From an uncultured bacterium (GTDB lineage Bacteria > Spirochaetota > Leptospiria > Leptospirales > Leptonemataceae): a DNA stretch of 64,000 nt. Shown one piece after another: positions 1-64,000 of this stretch. The position numbers and the translations under genes were made by a program. The notes below the pieces were generated by a model, which made no database searches, had not been told where the DNA came from, and saw nothing but the letters and a program-made list of their open reading frames with translations. The number at the start of each line of letters is the position of its first letter. Positions within the stretch are counted from its first letter, which is position 1. The DNA is taken from NCBI GenBank assembly GCA_937928085.1, contig CALFVU010000006.1, positions 186,001 through 250,000 on the forward strand. The letters run 5' to 3'.

Positions 1-1334
1 GTAAAATATTTTGGAATTGATTCTTTGTTTTGATTTTGTATTTTTGATAGATCAATTCTTAACCGAATATAAGGATCAAACAAAGTTACAGGATAGGGTT
101 GTAGTTTAGGAATTTCGGAGATGGAATAAACTTTTGCAAAACTGGCAAAACCAACAAAATGTAATGTGTCTTCTTTAAAATCTTCTTTGATTAGAGCATC
201 TAATGCAAGGATCATTTTTTTTGCATAAAAAAATCGATCTAACCGATACATTGAACCGGACATATCTAGAAGAATTACAACACTACTTTTTGCATAACCT
301 CTACTTTTAAAAACTTCTAAATCTCTAATCTTTGGCTTGGGTTGATTCGTTCGTATGTAAGCATTTAGAATACTATTGACAAAATCGATATTAGAAACAT
401 TATCTCCTATTTGGTATTCTCTTGTAATCGGTAAAACCTGATCTCCATCACCGTTTTCTTTTGTAATCAAAGAACCCCCTAAAAAATCAGCTTTTAGATG
501 TTTAAAAATTTCTTCTAAAGCTTTTCTTCCAATTCTTTTTATTGAAAGAGGGGAAAGTTGTAGTTTTCCTTCGTCTGTGCGATGGATTCTTCCTTTTTTT
601 TGTAAAATTTCAATTAGTTTTTCTAAGATTTCTTTTCTTCGATTTATAAATTCTTCGTAAGATTCGGGTCCTAAATATTTACTCAATTTTTCTAAATCAA
701 AGTTATATATATCCCCATTTTGTAAAGAATTTTCTAAGTTTCGAATTAGTTTTTCTAATTCTTCTAAAAATTTTAATATATCAATAGCATCTTTTTTACT
801 TAGCTGATGAGAACCCAGAAATTTATATTTTTTTGATCCTTCTAAAATATAGTTATGGATTTCCATGTTAGATAAAAGTTCATTAAAGTTTTCGATCAAA
901 TCATAACTTCCTATTTTTGAATTTTTAAAAAGATTCCATTTCAGAAAATTAAGTTGATCAAAAGAGAAGTTTTGAATGGCTTTATTAAATTCATTTAAAA
1001 AGTTAGGATATACTTTTAGTTTTTTTTGTAAAACTTTAGAGTTTTCTTTTACATCTTTTTCTGATTCTTCAATAGCTTTTCGAATATCATATTTCTCTAA
1101 AATGTCTGATTTTTGTTTTTTTAGTTTTTCAATAAAATTTTGAATTAAATCTTCCAAACCACCTTCTTTCAAAAAAAGATTGACTGGATATCCCCTCTGA
1201 ATAATTTCATTTAGTGCATCTTCTAAATCCATATCATATCGAACAACAAGTTCTGATAGGAGGGACATAAGTTGATCCAATTTCTTTTGGTTATCTTCTT
1301 CAGGTTCAAAAGGTATATATCGGTATACTATCAT
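1..1334 (-). CDS. VWA-domain (von Willebrand factor A) protein, 3' end cut by window edge
   Basis: My reading of the minus strand is open from an ATG at 1334-1332 to the left edge, so the C-terminus is missing. The first roughly 320 residues are helical and charged, with no recognised domain. They lead into a VWA fold carrying a MIDAS-type metal site, LLDMSGSMYRLDRF (DxSxS), encoded near 240-290. Proteins of this shape often work with a MoxR-type AAA+ ATPase; none is visible here, but the neighbour to the left is outside the window. An AAGGA lies 8 bases upstream of the ATG on the minus strand, which supports this start. The start overlaps the start of the divergent gene at 1333 (shared CATG). 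The family call is firm and the function unknown. Confidence 0.8.
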   Translation of the reverse strand, partial: MIVYRYIPFEPEEDNQKKLDQLMSLLSELVVRYDMDLEDALNEIIQRGYPVNLFLKEGGLEDLIQNFIEKLKKQKSDILEKYDIRKAIEESEKDVKENSKVLQKKLKVYPNFLNEFNKAIQNFSFDQLNFLKWNLFKNSKIGSYDLIENFNELLSNMEIHNYILEGSKKYKFLGSHQLSKKDAIDILKFLEELEKLIRNLENSLQNGDIYNFDLEKLSKYLGPESYEEFINRRKEILEKLIEILQKKGRIHRTDEGKLQLSPLSIKRIGRKALEEIFKHLKADFLGGSLITKENGDGDQVLPITREYQIGDNVSNIDFVNSILNAYIRTNQPKPKIRDLEVFKSRGYAKSSVVILLDMSGSMYRLDRFFYAKKMILALDALIKEDFKEDTLHFVGFASFAKVYSISEIPKLQPYPVTLFDPYIRLRIDLSKIQNQNKESIPKYF

Positions 1335-2124
1335 GTTAAGAGTCCTTACATATAATATACATAAAGCAATTGGAAATGACCGTAAATATTTTCTAGATAG
1401 AATTATAGAAATTTTAAAAAAAAGTCAAGCAGATATTATAGCTTTACAAGAAGTTGATTATTTAGTTCCGAGATCTCATAAGGAAAATTTAGCTTTACGA
1501 ATTGCTCAAAGTTTAGGCTATGAGTATGAAATTGGACTTAATGTATATTTAAAACAAGGTGCTTATGGTAATGCAATATTTAGTAAATATCCAATCATAC
1601 ATTCAGAAAATCTAAATTTAACTTGGGCAATTAAAAAAAGAAGAGGATGTTTAATGAGTAAAATTTTAATTCCTAACTCTAATTCAAAAGAAAAAAACAA
1701 TTCTTTTATAGAAATCGGAGTAATGAATTTTCACCTTGGATTGGCGAATTTTGAAAGAATATGGCAAATTCATCAAATCATTAATTCTTCTTTTTTTGAA
1801 TTATTAAAACCAAATCCAGCTATTTGTTTGGGGGATACAAATGACAGATTAGAAAAAGTAGATGAGATTTTTTTGAAAGTAGGATTTTATGATACCTATC
1901 AAGTGTATCGATTACATCATAAATATCGTAAAAGTGAATTTAATACTTTTCCTTCTTATACTCCTAAACCTTTAATTCGAATCGATAAAATTTTTGTAAA
2001 TTCGCATTGGAAAGTAATTCATCACAAAGTAATTCGAGATTCTTTGACATCTATCGCTTCTGATCATTATCCAGTTTATGTGGATTTAGAATTATTACCT
2101 TTTTATAAAGATAAAGTTTTATGA
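1333..2124 (+). CDS. endonuclease/exonuclease/phosphatase (EEP) family protein
   Basis: A 263-residue protein spanning the whole EEP fold. Visible motifs in order: LRVLTYNIHK at the N-terminus (Asn8), ADIIALQEVD (metal-binding Glu40), MNFHLGLA, CLGDTND, RIDKIFV, and the terminal ASDHYPVYVDL (Asp-His pair). These are the metal-dependent phosphodiesterase residues of the family, which includes Mg-dependent nucleases, sphingomyelinases and phosphatases. There is no signal peptide, so it is probably cytoplasmic, and the substrate cannot be told from sequence. The stop overlaps the next start in ATGA, suggesting co-translation with the downstream lipoprotein-like gene. The ATG overlaps that of the divergent VWA gene. 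Confidence 0.85.
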   Translation: MLRVLTYNIHKAIGNDRKYFLDRIIEILKKSQADIIALQEVDYLVPRSHKENLALRIAQSLGYEYEIGLNVYLKQGAYGNAIFSKYPIIHSENLNLTWAIKKRRGCLMSKILIPNSNSKEKNNSFIEIGVMNFHLGLANFERIWQIHQIINSSFFELLKPNPAICLGDTNDRLEKVDEIFLKVGFYDTYQVYRLHHKYRKSEFNTFPSYTPKPLIRIDKIFVNSHWKVIHHKVIRDSLTSIASDHYPVYVDLELLPFYKDKVL

Positions 2125-3011
2125 ATCCAAAAAATTTTTTTTTACTTTTAATTTTAATGTTTTGTTATTTTTTGTATTGTGGATTTTATCAAAAGAATCT
2201 TCCAATTGGAGCACCGGGTATAGGTGTAAAAAAAGAAAATTCGAAGTTTATCATTCACTTTAATGTAGGAATTTTTACATTTTTAGACTTAGAAATTACA
2301 AGAGAGGAAGTAGAATTTCTTTTACAAGAATCCATAAAAGAAATTCAAAAAGAATATGATTTTTTAGTACTAAAACCGATCGTAGATCAACCTTTAGATT
2401 CAGTATTCGTAATAGAAAAATCTACAAAAAAAAAAATAAATCCCTTAATTCAAAAATATCCCTTAAATGCTGAATGGGAATCTATAAACTCCTTGATTGT
2501 AAAAAATGTATCAAATGATCAAAAATATTTTATTTTAAGTGAATTAGAAAATTTTTTTTATAATCAAGTACGTTATGATCTTATACTTTTACCTTTACCA
2601 TTGATCAATAACACAAATATAGAAAAAGAAAATTTGATTTTAGAGATGCAATATTATATTTCTAAAGGAAGAAATTCCCTAGATAAAATGAGTTTTTCAG
2701 TTTCTTTAGATTATAAAAACATAAAAAAAAATCCTTCGATAAGAAAACTAAAAAAAATTTTGTTAAGTTTTATTTTTTATTTACATCCAGATTTAATCGA
2801 TGAGCTTCCCGAAAATCCAAATTATCCATACATCAGAAAACAGATTTTAGATCTTTATGAACGATACAATAGTGGAAAAAAAATCAAATGTCAAGAAGTC
2901 GATGCGATTCAAGAAAAATTGAATCAAAATTTTATTTATCTTAAAAATTCAAAATTTTTTCGAGTTCCATTAGAATTAAACTTGAATTTTTTAAAGAAAA
3001 AATGCATATAA
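2121..3011 (+). CDS. putative lipoprotein, function unknown
   Basis: A 296-residue protein I do not recognise. It begins with a hydrophobic stretch ending in FLYCG at about residues 17-21. This is a poor lipobox by enterobacterial rules but acceptable by the looser spirochaetal pattern, so it may be a lipoprotein. The rest is rich in Lys, Ile and Asn with no further membrane segment; no catalytic motif is evident. It overlaps the upstream EEP gene by 4 bases and is probably in the same transcript. Confidence 0.6.
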   Translation: MNPKNFFLLLILMFCYFLYCGFYQKNLPIGAPGIGVKKENSKFIIHFNVGIFTFLDLEITREEVEFLLQESIKEIQKEYDFLVLKPIVDQPLDSVFVIEKSTKKKINPLIQKYPLNAEWESINSLIVKNVSNDQKYFILSELENFFYNQVRYDLILLPLPLINNTNIEKENLILEMQYYISKGRNSLDKMSFSVSLDYKNIKKNPSIRKLKKILLSFIFYLHPDLIDELPENPNYPYIRKQILDLYERYNSGKKIKCQEVDAIQEKLNQNFIYLKNSKFFRVPLELNLNFLKKKCI

Positions 3012-3043
3012 AAAAATAAAAAAATTTTCGTCTATTATGAATT

Positions 3044-3370
3044 ATGCAAATGCATCAAATTCTAATTATAGTTTTTTTGTTATCGATTGGCTGTAGCTAT
3101 CGAACCAATGTTCAAAATAAGCAAGAAAAAGAAGAGATAAAAATTGTGAATCATCATTTAGAAATCAAAAAGAATTTCGAATATAAAATCTGTAGCAAAG
3201 AGAGTAAAACTATTGATTATTGTCTCGAAGTTTATAAACCTGTTTGTGGATGGTTTGTTTCATCTCCTGATCAATGTATCAGTCAATATTGTAGAGAAAG
3301 CTTTGCTAATGATTGTTTTGCTTGCAAAGATAAAAGAGTTATTGGTTATACTATGGGGAATTGTGAATAA
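3044..3370 (+). CDS. small lipoprotein with Kazal-like cysteine pattern
   Basis: A 108-residue protein with a signal peptide and a good lipobox (LSIGC, Cys17), so probably membrane-anchored and exported. The C-terminal half holds eight Cys residues. It contains C-x7-C-G (CLEVYKPVCG), then FANDCFAC, then a terminal NCE. These match the C2-x7-C3-G, Y-x-N-x-C-x2-C and final-Cys parts of a Kazal serine-protease-inhibitor fold, except that the C3 to C4 loop is longer and carries two extra Cys. It follows the preceding lipoprotein gene by 32 bases. A Kazal-like fold is inferred; inhibitory activity is not shown. Confidence 0.65.
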   Translation: MQMHQILIIVFLLSIGCSYRTNVQNKQEKEEIKIVNHHLEIKKNFEYKICSKESKTIDYCLEVYKPVCGWFVSSPDQCISQYCRESFANDCFACKDKRVIGYTMGNCE

Positions 3371-3372
3371 AA

Positions 3373-5082
3373 TTATCTCCAATCATATCTTCCAAATTTT
3401 ATACTTGGATGCTTTTGAAAATTTACCGATTCTTTACTTTGCAGTTTTGGTATTTCTATAAAAAATTTAGTTCCTTTTTCATTCGATTCAAAATAAACTT
3501 TACCATTATGATTTTCTATAATGTTACGAACGATTCCTAAACCTAACCCTGTTCCTTCTCCTTGGGCTTTTGTTGTAAAGAAAGGATCCCATATCATTTC
3601 TTGAATTTCTTTAGGTATTCCAGGACCATTATCGATCACCTGAATTTGAACTGTATTTTCATTGAATTCTATAGTTTTTATGATCACAGTGGGGTCCAAG
3701 ATTTGGCTACTCATCAATGCCTGATAAGAATTCATAATTAAATTAATCAAAACTTGTTGTATTTGATTTGCATCGCATTCTAAAGTATTTCTATAACCAA
3801 GATCTGTAATGATTTTTATTTTATTTTTAGTGGTGTGGCTAATCAGTCCTACAGTTTCCTCAATGATTTCTGAAAGATTTGCTTTTAAAAATTCATGTTT
3901 AGAACTTCTTGAATAACTACGTAAACTTTGTACAAGTTTTGAAATACTTTTTGATGATTGAATAATACGAATTATGTTTTCGTACGTAAAAGCGATATTT
4001 TCTAAAATCTCTAAAGATATGCGTTTTTCTTGTTCATTACATTGGTAGTAATATTGGATGATTTGATGAAAAAGATTATTTTCTTGTTTTAATGAGCAAG
4101 TATTTCCTTTATATACTTTAAATTGAATTAAAAACTGAATTAGCTTTTCGTCGAAAGGAATTTGCTTTTCTTGAAAATATTGTTTTAGTTCGCTTTTTAG
4201 TTTAAAAGTTTTTTTAGAATCTATCATTTCCATTAAAGGAAGATGATACGAAAATAAAAATAAAATATTTAGAAATTGTGGAGATAAATTTTCGAATTCT
4301 TTTTTGATTAAAAAAATTTCCAATAATGTATCGAAATACTTTAATATGTTTGAAGAACAAGCCAAAATTACACTTATAGGTGTATTAAGTTCATGAGCTA
4401 CACCAGCGACCATTGTACCAAGTGTAGCCATTTTTTCTTGTTGCACTAAATTTTTTTGAGCTTTCTCTAATTCTGCTGTTCTTTCTTTTACTTTTTCCTC
4501 TAAATTTTTTAGTAAATTTTCAAGACGTGCATAAAGTATTGAATTCGACAAAGCAATGATCAAAAAATATCGAAATTCTTCTATAGTAAAATATTCAGAA
4601 ACACTTATGTGTTTATTCGTATGGGCATAAATAAATCCAAGAATAGATTCGTTTAATACTAAGGGTATCAATATGTTTGCGTTATTTTCTTCGAATATCT
4701 GTTTTACAACCTTCTTATGTTCTTGATTTCTAAGAATTTCTAAATTTCTTTTTAAAAAAATAATGTCATACTCTGAAAGAATAAGGATGATAGGATCAAA
4801 AATCTGTATGGTTTTTGAGGTTTGATTGGTAAAATCACTAAATTGTCCTATGGATTCGTTCCATAAATAAAAACCGATAGAATTTGTTTGTAAAAATTCT
4901 TTAAGAAAATGAATCGAAGTTTCTACAATGTCTTTAGTTTTTCTAAATCGAATAATAGTTCTTCTAAAAACATCAATTTTTCTTTTTCCATAAAAAAGTC
5001 TTCTATTATCCTTCTTTGATTGTATATTTTTTTTTCTAAATAGCCTTAAAAAAGGCTTGATAATCAAAAACCATTTTTTCAT
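3373..5082 (-). CDS. sensor histidine kinase, cytoplasmic, with N-terminal GAF-like region
   Basis: A 569-residue protein. Residues about 30-190 look like a GAF-type sensor region and have no obvious transmembrane helix. A coiled coil follows (KVKERTAELEKAQKNLVQQEK), then a HisKA H-box (GVAHELNTPISV) with the phosphoacceptor His. About 160 residues of unusual helical insertion separate the H-box from SLRSYSR. The catalytic ATPase domain is intact: N-box LINLIMNSYQAL, G1 DNGPGIP, F-box DPFFTTK, G2 GTGLGLGIV. A response regulator is not adjacent, so the partner is unknown. It is convergent with the Kazal-like gene (2 bases between stops) and divergent from rsgA. Confidence 0.85.
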   Translation of the reverse strand: MKKWFLIIKPFLRLFRKKNIQSKKDNRRLFYGKRKIDVFRRTIIRFRKTKDIVETSIHFLKEFLQTNSIGFYLWNESIGQFSDFTNQTSKTIQIFDPIILILSEYDIIFLKRNLEILRNQEHKKVVKQIFEENNANILIPLVLNESILGFIYAHTNKHISVSEYFTIEEFRYFLIIALSNSILYARLENLLKNLEEKVKERTAELEKAQKNLVQQEKMATLGTMVAGVAHELNTPISVILACSSNILKYFDTLLEIFLIKKEFENLSPQFLNILFLFSYHLPLMEMIDSKKTFKLKSELKQYFQEKQIPFDEKLIQFLIQFKVYKGNTCSLKQENNLFHQIIQYYYQCNEQEKRISLEILENIAFTYENIIRIIQSSKSISKLVQSLRSYSRSSKHEFLKANLSEIIEETVGLISHTTKNKIKIITDLGYRNTLECDANQIQQVLINLIMNSYQALMSSQILDPTVIIKTIEFNENTVQIQVIDNGPGIPKEIQEMIWDPFFTTKAQGEGTGLGLGIVRNIIENHNGKVYFESNEKGTKFFIEIPKLQSKESVNFQKHPSIKFGRYDWR

Positions 5083-5132
5083 TCTATTCTTGATAAGACT
5101 GTAATTTTATAAATTTTTGTAAATTTTTTTTT

Positions 5133-6203
5133 ATGATTTCTCGAAAAAAACATAGAATTTCGGAAGTTTGCGGCAACCTATGCTATTTGCAATCGGAAAC
5201 TTCTAAAAAGAGATTAGCTGTCCTAAAAGGAAAAATGAGAATTATGGAAAACGTTCATATTTCTAAAATCCCATTTAGAAATCCCGTATGTGTGGGGGAT
5301 TATGTTATTGTTCAAGAGATTGAGGAACCAAATAAAAATTCTTATTTGTCGAATCAGGCTGTGATTGAAGAAGTTTTGCCGCGTAATAAAACTTTAATTC
5401 GTTCTACACCTACAGAAATCCATCTTTTAGGATCAAATATAGATTTTGCAGTCTGTATAGTCAGTTTAGTAGAACCAGAAATTCGAACAGGATTTATCGA
5501 CAGATTTTTAATTGCTTGTTTTTCTGAAAATATTACTCCTATACTTTTTTTTACGAAATGTGATCTATTAAAAAAAGAAAAAGAAAATCATAAGGAATAT
5601 GTTTCTTATGGTATTTATTATCAAAAAATTCTTCCATTTGTTTTTTGGGATAATTTATTACAAGTTAAGAATTACAAAGATTTTTTATATTTTTATAATG
5701 AATCAAAAATTTTCGGGTTTGAAGACTTTAAAAACACAATAAAAGAAGGAACTCTCATTACTGTGGGTCAGTCTGGAACAGGAAAGTCTACATTCATTAA
5801 CTTAATTTTAGGAAGTGCTGTTCAGAAAGTAAATTCTGTTAGTAGTGCTACAAAAAAAGGAAAGCACACAACTACTAGTTCTATTTTGTTTTCTGTATCG
5901 GATCAGTTTTCGATTATTGATACACCGGGAGTGCGTGAATGGGGACTATATCATTTAACAGAAAAAAAAATTTATGAAAGCTATCCCGAATTTTCTGGGC
6001 TAGAAAATAAATGTAAATTTAAAAATTGTTCTCATTTGCCTAAAATAGATGGTTGTGCAATCCAGAAAGCAATTCGAGAAGGTATATTACCAGAATGGAG
6101 AAAAGAAAATCTTGAGTCTATCATCAAAACTTTGGAATATTACGAAAAAGTTAGGTACGGAGATTATAAAAAACCAACTGGAAAATTTTATAATCGTATT
6201 TGA
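5133..6203 (+). CDS. rsgA: ribosome small-subunit-dependent GTPase A (RsgA)
   Basis: A 356-residue circularly permuted GTPase that helps the 30S subunit mature late in assembly. The N-terminal part is an OB-fold. G4 (FTKCDLL) comes before G1 (GQSGTGKST) and G3 (DTPGVREWG), the hallmark permuted order. The C-terminal zinc site CKFKNCSHLPKIDGC is present. NKTLIRSTPTE is the conserved region linking the OB-fold to the GTPase domain. The length is normal for the family. The ATG follows a T-rich leader with no clear Shine-Dalgarno. It is probably the first gene of a run with the two 7TM sensor genes. Confidence 0.95.
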   Translation: MISRKKHRISEVCGNLCYLQSETSKKRLAVLKGKMRIMENVHISKIPFRNPVCVGDYVIVQEIEEPNKNSYLSNQAVIEEVLPRNKTLIRSTPTEIHLLGSNIDFAVCIVSLVEPEIRTGFIDRFLIACFSENITPILFFTKCDLLKKEKENHKEYVSYGIYYQKILPFVFWDNLLQVKNYKDFLYFYNESKIFGFEDFKNTIKEGTLITVGQSGTGKSTFINLILGSAVQKVNSVSSATKKGKHTTTSSILFSVSDQFSIIDTPGVREWGLYHLTEKKIYESYPEFSGLENKCKFKNCSHLPKIDGCAIQKAIREGILPEWRKENLESIIKTLEYYEKVRYGDYKKPTGKFYNRI

Positions 6204-6222
6204 AAATTCGATAATTAAGAAA

Positions 6223-8049
6223 ATGAAATTGATTCAATGGTTTGCAATAATCATTAGTTTTTTTTTAATACATATCTTATATTCTAAGGATTGTGAATTT
6301 CAGATACAAAACAATCAAAATGTTGTTTTGTTAAACGGTAAATGGAATTTTTTTAGAGGTGGAGGAAGTGTAGCGGCCAATCCTAATCTTGATCTTTCTT
6401 CTTGGAAAGAAATTTATGTTCCTTTTCGCTGGCATTCTATACCAGAATTAAGACAATATAAAGGAGAAATCTGGATACGTTGTAATTTAATTTTTACTTT
6501 TGTTCCGAATGAAGCTTATTTAGATCTTGGTTTTTTAAAAGAAATTGATGAGGTCTATTGGAATGGAGAAAAAATTGGTGGAATGGGAAGTTTTGAAAAA
6601 AGAATTCCCGATTTTTCTGAAAGGAGATGGTATTCGATTCCTTTAAAAAATATTTCAGAAAAAAATACTTTAGCTATTCGAATTTATGGCTCATTTTGGA
6701 ATGCAGGAGTGCCAGATGTTCCAAAAATTCATTTTTCTTCTAATTTAATAAAACAGAAACATCAGTTTGAATCCTTAGCTTATGCTTTTTGCTTATCATA
6801 TACTTTTTTTTCTATTTTATTTATTTTTTTTGGACTTTTTACTCCTCAGAGAAAAATCAATATTTATTTTTCTATTTTTGTGATCTTGTTATCTTTTTAT
6901 TATGCAATTTTATGGGGAAAGCGATATGATTTTTTTGAAAATTATATTATTTCTTATATAATTGAACTATTGTGTCTAATTCCTCTTCCTTATATTTTTT
7001 ATTTATTTATAAAAGAATGGATAGAAATTCAGCAAAATTATAGAATCATTCAGATCTCAACCATATCTTTGATGATTTCCGCAATTGTAGGATATTTTGT
7101 TCCGTATACCATACGAACCGCATATTTACATATTGTTACCTATATTAATTTAATAAATCTTTTTCTTATCTTATTTTTAGTTTTAAAAATTTTGATTCTT
7201 AATAAAAAGAAAAGAGAATATCTTTATTTTGGACTTATCAGTATAATTCCTTTTATCCTTAACGATGCGTTGATTGCTTTAGAGATCATTCATACACCCA
7301 GATTGTTTATTTTTTCTTTTTCTATTTTTATGATTTCATATGGTTTACATCTTTCTGAAAAAGCTTTACTTTTAAAACAAGAATCAGAAGAAAAAAGTTT
7401 AGAATTGCGAAAATTGGAAAAACAAAAATTAAATGTAATCTATAATATTTCTAATGAATTTCATTCTATTTTCGAAGAATTAAGAGAATCCTTAGCTTTA
7501 AAAAAAAATTATGAGTCCTCTATTGTAAAATTAGAGTTCTTAATAGAAAACATAAAAACTTTAGAAAATTTAGAAAATCATAGATATATTTTACAACCGG
7601 CTAAAATAAACCTATATGAAGAAATTCTTTTTGTAACCGAAAAGGTGCTAAAAGCAACAAAGCAAAAAAAATCAAGAATCAAAATTAATGAGTATAATTC
7701 TCAAAAGTTTTTTTGGACTGATCCTTTTTTATTTCGAATGATTTTATATAATCTTATCGAAAACGCTTTACTATATTCCACTTCTATAGTGGAAATCAAT
7801 ATTACTAACGAAAACGAAACAATTTTAATTAAAATTAGAGATGAAGGTACAGGAATTACTAAAGAATTACAAAATTCAATGTTTCTTAAATATATTCGAG
7901 GGGATCATAAGATACCCGGTAGTGGTATTGGACTGACTTTAGTAAAAGAAGGACTATTGCTTTTGTCCGGACATATTCAATTTGAATCAAAACCTGATTT
8001 TTTTACAGAGTTTATGATTGTGTTACCACCATTAAAGGAAGTTTTATGA
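6223..8049 (+). CDS. 7TM receptor with jelly-roll sensor domain and kinase-like ATPase domain
   Basis: About 608 residues from the ATG at 6223; a longer reading from 6049 would overlap rsgA and has no signal peptide at its start. Order of parts: signal peptide; an exported galactose-binding-like jelly roll (about residues 25-190, including NGKWNFFRGG and VPFRWHSIPEL); seven or so hydrophobic helices (about 200-380); a coiled coil; and a HATPase domain with LIENALLYS, DEGTGITKE and GSGIGLTLV. The H-box position reads ISNEFHSIF, with Asn411 where the phosphoacceptor His is expected, so autophosphorylation is doubtful. It overlaps the next gene by 4 bases. Confidence 0.8.
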   Translation: MKLIQWFAIIISFFLIHILYSKDCEFQIQNNQNVVLLNGKWNFFRGGGSVAANPNLDLSSWKEIYVPFRWHSIPELRQYKGEIWIRCNLIFTFVPNEAYLDLGFLKEIDEVYWNGEKIGGMGSFEKRIPDFSERRWYSIPLKNISEKNTLAIRIYGSFWNAGVPDVPKIHFSSNLIKQKHQFESLAYAFCLSYTFFSILFIFFGLFTPQRKINIYFSIFVILLSFYYAILWGKRYDFFENYIISYIIELLCLIPLPYIFYLFIKEWIEIQQNYRIIQISTISLMISAIVGYFVPYTIRTAYLHIVTYINLINLFLILFLVLKILILNKKKREYLYFGLISIIPFILNDALIALEIIHTPRLFIFSFSIFMISYGLHLSEKALLLKQESEEKSLELRKLEKQKLNVIYNISNEFHSIFEELRESLALKKNYESSIVKLEFLIENIKTLENLENHRYILQPAKINLYEEILFVTEKVLKATKQKKSRIKINEYNSQKFFWTDPFLFRMILYNLIENALLYSTSIVEINITNENETILIKIRDEGTGITKELQNSMFLKYIRGDHKIPGSGIGLTLVKEGLLLLSGHIQFESKPDFFTEFMIVLPPLKEVL

Positions 8050-9959
8050 AAAAGCTTTTTTTATTTTTATGGATTCCCTTTTCGTCTCTTTTAACCGAAG
8101 CTTTAGTAGATTGGAAAGTTACTTTAAAAGATTCTTTAGAGAATACCAAAGTAGAAAGAATAGATAAGAATTGGAGTGATATTCAAATTCCTATTAGTTT
8201 TGATCAAATTTTACATACAAAAAATAAGATTATATGGTTAAGAAAAGAAATCAATTTAGAAAAAAATTATCCTGTAAGTTTAATTTTTGACAAGATCAAT
8301 GGTTTCTTTGATGTCTATCTTAACGAAGTAAAAATTTATTCTGGACCTGTTATACCCGGTGGTTCTTTATTAGTACAACTTCCTGCAGAACTTTATAGAG
8401 ATGACTTAAATATCATAGCAATAAGATTTCAGATGAAAAGTATTATAGAAAATGGAATTTTTGAACCTATTGAGATGTATCCAGCAAAAGAAGCGGTTGA
8501 GAAATTTTATAAAAAAGATATTAAATATTTTTTTATGTCTATAACATATGGTGGTGTGGGTTTATATCTTTTGTTTTTGTTTTTAAAATTCAAAAATGCA
8601 AAATATTATTTGTTTTTGTCTTTATTCTACATCATCACATCAATTAGTAGTTTTTTTTCAAATGCATATATCTACGAATTTGTTATCTTTCCCAATTTTT
8701 TTTATAGCTTGGCGATGGCTCTACCTGTATTACTGCCAATGTTTTTTATCCGCTTTTTTAGTTTATATTTTAAATATTTATCCAAAGCTTATTGGATTTT
8801 CAAGTATGATTTCTATGTTAGTATTATATTTTTTTTGATTATTTTTATATCTGGTATTTTTAATGTTTATTGGGCTAGAGTTTTAAATTTACTATGGATC
8901 GTTTTATTTGTTCTTGTTTTTGTGTATTGTATTTATTTAATTTTGATAGATCTTTCGAAAAATCTTGAAATCAAACGTTTAGTAATTTTAGTTTTTTTAA
9001 CGTATTTATTTGCGAATTCTTTTCATTCTATTTTGAATTTTAATTATTTTAAACAAGAACGATTTTTGTATCATTTAGATGTGTTTATTATACTCCTTTC
9101 TCCAGTTTTTTTGATTTTTTGGGAAATTATTGAACTTCAAAGAAGTCTTAAAAGAAAAGAAGAGCAATTTGTCTCTTTCGATATTTTACAAACAAAAATT
9201 TTTGATTATATACTAACCGCTTTAGAGATTCGCATCAAAGAAATCATAGAAATTTTGCATAAAACTCCATCTAAAGAATTAACTCCCAATCAGTCAAAAA
9301 ATCTCATTTATACTGTCGAAGAGTTAGAAAAAAATTTAAATGACATTTTAGAATTAAGCAGATTAGAAGTTTTAGAAGAGCCCGAATCGTATGTAGAAAT
9401 TAACGTAAAAGATTTCTTAGAAACAATCTTAAATAGTAGCTCGATTTCTTACTCAATTAATGTAGATGAGAATCTAAAATTAACAACAAGTTTAGAGCTT
9501 GTAAATTCTCTTTTGATTCGATTTATTGATTTTCCCGGTTTTGGAAGTTTTCAGCATATTGATTTGGTAGTTTTAGCAGAAGGAAATCAATTACACTTTC
9601 GATTTTTCTTTTATAACACGAATTTAAAAATCGTTAGTAGAATTTATAATATTATTAAAGAAAAATTACCTGACCAAGAGGGATTATGGATTCAATGGAA
9701 AATCATAAAAGAGATTATTAGAATTTTGGGGGGAGAATTAAACATAAAGCTTTATAGTAAAAAATATTTATATATAGAATTTTTTATTCAACTTACGAAG
9801 TCGCAAAATTTTCAACAAAAAGAAAAAATATCTGAGAAAAAGCAAGTCATACCTTTAGTTTATTTATATTATGTAGAAAATAAAAATAAAACCCAAAAAT
9901 CAAAAAATCAAACTTTTTTAGAAAAAATTAAAGAACTATTGAAAAAAAAGATTGCTTAG
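8046..9959 (+). CDS. 7TM receptor-like protein with degenerate kinase C-terminus
   Basis: A 637-residue paralogue of the preceding protein. It has a signal peptide, a jelly-roll ectodomain (DVYLNEVKIYSG is the typical strand pattern), about seven membrane helices at residues 165-365, and a cytoplasmic region resembling a histidine kinase. There is no recognisable H-box His, and the ATP-binding domain lacks clear N, G1 and G2 boxes; only a WIQWKIIKEIIRILGGEL-like helix remains. It may be a signal-binding partner of the preceding protein rather than an enzyme. The 4-base overlap implies coupled translation. The call rests on architecture and position. Confidence 0.7.
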   Translation: MKKLFLFLWIPFSSLLTEALVDWKVTLKDSLENTKVERIDKNWSDIQIPISFDQILHTKNKIIWLRKEINLEKNYPVSLIFDKINGFFDVYLNEVKIYSGPVIPGGSLLVQLPAELYRDDLNIIAIRFQMKSIIENGIFEPIEMYPAKEAVEKFYKKDIKYFFMSITYGGVGLYLLFLFLKFKNAKYYLFLSLFYIITSISSFFSNAYIYEFVIFPNFFYSLAMALPVLLPMFFIRFFSLYFKYLSKAYWIFKYDFYVSIIFFLIIFISGIFNVYWARVLNLLWIVLFVLVFVYCIYLILIDLSKNLEIKRLVILVFLTYLFANSFHSILNFNYFKQERFLYHLDVFIILLSPVFLIFWEIIELQRSLKRKEEQFVSFDILQTKIFDYILTALEIRIKEIIEILHKTPSKELTPNQSKNLIYTVEELEKNLNDILELSRLEVLEEPESYVEINVKDFLETILNSSSISYSINVDENLKLTTSLELVNSLLIRFIDFPGFGSFQHIDLVVLAEGNQLHFRFFFYNTNLKIVSRIYNIIKEKLPDQEGLWIQWKIIKEIIRILGGELNIKLYSKKYLYIEFFIQLTKSQNFQQKEKISEKKQVIPLVYLYYVENKNKTQKSKNQTFLEKIKELLKKKIA

Positions 9960-9985
9960 AAGTTATTATATAAATTTTTACATAT

Positions 9986-11284
9986 ATGGATTTTATTAGT
10001 TATGAGTATAATCAGAAAAAATTAAGAATTCCATTAATTGAGGGTACAGATCAACAAAAGTTTGCAGATATTAATTATTTATTTCAAGAGACTGGTTTAA
10101 TTACTTATGATTCTTCCCTTAATAACACTGCAATTGCAAAAAGTAAAATTTCGTATATTGATTCAAAAAACGGGAAATTATTTTATCGAGGATATAATGT
10201 AGAAGAATTAGTTGAGAAATCCACGTTTGTAGAAACTTCTTTTCTTTTAATTTATGGGCATTTACCAGCTCAAAATGAGTTAAAAAATTTTTCCAATGAA
10301 CTAAGTAAACATTCTATGATTCATGAATCCGTAAGATTATTTTTTGATGCTTTTCCCGGAAGTGCACATCCCCTTGCTATTTTAGCTACTTTAGTTATTG
10401 CTTTATCTGCTTATTATCCTTCATCATTCGAAGAAATGATGAAAAAAGGGATAGATATTCGAACGAGGTTGTTAGCAAAAGTTCGCACTTTAGCAGCTTG
10501 GTCTTACAAAAAAAGTATAGGACAACCTATTATATATCCAAGGGATGAACTTCCTTATTGTACGAATTTTTTAAATATGATGTTTGCTACTCCTGCAGAA
10601 CCTTACAAAGTAGATCCTATTGATGATAAAGTGTTAAATCAGATTTTAATTTTATATGCAGATCACGAAATGAATGCCACCACAACAACAGTACGAGTAG
10701 TTGCTAGTGGTAGAGCGAATCTATTTGCTTGTATTAATGCTGGTATATGTTCTTTATGGGGATCTCGTGAATCCGATGCAAATGTACCACCGATTGTTAT
10801 GTTAAGAGATATGATCAATAATAACATTACACCAGAAGATTATTTTAAAGATTTTATTAGTGGGAAAAAACAACTAAAACTAAATGGTTTTGGGCATAAT
10901 GCTTACGAAAAAGAAGATCCGAGAGCTAAAATGAGTAGAAAAATCTTTAAAGAATACTACCAAAAAAAAATTCAAATTGAGCCTTCTTATTTGCAGGATC
11001 CGATCTTAAATAAAGCTCTGGAAGTGGAAGAGTATGTTATGAATCATCCTGTTTTAAAAGAAATGAATTTTTATCCAAATTTGGAATTTTATTCCGCTCT
11101 AGTATTTAAACTATTAGGGATACCTCCAGAAATGAATAATGTGATTCGCTCTATTGGAAAACTACCGGGATGGTTAGCTCATTGGACAGAACAAAGAGAA
11201 AATCCAGATAGAAAAGTGTATAGACCAAAGCAAATTTATACTGGAGAATTATATAAAACTTATGTTCCTTTACAAGAGAGATAG
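9986..11284 (+). CDS. citrate synthase-like protein lacking canonical catalytic residues
   Basis: A 432-residue protein collinear with type II citrate synthases from end to end: YDSSLNNTA and YIDSKNGKLFYRGY near the N-terminus, ADHEMNATTTTVR, GFGHNAYEKEDPRA, and LPGWLAHW near the C-terminus. His304 of GFGH is retained. The GPAHGGAN loop that carries a catalytic His reads GSRESDAN, with Glu262 at that position. The catalytic Asp of N-V-D-F-Y-S is Glu367 (NLEFYS), and the Arg after the conserved His is Asn. The frame is intact over the full length, so it is not a decayed gene. It may be a non-canonical synthase or a regulatory relative; I withhold the name gltA. Confidence 0.85.
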   Translation: MDFISYEYNQKKLRIPLIEGTDQQKFADINYLFQETGLITYDSSLNNTAIAKSKISYIDSKNGKLFYRGYNVEELVEKSTFVETSFLLIYGHLPAQNELKNFSNELSKHSMIHESVRLFFDAFPGSAHPLAILATLVIALSAYYPSSFEEMMKKGIDIRTRLLAKVRTLAAWSYKKSIGQPIIYPRDELPYCTNFLNMMFATPAEPYKVDPIDDKVLNQILILYADHEMNATTTTVRVVASGRANLFACINAGICSLWGSRESDANVPPIVMLRDMINNNITPEDYFKDFISGKKQLKLNGFGHNAYEKEDPRAKMSRKIFKEYYQKKIQIEPSYLQDPILNKALEVEEYVMNHPVLKEMNFYPNLEFYSALVFKLLGIPPEMNNVIRSIGKLPGWLAHWTEQRENPDRKVYRPKQIYTGELYKTYVPLQER

Positions 11285-11319
11285 TTGCTAAGATTAAATG
11301 ATTGTAAAAAGGATTCTAA

Positions 11320-13251
11320 CTATTCAGTTTTTTTTTCTATACTTTTTACATAAAATCTATATTTCGGAGCATTTTTAGATACAAAGAATTGTATATTTTT
11401 ATCAAATATTCCAGATATATCCCATCGGTGATTTTTTAATGTTTCAATATTTTTAAAAAGATGAGGTATAGCATTCCATAGAATAAATTCAATATCGGTC
11501 AAAGCACGCTCGACTTTAAATTTTAAATGTTTATCATTAAAAATTTCAATATCATAAAATCGAACATTTTGTAAAAGAAAGTAGATTTCTTCATTTCCAT
11601 TGCCAAAAGGTTCTAAAAGCCTAAGTTCCTGAATTAATTTTTCTTTTAACCATTCGGGTTTAATGCATAATTCTAAATAATTCTTGTTTTTTTTAGAAGA
11701 AGAGTTATGTTTTGATGAGATATGAATGTTTTTTAATGCAAGTTGAAGTTTTTCAATGTCCTCGTATTTAATTGTAAATCCTGCTGCTTCCGCATGCCCT
11801 CCTAAATCAACAAAAAGATCTTTCAACGGCAATAATATTTCCAAAATATTAACTTGATTCCAGCTTCGAATCGAACCTTTTGCAAATTTTCCATCAGGAT
11901 TGATCCATATTGCAGGTTTTTGAAATCTCTCTGCTAGTTTAGATGCCATAATTCCTGAAACACCTGCTTCTAAGTCTTTATGATAAAAAAATATAATATC
12001 TTCAGATTGATTGATAATTTCCCAATTTTCATTTAATATATTTTGATTTTTTTTTGTTTTTTCTCTTCTTAAATTATTCATCTTGATTAATTGATTTGCT
12101 TTTTCTAATGCTAACAGTTCATTTTGTTCTAATAGTAAATCAATAGCTTTTTGTGTTTCTCCCATCCTTCCAGCAGCGTTTAAAACAGGAGCGATACTCC
12201 AACTAAAATCTCTAGAAGATAAATATTCATAATTTAAGCCTAATTCTTGTATTAATGCTTGTAATCCTTTTACGAAAGTTATAGGATACTTTAATAAACC
12301 TAATCCAGCTTTTACTATGGTACGATTTTCACCAATTAAAGGAACATAGTCAGCTAAGTAACCAATAGAAATCAAACTAGAGTATCTCATCAAGGTTTCT
12401 AAGATATGTTTTCTTTGTTCAATAGAAAGACAGGTAATGTATTTTCCAAAATCTGTTGGTGATTTTTGTAATAAATCTTTAAGCAGATCTATGGATGTTT
12501 CGGGAAAGCGTTCAACAATCATTTCGAATTTAATTTCTTTATAATCATTATTTCTTAGTATAGTATTATCTTGTATCTTTTTGAAAAATCTTCCATTTTG
12601 AAATAGATAATATTCCTGATTATGATTTAAAAATTGCTTTTTTGTTAAAATTCCATTTAAAAAAAATTCTAATGCTAAAATCAATTTAAAAACTATACCT
12701 ACAGTTGGAATTTTATGATTATGTTCTAATGGGGTATCGCATAGTAAAGGATTTACGAAAGCTATGGAATTTAATATTTCTGGATCAATATTTTCTATTT
12801 GTGGTATATGATGATCAAGTATTATGATTTTTTTTTTATAGTCCACAAATTCTTTTAATACTTGGATATGAGAACTACCCATATCTAATAAAATCAATAA
12901 ATCGGGATTCTTTTGTTTGATTTCTTCCAAAATCTTATCTGTAATACCATAGTAGTCTCCTTCTGATGAGTTTTTATATTCTAATTTTTTTGGTGAGAAT
13001 TTTTTGGATAAATAGTCATATAAAATCACTGTAGAAGTAATCCCATCTACGTCTTTATCACTTATAATGAGAATCATTTCATTTTTATTTGTGCTTTCGA
13101 GTAGATAAGAAATTGCTTTTTCTATGTCAGGTAAATACAAAGGAGAATGGATCAGAAATCGATCAGTAAAATAATCAAATGAATGAATTTGAGAATAATC
13201 TTCTTTATCATAAAGTTGTTCTAATATTTTTAATTTTTTTTCGATACCCAT
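11320..13251 (-). CDS. recJ: single-stranded-DNA-specific exonuclease RecJ
   Basis: A 643-residue DHH-family 5'-3' exonuclease of recombination and mismatch repair. The N-terminal DHH domain shows ISDKDVDGITS (metal-binding aspartates), LLDMGSSH and the signature DHHIP. LNAAGRMG follows in the middle. The DHHA1 domain carries GGHAEAAGFTI, and an OB-fold follows at the C-terminus. It is somewhat longer than the E. coli protein because of an insertion at about residues 195-300. It is convergent with the citrate-synthase-like gene (35 bases between stops). Confidence 0.93.
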   Translation of the reverse strand: MGIEKKLKILEQLYDKEDYSQIHSFDYFTDRFLIHSPLYLPDIEKAISYLLESTNKNEMILIISDKDVDGITSTVILYDYLSKKFSPKKLEYKNSSEGDYYGITDKILEEIKQKNPDLLILLDMGSSHIQVLKEFVDYKKKIIILDHHIPQIENIDPEILNSIAFVNPLLCDTPLEHNHKIPTVGIVFKLILALEFFLNGILTKKQFLNHNQEYYLFQNGRFFKKIQDNTILRNNDYKEIKFEMIVERFPETSIDLLKDLLQKSPTDFGKYITCLSIEQRKHILETLMRYSSLISIGYLADYVPLIGENRTIVKAGLGLLKYPITFVKGLQALIQELGLNYEYLSSRDFSWSIAPVLNAAGRMGETQKAIDLLLEQNELLALEKANQLIKMNNLRREKTKKNQNILNENWEIINQSEDIIFFYHKDLEAGVSGIMASKLAERFQKPAIWINPDGKFAKGSIRSWNQVNILEILLPLKDLFVDLGGHAEAAGFTIKYEDIEKLQLALKNIHISSKHNSSSKKNKNYLELCIKPEWLKEKLIQELRLLEPFGNGNEEIYFLLQNVRFYDIEIFNDKHLKFKVERALTDIEFILWNAIPHLFKNIETLKNHRWDISGIFDKNIQFFVSKNAPKYRFYVKSIEKKTE

Positions 13252-13315
13252 AGCTTAATAGAAAAGCCTTACTTTGATTTTCGGAAATTAGATCTATAAA
13301 AAATCAATAATTACA

Positions 13316-13660
13316 TTAAAAATCTTCTTTTAAAAAAGACGGTTTTTGAAATGAGTTTTCTACAGGATCAAAATATCGTTTTTTTTGAGGAGATATACTT
13401 TCTGGAACTTGTGTAAATTTGTGACTTAGTTCACCTCTTTCTCGAATCAATAATCGTTCTATTATAAAAAAAAATCCAAACAAACCTTTTTGTAAATATA
13501 TTTCTTTTGCATATTCAGAACATGTAGGATAAAGGGAACACCGATCCTCATTCATTTTTGTTTCTTTTTGTTGATACTTTTCAATAAAATGTATAAAAGG
13601 ATCGGTTTTACAATTTAAATTTAATAAAATAAGAATTAAAAGAATACTAATTTTCTTCAT
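13316..13660 (-). CDS. yidD: YidD-like membrane protein insertion factor with lipoprotein signal
   Basis: A 114-residue protein. The core CSLYPTCSEYAKEIYLQKG...FIIERLLIRE matches the YidD/haemolytic family pattern P-x-C-S-x-Y-A...G...RL. YidD is thought to assist YidC in membrane protein insertion. Unusually, the N-terminus is a hydrophobic signal ending LLNLNC (Cys17), giving a possible lipoprotein, whereas classic YidD has only a short amphipathic N-terminus. The second conserved Cys after RL is absent (RERGEL). It overlaps the upstream ferritin-like gene by 14 bases, so translation is probably coupled. Confidence 0.75.
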   Translation of the reverse strand: MKKISILLILILLNLNCKTDPFIHFIEKYQQKETKMNEDRCSLYPTCSEYAKEIYLQKGLFGFFFIIERLLIRERGELSHKFTQVPESISPQKKRYFDPVENSFQKPSFLKEDF

Positions 13661-14201
13661 CAGAAATGTCCCAATAGCCTTGTGGATTTGTCTGAGAAGT
13701 TCCCTGAGATAAATACGTAGCGAAAGATTCCATTAAAAGTCTAGATTCTTCTTTGAAATTTGCTAATTGTTTAAATAAATATTGTATGTTGGGATCTTCG
13801 AATTTTTTTGACATCTTATCGTAGAACTCTGCTGCATCTTCTAGCTGTTTTGTAGCTAATCCTAATGCCTCGATTTCTACTCCTTTAGAATCTTTATTGG
13901 TAATTCTATCTAATCTTCGCATAAGAATTTGCAACGATGTACTATTAAATTTATGAACTTCTGATGCCATTTTTAAATTTGGTAAAGCTTCTCCTCCTTT
14001 TATTGAGGAGTATAAATCAGATATCATTTTAATTTGTTCGTCTTGCTCTTCTGCTAGTTTATAAAATAAATCTTTGATTGGTCCTTCGGGTAGTTTTTCA
14101 GCATTTTTTACGTAAAAGTCAAATACATTTTTTTCATGTTGAATACAGGCTGCCACCGCTTCTAAAAAAGTTGACTTTTTTATAGGTTTAAAAGTTTTCA
14201 T
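13647..14201 (-). CDS. ferritin-like (rubrerythrin-type four-helix) protein
   Basis: A 184-residue all-helical protein built from two similar helical hairpins: AACIQHEKNVFDFY...LAEEQDEQIKMI and ATKQLEDAAEFYDKM...LANFKEESRLLM. The repeated E-x-x-x-x-(F)Y and E-E-x-x-x patterns resemble the di-iron ferritin-like domain. However, the usual EExxH of the second helix reads EEQDEQ, so metal binding may be altered. No rubredoxin domain is present. It could be an oxidative-stress or iron-handling protein; its substrate is unknown. It is the first gene of a two-gene unit with the YidD-like lipoprotein. Confidence 0.65.
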   Translation of the reverse strand: MKTFKPIKKSTFLEAVAACIQHEKNVFDFYVKNAEKLPEGPIKDLFYKLAEEQDEQIKMISDLYSSIKGGEALPNLKMASEVHKFNSTSLQILMRRLDRITNKDSKGVEIEALGLATKQLEDAAEFYDKMSKKFEDPNIQYLFKQLANFKEESRLLMESFATYLSQGTSQTNPQGYWDISDEEN

Positions 14202-14241
14202 AGTATAAGATTATTTTATTATAAAAATTTTCAAGTATTTT

Positions 14242-15095
14242 ATGTATTTTGATGAGCATTTTCTTAATGAAACAAAAAAAAATCAAATTTTTTGTATTCG
14301 AAATCCTCAATATTCTAATGAAGAAATACAAAAAGAATTAAAACAATTAAAACTTTTTCGAAAAGGACCTTTTCTAATCAATAACGTCAAAATTGAATCT
14401 CAGTGGAATAGTTATATAAAATGGAAATATTTACTTAAAGTTTTACATAAACATAAAAGCAATTTAGAAATTTTAAAAAAAAAACTCTTCGAATTCTAGA
14501 TATCGGTTGTAATAATGGGTATTATTCATTTTTGCTTTATTATTATTTAAAAGTGAATGGTTTTGAATGTGATATGGATTTATTAGATCCTGTTGATGAT
14601 TTTTATCATCAATATTGTTTTTTAAAAAAATTCTTTCCTTCAGAGGATCAAAAGAGATGGTGCTATCATAAAATTGGATGGGAAGAAATACCTTCATTAC
14701 AAAATCATTATGATTTAATTCTTTGTATGGGAATTTTCTATCATCATAAAAATTTTGTGAGGTTATTAGAAACTATCTATCATCAATTAAATAAAAAAGG
14801 AATATTGATTTTAGAAACAATTACAATCAAATATGGAAAATATCCTTTATTTTTGCTTCCCAAAAAAAGGTATGCTGGTTCAAAGGGAATTTGGTTTATT
14901 CCGAATCAACAAGGAGTTTTGTATATACTACACAGATTGAATTTTCGAAATGTGGAATTTCATTCAGAGAGATTTCACTTAGACGAAATGAAAGGTATTT
15001 TTTATTTACCTTCGCTTAAAGAAATGTTAAGAGAAAATAAAACAATAGAAGGGTATCCAAAACCTTATAGAAGTTTTTTTTCTTGTTCTAAATAA
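14242..15095 (+). pseudogene. cmoB: tRNA U34 carboxymethyltransferase CmoB, frame broken at an A10 tract
   Basis: The two halves of one CmoB lie in different frames. The first (ATG 14242, to a stop at 14497-14499) contains FRKGPFLINNVKIESQWNSYIKW. The second, readable from about 14484, contains LRILDIGCNNGYYS (SAM motif I), MGIFYHHKNF, LILETITI and the terminal EGYPKPYRSF, all typical of CmoB. The frame changes at ten consecutive A bases (14475-14484), and one extra A (or a -1 shift) restores a single protein of about 284 residues. This could be a genuine disruption, slippage-based expression, or a homopolymer sequencing error. CmoB carboxymethylates hydroxyuridine-34 with the product of CmoA, and an intact cmoA lies at 24831. 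Confidence 0.8.
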
Positions 15096-15165
15096 TTTTA
15101 TAAATTTATTTAAAAATTATCTTTAAAAAAATTGATAAATAAAAAAACGTATTTGAAGTGGGTTT

Positions 15166-15693
15166 ATGCAAGAAAAAAAGTTTATCATAGGAATCATTGG
15201 TCCCAATCAATCCTTATGCACAAAAGAGGTTTATGATTTTGGATTATCTTTAGGTAGAAGATTGATTGATGATGGTTATATGATCGTTTGTGGTGGAATG
15301 TATGGGATAATGGAAGCGGTATGTAGAGGAGCAAGAAACTCACCATTGTATTACTATGGTTGTACTATTGGAATTATACCTTCTAATGATAAGACATTAG
15401 CTAATCCTTTTTGTGATATTGTTATACCTACGGGAATGGGACTTGCACGAAATGTAATTATTATAAATACAGCAGATGTAATTGTTGCAATTTCAGGGGG
15501 TGCTGGAACATTATCAGAAATTGCTTATGCTTGGCAAATGGGAAAGGAAATTTTATGTTTTACAGAATTTGAAGGATGGGCAAAAACTCTATCTGGTACA
15601 CAATTAGATACAACACAAAATAGAACAATAAAATCGGTTCAAAGTTTAGAAGAGATTCTAAAAGAATTAAGAAAAATTTTATATAAAATTTAA
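15166..15693 (+). CDS. TIGR00725/LOG-like (SLOG Rossmann) protein
   Basis: A 175-residue Rossmann-fold protein. GIIGPN near the N-terminus, CGGMYGIMEAVCRGAR, and SGGAGTLSEIAYAWQMGK match the SLOG/LOG superfamily, in which the GGxGT-x-x-E loop binds nucleotide. LOG members are cytokinin-activating phosphoribohydrolases, but the TIGR00725 branch has no settled function. The ATG is preceded by a short GTGGG-type sequence rather than a strong Shine-Dalgarno. It sits between cmoB and a CBS-domain gene on the same strand, with gaps of about 70 bases on each side. Confidence 0.8.
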   Translation: MQEKKFIIGIIGPNQSLCTKEVYDFGLSLGRRLIDDGYMIVCGGMYGIMEAVCRGARNSPLYYYGCTIGIIPSNDKTLANPFCDIVIPTGMGLARNVIIINTADVIVAISGGAGTLSEIAYAWQMGKEILCFTEFEGWAKTLSGTQLDTTQNRTIKSVQSLEEILKELRKILYKI

Positions 15694-15766
15694 AAATCTA
15701 TTAAATTGGTTGAAAAAATTGATTGTTTAAGAAAAATAGCTACTTAAAAGTCTAAGGAGTTCTAAA

Positions 15767-16357
15767 ATGTACAAAATACTTTCTACAATTCCCTTGGGTT
15801 CTGGAATTAAATTTCATCGTCCTGAGACACCTGTTTTTGAACCTTTGCAACCTACAGATCCAGCAATTAAAGCAATGACAGATTTAAAAAAGATTCCTGC
15901 AAGAATCATTTATCCTAATGAAACCATAGATGGTGCAAACGAAAAAATGATTGCTAACAAAGTAAGATTGTTATTTGTCGTAAATTATTCGGATCAAATT
16001 CTTGGTATTATTACAGCTCAAGATATCTTGGGAGAAAAACCTATACAATATGCAAAAGAGAATAATCTAAAACGAAATCAAATACTTGTAAAAGATATTA
16101 TGACAAAAGCAGAAGATCTTGAGGTAATCGAAATTAAAACGTTAGCGTATTCTACAGTACTTGATGTAATTGAAACATTAAGACAAAAAAAACGTCAGCA
16201 TATTTTAGTAGTAGACTATCAAGGACCAAATGGAGAAAAAACAGTACGGGGTATTTTTTCCTTAAACCAAATAGCAAGACAACTCGGTATAACGATTAAA
16301 ACATATGATATTGCAGATACTTTAGTGGAAATTGCAAAAGTCTTACAGTCAAAATAA
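15767..16357 (+). CDS. CBS-domain protein
   Basis: A 196-residue soluble protein carrying a CBS pair. The first runs from MTDLKKIPARIIYPNETIDGA to GIITAQDILG, the second from VKDIMTK to GIFSLNQIARQLG. CBS pairs usually bind adenine nucleotides and act as energy sensors. No fused enzyme domain is present, so it probably regulates a partner. TAAGGAG lies 8 bases before the ATG, a strong ribosome site. glpK follows 10 bases after its stop, which makes joint transcription likely; a role in controlling glycerol metabolism would be inference only. Confidence 0.8.
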   Translation: MYKILSTIPLGSGIKFHRPETPVFEPLQPTDPAIKAMTDLKKIPARIIYPNETIDGANEKMIANKVRLLFVVNYSDQILGIITAQDILGEKPIQYAKENNLKRNQILVKDIMTKAEDLEVIEIKTLAYSTVLDVIETLRQKKRQHILVVDYQGPNGEKTVRGIFSLNQIARQLGITIKTYDIADTLVEIAKVLQSK

Positions 16358-16367
16358 AAGGATGTTT

Positions 16368-17858
16368 ATGAATCAAAACTATATTATTGCAATAGATCAT
16401 GGAACTACTGGTTCAAGGGTATTTTGCTTTGATGAAAAAGGAGAGGTTTTAAGCTCAAGTTATCGAGAATTTACTCAGCATTTTCCTAGACCTGGATGGG
16501 TAGAACATGATCCGGAAGAAATTTGGGCAGGTATAAAATTTTTAATTCAGGATGCGATTAACAAAAAAGATTTGTCTCCAAAGAATGCAATTGCTATTGG
16601 AATCACAAATCAAAGAGAAACAGTAGTTGTTTGGGATAAAGTTACACAAAAGCCTATTTATAAAGCAATTGTTTGGCAGTGCAGGCGAACTTCTGACTTA
16701 TGTGAAGATCTTAAGCAAAAAGGATATGAAAATTTAATTAGAAATAAAACCGGACTTGTGATTGATGCGTATTTTTCTGGTACAAAAATAAAATGGATTT
16801 TAGACAATGTAGAAGGAGCAAGGGATTTAGCAAAAAATGGAAGATTGCAAGCAGGTACTATGGATTCATGGTTGCTATACAAACTAACGGGAGAACATAA
16901 AACTGATTATACTAATGCAAGTAGAACTATGATTTATAACATCAAAGACAAAAAATGGGATGAAGAACTCCTAGAACTTCTTACAATTCCAAAAAATATT
17001 TTACCAGAAGTCTTACCAAGTAGAGCATATTTTGGAAAAACAAAAGATATTCAGATTCTACCCGATGGAATACCAGTTTATGCATTAATCGGTGATCAAC
17101 AATCAGCCTTATTTGGTCAATTATGTGTGAATTCTGGAGAAGCGAAAAATACATATGGAACAGGTTGTTTTTTATTATTTAATACCGGTAATGAGTTTAT
17201 TATAAGCAACTCTGGACTACTCACAACCCTTGCTTGTAATAAAGATGGAAATCCCGCTTATGCATTAGAAGGTGCTGTATTTATAGCAGGAGCTGTGGTT
17301 CAATGGTTAAGAGATTATATGAAGTTTTTTTCTAATGCAAAAGAGACAGAAGATTTGATTAAAAATATAAAAGATGATGACGATGTTGTGGTTGTTCCAG
17401 CATTTGTAGGTTTAGGTGCGCCTCATTGGGATATGAAAGCTCGTGGTGCAATCTTTGGTTTAACAAGAGATACAACTCCAGCAAAGATTACAAGAGCAGC
17501 TTTAAAATCTATAGCTTTCCAGACTTATGATTTAGTTTCCGCAATGGAAAAAGATACCGGAAAAAAACTACCGTACCTAAGAGTTGATGGAGGAGCAACA
17601 AGTAATCATTATTTAATGCAATTTCAGGCTGATATTCTGAATCGAAGAGTAGAAAGGCCAAAAAATATCGATACAACAGCAGCGGGATCTGCTTATTTAG
17701 CAGGGATTCAAGCAGGGCTATGGAAAGATGCTGATGAACTTTCGCAATGGATCCAAGATAGAACTATATTTGAACCAAAAATGACAGAAGAAGAAAGGAA
17801 AAAACAACTTTCTTATTGGCATAAAGGAGTTGACAGAGTGAAAAATTGGATAGAATAA
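16368..17858 (+). CDS. glpK: glycerol kinase
   Basis: A 496-residue FGGY-family sugar kinase that makes glycerol 3-phosphate with ATP. Visible are IAIDHGTTGSRVFCFDEKG (N-terminal phosphate-binding loop), QHFPRPGWVEHDPEEIW, GITNQRETVVVWDK, LIGDQQSALFGQLC and LRVDGGATSN. The length is typical. The ATG at 16368 is chosen because AAAGGA lies 6 bases upstream; an in-frame ATG at 16362 and a longer reading from 16332 would overlap the CBS gene or sit on the Shine-Dalgarno. It is flanked closely by the CBS and DUF3332 genes. Confidence 0.96.
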   Translation: MNQNYIIAIDHGTTGSRVFCFDEKGEVLSSSYREFTQHFPRPGWVEHDPEEIWAGIKFLIQDAINKKDLSPKNAIAIGITNQRETVVVWDKVTQKPIYKAIVWQCRRTSDLCEDLKQKGYENLIRNKTGLVIDAYFSGTKIKWILDNVEGARDLAKNGRLQAGTMDSWLLYKLTGEHKTDYTNASRTMIYNIKDKKWDEELLELLTIPKNILPEVLPSRAYFGKTKDIQILPDGIPVYALIGDQQSALFGQLCVNSGEAKNTYGTGCFLLFNTGNEFIISNSGLLTTLACNKDGNPAYALEGAVFIAGAVVQWLRDYMKFFSNAKETEDLIKNIKDDDDVVVVPAFVGLGAPHWDMKARGAIFGLTRDTTPAKITRAALKSIAFQTYDLVSAMEKDTGKKLPYLRVDGGATSNHYLMQFQADILNRRVERPKNIDTTAAGSAYLAGIQAGLWKDADELSQWIQDRTIFEPKMTEEERKKQLSYWHKGVDRVKNWIE

Positions 17859-17877
17859 CCCAATTTAAGGAGAAGAT

Positions 17878-18387
17878 ATGTTTAAAAAAATATTGTCAAT
17901 CGTTTTAAGTTTAGTTTTTTTTTCTGGTTTTATGATCCAATGTTACGGAAGTTTTCCAATGGTTAGGACTATCTATAATTTTAATGCCTCGATTGGAGAT
18001 GCCTCGAAAGAAGGAGGAATTCTTCGTTCCGTAGTGATGATTCTAATGATAGCTGTACCTGTATATGGAATTTCTTTTCTGGCTGATGCAATCATTTTAA
18101 ATGCAATTGAATTTTGGAGTGGAAAAAAAATAAATCTTAAAACAAAACTAGATTATTTAACCATACAAGAAAATGAAGATAGACTGATCATTTCTAGTAC
18201 ACAAAATCAGTTTTCTTTTTATTTATTGCGAAATCGACCTGGAGAAGTCTTTATTTTAAAAAACAATGAATACATTCCAGTTGAAACTGAAATAAAAAAT
18301 AACACTTTAATAGTTAAAAATAAAGAAAATATTTTATATAGTAAAAAATTAAGCTCCGAAGAAATTTCTTATCTATATAATCATTAG
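17878..18387 (+). CDS. DUF3332-family membrane lipoprotein
   Basis: A 169-residue protein with a signal-like N-terminus ending FMIQCYGSF. The Cys may be lipidated, and CYGSF followed by VRTIYNFNASIGD is the DUF3332 signature. A second hydrophobic segment (about residues 55-80, MILMIAVPVYGISFLADAII) leads to LNAIEFWSGKK, also typical. The C-terminal part is a beta-rich tail with no known motif. The family has no established function. A strong AAGGAGA ribosome site precedes the ATG. It follows glpK by 19 bases and is probably the end of the CBS-glpK transcript. Confidence 0.8.
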   Translation: MFKKILSIVLSLVFFSGFMIQCYGSFPMVRTIYNFNASIGDASKEGGILRSVVMILMIAVPVYGISFLADAIILNAIEFWSGKKINLKTKLDYLTIQENEDRLIISSTQNQFSFYLLRNRPGEVFILKNNEYIPVETEIKNNTLIVKNKENILYSKKLSSEEISYLYNH

Positions 18388-18391
18388 AAAT

Positions 18392-19510
18392 TTATTCTGG
18401 ATTGGCTTCTAATGTAAGCCATCCAATCCAATTTCCATATAGACTACTAAAAAACAATTCGTTATTATATTCTTTAACACCTGTTATGATTATAAATTTT
18501 GGTTCTATTGTATCGGGGTTCTGAAGTGTTTCTATAATATTTCCATTGGCATCTACCTTAGCGATAAAACCATATTGGGCAGGTTTAGGCCATAAAAATT
18601 TTGGAAGACCTGAAAGAATATTTTTGATGATAGGATATGGATGGATCTTGTCCAAAATTTCATTACGTTTTGTAAAAAGGCATAACCAGAAAAAATCTTT
18701 TGATGTCCGAATGTTATCGGGAAATCCGGGTAAGTTATCATAAAAAATTTCGAAGCTCCCTTTCTTTTCTCCCTTAAGCCAATACCTCCAGATTCTATAT
18801 CGATACGTTTCGTTAATAAGTACAAAAGATTCATCTTTGGATAGGGCAACGCCATTAGGAAAATATAAATATTTTATTAAAACTACTGTCGATTTTGTTT
18901 CGGGATCATACATTAAAAATCTTCCGTTAGGGCGAGATTCTAGCAAATCGTATAGATATTCTTTTTGAGAGTATTTATCACTTGCATCTGTAAAATAAAC
19001 TTTTCCATCTTTAGCGATATCCAGGTGATTAGTAAATTGAAAAGGAACGCCATCAGCTTCTATCGACAATACTTCTATTTTGTAATGATTACGAAAATCA
19101 ATTTTAAGAAGTCCTTTGTAAGCATCAGCGACGTATAGATTTCCATAAGAATCGAATCTTAATCCCAGAGGTCTTCCTCCCGTATTTACAATTCGTTCGG
19201 GTTTTATTTTTATCACTTTATTGTTTTCTAAGAGTTGTCCTATGATTAAGTTCCTATGAATCTTTATAATAGAACCATCTTCTAATCCCGCATATAAATT
19301 GCCCGATAGATCGGTTTCTACATCTTCCGCACCAAAACCTTCCTCTAAAACAATTTTTGTAGCTTTTAGAAGTTCTCTATTGGGTTCTAAAATACCCTCT
19401 AATTTAGGAATAGGAGGAGGATGGTAGGCTACTGATTGTATTTTTGGAAGTTTAAGGAATATATAATAGAATAAAAACAAAATAATAATTAAAAGAAAAA
19501 ATTTCTTCAT
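18392..19510 (-). CDS. strictosidine synthase-like / SMP-30-type six-bladed beta-propeller
   Basis: A 372-residue protein with one N-terminal membrane anchor (about residues 3-20), then repeated propeller blades. Recognisable are GAEDVETDLSGNLYAG, GLRFDSYGNLYVADAYKGL, YFTDASDKY, YFPNGVALSKDESFVLINE and GFPDNIRTSKDFFWLC. These are the conserved blade motifs of strictosidine synthase-like proteins and their lactonase/arylesterase relatives. The metal-site residues (Glu, Asn, Asp) appear to be kept, so a lactone or ester hydrolase is plausible. It is probably tethered at the outer face of the inner membrane. It follows the CDGSH gene by 5 bases on the minus strand. Confidence 0.8.
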   Translation of the reverse strand: MKKFFLLIIILFLFYYIFLKLPKIQSVAYHPPPIPKLEGILEPNRELLKATKIVLEEGFGAEDVETDLSGNLYAGLEDGSIIKIHRNLIIGQLLENNKVIKIKPERIVNTGGRPLGLRFDSYGNLYVADAYKGLLKIDFRNHYKIEVLSIEADGVPFQFTNHLDIAKDGKVYFTDASDKYSQKEYLYDLLESRPNGRFLMYDPETKSTVVLIKYLYFPNGVALSKDESFVLINETYRYRIWRYWLKGEKKGSFEIFYDNLPGFPDNIRTSKDFFWLCLFTKRNEILDKIHPYPIIKNILSGLPKFLWPKPAQYGFIAKVDANGNIIETLQNPDTIEPKFIIITGVKEYNNELFFSSLYGNWIGWLTLEANPE

Positions 19511-19515
19511 GAGAT

Positions 19516-19764
19516 TTATAGTTTTTTATGAGTTCCATCACAAAAAGGTTTGTTATTGGAATGCTTACAACCACACCAGGCTATTGTACCAGTTTTTTCG
19601 ATTTGAATCACAATTGGAGTGAAACCTGTGTTTTCTTTTTTATGACTTCCATCACAATAAGGTTGAGTTACTGATAATCCACAACTACACCAGGCTACTT
19701 TAGTTCCTTCTTTTTCTTCAATTACATACGGTGCTTTTTTTGATATTTTTGGCTCAAAACTCAT
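19516..19764 (-). CDS. double CDGSH iron-sulfur protein
   Basis: An 82-residue protein with two CDGSH-type 2Fe-2S sites: WCSCGLSVTQPYCDGSHKK and WCGCKHSNNKPFCDGTHKK. Each has the C-x-C-x(n)-C-D-G-(S/T)-H ligand set of three Cys and one His. Small tandem CDGSH proteins are widespread in bacteria, with roles proposed in iron-sulfur and redox handling. There is no membrane anchor, so it is probably cytoplasmic. It is the likely first gene of a two-gene unit with the propeller protein. Confidence 0.9.
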   Translation of the reverse strand: MSFEPKISKKAPYVIEEKEGTKVAWCSCGLSVTQPYCDGSHKKENTGFTPIVIQIEKTGTIAWCGCKHSNNKPFCDGTHKKL

Positions 19765-19967
19765 AATTTACTTAAATGTGGTTTTTTTTGAAAGTCAAAC
19801 ATTTTTTTTATATTCATTTCAGTATTTTTAAATTATGATAAATTTTACTAAAAATGTGTTTATAATAATAAGAAAAATCGTTTTAATTATAATAATGATT
19901 TTGAGATTGACGAAATATATAATAAAAAAATCTTGGAATTTTTTAACCTGATCCTTTAGGAGAAAGT
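19765..19967. other. intergenic region upstream of rpsU
   Basis: 203 bases of AT-rich sequence between divergent genes. A perfect TATAAT at 19918-19923 could be the rpsU operon -10 element, but I see no good -35 at the right distance. TTGACG at 19907-19912 is wrongly spaced to pair with it. TTTAGGAGAAAGT just before 19968 is the rpsU ribosome binding site. Confidence 0.35.
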
Positions 19968-20183
19968 ATGATTGGAATTATTGTAAAAGAAGGAGAAAGT
20001 ATTGAATCAGCTTTAAAACGATTTAAAAGAGAATGCGTAAATGCGGGAATTCAAAGTGAAATTAAAAAAAGAGAATATTATGAAAAACCTTCAGAAATAA
20101 AGAAGAAAAAAAGGGAAGCAGCAGAAAGAAAAAGAAGAAAAAAAATGTTGCTTCTACTACGCAAGGAAAACCATAAAATTTAA
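19968..20183 (+). CDS. rpsU: 30S ribosomal protein S21
   Basis: A 71-residue basic protein. [21 protein letters not shown] near the start and the Arg/Lys-rich tail ([14 protein letters not shown]) are diagnostic of S21, which sits near the 3' end of 16S rRNA and aids initiation. A clear AGGAG precedes the ATG. It is followed by dnaG and rpoD, the classic macromolecular-synthesis operon linking translation, replication and transcription. Confidence 0.95.
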
Positions 20184-20216
20184 TCTATAAATTAAATTTA
20201 AATCTACAAAACTGTT

Positions 20217-22124
20217 ATGTATGATCTCAAAGAAAAAATTTTATCTACGATTTCTATTGAAAATTATATTTCTCGATTTGTTCATTTAAAAAAAAGGGGG
20301 AAACATTTAGTTGGTTTATGTCCTTTTCATAAAGAAAAAACTCCCTCATTTACTATAACTCCTGAATTAGGTTTATATTATTGTTTTGGTTGTGGAAGAG
20401 GGGGAAATCTTTTTGATTTTGTAATCGAAAGAGAAAAAGTCTCTTTTAAAGAAGCTTTAGAAATTTTAGCCTCGTATGCGGGTATACAAACTCAAAACTT
20501 GAATTCTAATGAACCTCGATATATTCATTTGTTAAATTTTTTAAATCAGATTTTTAGAGAATATCTGTTTAGCGAAGATGGTAAAGTATATTTAGAATAT
20601 ATTCTTAGTAGAGGGGTTGATTTATCTTATCTAACTAAATTTCAGATAGGAGCTTGTCCGGATTCTTTTGATTGGATTTTACAAAAATTTCCAAAAGAAG
20701 AAAAAGAAACTAAAATAAATGATCTTTTGGAGTTGGGTATAATTAAAAAAAATCAACAAAATCAATATTATAATTTTTTTCGTAATCGAGTTTTATTTCC
20801 AATTTTTGATCTAAAAAACAATACGATAGCTTTTGGAGGAAGAACTATTATAGATACAGAGAATCCCAAGTATTTAAATTCACCGGAATCAAGTTTTTTT
20901 CAAAAAGGTTCGACATTATATGGTTTGAATTTTGCTTTAGAAGCTATCAAAAAGCAAAATAAAGTATTCCTAACTGAAGGATATTTAGATGTGATTGGAC
21001 TTCATCAAATCGGTATTGAAAATGTAGTTGCACCATTAGGAACGGCTTTTACAGAAGCACACAAAAAAATACTTTTTAGATATTCGAAAAACATTTACTT
21101 ATTATTGGATGGAGATTATGCAGGAAGAAGAGCGATTCTTAGAATCTTGAGTTTTTTTCAGGAAGAATCAAATAGCATACGTATAATTGTGTTACCAGAA
21201 GGTCTAGATCCTTATGATTGGAGTTTACAAATAAAATATGGTTATGAATCTAAAGAAATGTTTATGAACTCCATAGAATATGCTCTGACACCTTTTGAAT
21301 TTATATTTTTTGATTTATTTGTTTCTGATGAAAAAAAACTGTCTTTTTTGTCAGAGAAAAACGTTTTAAAATTAAACATAAACATTAAAAATTTTTTAAA
21401 TTTAGAATCATTAAAAAATTATTATCTTTCTCTTACTATTCAGGAAAAACAATTTTTGATTGAACAAGTAAAAAATTTATTAACGAATTTTCAAAATGAA
21501 ATTTTCCGAGAACTTTTTTTCCAAGAATGGAAATCTATAACCAATTTAGATTTAAAAAGTACTTTTATTAAGCATACAATACAAAAAAAAACATACGAAA
21601 GTACAAAAAATTTAGAAAAAGAGATCGACGTTAATCAACAAGAAATTTTACTTAAAATAGAAAGAACACTTATAGCATATTTATTGAAAAATCCCGAGAT
21701 GATTCTATCTTTTTTAGAAGAACTAAATCATTTTACTTTTTATGATGAAATTTCTCTTTTAGTTTATAGAACTTTATATGAACATTTTGTAATACAAAAT
21801 AAAATGATTCATGTTGGGGCATTCTTTTCTAATTTTTCTACTAAAGTTCAACAAATTTTTATACCTTATTTATTAGAAGAGAATAATCATACTTATGAAT
21901 TACAAGAACATAAAGCGGATCTTGTAGATGCTAAATATAAAAACATTATCAAGGAATTAATAATTAAGCATAGAATTGAGGAAGTAAATAGCTTAATCAA
22001 AGCAAAAGAACAAGAGTTAAAATTTACTCAGGAGGCAGTAAGATATAGCTTATTAAAAGAAATTGAACAGCTAATTAAAGAAAAAAAAGAATTAAAACGC
22101 CATTTTAAAGAAGTTTTTAAATAA
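20217..22124 (+). CDS. dnaG: DNA primase DnaG
   Basis: A 635-residue primase that makes RNA primers for replication. The N-terminal zinc finger is complete ([11 protein letters not shown]...[10 protein letters not shown]). The catalytic core has the TOPRIM motifs [14 protein letters not shown] and [12 protein letters not shown], and the conserved FGGR. The C-terminal 200 residues are helical, as expected for the helicase-interacting domain. It begins 33 bases after rpsU and ends 25 bases before rpoD. Confidence 0.95.
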
Positions 22125-22149
22125 TCCAATACAAATACAGAGGTTATTT

Positions 22150-23904
22150 ATGAATTTAATGGATTTACCAGAATTTAAACAAATCATCAAAATAGGAAAA
22201 ATTAACGGAGAGATCACTTATGATGAAATTAACGAACATTTGCCAGAAAAGATAGTAAATTCAGAAAAAATAGAAGAAGTTTTTCAAATTTTACATGATT
22301 TTGGAATTAGAATTGTAGAAGATTATACAAATGATTCATCTGTTGAGGAACCTTTATCAGAAGAAGAATTGAATAAAATCATTTTGAAAGGTAAAAGTAA
22401 AAAAAGAAAAGATTATTATAACGATGATCCTATAAGAGATTATTTAAAGCAAATAGGACAAATTTCTTTGATTTCTGGCGATAAAGAAGCATTTTTAGCT
22501 GAAAGAATAGAAAGTGGGGAAAAAATTATTGAAGAGACAGTACTTCGCTCTACAATTTTAAGAATTCAGTTTAGAAAACTTATGCCAAAAGTAAAAGCCG
22601 GTAAAATCAAAATTACAGATGTGATTTACGCACCCCGTTCATATGCATTAACCGAAAAGCAAATTAAAGATTTAGAGAAAAAATTCTTTGATGTAGTGGA
22701 GTATATTAAAAAAGAAGATCAAAAATTACAAGAGCTCAGATCAAAACTTAAAAAATTTCCTGAATCTAGCAAAAAATGGCAAGAAATCCATCAAGAAGTA
22801 GTGCAAATTCAGGAAGAAATATATCAGCAAATTAAGAGTTTAGGTGTATCTCAGAAGGAAATTCATAGGATTTCGGGGAAAATTAAAGGAATGGAAAACA
22901 GGATTAAGGAAATACAAAAACATTTTCTTTCTCTAAAAGCAGAGTTTGGTAAAGATGTAAAACAAATTAAAGCTTATAATCGTTTTATTGAAAAAAATGA
23001 AAATCTAGATATAGTAGAAAAAGAAATGAATTGCTCTGTTGAAAAAGTAAGAGAAATCATAAAAGATATTCGAAATAATGAAAGAAAACTTCGAAGAATG
23101 GAGCAGGATGCAGGTTGTTCGATTCAAGATATATTGAATTGGGGAGAAAATATTCAAAAAGGAGAGCGTGAAATTGCACAGGCTAAAAAGGAACTAATAA
23201 AATCAAATTTAAGATTGGTTGTGGCAATTGCTAAGAAATATTCGAATAGAGGATTGAATTTCTTCGATTTAATACAAGAAGGAAATATTGGACTTATTCG
23301 TGCCGTAGACCGTTTTGAATATAAAAAAGGTTTTAAATTTTCTACATATGCAACTTGGTGGATCAGACAAGCTATAACACGTGCATTATCGGATCAGGCA
23401 AGAACGATTCGTATACCGATTCATATGATCGAACAAATTAACAAGATCAATAAAGAAACTAGACTTTTTTTACAAGAGAATGGTAGAGAACCTACGTTAG
23501 AAGAATTGGCTGAACGATTGGGATGGTCTGTAGAAAAAGTGAAATCGGTAAAAGGGATAGCAAAAGATTCGGTATCTCTAGAAACACCGATCGGTGATGA
23601 AGAAGATTCAAGATTAGGAAATTTTATAGAAGATGAAAACGTTAAATCCCCTTTTTATCAGACAGTATACAAAGGATTACAGGAACAGTTAAAAAGTATT
23701 TTAAATACTTTACCACAACGCGAACAAAAAGTTTTACGGATGAGATTTGGCTTAGAGGATGGTTATATTCACACTTTAGAAGAAGTAGGTTATGTCTTTC
23801 ATGTTACTAGAGAAAGAATTCGACAAATTGAAGCTAAAGCTTTAAGAAGATTGCGCCATCCGTCTCGAAGTAAAAAATTAAAAGATTATTTAGACGATTT
23901 ATAA
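22150..23904 (+). CDS. rpoD: RNA polymerase primary sigma factor RpoD
   Basis: A 584-residue sigma-70. Residues 1-80 resemble region 1.1. [15 protein letters not shown] is region 1.2, followed by a long helical non-conserved region. Region 2 has [33 protein letters not shown] and [15 protein letters not shown]; region 3 and region 4.2 ([23 protein letters not shown]) are complete. GAGG lies 7 bases before the ATG. As a housekeeping sigma with standard region 2.4 and 4.2, it predicts TTGACA/TATAAT-type promoters, consistent with those proposed elsewhere in this window. Confidence 0.96.
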
Positions 23905-23912
23905 TACTAATT

Positions 23913-24533
23913 TTAATGAGTATATATATCTTCAGTAAAACCTCTACTATCCAGTTCTACTCTTATAGGAAGAAATTCTAAAGCTTTTAAAAAAAGGTCG
24001 TATCGATTTTCTCTTTTTAGCATTTCGTTTAATATTCTTTTTAATTGGAATAAATAAAGTACATCATTTTGTGCATAAAGTAATTGTTCGTCAGTTAAGT
24101 TAGGATTTCCCCAATCGGTAGAGGTGATGGTTTTGTCTAAAGTATCTCCAAAAAATTCTTTTACCAATTCTTTTAATCCATGCTTATCGGTATAAGTTCT
24201 TGCAATTTTTGAAGCTATTTTTGTACAATATATATTTTTAACATTAATGTTTAAACGAAGTTTTAAAAATAACATATCGGATCTTGCATAATGAAAAATT
24301 TTTTCAATGGATTCACTCTCTAATATTGTTTTTATATAAGTTGGCGGATTTTGCTCATCGATTTGGACAATCGTACAAGTACCTTCTTCTGCTGCGATTT
24401 GTATTAAGCATAATCGATCTCTATAAGGATTTAAACCCATCATTTCGCAATCAATAGCTAATTCTTTTTTTGATTGATATTCATTAAATATTTCTTCTGT
24501 TAAATCTTTTTTTAAAACTATCGATTTATTCAT
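23913..24533 (-). CDS. RNase D-like 3'-5' exonuclease
   Basis: A 206-residue protein comprising only the DEDD exonuclease domain. Exo I reads LAIDCEMMGLNPYRDRLCLIQIA with the D-x-E pair. Exo II is IFHYARSDMLFL, and Exo III is YAQNDVLYLFQL (Y-x-x-x-D). Between them HGLKELVKEFFG is typical of the family. No HRDC domain is present, so it is a short RNase D-like enzyme, probably in tRNA or other RNA 3'-end processing. It is convergent with rpoD, with 8 bases between stops. Confidence 0.88.
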   Translation of the reverse strand: MNKSIVLKKDLTEEIFNEYQSKKELAIDCEMMGLNPYRDRLCLIQIAAEEGTCTIVQIDEQNPPTYIKTILESESIEKIFHYARSDMLFLKLRLNINVKNIYCTKIASKIARTYTDKHGLKELVKEFFGDTLDKTITSTDWGNPNLTDEQLLYAQNDVLYLFQLKRILNEMLKRENRYDLFLKALEFLPIRVELDSRGFTEDIYTH

Positions 24534-24830
24534 AATACTATCCTTTTTTTATTTATGGTATGGAACTACTTTCTTTTGTCAAATATATTTTTCATTAGAA
24601 ATATTAGAACACTAAAAACTAAATTTTTACTTTTCATTTAATAAAATTCAACAAAAATTTAAAAACATTTACTAAAAAAAGTTCATATTGATTACAAATA
24701 AATTTTTTAAATTTATGATACGTTTTAAAGGATGTAAGTTTTTAGCTGTTTCAATATAGGAGTTCTTTATAAAAAAATTTGAATAAATTCTTGAATTGTC
24801 ATCATTATCATTTTATTTTAATTGTTTTTA
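24534..24830. other. divergent intergenic region, no gene seen
   Basis: 297 bases of very AT-rich sequence between the RNase D-like gene and cmoA, which point away from each other. It must hold at least one promoter, but I find no convincing -35/-10 pair, no RNA gene and no strong hairpin. Confidence 0.3.
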
Positions 24831-25559
24831 ATGAAATCAGTAGGAGATGGAATTTTCGTTGATAAAAAATGGAAATTTAATCAAGAAGTTGCAAAAAAAT
24901 TTGAGATCCATATAAAAAAATCTATACCTTTTTATCAAATAGGGCATAGTGTGATTATAACTTTAATTGGTTTTTACATAAAAAAATTTAAGAGAAAATA
25001 TCCGATTATAATTGTGGATTTGGGTTGTTCTACAGGAAGGTTAATTCAACAGATTTCTAAAACATATTCTGATGTTCCTATTTTGTTTTATGGTATTGAT
25101 TTTGAGGAATCTATGCTAAAAATTGCAAGAAAAAAAAATCTTTCCAACCAACATAAAGTTAATTGGATTCATTCTAGGATAGAAGATTTTCATTTTTCCT
25201 TTTCTATTGATATTTGTATTAGTTATTATTCTTTACAATTTATTGCTGTAAAATATAGAGAAAAAATTATAAATTCAATATATAAAAATCTTTATAAAAA
25301 TGGATTATTTTTTTTGTTCGAAAAAACTAAAATAAAAAATAAAATTATAAATGATTATAATCAATTTTTGCTAGAATCATTTAAGTTAAATGCTGGCTTT
25401 ACGAAAGAAGAAATTAAAAATAAAGAAAAAAGTTTAAAAAATATTTTGATTTCTTTAACATCTGAAGAAAATTTTAGCTTGCTTAAAAAATCTGGTTTTA
25501 GAAAGTATGATAAAATTTTACAATATTCTTTTTTTGAAGGTATCATGGCAATTAAATAA
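24831..25559 (+). CDS. cmoA: carboxy-SAM synthase CmoA
   Basis: A 242-residue class I methyltransferase fold, collinear with CmoA, which converts SAM and prephenate into carboxy-SAM for CmoB. Matching features: WKFNQEVAKKFEIHIKKSIPFY (CmoA begins W-x-F-x-x-x-V-A-x-x-F then S-x-P-x-Y), VDLGCSTGRL (SAM motif I), YYSLQFI (where CmoA has F-T-L-Q-F), LFEKTKI, and the tail FFEGIMAIK. The ATG at 24831 is preferred over a TTG three codons upstream. The only cmoB candidate here, at 14242, is frame-broken. The next gene starts 9 bases downstream. Confidence 0.8.
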   Translation: MKSVGDGIFVDKKWKFNQEVAKKFEIHIKKSIPFYQIGHSVIITLIGFYIKKFKRKYPIIIVDLGCSTGRLIQQISKTYSDVPILFYGIDFEESMLKIARKKNLSNQHKVNWIHSRIEDFHFSFSIDICISYYSLQFIAVKYREKIINSIYKNLYKNGLFFLFEKTKIKNKIINDYNQFLLESFKLNAGFTKEEIKNKEKSLKNILISLTSEENFSLLKKSGFRKYDKILQYSFFEGIMAIK

Positions 25560-25568
25560 GGAGAAATG

Positions 25569-26318
25569 ATGGAAAAAGTTTTTGTAGTTCTTGGAAATTT
25601 CTTTTTTCGCTGGAGAGATACTCTATTTACTTTTATTTTAATTTTTGGATTGTATTCTCTTACTTTAACTGATCATATATTTTTTTCTTATTTGAATGAC
25701 CAAAAATTAGATATAATGTTTTCCTGGATTGGTCTTTTTGTAGTTATCGTTGGAGTATTAATTCGGGTGTTTACTATAGGTTTTATTTATATTAAAAGGG
25801 CGGGATTTAAAAAAAAAATTTATGCAGAAACTCTTTTTCAGGAAGGACTATTTGCTCATTCAAGAAATCCTCTTTATTTGGGAAATTTGTTGATTGTAAC
25901 TGGTATAATCATTTCTTTTGATATGTTTTTATTTTGGTTTTTTGTTCTTCCTCTTTTTTATTTTATTTATTATTGTATGATCAAAGCAGAAGAAAATTTT
26001 CTTTTAAATAAGTTTAAAGATCAATATAAAGATTATTATCAAAAAGTACCACGACTTTTTTTTGGAAATTTTTCTCAATTTCCAGACTCTTTTAAAAATT
26101 TGCAGTTTTCCTTTCCACAATTGATCAAAGTAGAACATTCTACTCATTTTTTGATTTTTTTTAGTTTGATTTTGATTAATTTAATAAAGTTTCGGTATAG
26201 ATATTCATATGAATGGAATGATCCTTTATTTTATTTTTTATATATTCTTTTAAGCATTTTGATATTCTATCAGATCGTAAGTTATATTTATAAAAAGTAT
26301 TTTTATAAAAATGCATAG
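25569..26318 (+). CDS. isoprenylcysteine carboxyl methyltransferase-like membrane protein
   Basis: About 249 residues with five to six membrane helices. The central block GLFAHSRNPLYLGNLLIVTG followed by AEENFLLNKFKDQYKDYYQKVPR is the signature of the ICMT/phospholipid methyltransferase family (R-N-P-x-Y-x-G and E-E-x-x-L...Y-x-x-Y). Such bacterial members are SAM-dependent, with mostly unknown lipid or small-molecule substrates. AAGGAG at 25558-25563 fits the ATG at 25569 better than the ATG three bases earlier. It is translated closely after cmoA and overlaps the next gene by 8 bases. Confidence 0.8.
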   Translation: MEKVFVVLGNFFFRWRDTLFTFILIFGLYSLTLTDHIFFSYLNDQKLDIMFSWIGLFVVIVGVLIRVFTIGFIYIKRAGFKKKIYAETLFQEGLFAHSRNPLYLGNLLIVTGIIISFDMFLFWFFVLPLFYFIYYCMIKAEENFLLNKFKDQYKDYYQKVPRLFFGNFSQFPDSFKNLQFSFPQLIKVEHSTHFLIFFSLILINLIKFRYRYSYEWNDPLFYFLYILLSILIFYQIVSYIYKKYFYKNA

Positions 26319-26646
26319 CTGGATTCTCTTCATTTTGTCTGGTATGATTATTGGATTTTCTATTTTGGGATTGTATTCAAGTTTTGTTTTAGATTCTGCA
26401 CAGATTTCTTTTTGGTCTCAAAATCTTAATCGTTTCTTTTTTTTATTTTATCTTTTTTGTAGTATTTTGGGTTTTTTTTCTTTGTTTATAAAAAAATATC
26501 AAACTTTATTTCGAAAAATTTTTGGTTTGAGTTTAATGATTTTATTTTTTTATTTCCCTTTTTCTCTTCTCTTAAATATTTATATTTCCATTTTGATTTA
26601 TAGTCTTTCTACCATCGGAATTGTTTTATTTCTGAAGAATAAATGA
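26311..26646 (+). CDS. small membrane protein, function unknown
   Basis: A 111-residue protein consisting almost entirely of hydrophobic sequence, with about four predicted membrane helices and short loops (LYSSF, KKYQ). I recognise no family. It overlaps the ICMT-like gene by 8 bases, which supports it as a real coupled gene. Its 3' end overlaps the convergent rsfS gene by 38 bases. Confidence 0.55.
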   Translation: MHSWILFILSGMIIGFSILGLYSSFVLDSAQISFWSQNLNRFFFLFYLFCSILGFFSLFIKKYQTLFRKIFGLSLMILFFYFPFSLLLNIYISILIYSLSTIGIVLFLKNK

Positions 26647-27010
26647 TCGGTGCATCTGCCCATAATTTTTCTAAATTATAATAGGATCGAATTTCTTTTA
26701 AAAAAACATGAAGCATAATATCAACAAAATCATAAATTACCCAACCAGAATCAATTTGAGAAAAAGGATTTTGATTTTTATATAATACATAAGAAAAATT
26801 TTTATAAATTTCCTTATGTAAAGTTTTTAATTGTAAAGTTGAACTTGCCGTTGCAAAAATAAAAAAACAAAAATATGGATTCACTTTTTGTATGTTTAGT
26901 AGAAGAATATCATTTAGTTTTTTTTCTTCTAAAAAGAAAATCAAATCTTCTGCAATTTTTCTGTTTTTTATGTTTTCTGTAGATGCTTCAGTGTTTTTTG
27001 ATAATAACAT
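26609..27010 (-). CDS. rsfS: ribosomal silencing factor RsfS
   Basis: A 133-residue protein. The C-terminal half (SGWVIYDFVDIMLHVFLKEIRSYYNLEKLWADAP) is the diagnostic RsfS/YbeB sequence. It binds ribosomal protein uL14 and blocks subunit joining during starvation. FATASSTLQLKTLHKEI matches the usual F-(V/A)-x-A-S-S. The gene follows the LytR_C gene on the same strand by 25 bases, an arrangement I associate with several spirochaetes and Firmicutes. Confidence 0.92.
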   Translation of the reverse strand: MLLSKNTEASTENIKNRKIAEDLIFFLEEKKLNDILLLNIQKVNPYFCFFIFATASSTLQLKTLHKEIYKNFSYVLYKNQNPFSQIDSGWVIYDFVDIMLHVFLKEIRSYYNLEKLWADAPIIYSSEIKQFRW

Positions 27011-27035
27011 TCTTAGTTCAAAAAAATCATAGTTT

Positions 27036-28157
27036 TTATTTTTTCAACAAATTTTTTATAGAAAAATCTTCTCCCAAAATTAATGTAAAAGGAATCTCTT
27101 TTAGTGTTCTATAAAAATAAATTTGGTCTTCGTTTAATGACATTAAATTTTGAATTTTCTCAAGATCTTTACCTTTAAGATTGTTACATAGAAGAATGGT
27201 ACGGGGGATTGTAGTTGAAAAATTATCTGTGTGTAAAACTTTAAACTGATCAGAATGAATTCTCATTTTTACTCGATTCGCTAATCGATCGGTTCCATTT
27301 GCATTGATAATTTCTAAAAATACAGAATTTTTTTTTGTTTCTACATTCTTTAAATCAGAAATATAAGAATGATACAACTCTTTTGCTTTTTCGAAATTCA
27401 GAACGTAAACAGGTTTGTTTTGTGAAAGATTAAAAGCAATTAAAGGAAGTTCAATTAAGAAAAATTTTGATTCCGTAATCGATAAAAGAATAGTATTTAA
27501 ATCATCAACACTTGTGTTTGTATTCATTAAAGAATGAAGATATTTCATTTGATTTTTTTGGTGTAATAATTTGGGTTTTAATTTTATTTGATAAAAAAAA
27601 TTTAATACAAAAGTTTGCCATCGATAGTGTCTATGTAATTTTAAATATTCTTCAGTCTCTTGTTGATCTGTTTCTAAAAGAAATATAAACTCATATATGT
27701 TTTCTCCAAATAATTTATGAAAACCCACATTATAATAATAATCAGCTTCTTGAAAATTTAATCCTATTGGAAGAAATACATTTATGCCCTCTGTAAAATT
27801 AATTAGGCGAATTAAAGAATGTTTATCAAGAGAGATACTGAGATCTGGATTTTTGTTAGTTATTGAACTAAAAATAGAAATTTTTTTTGATAATGATTGC
27901 TTTTTTAGCTCCTCTTCTTCTACAGTTGAGTTTAATTTTGAATATGGTTCTGCAAAAGATTCGGGATAAAAAAATAAAAAAAAAGTACTTTTTTTTTCGG
28001 GTATATTCACTATCCTTACAAAGTTATAATAAGATTCACTTTGGAACCAAAAATCAATGTGAATTTGGTTATAGAAAAAAGGTGTTGAATTCCTACATAC
28101 GCTTAAAAAGCTTAGGAAGATAAAAATAAAAAATTTTTTTATTTTGTAAAATAACAT
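27036..28157 (-). CDS. LytR_C-domain protein with a degenerate LCP-like region
   Basis: A 373-residue protein with an N-terminal anchor; the signal segment ends SVCRNS, so a lipoprotein is possible. The central part, with NVGFHKLFGENIYEF and KLHRHYRWQTFVLNFFYQ, vaguely matches LytR-CpsA-Psr, but the DF/VRxR catalytic arginines are not evident. The C-terminal 90 residues (FLEIINANGTDRLANRVKMRI and onward) are a LytR_C domain, a cell-envelope-associated fold. Ligase activity should not be assumed. It overlaps the rpiB-like gene by 19 bases and precedes rsfS, so the three are probably co-transcribed. Confidence 0.7.
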   Translation of the reverse strand: MLFYKIKKFFIFIFLSFLSVCRNSTPFFYNQIHIDFWFQSESYYNFVRIVNIPEKKSTFFLFFYPESFAEPYSKLNSTVEEEELKKQSLSKKISIFSSITNKNPDLSISLDKHSLIRLINFTEGINVFLPIGLNFQEADYYYNVGFHKLFGENIYEFIFLLETDQQETEEYLKLHRHYRWQTFVLNFFYQIKLKPKLLHQKNQMKYLHSLMNTNTSVDDLNTILLSITESKFFLIELPLIAFNLSQNKPVYVLNFEKAKELYHSYISDLKNVETKKNSVFLEIINANGTDRLANRVKMRIHSDQFKVLHTDNFSTTIPRTILLCNNLKGKDLEKIQNLMSLNEDQIYFYRTLKEIPFTLILGEDFSIKNLLKK

Positions 28158-28600
28158 TGTTTTTCTTCGATTTCTAAGATAAAAGCAATTTGTCTTTTAT
28201 TCCATTCATCACTACTATAAGGAGTATCAAAAAAAGCATCAAGTATTTCTTTTGCTTTATAAGGGGTGGTCAGTCGTAAGCTTAATCCTAAAATATTAGC
28301 ATGATTCCAGATCTTTGCACCTTTTGCTGTTTCTGCATCAAAACATAAAGCTGCGCGTACTCCTTTTATTTTGTTAGCAGCTAATGTTGCACCTGTCCCT
28401 GTCCAGCACATCACGATACCAAAATCTACTTTTTTTGTTGCAACAAGACATGCAACTTTCGTGGATACGATTGGCCAATCCATAGATGGTTCGCCTTTTT
28501 TAGGACCAAAATACTCAATCTCGTAATTTCTTTTTTTACATTCTTCAATTACAAGGTCTACTAACTCTGACCATTCGTCACTTGAAATTGCGACTTTCAT
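28139..28600 (-). CDS. RpiB/LacA/LacB-family sugar-phosphate isomerase, variant active site
   Basis: A 153-residue protein clearly of the ribose-5-phosphate isomerase B fold: MKVAISSD, CWTGTGATLAANKIKGVRAALC, and NHANILGLSLRL. Several signature residues differ from canonical RpiB. SDHAG reads SDEWSE, the catalytic-loop C-G-T reads C-W-T, and H-N-D-A-N reads W-N-H-A-N. The active-site Cys is kept. It may act on a different phosphorylated sugar. The first gene downstream of flhA on the minus strand, 42 bases after its stop, it overlaps the LytR_C gene. Confidence 0.75.
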   Translation of the reverse strand: MKVAISSDEWSELVDLVIEECKKRNYEIEYFGPKKGEPSMDWPIVSTKVACLVATKKVDFGIVMCWTGTGATLAANKIKGVRAALCFDAETAKGAKIWNHANILGLSLRLTTPYKAKEILDAFFDTPYSSDEWNKRQIAFILEIEEKQCYFTK

Positions 28601-28642
28601 AAAGCAAAATTTCTATTGAATCAAAAAAACTGCAATCAAAAA

Positions 28643-30763
28643 TTAAACACTTTCTTTTTGTAGAATATCGGTAGAGATCATTGAAATCTGTTCTAGTTTG
28701 ATATCAGGTGGTATTTCTTCGTGGGCTATTACAGCAAAGTTTTTTGATGGAAAAAGTCTTTCTAAAATGTAAAAGATACCAGCTCGAATTGCTCTACTAG
28801 TTAAAAAAATAGGAAATAATCCTTTTTCGTTACTAGATTGATATTCTTTGATTAAAACTTGTTGTAAAGTTAATTGAAATTCTGGAGATAAGGCTAAAAT
28901 AAAACCTTCTTCGGGATCTCTGTGGATTCCTTCTCTTAGTTTTTGATCAATTTCGGGGTGAATTGTGATGACTTTTAAAGTTTTATTTTGATCGATGTAA
29001 TCACTTACAATTTGTCTTCTTATACTTTGTCTTACTGCTTCTGTTAAAAGGTAAGGATCTCTTTGAACTCTGTCCCAGTGAGTAGAAATAGCTTCTAAAA
29101 TTTTCACCATATTTTTTATAGAAATGTTTTCTTTTAATAAGTTTTGTAAAACAATTTGTATAACATCCAATCCTATTTTTTTCTCGTTTAAAACTTCATC
29201 TACAACTACACTGTATTCTTCTTTTACTTTATCAAGTATATTTTTAATTTCTTGTCTTCCCAAAATTTCATGACTATTTTGTTGTATTAACGAAGAAAGA
29301 TGAGTAGCAATGACTGTGGATGGATCAACAACATCATATCCTAAATTTTCTGCTTCTTGTTTTCGGGAAGGATCAATCCAATAAGATCTTAATTGATAGG
29401 TGGGTTCTTTAATCTCTATAGCATCTGGAATCGGTCCTTTAGTTTTTCCAGTATCTATTGCTAAAAGTTTATTCGGTTCAATTTTTGCAGAGGCTACTAA
29501 AGTACCATGGAGTTTAATTGTATACTCATCAGGTTCTAAATTCATGTTGTCACGAATTCTTACTGGAGGAACGATTAAGCCTAGATCCATTGCATACCTT
29601 CTACGAAGGCGGGAGATTTGATCTAACAATGTACCGCCTGATTTTGGATCTACTAAAGGAATTAAATTGTATCCGATTTCAATTTCTAAAGGTTCTGATT
29701 TTAAATGTTCTAAATAAGTTTCGGGTTTTTTTTCTTCTTGTTTTTCTTTTGTTTCTATTTCTTTTTGCATTTTTAGTTTTGCATTTTTTTCTATGTGATA
29801 AGCCAAATACATCATTCCTGTTCCTAGTATAATTAAGGTTATTGTAGGAAATCCGGGTATTAAAGAAGCTAGGATTAAAAATCCACCTGTCAAATATAAT
29901 AAATTTGCATTACTAAAAAGTTGATTTTTTAATTCTATGGGTAGTGAAGTTTCTCCTGAAGATCTAGCAACTACAATACCAGTAGCTGTGGATATAAGGA
30001 GTGCTGGAATCTGAGATATTAAACCATCTCCGATTGTAAATCTTGTAAAAATTTCGAGAGCATCTCCAAAGTTAAGATTTTGAATACTAATTCCAATAAT
30101 CATTCCCCCTATAATATTAATTACTGTAATGACTAAACCAAGCCGAACATCTCCCTGTACGAATTTCGAAGCACCGTCCATAGCTCCATAAAAATTCATT
30201 TCTTGTTGTAATGCTAATCTTCTTCTTCTTGCTTCTGCTTCGTCAATATAACCTGCACTTAAATCCGCATCAATAGCCATTTGTTTACCTGGCATAGAGT
30301 CTAGCGCAAATCTTGCTGCAACTTCCGATACTCTCGTAGCACCTTTCGTAATCACGATAATTTGAACTAAAGTCAAAATTAAAAATATAATGATTCCAAT
30401 AATAATACTAAATGTACTTCCACCTCCCCCAATCACAAACGTTCCAAAAGCATTTATTAAAGCGGAATCTGCGGAAGATCCTTTTGTAAGTATTAGTCTA
30501 GTTGTGGATATATTGATCGCAATTCTATAAATTGTAGTAACTAAAAGTAAAGTCGGAAAAGAACTAAAATCCGATGGATTTGTAATACTGAGAGAAGTTA
30601 AAAGAATCAAAATTCCAAACAAAAGGCTAAAAGCAATTAAAACATCCAAAACAAAACCGGGCAATGGAATAATAATCAAAGCAATAATGAATATAATACC
30701 CAAACCTAAAATGGAGTCACTATTGGTTAAATATTTTCTAAGAATTGTTAAATATTCTGTCAT
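28643..30763 (-). CDS. flhA: flagellar biosynthesis protein FlhA
   Basis: A 706-residue core component of the flagellar type III export gate. Eight N-terminal membrane helices are evident. The conserved cytoplasmic loop has RVSEVAARFALDSMPGKQMAIDADL, then EARRRR and FYGAMDGASKFVQGD, all diagnostic of FlhA/FHIPEP. The large soluble C-terminal domain forms the nonamer ring that docks substrates. The length is normal. It is the last gene of the flagellar run and starts 9 bases after flhB. Confidence 0.97.
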   Translation of the reverse strand: MTEYLTILRKYLTNSDSILGLGIIFIIALIIIPLPGFVLDVLIAFSLLFGILILLTSLSITNPSDFSSFPTLLLVTTIYRIAINISTTRLILTKGSSADSALINAFGTFVIGGGGSTFSIIIGIIIFLILTLVQIIVITKGATRVSEVAARFALDSMPGKQMAIDADLSAGYIDEAEARRRRLALQQEMNFYGAMDGASKFVQGDVRLGLVITVINIIGGMIIGISIQNLNFGDALEIFTRFTIGDGLISQIPALLISTATGIVVARSSGETSLPIELKNQLFSNANLLYLTGGFLILASLIPGFPTITLIILGTGMMYLAYHIEKNAKLKMQKEIETKEKQEEKKPETYLEHLKSEPLEIEIGYNLIPLVDPKSGGTLLDQISRLRRRYAMDLGLIVPPVRIRDNMNLEPDEYTIKLHGTLVASAKIEPNKLLAIDTGKTKGPIPDAIEIKEPTYQLRSYWIDPSRKQEAENLGYDVVDPSTVIATHLSSLIQQNSHEILGRQEIKNILDKVKEEYSVVVDEVLNEKKIGLDVIQIVLQNLLKENISIKNMVKILEAISTHWDRVQRDPYLLTEAVRQSIRRQIVSDYIDQNKTLKVITIHPEIDQKLREGIHRDPEEGFILALSPEFQLTLQQVLIKEYQSSNEKGLFPIFLTSRAIRAGIFYILERLFPSKNFAVIAHEEIPPDIKLEQISMISTDILQKESV

Positions 30764-30772
30764 AACATACCT

Positions 30773-31969
30773 CTATTTACGTACTAATGTTTTGAATTTC
30801 TCTAACTTTTGGTAGATAACAATAATGGCTCTATAAAGTTCTTGAGGAATTTCTTGACCTACTTCTACTCGGTGATATAATTCTTTAGCAAGGGGGGGAT
30901 TTTCTTCTATAGGAATTTGATTTTCTTTTGCTATGTTTCGAATTAGCAAGGCAAAATAATCTTTTCCTTTTGCAATTACCTTTGGTGCATTATCAATGGG
31001 ATATTCGTATTGCAAAGCTACTGCATAATGGGTTGGATTTGTGATGATCACATCAGCTTCTAAAACTTTCTTTAGAGATGCTCGATTTCTAGCAATTTCT
31101 AAAGCTCTCTCTCTCTGCCTTTTTCGAATTAAAGGATCTCCTATTTCTTCTTTAATTTCTTGTTTTACTTCTGTAAGAGTCATTTTTAAATTTTCTAAGT
31201 ATTCATATCTTTGATAAAAATAATCCAAAATTGCAATGATTAGTAAAAAAATACCAGTGACTAAAAAAATCTTAAATGCAACAATTCCAAATACAGAAAT
31301 TGCTTTTTGTAAATCCATTCCAGAAGTTTTTAGCATAGGAATTAAATCTTCTTTTATTAGCAAAAAAGTTATAGTTATAATGATCAAAACTTGAAGAATT
31401 GTTTTTATTAGATTAATCAAATTCCTTCGATTCGGTAAAATTCTTTTAAAATCTGGAACAATTCTTTGTATTTGAAATTCTAAAGGCCGTAACGTAAATA
31501 AAAAACCTACTTGGACAACATTTCCAACGATCCCTAATAAAAAAGAAATCAAAACAATTGGAAAAATAATTTTTCCAGTTTGCAAAAATAAATTTTTTAA
31601 AAGTTCTTTTGAATCTTCTACAGTAAATGCATTCATATCGGGGATTTTCTGAAAGTAAAAATAAAAAATTTCGTAAATTTGATTCACCATAAAAGAAGAT
31701 ATTAAAAAAAGAACTAAAACAGTTCCTAATAAAATTATAGAACTAGGAAGCTCATTAGTTCTTGGGACGTTGCCTTTTTCTCTTTCTTCCCTTTTCCTTC
31801 TTTCTGTTGGTTCCTCAGTCCTGCCTTCATCTTCCGCAGCAAATCTCTGGAAATTGAGGATTAGATTGATCTTTTTATCGATAATACTGATTGCATAGAA
31901 CTCTTTTTGTATCTTATTTGATAAAAAATTTTTATAAATAAAAATAAACTTATTTTTTAGGCCAGGCAT
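30773..31969 (-). CDS. flhB: flagellar biosynthesis protein FlhB
   Basis: A 398-residue export-gate switch protein. FAAEDEGRTEEPTERRKREER is at residues 43-63, with four membrane helices after it and the cytoplasmic autocleavage motif N311-P-T-H (TNPTHYAVAL). FAAEDEGRTE is the spirochaetal FlhB signature. About 40 residues precede it from the ATG at 31969; typical spirochaetal proteins begin only a few residues before this motif. No ATG, GTG or TTG occurs closer, so the extension may be real or a rare start codon may be used. It overlaps fliR by 20 bases. Confidence 0.93.
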   Translation of the reverse strand: MPGLKNKFIFIYKNFLSNKIQKEFYAISIIDKKINLILNFQRFAAEDEGRTEEPTERRKREEREKGNVPRTNELPSSIILLGTVLVLFLISSFMVNQIYEIFYFYFQKIPDMNAFTVEDSKELLKNLFLQTGKIIFPIVLISFLLGIVGNVVQVGFLFTLRPLEFQIQRIVPDFKRILPNRRNLINLIKTILQVLIIITITFLLIKEDLIPMLKTSGMDLQKAISVFGIVAFKIFLVTGIFLLIIAILDYFYQRYEYLENLKMTLTEVKQEIKEEIGDPLIRKRQRERALEIARNRASLKKVLEADVIITNPTHYAVALQYEYPIDNAPKVIAKGKDYFALLIRNIAKENQIPIEENPPLAKELYHRVEVGQEIPQELYRAIIVIYQKLEKFKTLVRK

Positions 31970-32762
31970 ACAACATTTCTCCTATAAAATCATAAATTTG
32001 TAAAAACGAATCCCTAATGAGGGGAACTATTACTGGAAATAATAAAATTAAAACAATCATTCCCGTGATAATATTGATTTGTAAACCTAGATTAAAAAGA
32101 TTTAATTGAGGAGATGCTTTACTAATAATCCCTAACATAAGAGAAGTTATAAAGAGAATTCCTACAAGAGGAAGTCCAATTTTCAAAGCAACTAAAAACA
32201 TAATTCCAAAAGATTGATCAATATAAGAAAGAATCCCCGAAATTGTTTGATAATCAAAATAAAAAGTTGGCACTTGTACAAAAGAATATTGTAAAGCTCG
32301 AAAGATATGTAAGTAAGCAGGTATATAAAAACCATCCATTTCGAAATCTACAAATAAAAAAATTATTATCGAAATTAAATTTTTTAATGTTCCGATTAAA
32401 GGTAAAGAAACTTCGGATTGGGGATCTAAAACTTCTGAAAAAGAAATTCCCATTTGAATACCAAATAATTCTCCTGTAAGTACGAAAGCTGTGAAAATTA
32501 CTTGTATTAAAAAACCAATAATTGCACCAATCATGAATTGAACAATGATTTCTAATACATAATGATAAAAATCCTCGAATGCAATCTTGGGCAAATATTC
32601 AGATACTAAAGGAAAAAAAATCATTGAAAGAAAAAAAACTAAACTCATTTTAATTCTAAAAGGAACATTTTCTGAAGATAAAATAGGAAGAAAAAAGATC
32701 AATCCTGATATGCGAGCAAAAATCAATAAATATAGCCAAAAGCCTTTAAAAAAAGGTTCCAT
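31950..32762 (-). CDS. fliR: flagellar biosynthetic protein FliR
   Basis: A 270-residue membrane protein of the export gate. The mid-region (FVLTGELFGIQMGISFSEVLDPQSEVSLPLIG) is the conserved FliR block, with G-x-x-I-G-x-x-x-G patterns. Six or so hydrophobic helices cover its length. It begins 3 bases after fliQ and overlaps the start of flhB. Confidence 0.93.
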   Translation of the reverse strand: MEPFFKGFWLYLLIFARISGLIFFLPILSSENVPFRIKMSLVFFLSMIFFPLVSEYLPKIAFEDFYHYVLEIIVQFMIGAIIGFLIQVIFTAFVLTGELFGIQMGISFSEVLDPQSEVSLPLIGTLKNLISIIIFLFVDFEMDGFYIPAYLHIFRALQYSFVQVPTFYFDYQTISGILSYIDQSFGIMFLVALKIGLPLVGILFITSLMLGIISKASPQLNLFNLGLQINIITGMIVLILLFPVIVPLIRDSFLQIYDFIGEMLYAWPKK

Positions 32763-32765
32763 TTT

Positions 32766-33029
32766 TTAAAATTTTACAATTAAATTAAACAGCTCAGTTG
32801 TAAAATCTACTAGAGTATGAATCATAAACGAAGAAAAAAATAAAATTACAAGAAAAACTGCTAATAATTTAGGAACAAATGTTAAAGTTTGTTCTTGTAT
32901 GGACGTTGTAGTTTGTAATATGGAAATAATCAGACCTGTAATTAAACTAAAAAATAATAAAGGAGCGGAGACTTTTAATGTAACGATTAATGTATTATAG
33001 GTTAATTGAATAATATCAACCTCTGTCAT
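32766..33029 (-). CDS. fliQ: flagellar biosynthetic protein FliQ
   Basis: An 87-residue protein with two membrane helices. TGLIISILQTTTSIQEQTLTFVPKL is the diagnostic FliQ stretch: G-L-x-x-(S/G)-x-x-Q-x-x-T-x-I-x-E-x-T-L. FliQ forms the outer part of the export gate with FliP and FliR. Gaps to fliP (12 bases) and fliR (3 bases) indicate one operon. Confidence 0.95.
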   Translation of the reverse strand: MTEVDIIQLTYNTLIVTLKVSAPLLFFSLITGLIISILQTTTSIQEQTLTFVPKLLAVFLVILFFSSFMIHTLVDFTTELFNLIVKF

Positions 33030-33041
33030 ACCATACCTCGA

Positions 33042-33806
33042 TTATAAATAAGATTGAACTAAATTATAGCTGATTAGATGCCAGCCATCAACCAATATAA
33101 AAAGTATAATTTTAAAAGGAAGAGAAATCATTGCAGGTGGAAGCATAATCATACCCATAGACATTAGAGTAGAGGCAACTACTAAATCAATTACAATAAA
33201 AGGGATGAATACTAAAATCCCTATAATGAAGGCTTTTTTTATCTCTGAAAGCATAAAAGCGGGAATTATAATATATGTGTCAATATCATCAAGATTTTTT
33301 ATATTATTTACATCTTTTCCAGAAAGTTTGATAAATAAAGCTATTTCTTTACCACCTTCTTTACCGATTTGTTTGATCATAAATTTTCGAAAGGGTTCTA
33401 TGCCTTTTTGCAAAAATTGAACGGTAGTAAGTTTGTTATTACCCATATAGGGTTGTAATGCTACTTCATTAAATTCTCGAATCGTAGGTGCCATGATATA
33501 AAAAGTAAGAAATAAAGCCAAACTAAAAAGAACCTGATTCGGAGGCATATTTTGTAAAGCTAAAGCCCTTCGTATAAAATCTAAAACAATTATGATTTTC
33601 GTGAAAGAAGTCATCATCATAATTAATGCTGGAGCTAAGCTTAAAAATGTAACTAAAAGAATTAATACTAAAGATGTAGAAGCTTCCTGTCCATTTTTTG
33701 CACTTCGAATACCTTCAAATACGGGAATGCTTAGATTTGGAATTTCTTGAGCAGAAACAGGAATTGCAAGCAAAAATAAAAATAAAAAAAAGTATTTCTT
33801 ATTCAT
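33042..33806 (-). CDS. fliP: flagellar biosynthetic protein FliP
   Basis: A 254-residue protein with a cleavable-looking signal peptide (ending PVSAQEIP) and four membrane helices. [34 protein letters not shown] and [36 protein letters not shown] are the conserved FliP blocks. It forms the core ring of the export gate. It overlaps the end of fliO by 8 bases. Confidence 0.96.
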
Positions 33807-34509
33807 ATTGTTTGTGAAATTTTTTTAATTTATTTTTCTGAAATTGAAGCAATTCTTCTAAATCCTCTAAATAAATTTCATCGTGATTTCTTTCTTTCAA
33901 TTCTGTATAAAAATTTCTTTGAGTTTTTATTTTTTGATGCCAGAAAGAAAATGAATTACCGAAAACCTTTTGTAAAAAATCTGAAATATTCCATTGACTT
34001 TGTTGATTTCTTTTTTGATTCTCCTCGTACCATAATCGAAGTTTTTCAGAAATTCTACTATTTTCTACAATTTGAACTACATTAATGTTATTTTCAGAAA
34101 TCCCTAAAATTACAATCTGTCCATAAATATCGATTATTTGTAAATATTTTCCAGACATTAAAGGTATAGAACCTAAAATTTTTATAGGAGATAAATTTTG
34201 ATTTACGATCCAATTTTTTTTCTTAAAATACTGAATCAAAAAATATAAAAAGATTCCAAAAAATAAAAGAGTAAAAACAAATCTAGAAAAAATACTTACA
34301 AATGATGGTGCCTCACCGAAGATGCTTGTTTTTGATTCTTGTTCTTTTGGTATTTCTGATGTTTTTTCAGGTTGTAGATTTTTTAGTTGTTTTAGCCAAG
34401 CATCTTCAATTTCAGAAAATTCTGATTTTTTATTCTCTACGGGTTGAGGATGTATTAATAATGGTTTAAAAAAAATTACTACAAGAATAATTTTTAATAA
34501 AATTTTCAT
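33799..34509 (-). CDS. fliO: flagellar protein FliO-like
   Basis: A 236-residue protein. It has a signal-like N-terminus, a periplasmic linker, one central membrane helix (about residues 72-92, [19 protein letters not shown]) and a cytoplasmic domain. In that domain [32 protein letters not shown] matches FliO (L-G-x-x-x-L...L-x-x-V...G-x-x-x-L-L-G). FliO chaperones assembly of the FliP ring. Its place directly before fliP supports the call, since the family is weakly conserved. It is the first flagellar gene here. Confidence 0.85.
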
Positions 34510-34721
34510 ATTGAACTCACTTATTCCAAAACTGAATTTTTTAAAAATTTAGACAATCAAAAAAAAAGCAATTTTTAAAAAAATAATACTTTATATTTGT
34601 TAAGATATTTTTTAAAAAAACTATGTTCATCAATATTTTTTTCTTTAAAAACTATAAGTAACCTTTCGTATAAATCAAATTTTTTTCTTTACAAATTTTT
34701 ATAAAGTTATTCTATAACCTT

Positions 34722-34874
34722 ATGCAAGAAAAAAATAATGTAGAATCAAAACAAAACGAAAAAAAAGAAGAGGACAAACCCATCATCGAAGTCGATCTTG
34801 CGGAAGAACAAGCAAAGAAGGATTTTATAAAAATTCGAAATATCGAAATTGATAAAGAAAAAAAAGATGAATGA
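34722..34874 (+). CDS. small highly charged protein, function unknown
   Basis: A 50-residue reading frame (ATG 34722, TGA 34872-34874) that is Lys/Glu/Asp-rich with no hydrophobic segment; one central stretch (PIIEVDLAEEQAKKDF) looks structured. Its stop overlaps the next gene's start by 8 bases (ATG 34867), the arrangement expected for translational coupling. There is no clear Shine-Dalgarno before its ATG. It could be a real leader protein or a chance frame upstream of the deaminase-like gene. Confidence 0.4.
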   Translation: MQEKNNVESKQNEKKEEDKPIIEVDLAEEQAKKDFIKIRNIEIDKEKKDE

Positions 34875-36174
34875 TCTTTACGAGCTACATACTCATCTTT
34901 ATGGATGCCTTACAGAAGAAGATATTCAATGGCTTGGTAGAAGAAAACAGCCCCGATGGGAAATCTACAAAAATTCTTTTCTAAATACCTATAGTTATGA
35001 GCCAGATTTAAGTATTCTAAAAACTTATCAAATTTTTTCAAATGAATTTTTAACAGAAGAGAAAAAACAAATCCTTAAAAAATTTTATGTAATGGATTCT
35101 ACTAAGTATGGATTTTTAGAATTTCAGACTTGCTTTGATTTTATTATTTCTTTGTCTTATACAGATCCAGAAGAACTTAGAGAAATTTCAAAAAACATAA
35201 TTTTAAGACAAAAAGAAATCTATACTGAATATCGAATGATGTTTAGCCCAAAAATTTCTCCTTATGAATTTTCTGAAAAATTAAAAGCTTTAGTAGAAAT
35301 TTTTGATATTATGGAAAAACAGATCTATCCAAAACAAGCGAAGTTGATAATTTCCTTAAATCGAGAAAATCCTTTGTATGAATGGCAATACGAAATTGTA
35401 AAAAAAATTCAAAATTCAAGTGATGCTTTAATAGGGATTGATTTTGCAGGAAAAGAAGAGGGATTTCCGCCAAAAGAAAAAAAAGAATTTATAAAAAAAG
35501 TGCTGAATGATAATAAAAGAAACAAACCTCTTTTAATTACTTATCATGTAGGAGAAAGCTTTAGTGATAAAACCCCTGCAAGTGCAGTTCGATGGATTTT
35601 AGAAACTGTAAAAATGGGAGTGCATAGAATAGCTCATGCGGTTGCTTTAGCATATACAGAAGAGCGAATTCAAAATAAAGTTTTTTACGAAATCTCTGTA
35701 GAAAGAAAAGATCAATTAGAGTTTTTCCTTAGTCTTTACGAAACAGGAGAAAGATGGATTGATACGGATTATATTCAAAAACAAAAAAAAAACTTAGAAT
35801 ATCAAAATTTTTCTTTGATTCAGGTTCCATATGAAGGAAAAGAAAAAAAATTATATTTAAATTTTTTAGAATACACAATTGATGTAATCAAAAAAAACAA
35901 TACAATTATTGAAAGTTGTCCTACTTCTAATATCAGAATTTGTGGATTTTCTCCTTTAAAATTTTTTGTGGATTCGGGGTTAAACGTTTGTTTGGGTGCT
36001 GATGATCCTTCGATACTAGATACTACTTTAGAAAAGGAATTTGAATATGTAAAGTCTATATTGGGAAGCGAAACAGCTGAGTTGATTAAAAAAAATAATC
36101 AAGAATTTTGTGGGGTTCAATTATTAAAAAAATTTTACAATACCCCACAAAACTCCATAAATTTATCTTTTTGA
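34867..36174 (+). CDS. adenosine deaminase-family metallohydrolase
   Basis: A 435-residue TIM-barrel amidohydrolase. The metal and catalytic residues are all visible: ELHTHLYG (H-x-H at the N-terminus), YHVGE (metal His and catalytic Glu), HRIAHAVAL, and CLGADDPS (Asp-Asp). ESCPTSNIRI is also typical of adenosine deaminases. It is longer than usual (E. coli Add has about 333 residues) because of a middle insertion of about 80 residues. It probably acts on adenosine or a related purine, but the substrate is not certain. An in-frame TTG at 34849 could add 6 residues; the ATG at 34867 is preferred. Confidence 0.85.
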   Translation: MNDLYELHTHLYGCLTEEDIQWLGRRKQPRWEIYKNSFLNTYSYEPDLSILKTYQIFSNEFLTEEKKQILKKFYVMDSTKYGFLEFQTCFDFIISLSYTDPEELREISKNIILRQKEIYTEYRMMFSPKISPYEFSEKLKALVEIFDIMEKQIYPKQAKLIISLNRENPLYEWQYEIVKKIQNSSDALIGIDFAGKEEGFPPKEKKEFIKKVLNDNKRNKPLLITYHVGESFSDKTPASAVRWILETVKMGVHRIAHAVALAYTEERIQNKVFYEISVERKDQLEFFLSLYETGERWIDTDYIQKQKKNLEYQNFSLIQVPYEGKEKKLYLNFLEYTIDVIKKNNTIIESCPTSNIRICGFSPLKFFVDSGLNVCLGADDPSILDTTLEKEFEYVKSILGSETAELIKKNNQEFCGVQLLKKFYNTPQNSINLSF

Positions 36175-36729
36175 AATTTCAATCCACATATCAGGTTTCG
36201 AGTATTCCACTTCTGGTAAAGTTCTTAATTGATTTGCTAACTCTAAAGAAGCAAGTCCTGCAGGCGATTCAATAATATAATACTCTTTATTTAAAATTGT
36301 TTGTGTTCTAACTACATTTAATTGTCTTTTATTTAAAAAGTTTTCTATATCATTTTTAGAGATATTCTCTTTAAAAGCAATAATGATATTTCCAGGAAAC
36401 GCAATTTTTGGGCCACCACCTGGACTGGAAGTAAACACTTCAGAGACTTTATCTTTATTTTTTAAATTTTTTGTAAGAATTCCTTTTTGAATTTGATTTT
36501 TAACATTCGGATTTGAGATTTTATAAATCTTTGCTATTCCGATTTGCTTAATAAAATTTGCTTTAGGATCTATATTTTTTGTTATAGTGGAAGTTTTAGA
36601 AAAATCCACTAAATAGTCTTTTTGTAGGTAAATTTTTTTCTCTTCGTTTCCATCGAAATAACTGTATTCTTGACTAAAAATCTGAAGTTTAAGACTAAAA
36701 AAAATGAGAATTAAGATTTTATTTTTCAT
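36163..36729 (-). CDS. secreted subtilase-propeptide-like protein without protease domain
   Basis: A 188-residue protein with a signal peptide (ending LQIFSQ). The C-terminal half, from GNIIIAFKENISKNDIENFL through ASLELANQLRTLPEVEYSKPD, matches the N-terminal propeptide/chaperone region of S8 subtilisin-like proteases (ferredoxin-like fold). The frame stops right after the propeptide, and no Asp/His/Ser protease domain follows. It may be a stand-alone protease inhibitor or the remnant of a truncated protease. It is convergent with the deaminase gene, overlapping by 12 bases. Confidence 0.65.
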   Translation of the reverse strand: MKNKILILIFFSLKLQIFSQEYSYFDGNEEKKIYLQKDYLVDFSKTSTITKNIDPKANFIKQIGIAKIYKISNPNVKNQIQKGILTKNLKNKDKVSEVFTSSPGGGPKIAFPGNIIIAFKENISKNDIENFLNKRQLNVVRTQTILNKEYYIIESPAGLASLELANQLRTLPEVEYSKPDMWIEISKR

Positions 36730-37802
36730 AATATGCTCCTTTTTTCTACCATGAATTTTTATATTTATATGGATTAAATTTTTATTATAGAAAAGAAAAG
36801 TAAAATTTCTGATAGGGCTGTCGTCTAAAAATCAACTAATACCAAATCTCAAAGTTTTATTTAATAAGGTCGCATGATACATTGCATAGATGGGATTTTA
36901 CTAACTTTACCTAGTTCTAATAAAAGAAGTTAATAAAAGATTTATGTTTTTGATTTAGTTATTATAAAAAAAATACTTTGGAATTCAATTTTAGAGTTTT
37001 AATTCCATTATCTACGATATCAAATTTATTTCTCTATTCTCAGTTTTCCTTTAGTCAACAGCCTATAATATTTTCATTCTCTCCAACATTTCCTCCCACA
37101 TTCACCATATTTTGTATATGCTATTCATCGTTAAATAAAGTATCTTTTAATTTTAAGGCTATATGTAAGAGGCTAATTCAATATAAAATATGAACCTAAA
37201 AGTAATGGTAAGTTATTTTTATTAAAAAAAAAGACAGTTTAATAAAAAACTTCCTTGAATGAATAAACAACAAAGAATACTGAAACTTCATACATTTTTC
37301 TTAAGTTTTGTTGATTAAATTTTTATCTCTTACAAAAATAGTAAATCTTTCCATTCGATTTTGTTTTCTGAAAGCATTACAAACTTTATTGTTCGTTAAG
37401 GTAGGACAAGAAGCAGTACCTTTATTATTCATCCTCCTTTTTTTACATTTTTTTTATTTTCGAAAGTATCTGATCTAGAAATTTACAATAGTCTTTGCAA
37501 TTCGAAGAAGAACCCTAAAGCACAAAGGTAACAACCATTAGTATGTAGACGGCTGTATCCAAAAAAATCGAAAAACTTCCAAAAATGCTGATCATAAATC
37601 ATATTTTTTAAAAGTTTTCCTATATACTTTTTTTACCTTTCAGAAAAAATTTGTCTATAATAAAATTTTATTTTTTTTCCAATTGAAATTTTAATAAAGA
37701 AAAAATTATGATTATTTTTTTATACTTAAACAAATGTTTTCTAAATAAAAAAATTAATTTTTATCTTGACATAAGATTTTAAAATTTATATCGTACTCTT
37801 TA
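36730..37802. other. about 1.07 kb without a convincing gene
   Basis: This is the largest gene-free stretch in the window. A short minus-strand frame at 37301-37432 (about 43 residues, two Cys) sits immediately beside an AGGAGG, with no spacing. Another broken minus-strand reading (about 37050-37160) gives NMVNVGGNVGENENIIGC between stops. These suggest decayed coding sequence. GGGCTGTCGTC near 36821 resembles an insertion-sequence end, but no matching partner was found. No tRNA or structured RNA is apparent. Confidence 0.35.
37766..37794 (+). promoter_or_regulatory. candidate sigma-70 promoter of the SGNH hydrolase gene
   Basis: TTGACA at 37766-37771, a 17-base spacer, then TATCGT at 37789-37794 (4 of 6 of the -10 consensus). 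Transcription would start about 7 bases later, almost at the ATG at 37803, giving a nearly leaderless mRNA. Confidence 0.4.
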
Positions 37803-38750
37803 ATGAGGTTTATATTAATTTTTTTTTCATTTTTACTATTTTTAGAATTTTTTTTAAGGTTTCAAGAAGAGATATTTCTTATCACGCAGTATAAAAAGAT
37901 ACATTGTAGAACGGAAATTGATTTGTTTTTATGTCCTAACATACAAAAACAATTTAAACGATTTGATAATTCGTATTGGAAAATATCTACGAATTCTTTT
38001 GGGGAAAGAATCACAAGTGATACTCAAGATTCTCGAGAATTTTTAGAGGAAATTTGGTTTATAGGAGATTCGATCAGTTTTGGTTATCTTGTTGATGATG
38101 AATTCTCTGTTCCTTATTTATTAAATACAAAACAACAAATTCCAGTTAGAAATTTAGGAGTTGATTCGTTAGGTACAAATGGTATTTATAGAAGATTACA
38201 TCTATCTTTACAAGTTCATAAAAAAACTAAAATTCAAACTTTAATTTGGATTTATAATACCTCTGACTTTTATGATGATGAAAAAGAAAAATTATTCGAT
38301 CAGTTCTTTTATAGAAATGCATATAAAGTACATCATTTTTTAGGTAGCAATTTTAATCTTTATAACAGTTTATTCTGGCTGAAAAGAAAAATCATTTATC
38401 AAAATGAGCTTAAAGTTCCAGAAATTCATACAGAGGTATCGGACGATCATATTACATTTACAAATATAAGTTATTTAGTAGAATATATAAAGAAAAATCC
38501 ACGAATTAAGAATTTTGTTATCGTTATTTATCCCGGAATGGATCTTAAAACAAAACGACCCGATATAAAATCTAAAGTAACACAAAAAATATTTGATTTT
38601 TTTAAAAAACATCAAATTACAATTGTTGATGTTCGAGATGCTTTTTTTCTCTCGCAACAAAGTCCTTATTTTGAATTTGATGGACATCCTAACGAAGTTG
38701 GTTATCAGCTTATTCTACTTTCCTTAATCGATTTTTTAAAGCAGAAATGA
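37803..38750 (+). CDS. SGNH/GDSL-type hydrolase-like protein
   Basis: A 315-residue protein with an N-terminal membrane anchor or signal peptide (about residues 2-17). The SGNH blocks are visible: EIWFIGDSISFG (block I, catalytic Ser), GVDSLGTNGI (Gly/Asn), and FDGHPNEVGYQL (D-x-x-H-P-N, catalytic Asp and His). It is probably an exported esterase or acyl-transfer enzyme, for example acting on polysaccharides or lipids. It is convergent with the GlgX-MalQ gene and overlaps its 3' end by 41 bases. Confidence 0.8.
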   Translation: MRFILIFFSFLLFLEFFLRFQEEIFLITQYKKIHCRTEIDLFLCPNIQKQFKRFDNSYWKISTNSFGERITSDTQDSREFLEEIWFIGDSISFGYLVDDEFSVPYLLNTKQQIPVRNLGVDSLGTNGIYRRLHLSLQVHKKTKIQTLIWIYNTSDFYDDEKEKLFDQFFYRNAYKVHHFLGSNFNLYNSLFWLKRKIIYQNELKVPEIHTEVSDDHITFTNISYLVEYIKKNPRIKNFVIVIYPGMDLKTKRPDIKSKVTQKIFDFFKKHQITIVDVRDAFFLSQQSPYFEFDGHPNEVGYQLILLSLIDFLKQK

Positions 38751-41700
38751 TAGCAACAAAATACGGATTTTCTTCAATCTCCTCTAGAGAAAAACTATAA
38801 CGAAGAGACCAGTTTGGATATTCATACAAAGTGCCCGGCATATTGGGCTGATCTACTTCTCCTAACAAGTCATGTAAAGATACTAAAAAGATTTTTGATT
38901 CAGTTTCAGCAATTAGTTTATGAATTAAATAAGCTATATTGGTATCGTAAAGAGATTCTTCTGTAATCATTTTTTCTGTTTCTTTAAAATACTCTTTTTC
39001 TTTTAATAAACGTATGATTTGAATTCTATCTTCATTTCTATTTTTGTTCAACTGATTTTTTTGCTCTTGTGTTAGAATTCCAATTTTTTCTCTTTCTTCT
39101 ATATCTTTACCCATCCAAAAACCTGCCAATGTGGGAAGATCGTGGGTATTTAATGTAACAACACTCTGAATCGGAAATTCTTTAGGATCAATAAATTGAT
39201 GATTGTGTTTTTCAAAATAAAATACTTTCCAGCTATAAATTCCTTTTTCTTCTAAAAGTTTTTTTACTTCTATAGGAACAGTTCCTAAATCTTCTCCTAT
39301 AATAAGATTTTTTTTATTTTGACTTTCTAAACATAAAATTCCAAATAGTTCTTTTTCTGGATATCTTACATAAGTGTTTACATACTCATTCTCGTCTTTA
39401 ATAATCCAGAATAATCGATAAAGCCACATAACATGATCAATTCTTAGGAATGAATTATAAAAAAGATTTTTTTGTAATAAAATTTTAAAAGGTTCAAAAT
39501 GATATTTCCTTAGCATAATCGGGTTCATTACCAATAATCCCCAATCTTGTCCTTTTGGAGAAAATTGATCGGGGGGAGCACCAGCGCGACCATTGTTAGA
39601 GAAAATATAAGGATAAAAAGTATTCAAATATTTTTCCTCAGCCTGGTTAGGAGCGGATCCTAATGCTAAGTCAAGATATATATAAACTTCGTTTTTTAAA
39701 AGTTCTTCGTGGATTTCCCGGAATTGTTTTTCTGCGGTAAAAAACAAATAGCTATAGAAGTTAATTCTATCGTTATGCAGTTTGCAAAATTCTTTTTGAA
39801 TTTCTGAATTGAGTTTCCAGATCTCTTTATGTGGTTCTAAATTTCCAAAAGACTCAATAATAACTTCAAATAAAGAATGATAAAACAATAAAAGATTATC
39901 ATTTTGATATTCTTGAAATTCTTTTCTTTTTTGCTCAAATTTTGGATTTGTCAAAAATTCTTTATAGACTTCTATCATAATTTTTTTAAAAATATTATAA
40001 ATAAATTTATAATTTATTTCTATGTTCTTTTTTTCTTTTTCAATAGAAGGAAGCAATTCATTCCATTTTTGTTTTGCTTTTTCTGATGCTTGGAATTCCT
40101 CTAAAGAAAGAATATCGATATAAATGGGATGGATTACAAGTCGACTAGAAGGATAATAAGGGCTTATTTGTTCAGGGTGATTTAAAGAAAGATAATGGAT
40201 TGGAGATAATCCTATTAAATTAAATCCATACTTTTTTATAATAAAACCTAATTTTTTTAAATCATAAAATGTACCGATACCCAAGTTTGTAGTGCTTTTT
40301 AGTGCATAAAGTTGTATCCATACTCCATTAAATTTTTTATCGATGGAGTATGCCTTTTCTGGAACTATAATGATTTGTCCTTTAAAATATGTTTCGTTAT
40401 TTAATTTTAAAATTACTTTGTAATATCCATTCATAAATTTTTTTCTAATAGGAATTCTTATATAGAGAATTTTAATTTTTTTGAATTTAGAAAAAAATAT
40501 AGTTCGGCTCTCTAAAATATGAAACTTAGAAATTATATCTTTGTATATTTTATTTTCGTTTATATCTAAAATTTCTATTTCGAATTTTTGAGTTCCTTCG
40601 GGAATATAAAGATTAAGAAAAATCTCTTCTTTCTCTGTAAATAACTGGTAAGGAATGATTTGCTGAATCCAGATATCATTGATAAAGTTTTCGTAAGCAG
40701 TTTCTATATTAGACAAATCTTGGATGGGTATATGCAGGGATTTTAAAGCAATCAAAAGTTTTTGGTATGGTATTTGATATGTATTTCCTAAAAGATCCGA
40801 ATACTTCGTTTGTATTCCTAATTCCTCAGCAAATTGATATAATAAATTTATTCTATAATTTTTCTTTACATGATATTGTTTCCATCCTTTCTCTGCTTTT
40901 AAGATAATAATCGTTGAGTCTTTGAGTTTGATTTTTTGACCCGGTACATAAAAAGCATTTTCTGAAAAAAATTCTTCCAAAAGTTCAAAAAGATAATTTT
41001 TATCTGTTTTTTTTTCTAATGTAAAATCAATACTTTCAAAAGGAAATTCTAAATAATCTGTAAATAAAAATTTGTCAGTATTTAATATAATTTTCCATTT
41101 TGTTTCTATGATATTCGGAATTGTAAACTCTTTGGTTTCTTTTGTAAAATTAAATAGAATTAAAAATGTATCTCCTTCTAGAGTAGTATAAAAATCGAAT
41201 CTTTGCCCAAATTCAGCAGGTAAAAGCATTTGTAAGAGCAAGTCTTGTTTCCAATTTAGCTCTGACATTTCTTGACCCTCAGAATTTAACCAATAAATAT
41301 CTTTCATTTCCATGATTTTTATTTCTTCTCCCTCAAAGAAATTTTCTCTTTTAAAAACTTCATTTTTTTTTCTTAGATGGATTAAATATTTCGTAAAAAT
41401 TAGAAGTTCATATGCTTCTTCGTCCCAATTCCATTGAAAGTAATTTTTAGGTTCATCGATACAGTAAGCATTATTATTGCCATATTGAGTTCGATTGACT
41501 TCGTCTCCGGAAAGAAGCATCGGGACACCTTGGGATATAAATAAAATTGTAAGAAAATTCTTTTGCTTTTTTAATCTTATAAATCTAATTTTAGAATTCT
41601 TTGTATCTCCTTCTACGCCATAATTATTGCTATAGTTGAAATCTGAGCCATCGATATTATTCCATCCATTTTCTTCGTTGTGTTTCGTATTATAACTTAC

Positions 41701-43098
41701 TAAATCTCTTAATGTAAATCCATCATGACAGGTGATAAAATTAATACTTGAATAGGTTTTTCTATCATCTTTTTTATATAAATCACTGGAACCTGCAATT
41801 CTTGTTGCAAACTCCGATAAGTTTTTTTCGTATTCGTTTACAACTTTTCGTATACTATCTCTATACTTTCCATTCCATTCAGACCATCCGGGGGGAAAGT
41901 TTCCAACCTGGTATCCATCTTTGCCTAAATCCCATGGTTCAGCGATTAGTTTTACATTCGAAATGATAGGATCTTGTTGAATGATAGCAAAGAAAGAAGT
42001 TAATCGATCTACATAATGTAATTCTCTTGCTAAGGCAGATGCGAGATCAAAACGAAACCCATCAACATGCATTTCCTGAATCCAATATCGAAGAGAATCC
42101 ATAATCAGTTGTAATACATAATGATTTTGATGGTTTAAAGTGTTTCCACAACCTGTAAAATCTACATAAAGTTCTGGATTATCTTCATAAACTCTATAAT
42201 AAGAAAGATTATCAATACCTCGAAACGACAACGTAGGTCCAGTATGATCACCTTCTGCAGTATGATTATACACTACATCTAAAATAACTTCAAAGCCATT
42301 TTCATGTAAAGTTTTTACCATCGTTTTAAATTCATTAATAGGATCCATTATGCCTTTTCCATAAGCATAGTTTTTGTTGGGTGCAAAAAAAGCTATGGGA
42401 TTGTAGCCCCAATAGTTTACTTTTCTGTTTTTATACAAATGGAATTCTGTAATCGAATGTTGTATAGGTAAAAATTCAATTGTTGTAACTCCTAAGTCTT
42501 TTAGATAGTCTAATACTGGTTTAGAACAGAAGCCTAAATACGTTCCTCTTAGTTTTTCTGGAATTAATTCGTTTAATTTAGTCATCCCTTTTAGGTGTAC
42601 TTCGTAAATAATAGTATCTTTCCAGGGAATTTTTAACTGTTGATCATTTCCCCAACTAAAAGCTGGATCAATAACTGCACCTAAAAGAGCTGTTTTTGAA
42701 TTATCTCTTGTGTCTTTTTCGTAAAATGAATAAGGGTATTTATATCCAAAATGTTCTTCTCCCCATATCAAATCTCTGCCTATAGCCAGTGTATAAGGAT
42801 CTAATAAAATTTTTGCTGGATTAAACTTATATCCTTCTTTTGGGTTATAAGGTCCGTCAATTCTATACCCATAAAGTTGTCCGGGTCTTATTCCTTCGAT
42901 ATAACAATGCCAGATATAATGAGTTCTATTTTTAAGAGGTACACATATACTTTCATAAGAGCTATTTACTGAATCAAATAAACAGAGTTTTACCGACAAA
43001 GCATGTTTAGAATAAATGGCGAAATTTACACCCGAACCATCCCAGGTAGCGCCTAAAGGATAAGGACGTCCTTCTTTAATGTTCAAATAGTTTTTCAT
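38710..43098 (-). CDS. fused glycogen debranching enzyme GlgX and 4-alpha-glucanotransferase MalQ
   Basis: About 1462 residues from the ATG at 43098 (AGGA about 5 bases upstream); an alternative start 30 bases earlier is less likely. The N-terminal half is a complete GlgX (CBM48, then GH13) with RFDLASALA (nucleophile Asp351), AEPWDLG (Glu387) and CHDGFTL (His458-Asp459). From about residue 740 a complete GH77 enzyme follows, including its N-terminal domain. It has FLRIDHV (Asp1221), GEDLGTVP (Glu1269) and NTHDLPTLAGFW (His1319-Asp1320). One protein can therefore remove branches and recycle the short glucans released. It is divergent from a glycosyltransferase and a GH57 enzyme. Confidence 0.93.
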   Translation of the reverse strand: MKNYLNIKEGRPYPLGATWDGSGVNFAIYSKHALSVKLCLFDSVNSSYESICVPLKNRTHYIWHCYIEGIRPGQLYGYRIDGPYNPKEGYKFNPAKILLDPYTLAIGRDLIWGEEHFGYKYPYSFYEKDTRDNSKTALLGAVIDPAFSWGNDQQLKIPWKDTIIYEVHLKGMTKLNELIPEKLRGTYLGFCSKPVLDYLKDLGVTTIEFLPIQHSITEFHLYKNRKVNYWGYNPIAFFAPNKNYAYGKGIMDPINEFKTMVKTLHENGFEVILDVVYNHTAEGDHTGPTLSFRGIDNLSYYRVYEDNPELYVDFTGCGNTLNHQNHYVLQLIMDSLRYWIQEMHVDGFRFDLASALARELHYVDRLTSFFAIIQQDPIISNVKLIAEPWDLGKDGYQVGNFPPGWSEWNGKYRDSIRKVVNEYEKNLSEFATRIAGSSDLYKKDDRKTYSSINFITCHDGFTLRDLVSYNTKHNEENGWNNIDGSDFNYSNNYGVEGDTKNSKIRFIRLKKQKNFLTILFISQGVPMLLSGDEVNRTQYGNNNAYCIDEPKNYFQWNWDEEAYELLIFTKYLIHLRKKNEVFKRENFFEGEEIKIMEMKDIYWLNSEGQEMSELNWKQDLLLQMLLPAEFGQRFDFYTTLEGDTFLILFNFTKETKEFTIPNIIETKWKIILNTDKFLFTDYLEFPFESIDFTLEKKTDKNYLFELLEEFFSENAFYVPGQKIKLKDSTIIILKAEKGWKQYHVKKNYRINLLYQFAEELGIQTKYSDLLGNTYQIPYQKLLIALKSLHIPIQDLSNIETAYENFINDIWIQQIIPYQLFTEKEEIFLNLYIPEGTQKFEIEILDINENKIYKDIISKFHILESRTIFFSKFKKIKILYIRIPIRKKFMNGYYKVILKLNNETYFKGQIIIVPEKAYSIDKKFNGVWIQLYALKSTTNLGIGTFYDLKKLGFIIKKYGFNLIGLSPIHYLSLNHPEQISPYYPSSRLVIHPIYIDILSLEEFQASEKAKQKWNELLPSIEKEKKNIEINYKFIYNIFKKIMIEVYKEFLTNPKFEQKRKEFQEYQNDNLLLFYHSLFEVIIESFGNLEPHKEIWKLNSEIQKEFCKLHNDRINFYSYLFFTAEKQFREIHEELLKNEVYIYLDLALGSAPNQAEEKYLNTFYPYIFSNNGRAGAPPDQFSPKGQDWGLLVMNPIMLRKYHFEPFKILLQKNLFYNSFLRIDHVMWLYRLFWIIKDENEYVNTYVRYPEKELFGILCLESQNKKNLIIGEDLGTVPIEVKKLLEEKGIYSWKVFYFEKHNHQFIDPKEFPIQSVVTLNTHDLPTLAGFWMGKDIEEREKIGILTQEQKNQLNKNRNEDRIQIIRLLKEKEYFKETEKMITEESLYDTNIAYLIHKLIAETESKIFLVSLHDLLGEVDQPNMPGTLYEYPNWSLRYSFSLEEIEENPYFVAIISALKNRLRKVE

Positions 43099-43135
43099 AA
43101 AATTCCTATTTAATTTTAAACAATACATTTTTGGT

Positions 43136-43163
43136 TTGACAAAGTATAAAAAATTTATAGAAT
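43136..43163 (+). promoter_or_regulatory. candidate sigma-70 promoter of the GT-GH57 pair
   Basis: TTGACA at 43136-43141, a 16-base spacer, and TAGAAT at 43158-43163 (5 of 6 of TATAAT). It lies about 100 bases before the glycosyltransferase ATG, in the gap between it and the divergent GlgX-MalQ gene. Confidence 0.5.
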
Positions 43164-43265
43164 ATACATCGAAATAAATAAAAAGAGTTTTTTTTTGAAT
43201 TTTTTATTAAAATCATATATGATTGAAAATTTTATTTTTTTAATGATTCAAAGGAAGTTTCTTTT

Positions 43266-44594
43266 ATGAAGAAATTAAAAATTTTAATGATTGGTTGGGA
43301 ATATCCACCCAAAATAACTGGAGGTTTGGGAATTGCAACTCATGGTATTGCAAAAGCATTAGGTGAATTAGGTCATAAAATTGTATTGATTATGCCAAGA
43401 ATCTCTGGAGAAGAACCAAGAGATAAAAATGTAATACTCTTGGGGGTTAATTCTAAATATTTACCTTTAACACAAGAAGAATTAAAAAAATTTTTTTTAG
43501 AAACTTTGCATCTAAGCCATTTCAATCCATATCAAACTCGATTTTTTATTACTTCAGAAGAATTTTGGAGAGAATTAGAAGAACAACAACAACGTCTTCA
43601 GGAAGAATTTTTATTGGAAACTAAAGAAATTCAAATTGAAGGTGGTTATGGAGAAAAAATCTATTTTGAAATTCAAGCTTTTGCAGAGTTTGTTGCGAGA
43701 GTAGCTTCGAAATTAAATAAAATCGATCTTATTCATGGACACGATTGGATGACTTTTCCAGCTGTTTTGTATGCTAAACACTTAACGGGAAAACCTATTG
43801 TATTACATGTTCATGCAACAGAATTTGATCGTTCAGGTGATTATCCAAATCCTTATGTTTATAATTTAGAAAAATATGCTTTTGAAAAAGCAGATGCAAT
43901 TATAACTGTAAGTAATTATACAAAACAAATTATTGTAGAAAAATATCAAATCGATTCAGAAAAGATCTATCCAGTATACAATGCCATGGATTTTCAATTC
44001 AATGTTTCTCAAGAAGTAAAAAAACCAATTCGACAAAAAATCGTTTTGTTTTTAGGAAGAATTACTTTTCAAAAAGGACCAGATTATTTTGTAAGAGCTG
44101 CTAAAAAAGTTGTAGAGAAGGTACAAAACGTAAAATTCTTAATGGTTGGAACGGGGGATATGTATACAAGAATGATTGAAATGGCAGCGGATCTTGGTTT
44201 GGGTAAATTTTTTCATTATACAGGTTTTTTAGAGAGAAGTAAAATAGAACAGATTTTTAAAATTTCTGATGTGTATGTATTGCCTTCTGTGTCTGAACCC
44301 TTTGGATTAACGGTTTTAGAAGCTCTAAAAGCTGGAGTTCCAGTAATTGTTTCTAAACAATCCGGTGTATCTGAAATTATTAAAAATGCAATCAAAGTAG
44401 ACTTTTGGGATGTAGATGATATAGCAAATCATATAATCAATATATTGGAAAATGAAGAATATAAAAATCAATTAAAGCAAAAGTTAGTTGAAGAAGAAAT
44501 TCATAAAATTAGTTGGTATGATAGCGCTCAAAAAATCGAAGAAATTTATCATATAGTTCTGAGTAAAACCAAAACATTTAAGGAAAGTATATGA
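43266..44594 (+). CDS. glycogen synthase-like glycosyltransferase (GT4/GT5-type GT-B fold)
   Basis: A 442-residue GT-B enzyme. The N-terminal domain begins ILMIGWEYPPKITGGLGIATHG, the GGL loop typical of starch/glycogen synthases and GT4 enzymes. HGHDWMTFPAVLYAK is also characteristic. The C-terminal domain has LGRITFQKGPDYFVRA and SVSEPFGLTVLEALKAGVPVIVS (the E-x7-E nucleotide-sugar site). Given the GH57 partner (4-base overlap) and the divergent GlgX-MalQ gene, a role in alpha-glucan synthesis is likely. The donor sugar is not determined. AAGGAA precedes the ATG at moderate distance. Confidence 0.85.
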   Translation: MKKLKILMIGWEYPPKITGGLGIATHGIAKALGELGHKIVLIMPRISGEEPRDKNVILLGVNSKYLPLTQEELKKFFLETLHLSHFNPYQTRFFITSEEFWRELEEQQQRLQEEFLLETKEIQIEGGYGEKIYFEIQAFAEFVARVASKLNKIDLIHGHDWMTFPAVLYAKHLTGKPIVLHVHATEFDRSGDYPNPYVYNLEKYAFEKADAIITVSNYTKQIIVEKYQIDSEKIYPVYNAMDFQFNVSQEVKKPIRQKIVLFLGRITFQKGPDYFVRAAKKVVEKVQNVKFLMVGTGDMYTRMIEMAADLGLGKFFHYTGFLERSKIEQIFKISDVYVLPSVSEPFGLTVLEALKAGVPVIVSKQSGVSEIIKNAIKVDFWDVDDIANHIINILENEEYKNQLKQKLVEEEIHKISWYDSAQKIEEIYHIVLSKTKTFKESI

Positions 44595-45775
44595 ATTCTG
44601 TGTGTTTTTATTTTCAAGTTCATCAACCTTATAGGCTTAGAAAATATACTTTTTTTGATATAGGTGATGATCATTATTTTGATGAAGAAAAAAATAAACA
44701 AATTCTTTTAAAAGTATCAGAAAAATGTTATGAACCTATGAATTTATTATTGTTAAAACTTATCAAGCGTTATAAAGGAGAGTTTAAAGTTACCTTTTCT
44801 ATAACTGGAACTGTAATCGAGCAATTAAAAAAATGGAACCCAAAAGTACTGGATCTCTTTAAAGCTTTAGTCGACACAGGTTCTGTAGAATTATTATCAG
44901 AAACTTATTATCACTCTTTAGCTGGCATTTTTTCTGATAAAGAATTTAAAGAACAAATACAGATCCATACAAAACTTTTACAAAAAGAATTTTCTTATAC
45001 TCCAAAATCTTTTAGAAATACAGAATTGATATTTAATAATCATATCGGATGGATAGTAGCCAATATGGGGTTTGTTTCTATTTTAACAGAAGGGACGGAA
45101 AAAATTTTAGGTTGGAGAAGCCCAAATTTCTTATATAAACCTAAATACTCACCACAAATTAAATGTTTACTAAAAAATTATCGTTTGAGTGACGACATTG
45201 CATTTCGTTTTTCGAATAAGTATTGGGAAGAATATCCTTTAACAGCCGATAAGTTTGCCCACTGGATACATAATATTGCTGGGAATGGTCATACAGTAAA
45301 TTTGTTCATGGATTACGAAACCTTTGGTGAACATCAATGGGCAGATACTGGAATTTTTGATTTTATGGAACATTTACCGGAAGCCATATGGAAACATAAA
45401 GATTTTCGATTTCATACAGTTTCAGAAGTAGCTAGTTTATATCCCGTTGTGGGAGAAATCGATACTCATCAAGCTATCTCGTGGGCTGATATGGAAAGAG
45501 ATTTATCAGCCTGGATGGGAAATAGTATGCAAAAAGAAGCTTTATATTCAATTTACGAGATTGAAGATAAAGTAAAATCTACAGGAGATCCATTTCTTTT
45601 AGAACTATGGAGGAAATTACTAACTTCTGATCATTTTTATTATATGAGTACTAAATTTTGGCATGATGGAGATGTTCATAAATATTTTAGTCCTTATAGT
45701 ACACCCCATGATGCTTATATTTATTTTATGAACGCTCTGGAAGATCTAAAACATAGACTGAATTATCATTACTAA
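44591..45775 (+). CDS. glycoside hydrolase family 57 enzyme
   Basis: A 394-residue GH57 (alpha-amylase/branching-type) protein. VCFYFQVHQPYRLR is family block I, SETYYHSLAG is block II, FRNTELIFNN carries the catalytic Glu, and MDYETFGEHQW carries the catalytic Asp. The rest forms the helical C-terminal region typical of the family. GH57 members act as amylases, 4-alpha-glucanotransferases or branching enzymes. The activity here is not resolved, but the glycosyltransferase partner points to alpha-glucans. The start overlaps the upstream stop (ATGA). Confidence 0.88.
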   Translation: MNSVCFYFQVHQPYRLRKYTFFDIGDDHYFDEEKNKQILLKVSEKCYEPMNLLLLKLIKRYKGEFKVTFSITGTVIEQLKKWNPKVLDLFKALVDTGSVELLSETYYHSLAGIFSDKEFKEQIQIHTKLLQKEFSYTPKSFRNTELIFNNHIGWIVANMGFVSILTEGTEKILGWRSPNFLYKPKYSPQIKCLLKNYRLSDDIAFRFSNKYWEEYPLTADKFAHWIHNIAGNGHTVNLFMDYETFGEHQWADTGIFDFMEHLPEAIWKHKDFRFHTVSEVASLYPVVGEIDTHQAISWADMERDLSAWMGNSMQKEALYSIYEIEDKVKSTGDPFLLELWRKLLTSDHFYYMSTKFWHDGDVHKYFSPYSTPHDAYIYFMNALEDLKHRLNYHY

Positions 45776-46246
45776 TCAATGTTATTTTTTTACGAGTATC
45801 TATCAAAGAAGAGTTCATTTTAGTATAGATTGTAATAATAATTTATAATAAAACTTATTGATTATTCTCTATAACAAAGATTGACATCAAATAATATAAA
45901 AAATTTGTAGTTTTTTTTTAAATTTTTTAATTCTTGTAATATTTATTTTAAAGCTAAAGTCGAAATCAAGTATTTTTTTAAAAAAGAAGTGTTCAGTTTT
46001 ATCTGTTCTTTTGAGTTTTAACTAAACTAGTTTGGATTTACCCTTTTGTGGAATTTTAACTTAAAGGATACATAATTGATAATATTTCGTATTTCATTCT
46101 TTTATTGAAACTTTTAAAACGCAAAATTTTAAAGTCGTTAACGATATAAAATCTATAAAAACATAAAACCAAATCAAGATTCTAATTTCTAAAATATTAA
46201 CTTAAGATCTGGAATATCAACAATCATAAAAAAACAAAAACTAAAA
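45776..46246. other. intergenic region, no gene seen
   Basis: About 470 bases of AT-rich sequence between the GH57 gene and the GT-C-like gene. TTGACA occurs at 45881-45886, but no acceptable -10 follows at 16-18 bases. I see no convincing ORF, hairpin terminator or RNA gene. Confidence 0.3.
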
Positions 46247-47551
46247 TTGTTTGACATTAATTCTTTAAAAGAAAACTTCTTTTTGATGTTACTTTCTAAA
46301 ATTACAAATTTTAAACATAGAATCAATACAATTTCTCCATTTTATTTTATTATATTTTATTTGATATTTCATTTTACGATAATTTTTCTCTATACCAAAC
46401 AAGCCGAATGGAATTTAAGTTTACTCATACATATTAACGAAAAGTTTATTCAATTCAATATAGAAACAAAATTTCCCTCTATGGTTGTTTTAAAGAAAGA
46501 AGGTTATGATGGCCAATTTTTTTATTTTCTTAGCCGCTATCTTTATGATTCAGAAATCGAATCCATTACTGTAGATTCTTCTTTTTTTCGATTGTTACGA
46601 ATCGGTGTTTCGGTACTATATGGTTTTTTGCCTTTTTGGTTTGGTTGGAAGTATTATGCTATTTTAGGAATTTTATTAAACATAGTTATTTTTTTCATTT
46701 CTTTTTGGTTATTTTATCAAATGGTTGATAAAAATCATAAATATATGGCTTTTCTTTATCTTTTTAATCCTTTTTCGTTAGTATCGAATATGCTTTTAAT
46801 TGGAGATAATTTCTTTATTTCTTTTTTTATTATTTTTTGGTTTTTTTACATAAAATTTACTTCAGAATCAAACCCTATAAAGCAAAAACTTTACTTTGGA
46901 TTGAGTATTTTAGTTTCTATTGTTTTAGTATCATTAAAAGAAGCAGCAAATTTTTATTTTATTCCTTTATTTTTATATTCCCTATTACATAAAAAAAAGA
47001 AAGAAAGTTTTTTATTTTTATTGCCGATTTTAGTGTCTTTACTGTGGATTTATGTAATAAATTTTTTTAAAATACACGAAGTAAGTACCATTACTCATTT
47101 AGAAAGAATTAGAATTCCTTTTGTGGATATGTTTTATTTTTATTCTTCTTTAATCCAAAATATTAATAGCTTTATTGATATTTTTAAAAGTATACCTTAT
47201 TTTCTTTTGCTTTTTATTTTGATTAGTTTGGCATTAGAATTTTTAAATTTTATTCGATTATATAAAAATATTAGTGATCTTTTTTCGATAAAAGTTTTTG
47301 AACTTCTTTTTTATTTTCCTATTGCTATAGTTGTATTTAGTATTGTTGTTGTAGATTACGAATATTGGCTTGCTTTTGATAATATATTTCGCATCTTAGC
47401 TTTTGCTTATTTGTGGAATCTTTATTTTTTATTGATTCCTAAATTTAAACATTTTTCTAATTATTATCTTTTTTTATCGATATTTTTGATAACCATTCTC
47501 CTTGTTCCGAGATATAACTTTAAAAAAATAGGAGAATTTATTGTTTTATGA
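46247..47551 (+). CDS. multi-spanning membrane protein, probable GT-C-type glycosyltransferase
   Basis: A 434-residue protein with about ten membrane helices. A luminal loop near residues 80-95 reads KKEGYDGQFFYFLSRY; G-(Y)-D-G-Q-F-(Y/F) is a motif seen in several bacterial GT-C-like membrane proteins that use lipid-linked sugars. No other catalytic motif is clear. The start is uncertain: TTG at 46247 or the ATG at 46286 (13 codons in). It overlaps the next gene by 4 bases, so it is probably part of the same lipid or envelope-modification unit. Confidence 0.6.
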   Translation: MFDINSLKENFFLMLLSKITNFKHRINTISPFYFIIFYLIFHFTIIFLYTKQAEWNLSLLIHINEKFIQFNIETKFPSMVVLKKEGYDGQFFYFLSRYLYDSEIESITVDSSFFRLLRIGVSVLYGFLPFWFGWKYYAILGILLNIVIFFISFWLFYQMVDKNHKYMAFLYLFNPFSLVSNMLLIGDNFFISFFIIFWFFYIKFTSESNPIKQKLYFGLSILVSIVLVSLKEAANFYFIPLFLYSLLHKKKKESFLFLLPILVSLLWIYVINFFKIHEVSTITHLERIRIPFVDMFYFYSSLIQNINSFIDIFKSIPYFLLLFILISLALEFLNFIRLYKNISDLFSIKVFELLFYFPIAIVVFSIVVVDYEYWLAFDNIFRILAFAYLWNLYFLLIPKFKHFSNYYLFLSIFLITILLVPRYNFKKIGEFIVL

Positions 47552-49098
47552 AGTTTTATTTATTTCGACTCGTTATCTTTTTTTTTATAATTTTTTTACT
47601 TGGTGGTCTTTTAGCAACAATTATAATTTTTAAAGAATATAACTTTGAGTTTTTCTATTTAATATATAACATACAAAGTCCATCGTTTTTATTGATACCT
47701 TTCTTAACTATAATAAATATATTTTTTCGCTTTTTAAGATGGAATTTTTTATTGAGAAGTTTTTCTATTTTTATTCCGTCTAGAAAGTTGTTAGTTTATT
47801 ATTTTATTTCTTATATAGGAGAGATAACCCCTTTTTATTTTTTTTATATTTTGAGACTTATACCTATTTTTAATGATCAAAAAATCAAATCTGTTTTTAT
47901 TTTTATTTTAGATATTTTTTTGGATTTTCTTAGTGTTATGTTATTGTTTTATTTTTCTCAATATCATCACTACTTATTGATGATTTGTATATTTGCTTTT
48001 CTTTTGCTTTTTGTGTTGCATTACATTTTTCGACATTATAATAAAAGAAATTCCCTATATTTTCTTAGTTTATTTGGATTTGTGATTTCTTTTAGCATAT
48101 TGATCTGGTATTTTACTTCGTTTAGTTTGGTTTTAAGTCTTAATTCTTATGGGGGAGAAATTTCTTTAAGTGATTCTATAAGAATTTTTCATATGGTTAA
48201 TTTATCGAATATATTTTCCCTAGTACCCAGTGGAATTTATTTTTCTGGTAAAAAAGCTTTAAACGCTTTGTTGTTACTTAACATAAAAGAAGGTATTGCT
48301 ATTTCTTCTTTTATTTTATTAAGATTATTTACAACATGGACTTCAGTAGGTATTGGTATATTTTTTATCTTTGCTTATCGGAAAGTATTTTTAGCCAAAG
48401 TCGATCATTTTGATTTTATAGCAAAAGATTACCAAGATCAAATACCTGATCATATAAGAATGAAAGTTATTGAAAAAAAAATCAATATTAATTTACAATA
48501 TCTTCCTAAACAAAAATTTAAAGTTGGATTGGATGCGGGTTGTGGTCAAGGATGGTATTTGAAAGAGATGATGGCAAACGGTTACACTATGTATGGAATT
48601 GATTACTCAAAAGAGCAGGTAAAATATGCAACTCTTGCTACAAATAATCAACGTATAAAGCAATGTTCTATTACTGATACGAAATTTTCTGATCAAAAAT
48701 TTGATTTTGTTTATACAATTAATGTTTTACATCATTTAAAAAGTAAAGAAGAGCAAATTCTTGCATTAAAAGAAATTCATAGAATTCTAAAAAAGCAAGG
48801 TAGACTAATCATTCACGAAATCAATATTTTTAATCCGCTCTATAAATTCTATATGAGTTATATTTTTCCTTTAATTAATAACATAGACGAAGGAGTAGAA
48901 AATTGGCTTAAGATTGACCATCGACAATTTCTTAATGTAGGTTTTCGAATCCTTCAAATTGAATTTTTTACTTTTCTGCCAGATTTTTTACCAAAAAAAA
49001 TTTATAATCTTTTAGAACCTATAGAGAAAAAATTGGAACAAATAGAAAAAATCAAAAAGTTTTCTGCTCATGTTTGTGTTGTATTAGAAAAATTATAA
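47548..49098 (+). CDS. fusion of flippase-like membrane domain and SAM-dependent methyltransferase
   Basis: A 516-residue protein. Residues 1-278 contain about seven membrane helices. RFLRWNFLLRSF (60-71), LVPSGIYFSGKKALNALLLL and the LR-F-TTW region resemble the UPF0104/LPG-synthase membrane domain (flippase-like). From about 300 a soluble class I methyltransferase follows: VGLDAGCGQGWYLKEM (motif I, 326-341), YGIDYSKEQV (motif II), DFVYTINVLHHLKSKEEQ and KKQGRLIIHE. The combination is unusual; it may move and methylate a lipid-linked intermediate. Partner gene is the upstream GT-C-like protein. Both parts share one uninterrupted frame. Confidence 0.75.
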   Translation: MKFYLFRLVIFFFIIFLLGGLLATIIIFKEYNFEFFYLIYNIQSPSFLLIPFLTIINIFFRFLRWNFLLRSFSIFIPSRKLLVYYFISYIGEITPFYFFYILRLIPIFNDQKIKSVFIFILDIFLDFLSVMLLFYFSQYHHYLLMICIFAFLLLFVLHYIFRHYNKRNSLYFLSLFGFVISFSILIWYFTSFSLVLSLNSYGGEISLSDSIRIFHMVNLSNIFSLVPSGIYFSGKKALNALLLLNIKEGIAISSFILLRLFTTWTSVGIGIFFIFAYRKVFLAKVDHFDFIAKDYQDQIPDHIRMKVIEKKININLQYLPKQKFKVGLDAGCGQGWYLKEMMANGYTMYGIDYSKEQVKYATLATNNQRIKQCSITDTKFSDQKFDFVYTINVLHHLKSKEEQILALKEIHRILKKQGRLIIHEINIFNPLYKFYMSYIFPLINNIDEGVENWLKIDHRQFLNVGFRILQIEFFTFLPDFLPKKIYNLLEPIEKKLEQIEKIKKFSAHVCVVLEKL

Positions 49099-50376
49099 AG
49101 GCAAATGTAAGTCCCAGAAATTTTCTAAAAACGATAAAAGTATTTGTACTTTTTCTTTATAAACAATATAAGGAATTTTATTTCGTATGATTTTAGGAAA
49201 AGAAACTTCTCTTAAAGCTTCTTTTATATTTTTTTTTAAGTATGAATTTGTTTCTTGTTCTAAGTAGCTAATTTTAATATCTTTGATTTTATAGATTCTT
49301 TTTTGTGAATGCCATTCTAGAATGGTTTCTTTTTCTTTTTTAATAATAGGATGTTTTAATAAAGTACTATTGGAACGAATAAACCATATTTGATTTCTAC
49401 AACTATTAATAATGATTTGTTTAGACTCTATATAGATTTTGTTTTTATGAGATTGTTTTATAAATTCATAAATGATTTCTTTTTGCAAAGGTTGTAATCC
49501 TATAGCTCGCGTTATTTGATCAAAAAGGATTTTTATCTCCCGATTACTTAAATTATAAAAAACTGCAGTTTCTAAAAAAATATATTCTTTTAAAGAATTT
49601 TGTTTTTTTAAAAAATATTGAATATCTAGATGAGTTCTTTGCCAGACTAAAGAAGATTGAAATCCAATTTGTTTTAGAGGTTCTATTACTTTATGTCTGA
49701 TATAATTTCTTTTAAATTTCAAATCAAAATTAGAAGAATCGATTATATAATGTATTTCTTTTTTGTGTAAAAATTCTAAAATTTCTTTTTTTTCGAATAA
49801 TAATAAAGGACTAAACACTGGTAAAATTTGTGTGCGATTTGCTATTTTTAAAATCATTTTCCTATGATGCCAGAAAAATGGATAATTTAAATTTGCACCA
49901 CGTATGAGTCGTAAAATAAGAGTTTCTATATAATCATCAGCTGTATGTCCCGTTAGAACTAAAGAAGTTGGAAATTGTTTTGTAATTCTGAACAAAGCTC
50001 GATATCGAAGTATTCGGGCTGTTTCTTCCAAATTTAATTTTAGTTTTTTTGAAATTTCAAATACCTTACCGGATTCTACAAATATAGGTAAATCATAAAT
50101 TTTGGCGATTTTAATTACAAAATTTTCCTCTTCGTCAGATTCTTTGCGAAGTTGATGATTAAAATGAAAAAGAGATAAATCTTTAATCAAACCTTTTTTT
50201 TTAAATTGATGATACAAATACATTAAAAACATTGAATCTGGACCACCTGAAAAAGAAACAATAAAATGTAAATTGTTATTTGGTATAAAAAAGTTTTTTA
50301 GAGGATGTTTTTCAAAATCTTTCTCTACTAGATAGATCAAGTATTCTAAAGAGATTCTTTTAAATTCGTTTTCCAT
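49093..50376 (-). CDS. tilS: tRNA(Ile)-lysidine synthetase TilS
   Basis: A 427-residue N-type ATP pyrophosphatase. SFSGGPDSMFLMYLY is the PP-loop (SGGxDS), followed by FHFNHQLRKESDEEE, EETARILRYRALF and LTGHTADDYIETLILRLIRG, all diagnostic of TilS. It attaches lysine to C34 of the tRNA reading AUA, an essential identity change. The length is normal. Its 3' end overlaps the flippase-methyltransferase gene by 6 bases (convergent). Confidence 0.95.
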   Translation of the reverse strand: MENEFKRISLEYLIYLVEKDFEKHPLKNFFIPNNNLHFIVSFSGGPDSMFLMYLYHQFKKKGLIKDLSLFHFNHQLRKESDEEENFVIKIAKIYDLPIFVESGKVFEISKKLKLNLEETARILRYRALFRITKQFPTSLVLTGHTADDYIETLILRLIRGANLNYPFFWHHRKMILKIANRTQILPVFSPLLLFEKKEILEFLHKKEIHYIIDSSNFDLKFKRNYIRHKVIEPLKQIGFQSSLVWQRTHLDIQYFLKKQNSLKEYIFLETAVFYNLSNREIKILFDQITRAIGLQPLQKEIIYEFIKQSHKNKIYIESKQIIINSCRNQIWFIRSNSTLLKHPIIKKEKETILEWHSQKRIYKIKDIKISYLEQETNSYLKKNIKEALREVSFPKIIRNKIPYIVYKEKVQILLSFLENFWDLHLPL

Positions 50377-50428
50377 ATCTTTTCAATATTTTCTTGCATT
50401 TGTAAAGACAAATAAAATTATATACGTA

Positions 50429-50611
50429 ATGAAATTTTTAAATTTTTTAAAAAACATTTTTGTTTTTTTAAAGGATGATTTGATAAGTATTTTTACTACT
50501 AAAGAGGATATGCGTTTTTTAAAATTATTTTTATATTTAATATTTTTTATTTTTTTGATTAAACTTTTAATGTTAGTGTTAGGATTAAATAAAAATTTTA
50601 TTACCATTTAG
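50429..50611 (+). CDS. small membrane protein upstream of manA, function unknown
   Basis: A 60-residue frame with one strong hydrophobic helix (about residues 32-52). It ends 1 base before the manA start. No good Shine-Dalgarno precedes it. A slightly longer antisense frame across the same stretch is Lys-rich and unconvincing. It is plausible as a real co-transcribed gene, but no family is recognised. Confidence 0.45.
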   Translation: MKFLNFLKNIFVFLKDDLISIFTTKEDMRFLKLFLYLIFFIFLIKLLMLVLGLNKNFITI

Positions 50612-50612
50612 T

Positions 50613-51830
50613 ATGTCTAGGGATTTGTCTTTTATTTATAAACTTATTCCTACAGTTCAACATTATGATTGGGGTGCTAATGGAGAAGATTCTTTTTTAA
50701 AAAATTTTATAAAAAAAAACTATAATTTTTTATTAAATGAAAAACCTACAGCAGAACTCTGGATGGGAGCACATCAAAAATCTCCTTCGTTTGTTATTAG
50801 CGAATCCAACAAATTAGAAGAAAATTTATATACACTAATCAGGAGGAATCCAGAACATTTCTTAGGAAAACATATTTTAAATCGTAATAAGAATCTTCCT
50901 TTTTTGTTTAAGATTTTAGATATAGCAAAACCGTTATCAGTACAGGCTCATCCGAATAAAGAATTAGCAGAAGTTTTACATAGAAAAAATCCTCAATTAT
51001 ATCCTGATGACAATCATAAACCCGAATTAGCGATTTGTTTAAGTGACTTCGAAGCTTTAGTGGGATTTCGAAAAAAGGAAGAAATTTTACAGTTATATTT
51101 AAATACTCCTTTAAAACAATTAGGTGATGTAGATTTTTCTTCTGAGTTTACAAAAGAAATATATTCCAAAATTATGCTATCAAATTCAAAAACAATTCAA
51201 ATGATAGTAAGTCAATTTTTAAAAGTAATCGATCTAAAACCTATCGATCCGATTCGTGATGTATGGTTTAAAAAATTAGTCTATATTTTTGGAGATGAAG
51301 ATCCAGGTGTATTTAGTATATATTTATTCAATCATTATCGTTTAAAGCAAGGCGAAGCGATTTTTTTAGAGCCTCATATCCCCCATGTTTACTTACAAGG
51401 TATTGTGCTTGAGTGCATGGCTGATTCAGATAATGTTGTGAGGGGAGGTCTTACTTCCAAATATAAAGATATAGAGGTATTACTTTCAATGCTAAATTAT
51501 GATAAAAATCAAATATCGATACAAAAACCAATTTTATCTTATGAAGGGTTTTCTTATTATAATCTCGAAATAGAGGACTTTTGTGTTTTATCTTTTAGCA
51601 ATTTATACAAGCAAGAAATTTCATTAAATCATTTTCCTTTAATCCTTTTAATTTTAGATGGTTCTTTAGAATTTAGATTTAGAAAAGATGATTTTTTTGT
51701 TAAAAAGTTTGGAAGATCTGGCGAAATTTTTTTTCTACCCGGTGATCTTTCTGATAGAGAAATTCAAGTAGTACTTAAATTAAATGAAAACTCTTCCATA
51801 TATGCCGCTACTGTTGGTAAAAGTAGTTGA
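50613..51830 (+). CDS. manA: mannose-6-phosphate isomerase, class I
   Basis: A 405-residue zinc-dependent isomerase linking fructose 6-phosphate and mannose 6-phosphate. VQHYDWGANGEDSF near the N-terminus, AELWMGAH, KPLSVQAHPNKELAE (zinc Gln and His), NHKPELAICLSDFEALVGF (zinc Glu) and EPHIPHVYLQGIVLECMADSDNVVRGGLTSKY (zinc His) are all present. It probably supplies mannose for cell-envelope sugars, consistent with the nearby aminotransferase-like and oxidoreductase genes. Confidence 0.94.
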   Translation: MSRDLSFIYKLIPTVQHYDWGANGEDSFLKNFIKKNYNFLLNEKPTAELWMGAHQKSPSFVISESNKLEENLYTLIRRNPEHFLGKHILNRNKNLPFLFKILDIAKPLSVQAHPNKELAEVLHRKNPQLYPDDNHKPELAICLSDFEALVGFRKKEEILQLYLNTPLKQLGDVDFSSEFTKEIYSKIMLSNSKTIQMIVSQFLKVIDLKPIDPIRDVWFKKLVYIFGDEDPGVFSIYLFNHYRLKQGEAIFLEPHIPHVYLQGIVLECMADSDNVVRGGLTSKYKDIEVLLSMLNYDKNQISIQKPILSYEGFSYYNLEIEDFCVLSFSNLYKQEISLNHFPLILLILDGSLEFRFRKDDFFVKKFGRSGEIFFLPGDLSDREIQVVLKLNENSSIYAATVGKSS

Positions 51831-51863
51831 TCATAAATTTTTTAAAAATTCTTATACGCAAAA

Positions 51864-52982
51864 ATGAATTCGTTTCAACAATTTTTAACTTCTAAAAAAG
51901 AGTTTGCGAAACCTATCGAATTTAATAAAACTTATTTAGCAAAAGAAGAATTAGAAGCTGTTTTGGATTGTCTTTTAGAAGATAGAATTACTTCTGAAAC
52001 TATTCGAGAAAAATTCGAAAAATTGTTTTGCGAGACGTTAAATTTCAAAAAAGGAATAGCGCTGAATTCAAAAACGAGTGCATATCATTTAGCTTTTAAA
52101 AGTTTAATGCAAGAAAATTCTACTGTATGGTTATTGAATTTGACTTCTGAATCAGCTCTTGATGCGGTACGGTATTTGGGGCTTTCTGCAAAACTGATAG
52201 AAATTGATAAAAATTCATACTTTCCATCATTAGAACATCTTTGCAAAATTATAAAAGAAGAAATGAAAGAAAATGATATTTTTGTTGCAGATTATATCTA
52301 TGGAGCTTTTTATCCTTTTCCTTTTGAAATGTTTCTTGAAAAAAACATAAGCATCATAGAAGATATTACGGGTATTTTGGGTTTTCAAATCAATAATATA
52401 GAAAATAAAGAAAATTCTACTTCTATTGGTGTATATAGTCATATACAAATTTGTGGATTATACGAGAATGATATTATAACAACAGGAAAAGGAGCTATTT
52501 TACTTACTCAATCAAATCGGATTTATAAAGAAATAAATGAAATTTGTTATGGTAATCAAAGAAATATCGAAAAATTAGCATATGATTATAAATTAGAAGA
52601 CTTTCAATCTGCTATGGGGATTCATCAATTAAACAAAATTGGATCTCTTGTTAGCAGAAGAAAAAAAATTGGACAAAGATATTTAGAAGCTATTCAAAAT
52701 ACAGAAAATGAAGTTTATTTTAAAAATAAATTGTTGGATAACTATCATAGATTTCCTATTGTGTTTCATAAAAATTTAGAGGAAGTTATGCGTTATTTTA
52801 AATCTTTAAAAATAGAAGTAAAAACGATCCCTTTACCATTACATAGATATCTTAAATATTCCAATTCTGAATTTCCTAATTCCGAAAGACTATATAAAAA
52901 AAGCCTTTGTATACCCCTTTATCCTATGCTCAGTTCTTCGAATGTAGAAAGAATTATCATTTCTATTAAAAATATTATTTAA
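51864..52982 (+). CDS. DegT/DnrJ/EryC1/StrS-family protein lacking the PLP lysine
   Basis: A 372-residue protein with the overall sequence pattern of sugar aminotransferases: AKEELEAVLDCLLEDRIT at the N-terminus, FKKGIALNSKTSAYHLAFKSL, and EDITGILG (Glu166-Asp167, where E-D-A-A-Q is usual). Near the C-terminus come KLEDFQSAMGIHQLNKI and RRKKIGQRYLEAI. The loop that normally carries the PLP lysine (N-K-I-I-T-T) reads ENDIITTGKGA, with Asp203 at the lysine position; Lys209 lies six residues later. It may be a non-aminating relative or a pseudoenzyme. The frame is intact. It overlaps the convergent oxidoreductase gene by 4 bases. Confidence 0.75.
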   Translation: MNSFQQFLTSKKEFAKPIEFNKTYLAKEELEAVLDCLLEDRITSETIREKFEKLFCETLNFKKGIALNSKTSAYHLAFKSLMQENSTVWLLNLTSESALDAVRYLGLSAKLIEIDKNSYFPSLEHLCKIIKEEMKENDIFVADYIYGAFYPFPFEMFLEKNISIIEDITGILGFQINNIENKENSTSIGVYSHIQICGLYENDIITTGKGAILLTQSNRIYKEINEICYGNQRNIEKLAYDYKLEDFQSAMGIHQLNKIGSLVSRRKKIGQRYLEAIQNTENEVYFKNKLLDNYHRFPIVFHKNLEEVMRYFKSLKIEVKTIPLPLHRYLKYSNSEFPNSERLYKKSLCIPLYPMLSSSNVERIIISIKNII

Positions 52983-53953
52983 TCATTTTGTATAAAGTTT
53001 TTATAAATATCTTCGATGATTTTATAAGCATAGTTTAGTGTCAAGATATCTTGTGTGTTAGGAATAATGGGTTCTTCAATTCCTATACAACAGTTGATAA
53101 AATGGATTTGCTCTAATTTTAGAGGATTGTCTTTGTGTACAAAAATTTTTTCTACAAAAGATTCTTGTTTATATTTTAATTCTTCCCTTGCCATTAAATA
53201 AGCACTAGATGCCATACGATGTATATCTATGTCCTGAGTTGTAAAATTTAACACTACATATGATTTTTCTTGTGTAATCGTCAATGTCCTGATTTTGTTT
53301 TGTGTTGCTCTACTAGCTAAAAGGTTAGCCAAAGTTCCAGATTCAAATTGAATCGTTGCTATAGCTATATCTTCGAAATTAGAAAAAACTCTAATTCCTC
53401 TTGCATTGATAGATTTGATAGGTGAAGGGATTAAATTTAAAACAATATCTAAATCATGAATCATAAGATCCAGAACTACTCCTACATCTTGAATTCTTGG
53501 ATTAAAAGGAGATAATCTTTTTGTTTCTATAAGAAAAGGTTTTTCAATAATTTTTTTGATTTCTAAAATTGCTCCATTAAACCGTTCTACGTGCCCAACT
53601 TGTAAAATTAATCCTTTTTGGTTTGCTAATTCTATTAATTCTTTAGCTTGTTCGACAGTTTCTGTGATTGGTTTTTCTAACAATATATGTTTTCCAGCTT
53701 CCAAACATTTTTTGCCGATATAGTAATGAAATTTTGTAGGTACAGCAATAATTAAAGCTTCTGAATCTTGAATTAAATCATCTAAATTAGAATAAGAAGT
53801 AACAAGAAATTTTTGAGAGATTTCTTGTAGTCTGTTTTGATCTACATCATAAATTCCTATAAGATCTAATTTTGGTATAGAAACGGCCACATTTACATGG
53901 TATTGACCCATGTGACCTACACCAATAATTCCAACTTTGATTTTATTCTTCAT
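52979..53953 (-). CDS. Gfo/Idh/MocA-family NAD(P)-dependent oxidoreductase
   Basis: A 324-residue protein with an N-terminal Rossmann fold (KVGIIGVGHMGQYHVNVA) and the hallmark GKHILLEKPITETVEQAKELI (E-K-P). The second domain contains GVVLDLMIHDLDIVL, matching the family's G-G-x-x-x-D-x-x-x-H-x-x-D. Members oxidise or reduce sugars such as UDP-sugars or inositols. Here the substrate is unknown, but manA and a DegT-like gene beside it suggest nucleotide-sugar metabolism. Confidence 0.88.
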   Translation of the reverse strand: MKNKIKVGIIGVGHMGQYHVNVAVSIPKLDLIGIYDVDQNRLQEISQKFLVTSYSNLDDLIQDSEALIIAVPTKFHYYIGKKCLEAGKHILLEKPITETVEQAKELIELANQKGLILQVGHVERFNGAILEIKKIIEKPFLIETKRLSPFNPRIQDVGVVLDLMIHDLDIVLNLIPSPIKSINARGIRVFSNFEDIAIATIQFESGTLANLLASRATQNKIRTLTITQEKSYVVLNFTTQDIDIHRMASSAYLMAREELKYKQESFVEKIFVHKDNPLKLEQIHFINCCIGIEEPIIPNTQDILTLNYAYKIIEDIYKNFIQND

Positions 53954-54235
53954 TAAGATATAAGAGTTTACTCAATTGTTTTGATGTCAATTTTTTTTTA
54001 GAAACTATAAAATTATGATATTATAAAATCAATAAAAAAAATACAGTTGTTTGTAAAAATGGAAAATTGAATGAATGATTCACAAATTAAAACAGCTACA
54101 ACATATGATAAATAAATCAAGAATTTTATGAAATTTAAATTCTTTTATGGTAATCAAGAAATTTTATCAAAATAAAGATAAAACAATTTTTCCATAACTC
54201 AAGAAAAATCATAAATTCATTGATTTAGTTTTATA
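53954..54235. other. intergenic region with a possible gene remnant
   Basis: 282 bases. A short plus-strand frame from an ATG at 54071 (MNDSQIKTATTYDK, then stop) reads on in the next frame as INQEFYEI. This faintly resembles the N-terminus of a methyltransferase that has lost its frame. It is too short to be sure. No RNA gene or strong hairpin is seen. Confidence 0.25.
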
Positions 54236-55462
54236 TTAAAAAATCCTAAGCCATAAAATTCCTAATAAAAATGTCAAAAAAGTTATAGGAATTCCAGTTT
54301 TTAAATATTCATTAAAGGATAAAGTAATTCCATGTTTTTTTGCAGATTCAGCTACGATAAGATTAGCAACAGAACCTAACAAAGTTAAATTTCCTGCAAA
54401 TGTAGAAGACATCGCTAATGTAAACCAAAGAATTTCTGAATTTTCTAAATGTTTGATCATAGAACCTAAAACTAAGACTGCAGGGACATTAGAAATCAAA
54501 TTACTTAGAATTAAAGAAATCAAAGAAAGATCAATTATAGGCTCTATCATCACAGCTTGAAAGTTTCCTTGAAAATTTGATAAAATAAAAATTTTATTTA
54601 TAATATCAGTTACAATAAAAAGTCCGGAGAAAAGAACAAGTAAAGACCAATCAATTTCTAAAAAAACTCTTTCTGGTTTAATTCGCCTTGTAATAAGAAG
54701 TAAAGAAGCAGCAGCTAATGCAGATAATGCAATAGGTGCACCTAATAAAAAAGCAAAAAGCATCAAGAAAAGAACTACCGAACTTTTGATTAAAAGGGGT
54801 TTAAAGATTTTTGGGTTTAGCTCTTCTTGTAATCGTATTTCTTTTGATTGAAACTCTTCTTTATATATAAAAAAAATTACAATCCAAATGAGGATTAGTC
54901 CTAGTATAGCAATGGGAAAAAGTCTTAAGGAGAATTTAACGAAGCTTATTCCCGAAAAAATTCCGATGATCATATTTTGCGGATTACCTACTATTGTTGC
55001 AACACTTCCCACATTTGCTGAAGTTGCCAAAGCAACTAAATAAGGTAACGGGTTTCGCTTTAATTTGATTATAACTTCGATTATAATAGGAGTAAACATA
55101 ATAACGATTGTATCGTTTAAAAATAAACTGGAAAGAATACCCGAACTAAAAATTATAAAAGCCAATAATTGTTTAGGTGTTTTTGCAATAGAAATGATGT
55201 GATTTGCAATTATATTAAAAAAACCAGCTAGTCGCAAATTAAAATTTAAAATCATCATTGAAAAAAGTAAAATAATTGTATTGATATCTACCATCTTGGA
55301 AGCATCTTCCAATGAAATTTGATTTGTGATCATTAATGCAGTCGCACCTACTAAGGCTATTGTAGCTCGATTCATTCGAAAAATCGGAAAACTTCCAATT
55401 GCAATTCCTAAAAGAGTGACTCCAATAATCAAGATATTCAAATAATTAATGATTGTATTCAT
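54236..55462 (-). CDS. SLC13/ArsB-type anion transporter
   Basis: About 408 residues (ATG at 55462; a TTG five codons upstream is possible) with about eleven membrane helices. FLNDTIVIMFTPIIIEVI and ATSANVGSVATIVGNPQNMIIG are the first-half signature. SNLISNVPAVLVLGSMI and SSTFAGNLTLLGSVANLIVAESA are the second. The two hairpin repeats with S-N-x-G...G-N-P are typical of the ArsB/NhaD/DASS group, which carry dicarboxylates, arsenite, or sodium. The substrate cannot be assigned. It stands alone on the minus strand, with gaps on both sides. Confidence 0.82.
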   Translation of the reverse strand: MNTIINYLNILIIGVTLLGIAIGSFPIFRMNRATIALVGATALMITNQISLEDASKMVDINTIILLFSMMILNFNLRLAGFFNIIANHIISIAKTPKQLLAFIIFSSGILSSLFLNDTIVIMFTPIIIEVIIKLKRNPLPYLVALATSANVGSVATIVGNPQNMIIGIFSGISFVKFSLRLFPIAILGLILIWIVIFFIYKEEFQSKEIRLQEELNPKIFKPLLIKSSVVLFLMLFAFLLGAPIALSALAAASLLLITRRIKPERVFLEIDWSLLVLFSGLFIVTDIINKIFILSNFQGNFQAVMIEPIIDLSLISLILSNLISNVPAVLVLGSMIKHLENSEILWFTLAMSSTFAGNLTLLGSVANLIVAESAKKHGITLSFNEYLKTGIPITFLTFLLGILWLRIF

Positions 55463-55565
55463 AATGTTTAATACCAAATTGTGTTTTTGTTTTTAATGTA
55501 AAGAATAAATAATAAAAATAATAGCAATTCTTTGTGAATGAAAAAATGATTATAGTACTAAGAAT

Positions 55566-55895
55566 TTAGACTTTTTTTAAATTTTGTAAATACTCTTCCC
55601 ATTCAATGGGAAGTAATGATTTTTTTTTAGAATTACATTCTTTACAGCAAGGCACTATGTTTTCTTTAATGGATTCTCCGCCTCGTGATATAGGGATAAT
55701 ATGATCCATTGTTAGCTCATTAGGTTTAAATTTTCTTTTACAATAATAACAAATTCCGGAAGATTTTTTTTTCTTCCACCACGACGTTTTCTTTAATTTT
55801 TTCGCTTTTGCTTTTTCTTTTTGAATCCAGACTTCTCCTCTATAATAAAAAATAGAAAATGGATTTTCTTGTTGATTTTTATGGTTTTCTTCCAA
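55566..55895 (-). CDS. HNH endonuclease-like protein
   Basis: A 109-residue basic protein. CYYCKRKF, then TMDHIIPISRGGESIKENIVPCCKECNSKK, is a complete zinc-containing HNH motif: D-H, the N of ENIVPCC, and two C-x-x-C pairs. It has no other domain. Small HNH proteins of this form are nucleases or nicking enzymes with varied roles; nothing nearby suggests a mobile element. It overlaps the CBS gene by 17 bases, so it is probably translated from the same mRNA. Confidence 0.85.
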   Translation of the reverse strand: MEENHKNQQENPFSIFYYRGEVWIQKEKAKAKKLKKTSWWKKKKSSGICYYCKRKFKPNELTMDHIIPISRGGESIKENIVPCCKECNSKKKSLLPIEWEEYLQNLKKV

Positions 55896-56388
55896 GAATA
55901 ATCTCCTCGTGATTTTTTCTATACCAATGTACCATATCTACAATAGAAAGAATTCCATTGACTACCTGATTTGTAATTATAGGAATTGTTCGTAATTTTC
56001 TTTCCATCATAAAATTAAGGGCATCTCGTAATAATGTATCTTCAGGAAGATAATAAAATTTTTTATCTTTGATTATTTCTCCTACTTTAGTATTTAAATA
56101 ATCCTTATTTTTATCAAAAGATTCTTCATAACCTAATCGTAGTAGTTCAAAAATATTGATTGTATTAAAAGGTTTTCCTTCTTTTAGGACTAATAAGCTT
56201 AAAATACCGTTATCGAGAATCATTCTGGCAGCTTTTGCACAGATATCAGAATAATCAATTGTTATCACGTTGACATTCATTACTTCTTTTACTTTTGTAT
56301 TTAATAATTTTTGACTTCTTTCTATTAGTTTTTTAGCGTATTCTAAATCGATTTCTATTGTTTTGTTTTCCATATTTTTATCCATCAA
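55879..56388 (-). CDS. CBS-domain protein
   Basis: A 169-residue protein with a CBS pair: VKEVMNVNVITIDYSDICAKAARMILDNG, then LPEDTLLRDALNFMMERKLRTIPIITNQVVNGILSIVDMVHWY. It is probably an adenine-nucleotide sensor. It is the middle gene of an overlapping trio, with 11 bases overlapping the acyltransferase gene and 17 bases overlapping the HNH gene. Confidence 0.82.
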   Translation of the reverse strand: MMDKNMENKTIEIDLEYAKKLIERSQKLLNTKVKEVMNVNVITIDYSDICAKAARMILDNGILSLLVLKEGKPFNTINIFELLRLGYEESFDKNKDYLNTKVGEIIKDKKFYYLPEDTLLRDALNFMMERKLRTIPIITNQVVNGILSIVDMVHWYRKNHEEIILGRKP

Positions 56389-57151
56389 CTAAAAATTTTA
56401 AAATTCCCCTGTGTAAAAGTTCATTATGAATTTTATGTTGAATTTTCATTTTTATTATTTGAGCTGCTTCGTAAAGAAATTCTATATTTTTTGATTCCGA
56501 TTTTGAATATTTGCTAAGATCAATAGGTTTTAAAAATATGATCTTCCATTTTACTGGAAAAGGAATCAAGTTAAGAGGAATGGGTATTTTTGTATTCGAA
56601 TCTTTGAATGTAATATATCCTAAATTAATATTTGCTTCTTCTGCTCCAATTATACAAGTTGGGACAATTTTTGCATTTGACAAAACACTAAGGGAGATAA
56701 AACCGGGATTGAATTTTTGTAATCTATACATATAAAGAGAAGGTTTAAAATTTCCTTCTTCTGCTTCCGGAAAAATGATCAGAAGTTTATTTTCTTTCAA
56801 TAGTTTTAGAGCTTTTTTGAAATCTTGAGGTATATAACCTAATTTCTCTGATGAATACTTAAAAAAAGGGTTTTGATGCCAGAAATTATGGCTCATCGTA
56901 TAAGGAAAACGTTTTAGTTTTTTTAATATTATATATTGTAGTACCATTGCATCAATTGCTAAAACACCACTATGATTTGGAATAATTAATACAGCACCAT
57001 GTTTGGGGATGTTTTCTAAACCTTCTATTTGTGGATTTGTATATTCATAGAGACTTTCTAAAAATTGGTTTGGTATTTCTTTGTAAACAAATTGATTAAA
57101 CTCTTTAATTAAGTTTTTGGCAAAAGAGTTTATGGATTTCAAATCAATCAT
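56378..57151 (-). CDS. PlsC/MGAT-like lysophospholipid acyltransferase
   Basis: A 257-residue protein. VLIIPNHSGVLAIDAMVLQY is the acyltransferase block I, in the N-H-S-G-x-x-x-x-D form seen in the MGAT-like branch rather than the H-x4-D of PlsC. FPEAEEGNFKPS is block III, and IVPTCIIGAEEAN is block IV. It probably acylates a lipid at the inner membrane face. It is the first gene of an overlapping trio with the CBS and HNH genes; divergent from sbcD. Confidence 0.8.
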   Translation of the reverse strand: MIDLKSINSFAKNLIKEFNQFVYKEIPNQFLESLYEYTNPQIEGLENIPKHGAVLIIPNHSGVLAIDAMVLQYIILKKLKRFPYTMSHNFWHQNPFFKYSSEKLGYIPQDFKKALKLLKENKLLIIFPEAEEGNFKPSLYMYRLQKFNPGFISLSVLSNAKIVPTCIIGAEEANINLGYITFKDSNTKIPIPLNLIPFPVKWKIIFLKPIDLSKYSKSESKNIEFLYEAAQIIKMKIQHKIHNELLHRGILKFLVDG

Positions 57152-57325
57152 GATTATATTTTGTATCGTAAAAAATATTTGTTGTCAATTCATTTTTCAG
57201 ATGTTATACAATCATAATTTGTAATTTCTTAAAAACATTACTTAAGAACTATATAAAAATTTTATTAAAAAAAATAAAAAAAATGAAACTTTTACATTCA
57301 AGAAATACTATAATTAATAGTGAAT

Positions 57326-58531
57326 ATGAAAATTTTACATACAGCGGATTGGCATTTAGGAAAAAAACTTAATGAACAAATCAATTTGATCGATGTTCAA
57401 AAAGATCTTTTAAATCAAATTCTAGAAATCATAGAAAAAGAAAAAATTGACGTTTTTGTTTTAGCTGGAGATATTTTTCAATCGGTTCAAGTTCCAGATG
57501 AAGCATTAAAACTTTTAAATGATTTTCTAAAAGAAAGCGTGCTAAACTTTAAAAATACCACTTTTATGTTAGTTAATGGAAATCATGATCCCGCTGAAAA
57601 ACTGAATTTTGGTAGTGATCTAATGGTAGAAAATTTAAAAATCATTTCAAAATGGAATAAAAATTTTAAGCCCATATCAATCCAAAAAAACCAGATTACC
57701 TACGATTTTTATTTAATACCATTTATGCGTGTAAATGAATATAAGTTTTATTTCTCAGAGAATTCCCATATAAAAGAAACAAAAGATATTTACAAAGATA
57801 TTTTACAAAATATGAATCTAAACAATACAAATAAAAAAATTTTAATCACTCATACAGCAATTGATTTCTTTGGAGAACAAAAACGTTCTGATTCCGAAGA
57901 AGATACTTATGGAAATGTAGGTTTAGTTCCTTCTGACATGTTTCGTAATTTTGATTGGGTATTATTAGGGCATTATCACAAACATCAAATATTTGATGAC
58001 AATATTTTTTACTCTGGTTCTATCTATAAATATTCAGCAAAAGAACATAATGAATCAAAAGGTGTAATAATTTATGATTTAGAAAAAAATAACTATGAAT
58101 TTAGAAAATTCAAACTAAAACAAAATGTAGTTTCTGTAGTTGGTACGTTTAAAGACATAATACAAAATATTCATAAAACATTTTCCGAAGAACAACTGGA
58201 AAATGATTTTTTCTACATAGAATTACAAGATCCAAATTTTCTTTCCAATGTAAAAGATCAATTATCCAGATATTTTAAAAATATTGTACATATAAGTTAT
58301 AGTAAAATTCCTTCTTTATCTCAATCTAGGTCTTTGAATGTAGACTATAAAGAAATTTCGAATTTAAATGAAATTGAATTATTTAAAAAATTTTTAGAAT
58401 TTATTTCCTCTGATAACGATCAAAACGAAGATCAAACAACTTCAGACATTATTGGATTTAATAAACAAGCAATCATAGATAAGTTTATGCATTTATGGGA
58501 TGAATTCATCAAAAGTGATTTATATCAATAG
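57326..58531 (+). CDS. sbcD: exonuclease subunit SbcD
   Basis: About 402 residues (ATG at 57326; a GTG two codons upstream is possible). The calcineurin-like phosphoesterase motifs are complete: MKILHTADWHLGKKL, VFVLAGDIFQSVQVPDEA, LVNGNHDP, and LLGHYHKHQIF with GSIYKYSAKEHNESKGV. It is the Mre11-like nuclease of SbcCD, which opens hairpins and DNA ends. It is followed by sbcC, 9 bases later. A TATAAT at 57309-57314 may be its -10. Confidence 0.93.
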   Translation: MKILHTADWHLGKKLNEQINLIDVQKDLLNQILEIIEKEKIDVFVLAGDIFQSVQVPDEALKLLNDFLKESVLNFKNTTFMLVNGNHDPAEKLNFGSDLMVENLKIISKWNKNFKPISIQKNQITYDFYLIPFMRVNEYKFYFSENSHIKETKDIYKDILQNMNLNNTNKKILITHTAIDFFGEQKRSDSEEDTYGNVGLVPSDMFRNFDWVLLGHYHKHQIFDDNIFYSGSIYKYSAKEHNESKGVIIYDLEKNNYEFRKFKLKQNVVSVVGTFKDIIQNIHKTFSEEQLENDFFYIELQDPNFLSNVKDQLSRYFKNIVHISYSKIPSLSQSRSLNVDYKEISNLNEIELFKKFLEFISSDNDQNEDQTTSDIIGFNKQAIIDKFMHLWDEFIKSDLYQ

Positions 58532-58540
58532 GAGTCCAAT

Positions 58541-61204
58541 ATGCTACTAAAAAAATTAAAGTTAAAAGGATTTAAATCTTATCAGTATTCAACGATTATC
58601 GATTTTAGTAAAATTCCTCTTGATGATTTATTTTTAATACAAGGAAATACAGGTGCAGGGAAATCTTCTATTTTAGATGCTCTAACTTTTGCTCTATATG
58701 GAGCTGAAAAAAAAGAATATCTTTCTTTTATATCTAATTCCATTCGAGAAGAGGTAGAAAAAAATCCCTACAGTTATAAAGGAAAGCATTTGACCGAAGT
58801 GGAACTAGAGTTTAGCTATCAAGGATCTTTATATACAATAAAGCGTTTTATAAAAGTAAAACATTTTCGGCAATTTAAAAACATAAATGAAATTTATGAA
58901 TTAAATTTACAATCATTTCTAAATGGAAAAGAAATTAGTGAAGTTCCAAAACTTTTAAAAAAATTAAATCGAGAACAGTTTACCAAAGCTGTTCTTATTC
59001 CTCAGAATCAATTTGATCAATTTTTAAAATCTTCTCCTTTAGAAAAAGAAGAAATATTAAAAAAAATCTTCAACACTTCTAAATTTGATGGTTTTATAAA
59101 GTTTTTAAACGATAAAAAAAATAAATTAATTTCAGAAATAAACAATATTAAGATAAAAATCGAGGAAATTTTAAAAAATACAAACATACAAAAATCAATC
59201 GAAGATCAAGAAATCATTACAGAGATTAATAAAAAAATCTCAGATAATCGCCATAAAATCGATAAAATTAAAAAACAACTAGAAGAAATGAAAAACCATA
59301 AATCTTCATTGGAAGAAGAGAAAAATAAGCTAACCATGTTTTATCAACAATTACTTGAATTAAAAAAGGTAACTATCCAGCAAAAAAGTATCTTAATAGA
59401 AGAAAAAGAAATAGAAAATAAAAAGAAACGTTTACAAAATGCAAAAAAAGTCGAAGAAATCTATCGTATACGAAATGAATTATCTAAATTAGAAGAAAAT
59501 CTCAAGAAGAAAAGACAAGAAACCTTAAAGTTAGAAGAAGAACTAAAAAGATACGAAAACGAACTAAAAATAAAAAAAGAAGAATTCTCTAAATTGCAAA
59601 AACAAAAAGAAATGCTAGAACAATCCCAAATTGAAATACTAAAAAAAGAAGAAATTTTACCTAAACTCAGCTTATATAAAAAAATTCAAAACGAAATTCA
59701 AGAACTAAAAAAGGAAAAAGAAAAAAAACAAATTCAAATTGAATCTATTCATAAAAAATTAGAAACACTAAATTCCCAATTAGAAGAAATTTATCGATAT
59801 TACTTTTCTAAGAAATTAATTCCCAATGAACCTTGTTTGATTTGCGGTTCTAAAGAACATCCTCATCCGTTTACCAGTGATTTAATATCCGATCCTGTAG
59901 AAATCTTAAAAATAAAAGAAAAAATTGAGATGGAATTAAAAGATCTAAATAAAAAGATGGATTTACTTTTACAGCAGATACGACAAAAAGAAAATGAGAT
60001 TTACTCCATAGAGACATATTTAAAACAAAATCAATATTCAATCTATAATTTAGAAGTAACCGAAGCTCAATTAAAAAAAGAAATACAAAATTACAAAATT
60101 GAGCAAGAACATTACAAAAAACAATATAACGAAACACAAATTCAAATCCAGAAATTAGAAAATAGCTTAGGTAAGGTATTGGGAAGTAAAGAAACTAATG
60201 ATGAATTTATTTTGGAAGTTCAAAAAGAAATCCAACAAAAGCAAAATGAATATGTTAAGATGCTACAAAAGGAAGGTGTACAGGAGAGCGATGTGTTGAT
60301 ATATTATTTAGAAAGTGATAAAAAAAATCTTTTAGAAAAAGAAATCAATTCCTATCAGGAAAGAAGCATACAAGTAAAAACAAAAATTGAAGAACTTTTA
60401 AAAAAAATTTCAAATTCTTTTTCTGAGTTCTCGTTTTCTTTAATACAAAATGAAACTGAAATTGATGTAAAGCTAAAACATATCATAAAAAATATTCAAG
60501 AAATTGAAAAAAAAATTAACGATTACGAAGAGCTTATGGCAAAAAAAAATCAAGAACAAGGTCTTTTACTAAATGAAAATAAACGTTTATTGGATGCTTT
60601 AGTGAGTTTAGAAACATATCTTACAGAATATACAAAACTTTCAAATGAGTTTCGCCTTATACATACGATTTGGTATCTTGTTTCTGACGAAAATCCAAAA
60701 CACTTATCGTTTCATCGGTATATTATTCAAGCATATTTTGACTCTGTAATTCAATATGCGAATTTACGATTGGAAAAAATTGAGCCCCGTTTTATTTTAA
60801 GAACAACAGAAGAAAAAGAAGATTTAAAGAAAAAAAAAGCTGGTTTGTCAATTAGGGTTTTTGATGTATATCAGGGTGAACGTGGCATAGAAGGATTATC
60901 AGGAGGTGAGATGTTTTATATTTCTATTGCTATGGCTTTAGGACTGTATGATGTGATTCATTCTAATTTATCTGATGTAAGGTTTGATTTTCTTTTTATT
61001 GATGAAGGTTTTGGATCTCTCGACAAAGAAAAATTACACAAAGTTTTATCGATGATTAAAGAAATTTTTCTATATCAAAATCAATCTTCACAAAAACAAG
61101 TAGGTTTAATTTCCCATGTTGAAAGTATGAAAGAACAAATTCCTTATCAAATTATTGTTAAAAATAAAAATGGAATTAGTTTTGTTGAGTTGCCGTATGT
61201 ATAA
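58541..61204 (+). CDS. sbcC: exonuclease subunit SbcC (Rad50-like)
   Basis: An 887-residue SMC-like ATPase. The Walker A is QGNTGAGKSSILDALTFALYG. Two long Lys/Glu-rich coiled coils flank the zinc hook (Cys432-L-I-Cys435, EPCLICGSKEHPH). The C-terminal ABC signature is LSGGEMFYISIAMALG, with Walker B FDFLFIDEGFGSLD and a switch His (ISHV). It pairs with SbcD to resect DNA ends. AGGAG lies 7 bases before the ATG. Confidence 0.94.
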   Translation: MLLKKLKLKGFKSYQYSTIIDFSKIPLDDLFLIQGNTGAGKSSILDALTFALYGAEKKEYLSFISNSIREEVEKNPYSYKGKHLTEVELEFSYQGSLYTIKRFIKVKHFRQFKNINEIYELNLQSFLNGKEISEVPKLLKKLNREQFTKAVLIPQNQFDQFLKSSPLEKEEILKKIFNTSKFDGFIKFLNDKKNKLISEINNIKIKIEEILKNTNIQKSIEDQEIITEINKKISDNRHKIDKIKKQLEEMKNHKSSLEEEKNKLTMFYQQLLELKKVTIQQKSILIEEKEIENKKKRLQNAKKVEEIYRIRNELSKLEENLKKKRQETLKLEEELKRYENELKIKKEEFSKLQKQKEMLEQSQIEILKKEEILPKLSLYKKIQNEIQELKKEKEKKQIQIESIHKKLETLNSQLEEIYRYYFSKKLIPNEPCLICGSKEHPHPFTSDLISDPVEILKIKEKIEMELKDLNKKMDLLLQQIRQKENEIYSIETYLKQNQYSIYNLEVTEAQLKKEIQNYKIEQEHYKKQYNETQIQIQKLENSLGKVLGSKETNDEFILEVQKEIQQKQNEYVKMLQKEGVQESDVLIYYLESDKKNLLEKEINSYQERSIQVKTKIEELLKKISNSFSEFSFSLIQNETEIDVKLKHIIKNIQEIEKKINDYEELMAKKNQEQGLLLNENKRLLDALVSLETYLTEYTKLSNEFRLIHTIWYLVSDENPKHLSFHRYIIQAYFDSVIQYANLRLEKIEPRFILRTTEEKEDLKKKKAGLSIRVFDVYQGERGIEGLSGGEMFYISIAMALGLYDVIHSNLSDVRFDFLFIDEGFGSLDKEKLHKVLSMIKEIFLYQNQSSQKQVGLISHVESMKEQIPYQIIVKNKNGISFVELPYV

Positions 61205-61227
61205 AAAAATGCTTTAATAAATATAAA

Positions 61228-61256
61228 TTGACTTACAATTGTGATAAAAATATCTT
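61228..61256 (+). promoter_or_regulatory. candidate sigma-70 promoter of pckG
   Basis: TTGACT at 61228-61233 (5 of 6), a 17-base spacer, and TATCTT at 61251-61256 (4 of 6). The start would be about 7 bases on, with AGGAG before the ATG at 61283. It sits just after sbcC, so pckG probably has its own promoter. Confidence 0.5.
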
Positions 61257-61282
61257 AACTTAGTTATATTCAGGAGTTTTTT

Positions 61283-63100
61283 ATGGAAGAATATACAAAA
61301 CATAAAAGGTTAAACCAGTGGATTCAAGAAATGGTCGAACTATGTAAACCAGATCGAGTTTATATATGTGATGGTTCCGAAGAAGAAAATCAAGCTTTAA
61401 TACAAGAAATGGTAAAGGATGGTTTAGCAATTCCTTTAGATCCAAAAAAAAAGCCAAATAGTTACTTATTTCGTTCTGATCCTTCTGATGTAGCTAGAGT
61501 AGAAAATCGCACTTTTATTTCTTCCAGAGATAAAGAAGATGCTGGTCCAACAAATAACTGGATTGATCCTGTTGAACTAAAAGCCACAATGAAAAAATTA
61601 TACGATGGAAGTATGAGAGGCAGAACAATGTATGTCATTCCTTTTTCTATGGGACCAATTAGATCTTCAATTTCTAAAATTGGTGTCCAGATTACAGATT
61701 CACCATATGTAGTGATCAATATGAGGATTATGACAAGAATGGGAAAAGCAGTTTTAGATGTATTGGGAGAAGATGGAGAGTTTGTTCCTTGTTTACATTC
61801 AGTAGGAAAGCCTCTAAAGCCTGGTGAAAAAGATAATGGTAAATGGCCCTGTGCTCCTATTGAACAAAAATATATTTCTCATTTTCCGGAAGAAAGAACT
61901 ATTTGGTCTTATGGTTCAGGTTATGGAGGGAATGCGTTATTGGGAAAAAAATGTTTTGCATTAAGAATAGCTTCTGTTCAAGCAAGAGATGAAGGTTGGC
62001 TTGCGGAGCATATGTTAATTCTAAAAATTACAAATCCACAAGGTAAAAGTATATATGTTACGGGAGCTTTTCCTTCGGCTTGTGGAAAGACAAACCTTGC
62101 TATGCTTGTTCCAACTTTACCTGGCTGGAAAGTAGAAACAATTGGGGATGATATTGCTTGGATGAAGTTCGGAGATGATGGTAGGCTTTATGCTGTCAAC
62201 CCAGAAGCAGGTTTTTTTGGTGTAGCACCCGGAACCTCAGAAAAATCAAATTATAATGCAATGAAAACCATCGAAAAAAATACTATCTTTACGAATGTGG
62301 CTCTTACAGAAGATGGAGATGTATGGTGGGAAGGAATTGGATATGATCCACCAACGAAATTAATTGATTGGAAAGGAAATGAATGGATCTTTGGTAAATC
62401 CAAGGAACCTGCTGCTCATCCAAATGCAAGATTTACTGTTTCTGCATCTCAATGTCCTTCTATTGCACCGGAATGGGAGGATCCAAAAGGTGTGCCTATC
62501 TCTGCTATTCTTTTTGGTGGGAGAAGATCCAGTGTAATTCCATTGGTCTATGAAGCTTTTGATTGGGAGCATGGAGTTTTTATTGGTTCTATTATGGGTT
62601 CAGAAGCTACTACCGCTGCTCTTGATGTAACATTAGGTTCGGTAAGAAGAGATCCTTTTGCTATGCTTCCGTTTTGTGGTTATCATATGGGAGATTATTT
62701 TAAACACTGGTTAAAGATAGGAAAAATGACATCTGTAGAAAAACTTCCTAAAATTTTTAATGTAAACTGGTTTAGAAAAACTGCGGAAGGAAGGTGGCTA
62801 TGGCCTGGATTTGGTGAAAATAGTAGAGTTCTAAAATGGATTTTTGAAAGAACACAGAACGAAGGAAAAGTAATCAAAACACCTATTGGATATTTGCCTA
62901 CTTTGGATGCTATTGATAAGCCAGATGGTGTTTCTAATCAGGATTTACAAGAGCTTTTAAAAGTGGATTTAGAAGGGTGGCTTAAAGAAATTGAACTAAT
63001 TAAACAACATTATTTACAGTTTGGAAATAAATTACCCAATGAGTTATCAGTTCAACTTGAACAATTAGAACAAAGAATTAAAGAAAGCTTTTCTTACTAG
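61283..63100 (+). CDS. pckG: phosphoenolpyruvate carboxykinase (GTP)
   Basis: A 605-residue GTP-type PEPCK, converting oxaloacetate to phosphoenolpyruvate. The N-terminal [12 protein letters not shown], the active-site loop [15 protein letters not shown] (with the reactive Cys and P-loop Lys), [34 protein letters not shown] and [18 protein letters not shown] are all diagnostic of the GTP family, not the ATP one. The length is normal. This points to gluconeogenesis from organic or fatty-acid-derived carbon, in line with the citrate-synthase-like and glycerol kinase genes in the window. Confidence 0.97.
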
Positions 63101-63117
63101 ATTCAAAATTAAAAACC

Positions 63118-63143
63118 AGGAATTAGATTTATCTCTAATTCCT
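63118..63143. terminator. bidirectional intrinsic terminator between pckG and the phosphatase
   Basis: A perfect 10-base stem, AGGAATTAGA (63118-63127) and TCTAATTCCT (63134-63143), with a 6-base loop. On the minus strand it is followed by GGTTTTTAATTTT, good for the phosphatase. On the plus strand the T-tract is later and interrupted, so termination of pckG would be weaker. It lies between converging stops at 63100 and 63151. Confidence 0.7.
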
Positions 63144-63150
63144 AGTTATA

Positions 63151-64000
63151 TTATTGAATTAAATTTTTTATTTTTTTAAAAATATCGGTATTATCAAAAA
63201 TACCACTAAATTCTTCTGAACCTATACCATAAGAAAATACAGGTACCAATGATGCTGAATGTTTCTCATAAATAAATTTAAGTTCTACTTGATTTTTTTT
63301 AAGATCACCTCCTACTATAGCAAGTCCACCTGTTTCGTGATCTGATGTTGCTATTACTAAAGTATCTTCTTTTGATTTTTCAGCGAAATCTAAAACAACG
63401 CCTATCGTTTTGTCAAAATCCAGTAATTCGCCAATCACATAATCTCCATCCATGTTGTGCCCCCCATAATCAATTTGAGATCCTTCGATTACAAGAAAAA
63501 AGGGTTTTTTTAATTGTTGTAAGTATTCAATAGCTTTTTTTGTAGCTAGACTTAAATATTCTGAGTTTCGAGTTTGATTAAAATTCGTATTTTTAATCAA
63601 ATAGTCATAATATTTTAAATTTGGATTAGGATTGATTTTCTTAACTGGTGGGAGGTTTTTATCTGCAAAGAAACCTGCAATTTTTTTATTGAAATTTAAG
63701 ACATTAAGTTTTTGAAATTCGGAGAAATCAAAGTAAACTTCGTAATTTTTATCTTTTAGCTTGTCAAGAAGATTTTGTTCATCGGGACGATTGATAAAGT
63801 AGTCACGACCACCTCCTAAAATGATATCAGGTTCTAAATTTACAATATCCTCAGCTATTTCATAATGATTTTCTCTATTTTCGGAATGAGCAAGAAAAGC
63901 TGCAGGGGTTGCATCTGTGATGGAGTTTGTAACTACAACACCAATACTAAACCCTTTTTCTTTTGCTATTTCGAGAATTGTCTTTAAACGAATTTTTTCT
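63151..64000 (-). CDS. alkaline phosphatase, 5' end cut by window edge
   Basis: My reading runs without a stop from the right edge to 63151, about 283 residues, so the start lies outside. VVVTNSITDATPAAFLAHSENRE is the alkaline-phosphatase A-T-P-A-A-F block. PDIILGGGRDYF follows, then LVIEGSQIDYGGHNMD (metal-binding E-G-x-x-I-D) and VIATSDHETGGLAI (metal-binding D-H-E-T-G-G). It is probably an exported phosphate-scavenging enzyme, though the signal peptide is not visible. The short in-frame TTG at 63600 is not the true start. Confidence 0.9.
   Translation of the reverse strand, partial: EKIRLKTILEIAKEKGFSIGVVVTNSITDATPAAFLAHSENRENHYEIAEDIVNLEPDIILGGGRDYFINRPDEQNLLDKLKDKNYEVYFDFSEFQKLNVLNFNKKIAGFFADKNLPPVKKINPNPNLKYYDYLIKNTNFNQTRNSEYLSLATKKAIEYLQQLKKPFFLVIEGSQIDYGGHNMDGDYVIGELLDFDKTIGVVLDFAEKSKEDTLVIATSDHETGGLAIVGGDLKKNQVELKFIYEKHSASLVPVFSYGIGSEEFSGIFDNTDIFKKIKNLIQ

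Follow-up and report, generated by a model that had tools for sequence, protein, structure and literature searches.

Gene neighbourhood of the altered citrate synthase homologue

The window (viz. the whole stretch of 64,000 nucleotides of spirochaete DNA that was analysed) contains a gene for a citrate synthase homologue, referred to here as P0001 in this genome and as pseudoCS for the group of its orthologues, which is listed together with its neighbours in Table 1. The reading frame of this gene is open throughout, as a first-pass annotation had indicated, and both an ATG start and a stop codon are present. The Citrate_synt domain (PF00285) covers residues 45–415 of the protein with a score of 346 bits against a gathering score of 27, which places it within the citrate synthase superfamily. 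However, P0001 scored below every NCBIfam cut-off for citrate synthases (393.5 vs. 485.15 for TIGR01798 and 434.6 vs. 505 for PRK05614), and the models for 2-methylcitrate synthase and citryl-CoA lyase, which belong to the same superfamily, gave weaker matches. Its best solved relative in a fold comparison was 7e8n (42% identity). A predicted model of the protein (pLDDT 84) matches solved citrate synthases; the active-site region and domain orientation of this model are ill-defined (rmsd of about 13 A to the solved forms) and hence no geometry was used from it.

Table 1. Genes and features near the altered citrate synthase gene, with the basis for their identification
Feature	Position	Strand	Basis or remark
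Divergent histidine kinase	3373..5082	-	Pfam HATPase_c; motif alignment in 9 genomes; synteny
rsgA, ribosome-associated GTPase	5133..6203	+	Pfam RsgA_GTPase; synteny
Protein A, 7TMR-DISM-like sensor	6223..8049	+	Pfam HATPase_c; sub-threshold 7TMR-DISM_7TM; 15-genome motif alignment
Protein B, 637 aa	8046..9959	+	15-genome motif alignment; low-confidence model; linkage
Pseudo-citrate synthase P0001, 432 aa	9986..11284	+	Pfam Citrate_synt; 26-orthologue residue tables; tree
Codon of Glu262, which replaces the catalytic His	10769..10771	+	GSRESDAN instead of GPxHGGAN

The gene is the last in a same-strand run rsgA-A-B-pseudoCS, of which the first member, rsgA, probably has a housekeeping function. 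For protein A, the ATG at 6223 was taken as the start; its longest open reading frame begins at 6049, within rsgA. The genes for A and B overlap by 4 bp, and B ends 26 bp upstream of pseudoCS. No terminator-like site was found between B and pseudoCS, in a scan for promoters and terminators that performed no better than on shuffled sequences. In protein A the N, G1, and G2 boxes of the HATPase_c domain are intact and Asn occupies the position of the phospho-acceptor His; across the 15 genomes aligned, this position is Asn, Ser, Arg, Gln, or Ala in 14 and His only in G022. In that genome, protein A (L154:6345-8270) reads SHEF at this site, which could be a phospho-acceptor His, and this suggests that its loss from the other genomes came later. 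For protein B, an N-terminal beta-sandwich, about seven transmembrane helices and a degenerate dimerisation/GHKL module are predicted; neither a phospho-acceptor His nor ATP-binding/kinase boxes are found in any of the 15 genomes, and no match to Pfam was obtained. The secondary structure in its model is similar in layout to that of A; the confidence of this model (mean pLDDT 50) is too low for a fold search. A profile comparison of the two proteins gave a weak N-terminal match only (13% probability). It is possible that A and B form a membrane pseudokinase heterodimer. The divergently transcribed histidine kinase on the other side of rsgA has an intact phospho-acceptor box (AHELNTP) and intact ATP-binding boxes and is syntenic with rsgA-A-B in the family of the window (f1), which makes it a candidate for an active partner.

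The gene order kinase | rsgA-A-B-pseudoCS recurs widely within f1, and A/B are adjacent or nearly adjacent to pseudoCS in most genera. In genus g2 and in some genomes of g3, B and pseudoCS lie a few kb apart, with a small insertion between them in the former and several genes in the latter. In G007, B and pseudoCS are separated by an inserted protein of 187 aa (L088:9070-9633) for which Pfam gave no match, and in G005 a DUF1554 protein (L158:5762-6505) lies directly upstream of pseudoCS, the block of A, B, rsgA and kinase being about 7 kb away. The A/B pair is present in both families that carry pseudoCS; in the second of these (f2) it is still a tandem pair, situated at another locus and unlinked to pseudoCS. 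The neighbours of pseudoCS in f2 comprise an APH-type phosphotransferase, a UvrD helicase, an epimerase, a cytochrome c, a STAS protein and thioredoxin/TPR proteins, among which no common pathway theme was found. Protein B was not found in G010 (81% complete) and G013 (91% complete), although both of them have pseudoCS, and no match to it was obtained in the four genomes tested from sister families that do not have pseudoCS.

Replaced and retained residues in P0001 and its orthologues

Unless stated for P0001 itself, residue positions are those of the mature GltA of E. coli, to which the window protein was aligned. In this alignment Glu262, His304, Asn305, and Glu367 of P0001 correspond to His264, His305, Arg306, and Asp362, respectively, and the catalytic triad His264/His305/Asp362 thus reads Glu/His/Glu in the window protein. 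The first-pass annotation had described a Glu in place of the catalytic His, an Asn in place of the Arg that follows the conserved His, and an intact His304, and all of these are borne out here. Further replacements that it had not listed are Arg388 for Phe383, Lys392 for Arg387, Tyr for His226, and Arg261 beside Glu262 (i.e., an Arg263 next to Glu264), whereas His227, His304, Arg313, and Arg413 of P0001 are kept. GPxHGGAN aligns to GSRESDAN without any gaps, and hence a displacement of the catalytic His to a nearby position was rejected.

A comparison of 26 full-length orthologues with 35 canonical long-type enzymes indicates which of these changes are characteristic of the group. Position 264 is Glu in all 26 orthologues and His in all 35 canonical enzymes, and the catalytic His was also present in all of the short-type homologues sampled. 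Position 263 is Arg in 25 orthologues and Lys in one; position 383, which is Phe in 35/35 canonical enzymes, is Arg in 19 and Gln in seven; and Arg387, likewise invariant in the canonical set, is replaced by Lys in 25/26. Arg306 is absent from 24 orthologues, and His226 is replaced by Tyr in all of them, a residue that is also common here among short-type enzymes. On the other hand, His229, Arg314, Arg407, Asn360, Tyr308, and Trp391 are unchanged in 26/26. His305 is retained in all but two orthologues, viz. those of G010 (Asn) and G024 (Gln); these losses of the second catalytic His (L016 and L028, respectively) fall in two different families. At the allosteric NADH site, His110, Tyr145, and Lys167 are found in every orthologue and Arg163 in 24 of them. 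The oxaloacetate residues of the citrate synthase family are His229, Arg314, Arg387, and Arg407, of which Arg407 comes from the neighbouring subunit, completing the active site of its neighbour. Of 119 columns that are invariant in the canonical enzymes, 60 are kept in the altered copies, 38 are relaxed and four have switched to another fixed residue; His264 and Arg387 are two of the switched columns, and many of the relaxed ones fall within 262–268, 300–310, and 379–383.

The replacement of the catalytic Asp, which had also been claimed, holds for P0001 (Glu367) but not as a feature of the clade, since position 362 is Asp in 15 orthologues and Glu in 11. This change was tried and rejected as a key marker of the group. 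Homologues L045-L056, which are from Bathyarchaeota and other organisms, have both catalytic His residues and yet carry Glu at the Asp362 position (NIEFYAA). As the change is limited to 11/26 orthologues and also occurs in such archaeal-type proteins beside both His residues, it was not by itself counted as inactivating.

The functional importance of several replaced positions is known from other work. In citrate synthase H264 and D362 are named as active or catalytic residues, Phe383 touches the acetyl group, and single substitutions at 383 reduce kcat by 93–97%, the loss for F383A being 97% (PMC11167817). In the pig enzyme, His274 and Asp375, the equivalents of His264 and Asp362, form hydrogen bonds with acetyl-CoA (PMC8455617). 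The pattern of changed and kept positions therefore indicates that the acetyl-CoA side of the active site has been lost and that the dicarboxylate side has been kept. As judged from its sequence, P0001 is a member of the citrate synthase superfamily that falls short, in its catalytic residues as well as in its scores, of what is expected for a functional citrate synthase.

Distribution and evolutionary origin of the altered copy

It had been surmised that a true citrate synthase would be present elsewhere in the genome, and one was found. The source genome (2.3 Mb, 21 contigs, 92% complete) contains, on another contig (G000:C12), a canonical citrate synthase of 428 aa in which all three motifs are intact (GPLHGGAN, GFGHRVY, and YPNVDFYS) and which is 44% identical to P0001. 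The altered copy is present in at least 27 spirochaete genomes, nearly always together with the normal enzyme. In a search of 61 relatives, orthologues were detected in 21/22 genomes of f1 and in 8/8 of f2, families of the same order, one of which contains Leptonema illini; the sole f1 genome where no orthologue was found (G011) is 67% complete. Nearly all carriers also have another match, at the level of the canonical enzyme, which was checked residue by residue in 20 cases, the exceptions being G012, G021, and G028 (75–77% complete). The exact pattern DHE...WGx[R/S]E, searched in the DNA of 393 genomes of the phylum, was found in 26 genomes, all from f1 or f2, and in none outside these families. 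As divergent copies escape this pattern (the orthologues of G015 and G022 do not match it), its absence elsewhere in this sample signifies only the absence of the exact pattern.

In a maximum likelihood tree (LG+C20) based upon 69 sequences, the altered copies formed a single clade (support 100/100, stem length 0.82) within the long (GltA) type of enzymes. This clade divides by host family and falls among the spirochaete sequences of the GltA tree, and a horizontal origin is thus unsupported. The sister of the clade is uncertain, the copy from G048 at this position having a long branch. For close pairs, dN/dS was about 0.02–0.10 for the altered copies and 0.01–0.04 for the canonical ones, values that are approximate, synonymous sites being close to saturation. 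Between f1 and f2, the altered copies are on average 48% identical and the GltA sequences 69%. These sequence comparisons indicate that the altered copy is an old paralogue, which evolves faster but is constrained, and that a whole monophyletic clade, itself under purifying selection, has replaced an essential catalytic residue, which is the mark of a pseudoenzyme. Chance, a frameshift or an assembly error was rejected as the source of the changes, as 26 full-length orthologues carry the same ones.

Possible function of the altered copy

The explanation that we favour, to which we give about an even chance, is that pseudoCS is a conserved pseudoenzyme that would have lost acetyl-CoA chemistry, kept its dicarboxylate pocket and become a metabolite-sensing regulator acting through a partner. 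According to this explanation, pseudoCS is a paralogue of long standing of the hexameric citrate synthase of Gram-negative bacteria and was kept beside the normal GltA. Positioning and polarisation of acetyl-CoA depend upon His264, Phe383, the GGAN loop, and the GFGHRV loop with Arg306, which are replaced or relaxed, whereas the residues that hold carboxylates (His229, Arg314, Arg407, Lys for Arg387, and usually His305) are kept; the protein would no longer make citrate and would still bind a di- or tricarboxylate, perhaps also NADH. A conformational change induced by the ligand may then be read by a partner. In f1 the likeliest partner would be the co-oriented 7TM pseudokinase pair A/B upstream, which would connect it to the active histidine kinase encoded divergently; alternatively, the partner may be GltA itself, in mixed oligomers. 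The output would be the passing of Krebs-cycle status to a signalling system. The parts of this reading differ in strength. The loss of citrate synthase activity is very probable, and a non-catalytic ligand-binding regulatory role, whether through A/B or through GltA, is fairly likely; A/B as the readout in f1 is put forward with less confidence. A signalling role of the protein is what we infer from these features taken together, and its most specific form, in which pseudoCS would sense the state of the Krebs cycle in the cytoplasm for a membrane signalling unit made up of two 7TM pseudokinases and the divergent active kinase, is an unlikely proposal.

The first-pass annotation had offered two alternatives, another reaction or a role in regulation. 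The residue pattern and the linkage favour the regulatory or ligand-binding option, because the acetyl-CoA site is lost while the oxaloacetate pocket and the NADH-site residues are kept, and because the second His is lost in two lineages and the gene is linked to sensor-kinase-like proteins; a different reaction is retained as the other option. An enzyme of this sort would have a new active site formed by Glu264, Arg263, and Arg or Gln383; its substrate would resemble oxaloacetate or citrate, and it would either use a different donor or be a lyase or hydrolase. This seems to us rather improbable, at somewhat better than one chance in five. An invariant Glu264, Arg or Lys at 263 and a restriction of 383 to Arg or Gln are typical of functional constraint, the substrate pocket is kept, and NCBIfam matches show that superfamily members with other acyl-CoA donors, as well as lyases, exist. 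Indeed, His305, Asp/Glu362, and the invariant Glu264 could together make the pocket a new active site, and the invariance of Glu264 and near-invariance of Arg263 may suit a catalytic as well as a structural role. However, the CoA-binding loops (262–268 and 300–310) are relaxed and not refixed, position 362 alternates between Asp and Glu, and the neighbouring genes specify signalling or housekeeping proteins and no pathway; the replacement of His305 in G010 and G024 also argues against a new enzyme that depends upon this residue, at least in those two. The linkage to A/B is itself not universal, in view of the separate locus in f2 and the two genomes where B was not found, and in f1 it is partly general synteny, as rsgA and the kinase are conserved there too.

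About equally doubtful, at one chance in five, is that pseudoCS is a non-catalytic subunit of GltA, which would enter mixed dimers or hexamers, donate Arg407 and tune the activity or NADH sensitivity of the enzyme. It has the same full-length hexameric-type architecture with an N-terminal domain, Arg407 is invariant, the NADH-site residues are kept, and a canonical GltA is present in the carriers; further, there is a known case in Vibrio, where the binding of a protein, VcdP, tunes the activity of GltA (PMC8672173). Nevertheless, the identity to the GltA of the same genome is only 44%, the gene is not located near gltA, and the linkage to A/B in f1 would be left unexplained. It is much less probable that pseudoCS is an active isoenzyme which tolerates these changes: most of the fold is preserved, as are His304 and Asp/Glu367, and Asp to Glu is known in homologues with both His residues, but the residues at the His264, Phe383, and Arg387 positions are all replaced, the losses of kcat caused by changes at 383 alone are severe (PMC11167817), and the score is under every NCBIfam cut-off for citrate synthases. 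Least of all is a decaying pseudogene or an assembly artefact to be expected, for which only the faster divergence relative to GltA speaks; the frame is open in every full-length orthologue of both families, dN/dS is low and the replacement residues are invariant, and this conservation already refutes it.

The pseudoenzyme reading may be compared with known systems. Hexameric NADH-regulated GltA (TIGR01798/PRK05614), which is the "type II" enzyme in the literature on Gram-negative enzymology, has the fold, the architecture, the oxaloacetate residues His229, Arg314, and Arg407 and the NADH-site residues in common with pseudoCS; pseudoCS differs from it in that His264, Phe383, Arg387, Arg306, and the GGAN loop are replaced and its scores lie below the family cut-offs. 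The CitA protein of Caulobacter crescentus is a moonlighting cell-cycle regulator whose role is independent of catalysis, and its paralogue CitC did not complement E. coli gltA (PMC7083601). Like pseudoCS, CitA is a citrate synthase homologue that exists beside another functional copy and, as proposed for pseudoCS, regulates without needing catalysis; however, CitA is an active enzyme, whereas in pseudoCS the catalytic set has been lost naturally and the loss is fixed over two families. Proteins A and B, which are kinase-like and have no usable phospho-acceptor, resemble in this the non-catalytic partners among histidine kinases, i.e. pseudokinases such as a variant of ChrS from Corynebacterium glutamicum (PMC9491836), and differ from it in their 7TMR-DISM type, tandem arrangement, and phylum.

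Citrate synthase is a textbook enzyme, and a clade in which a non-catalytic form is naturally fixed appears to be undescribed in the open-access papers searched: these contained no report of such a pseudoenzyme, and nothing specific was found in them on 7TMR-DISM proteins with citrate synthase or on the citrate synthases of Leptonema or Turneriella. If pseudoCS binds oxaloacetate, citrate or NADH without turnover, it would be a clear example of a Krebs-cycle enzyme that has become a sensor, and a naturally occurring parallel to the catalysis-independent role of Caulobacter CitA. Should the membrane-unit proposal also be true, a dead metabolic enzyme, rather than a dedicated ligand domain, would feed metabolite status into two-component signalling. 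The sensor idea is testable, as an orthologue is present in Leptonema illini, a type strain available in culture. In addition, genes of this kind are likely to be labelled simply gltA in annotations, by which metabolic models would be misled.
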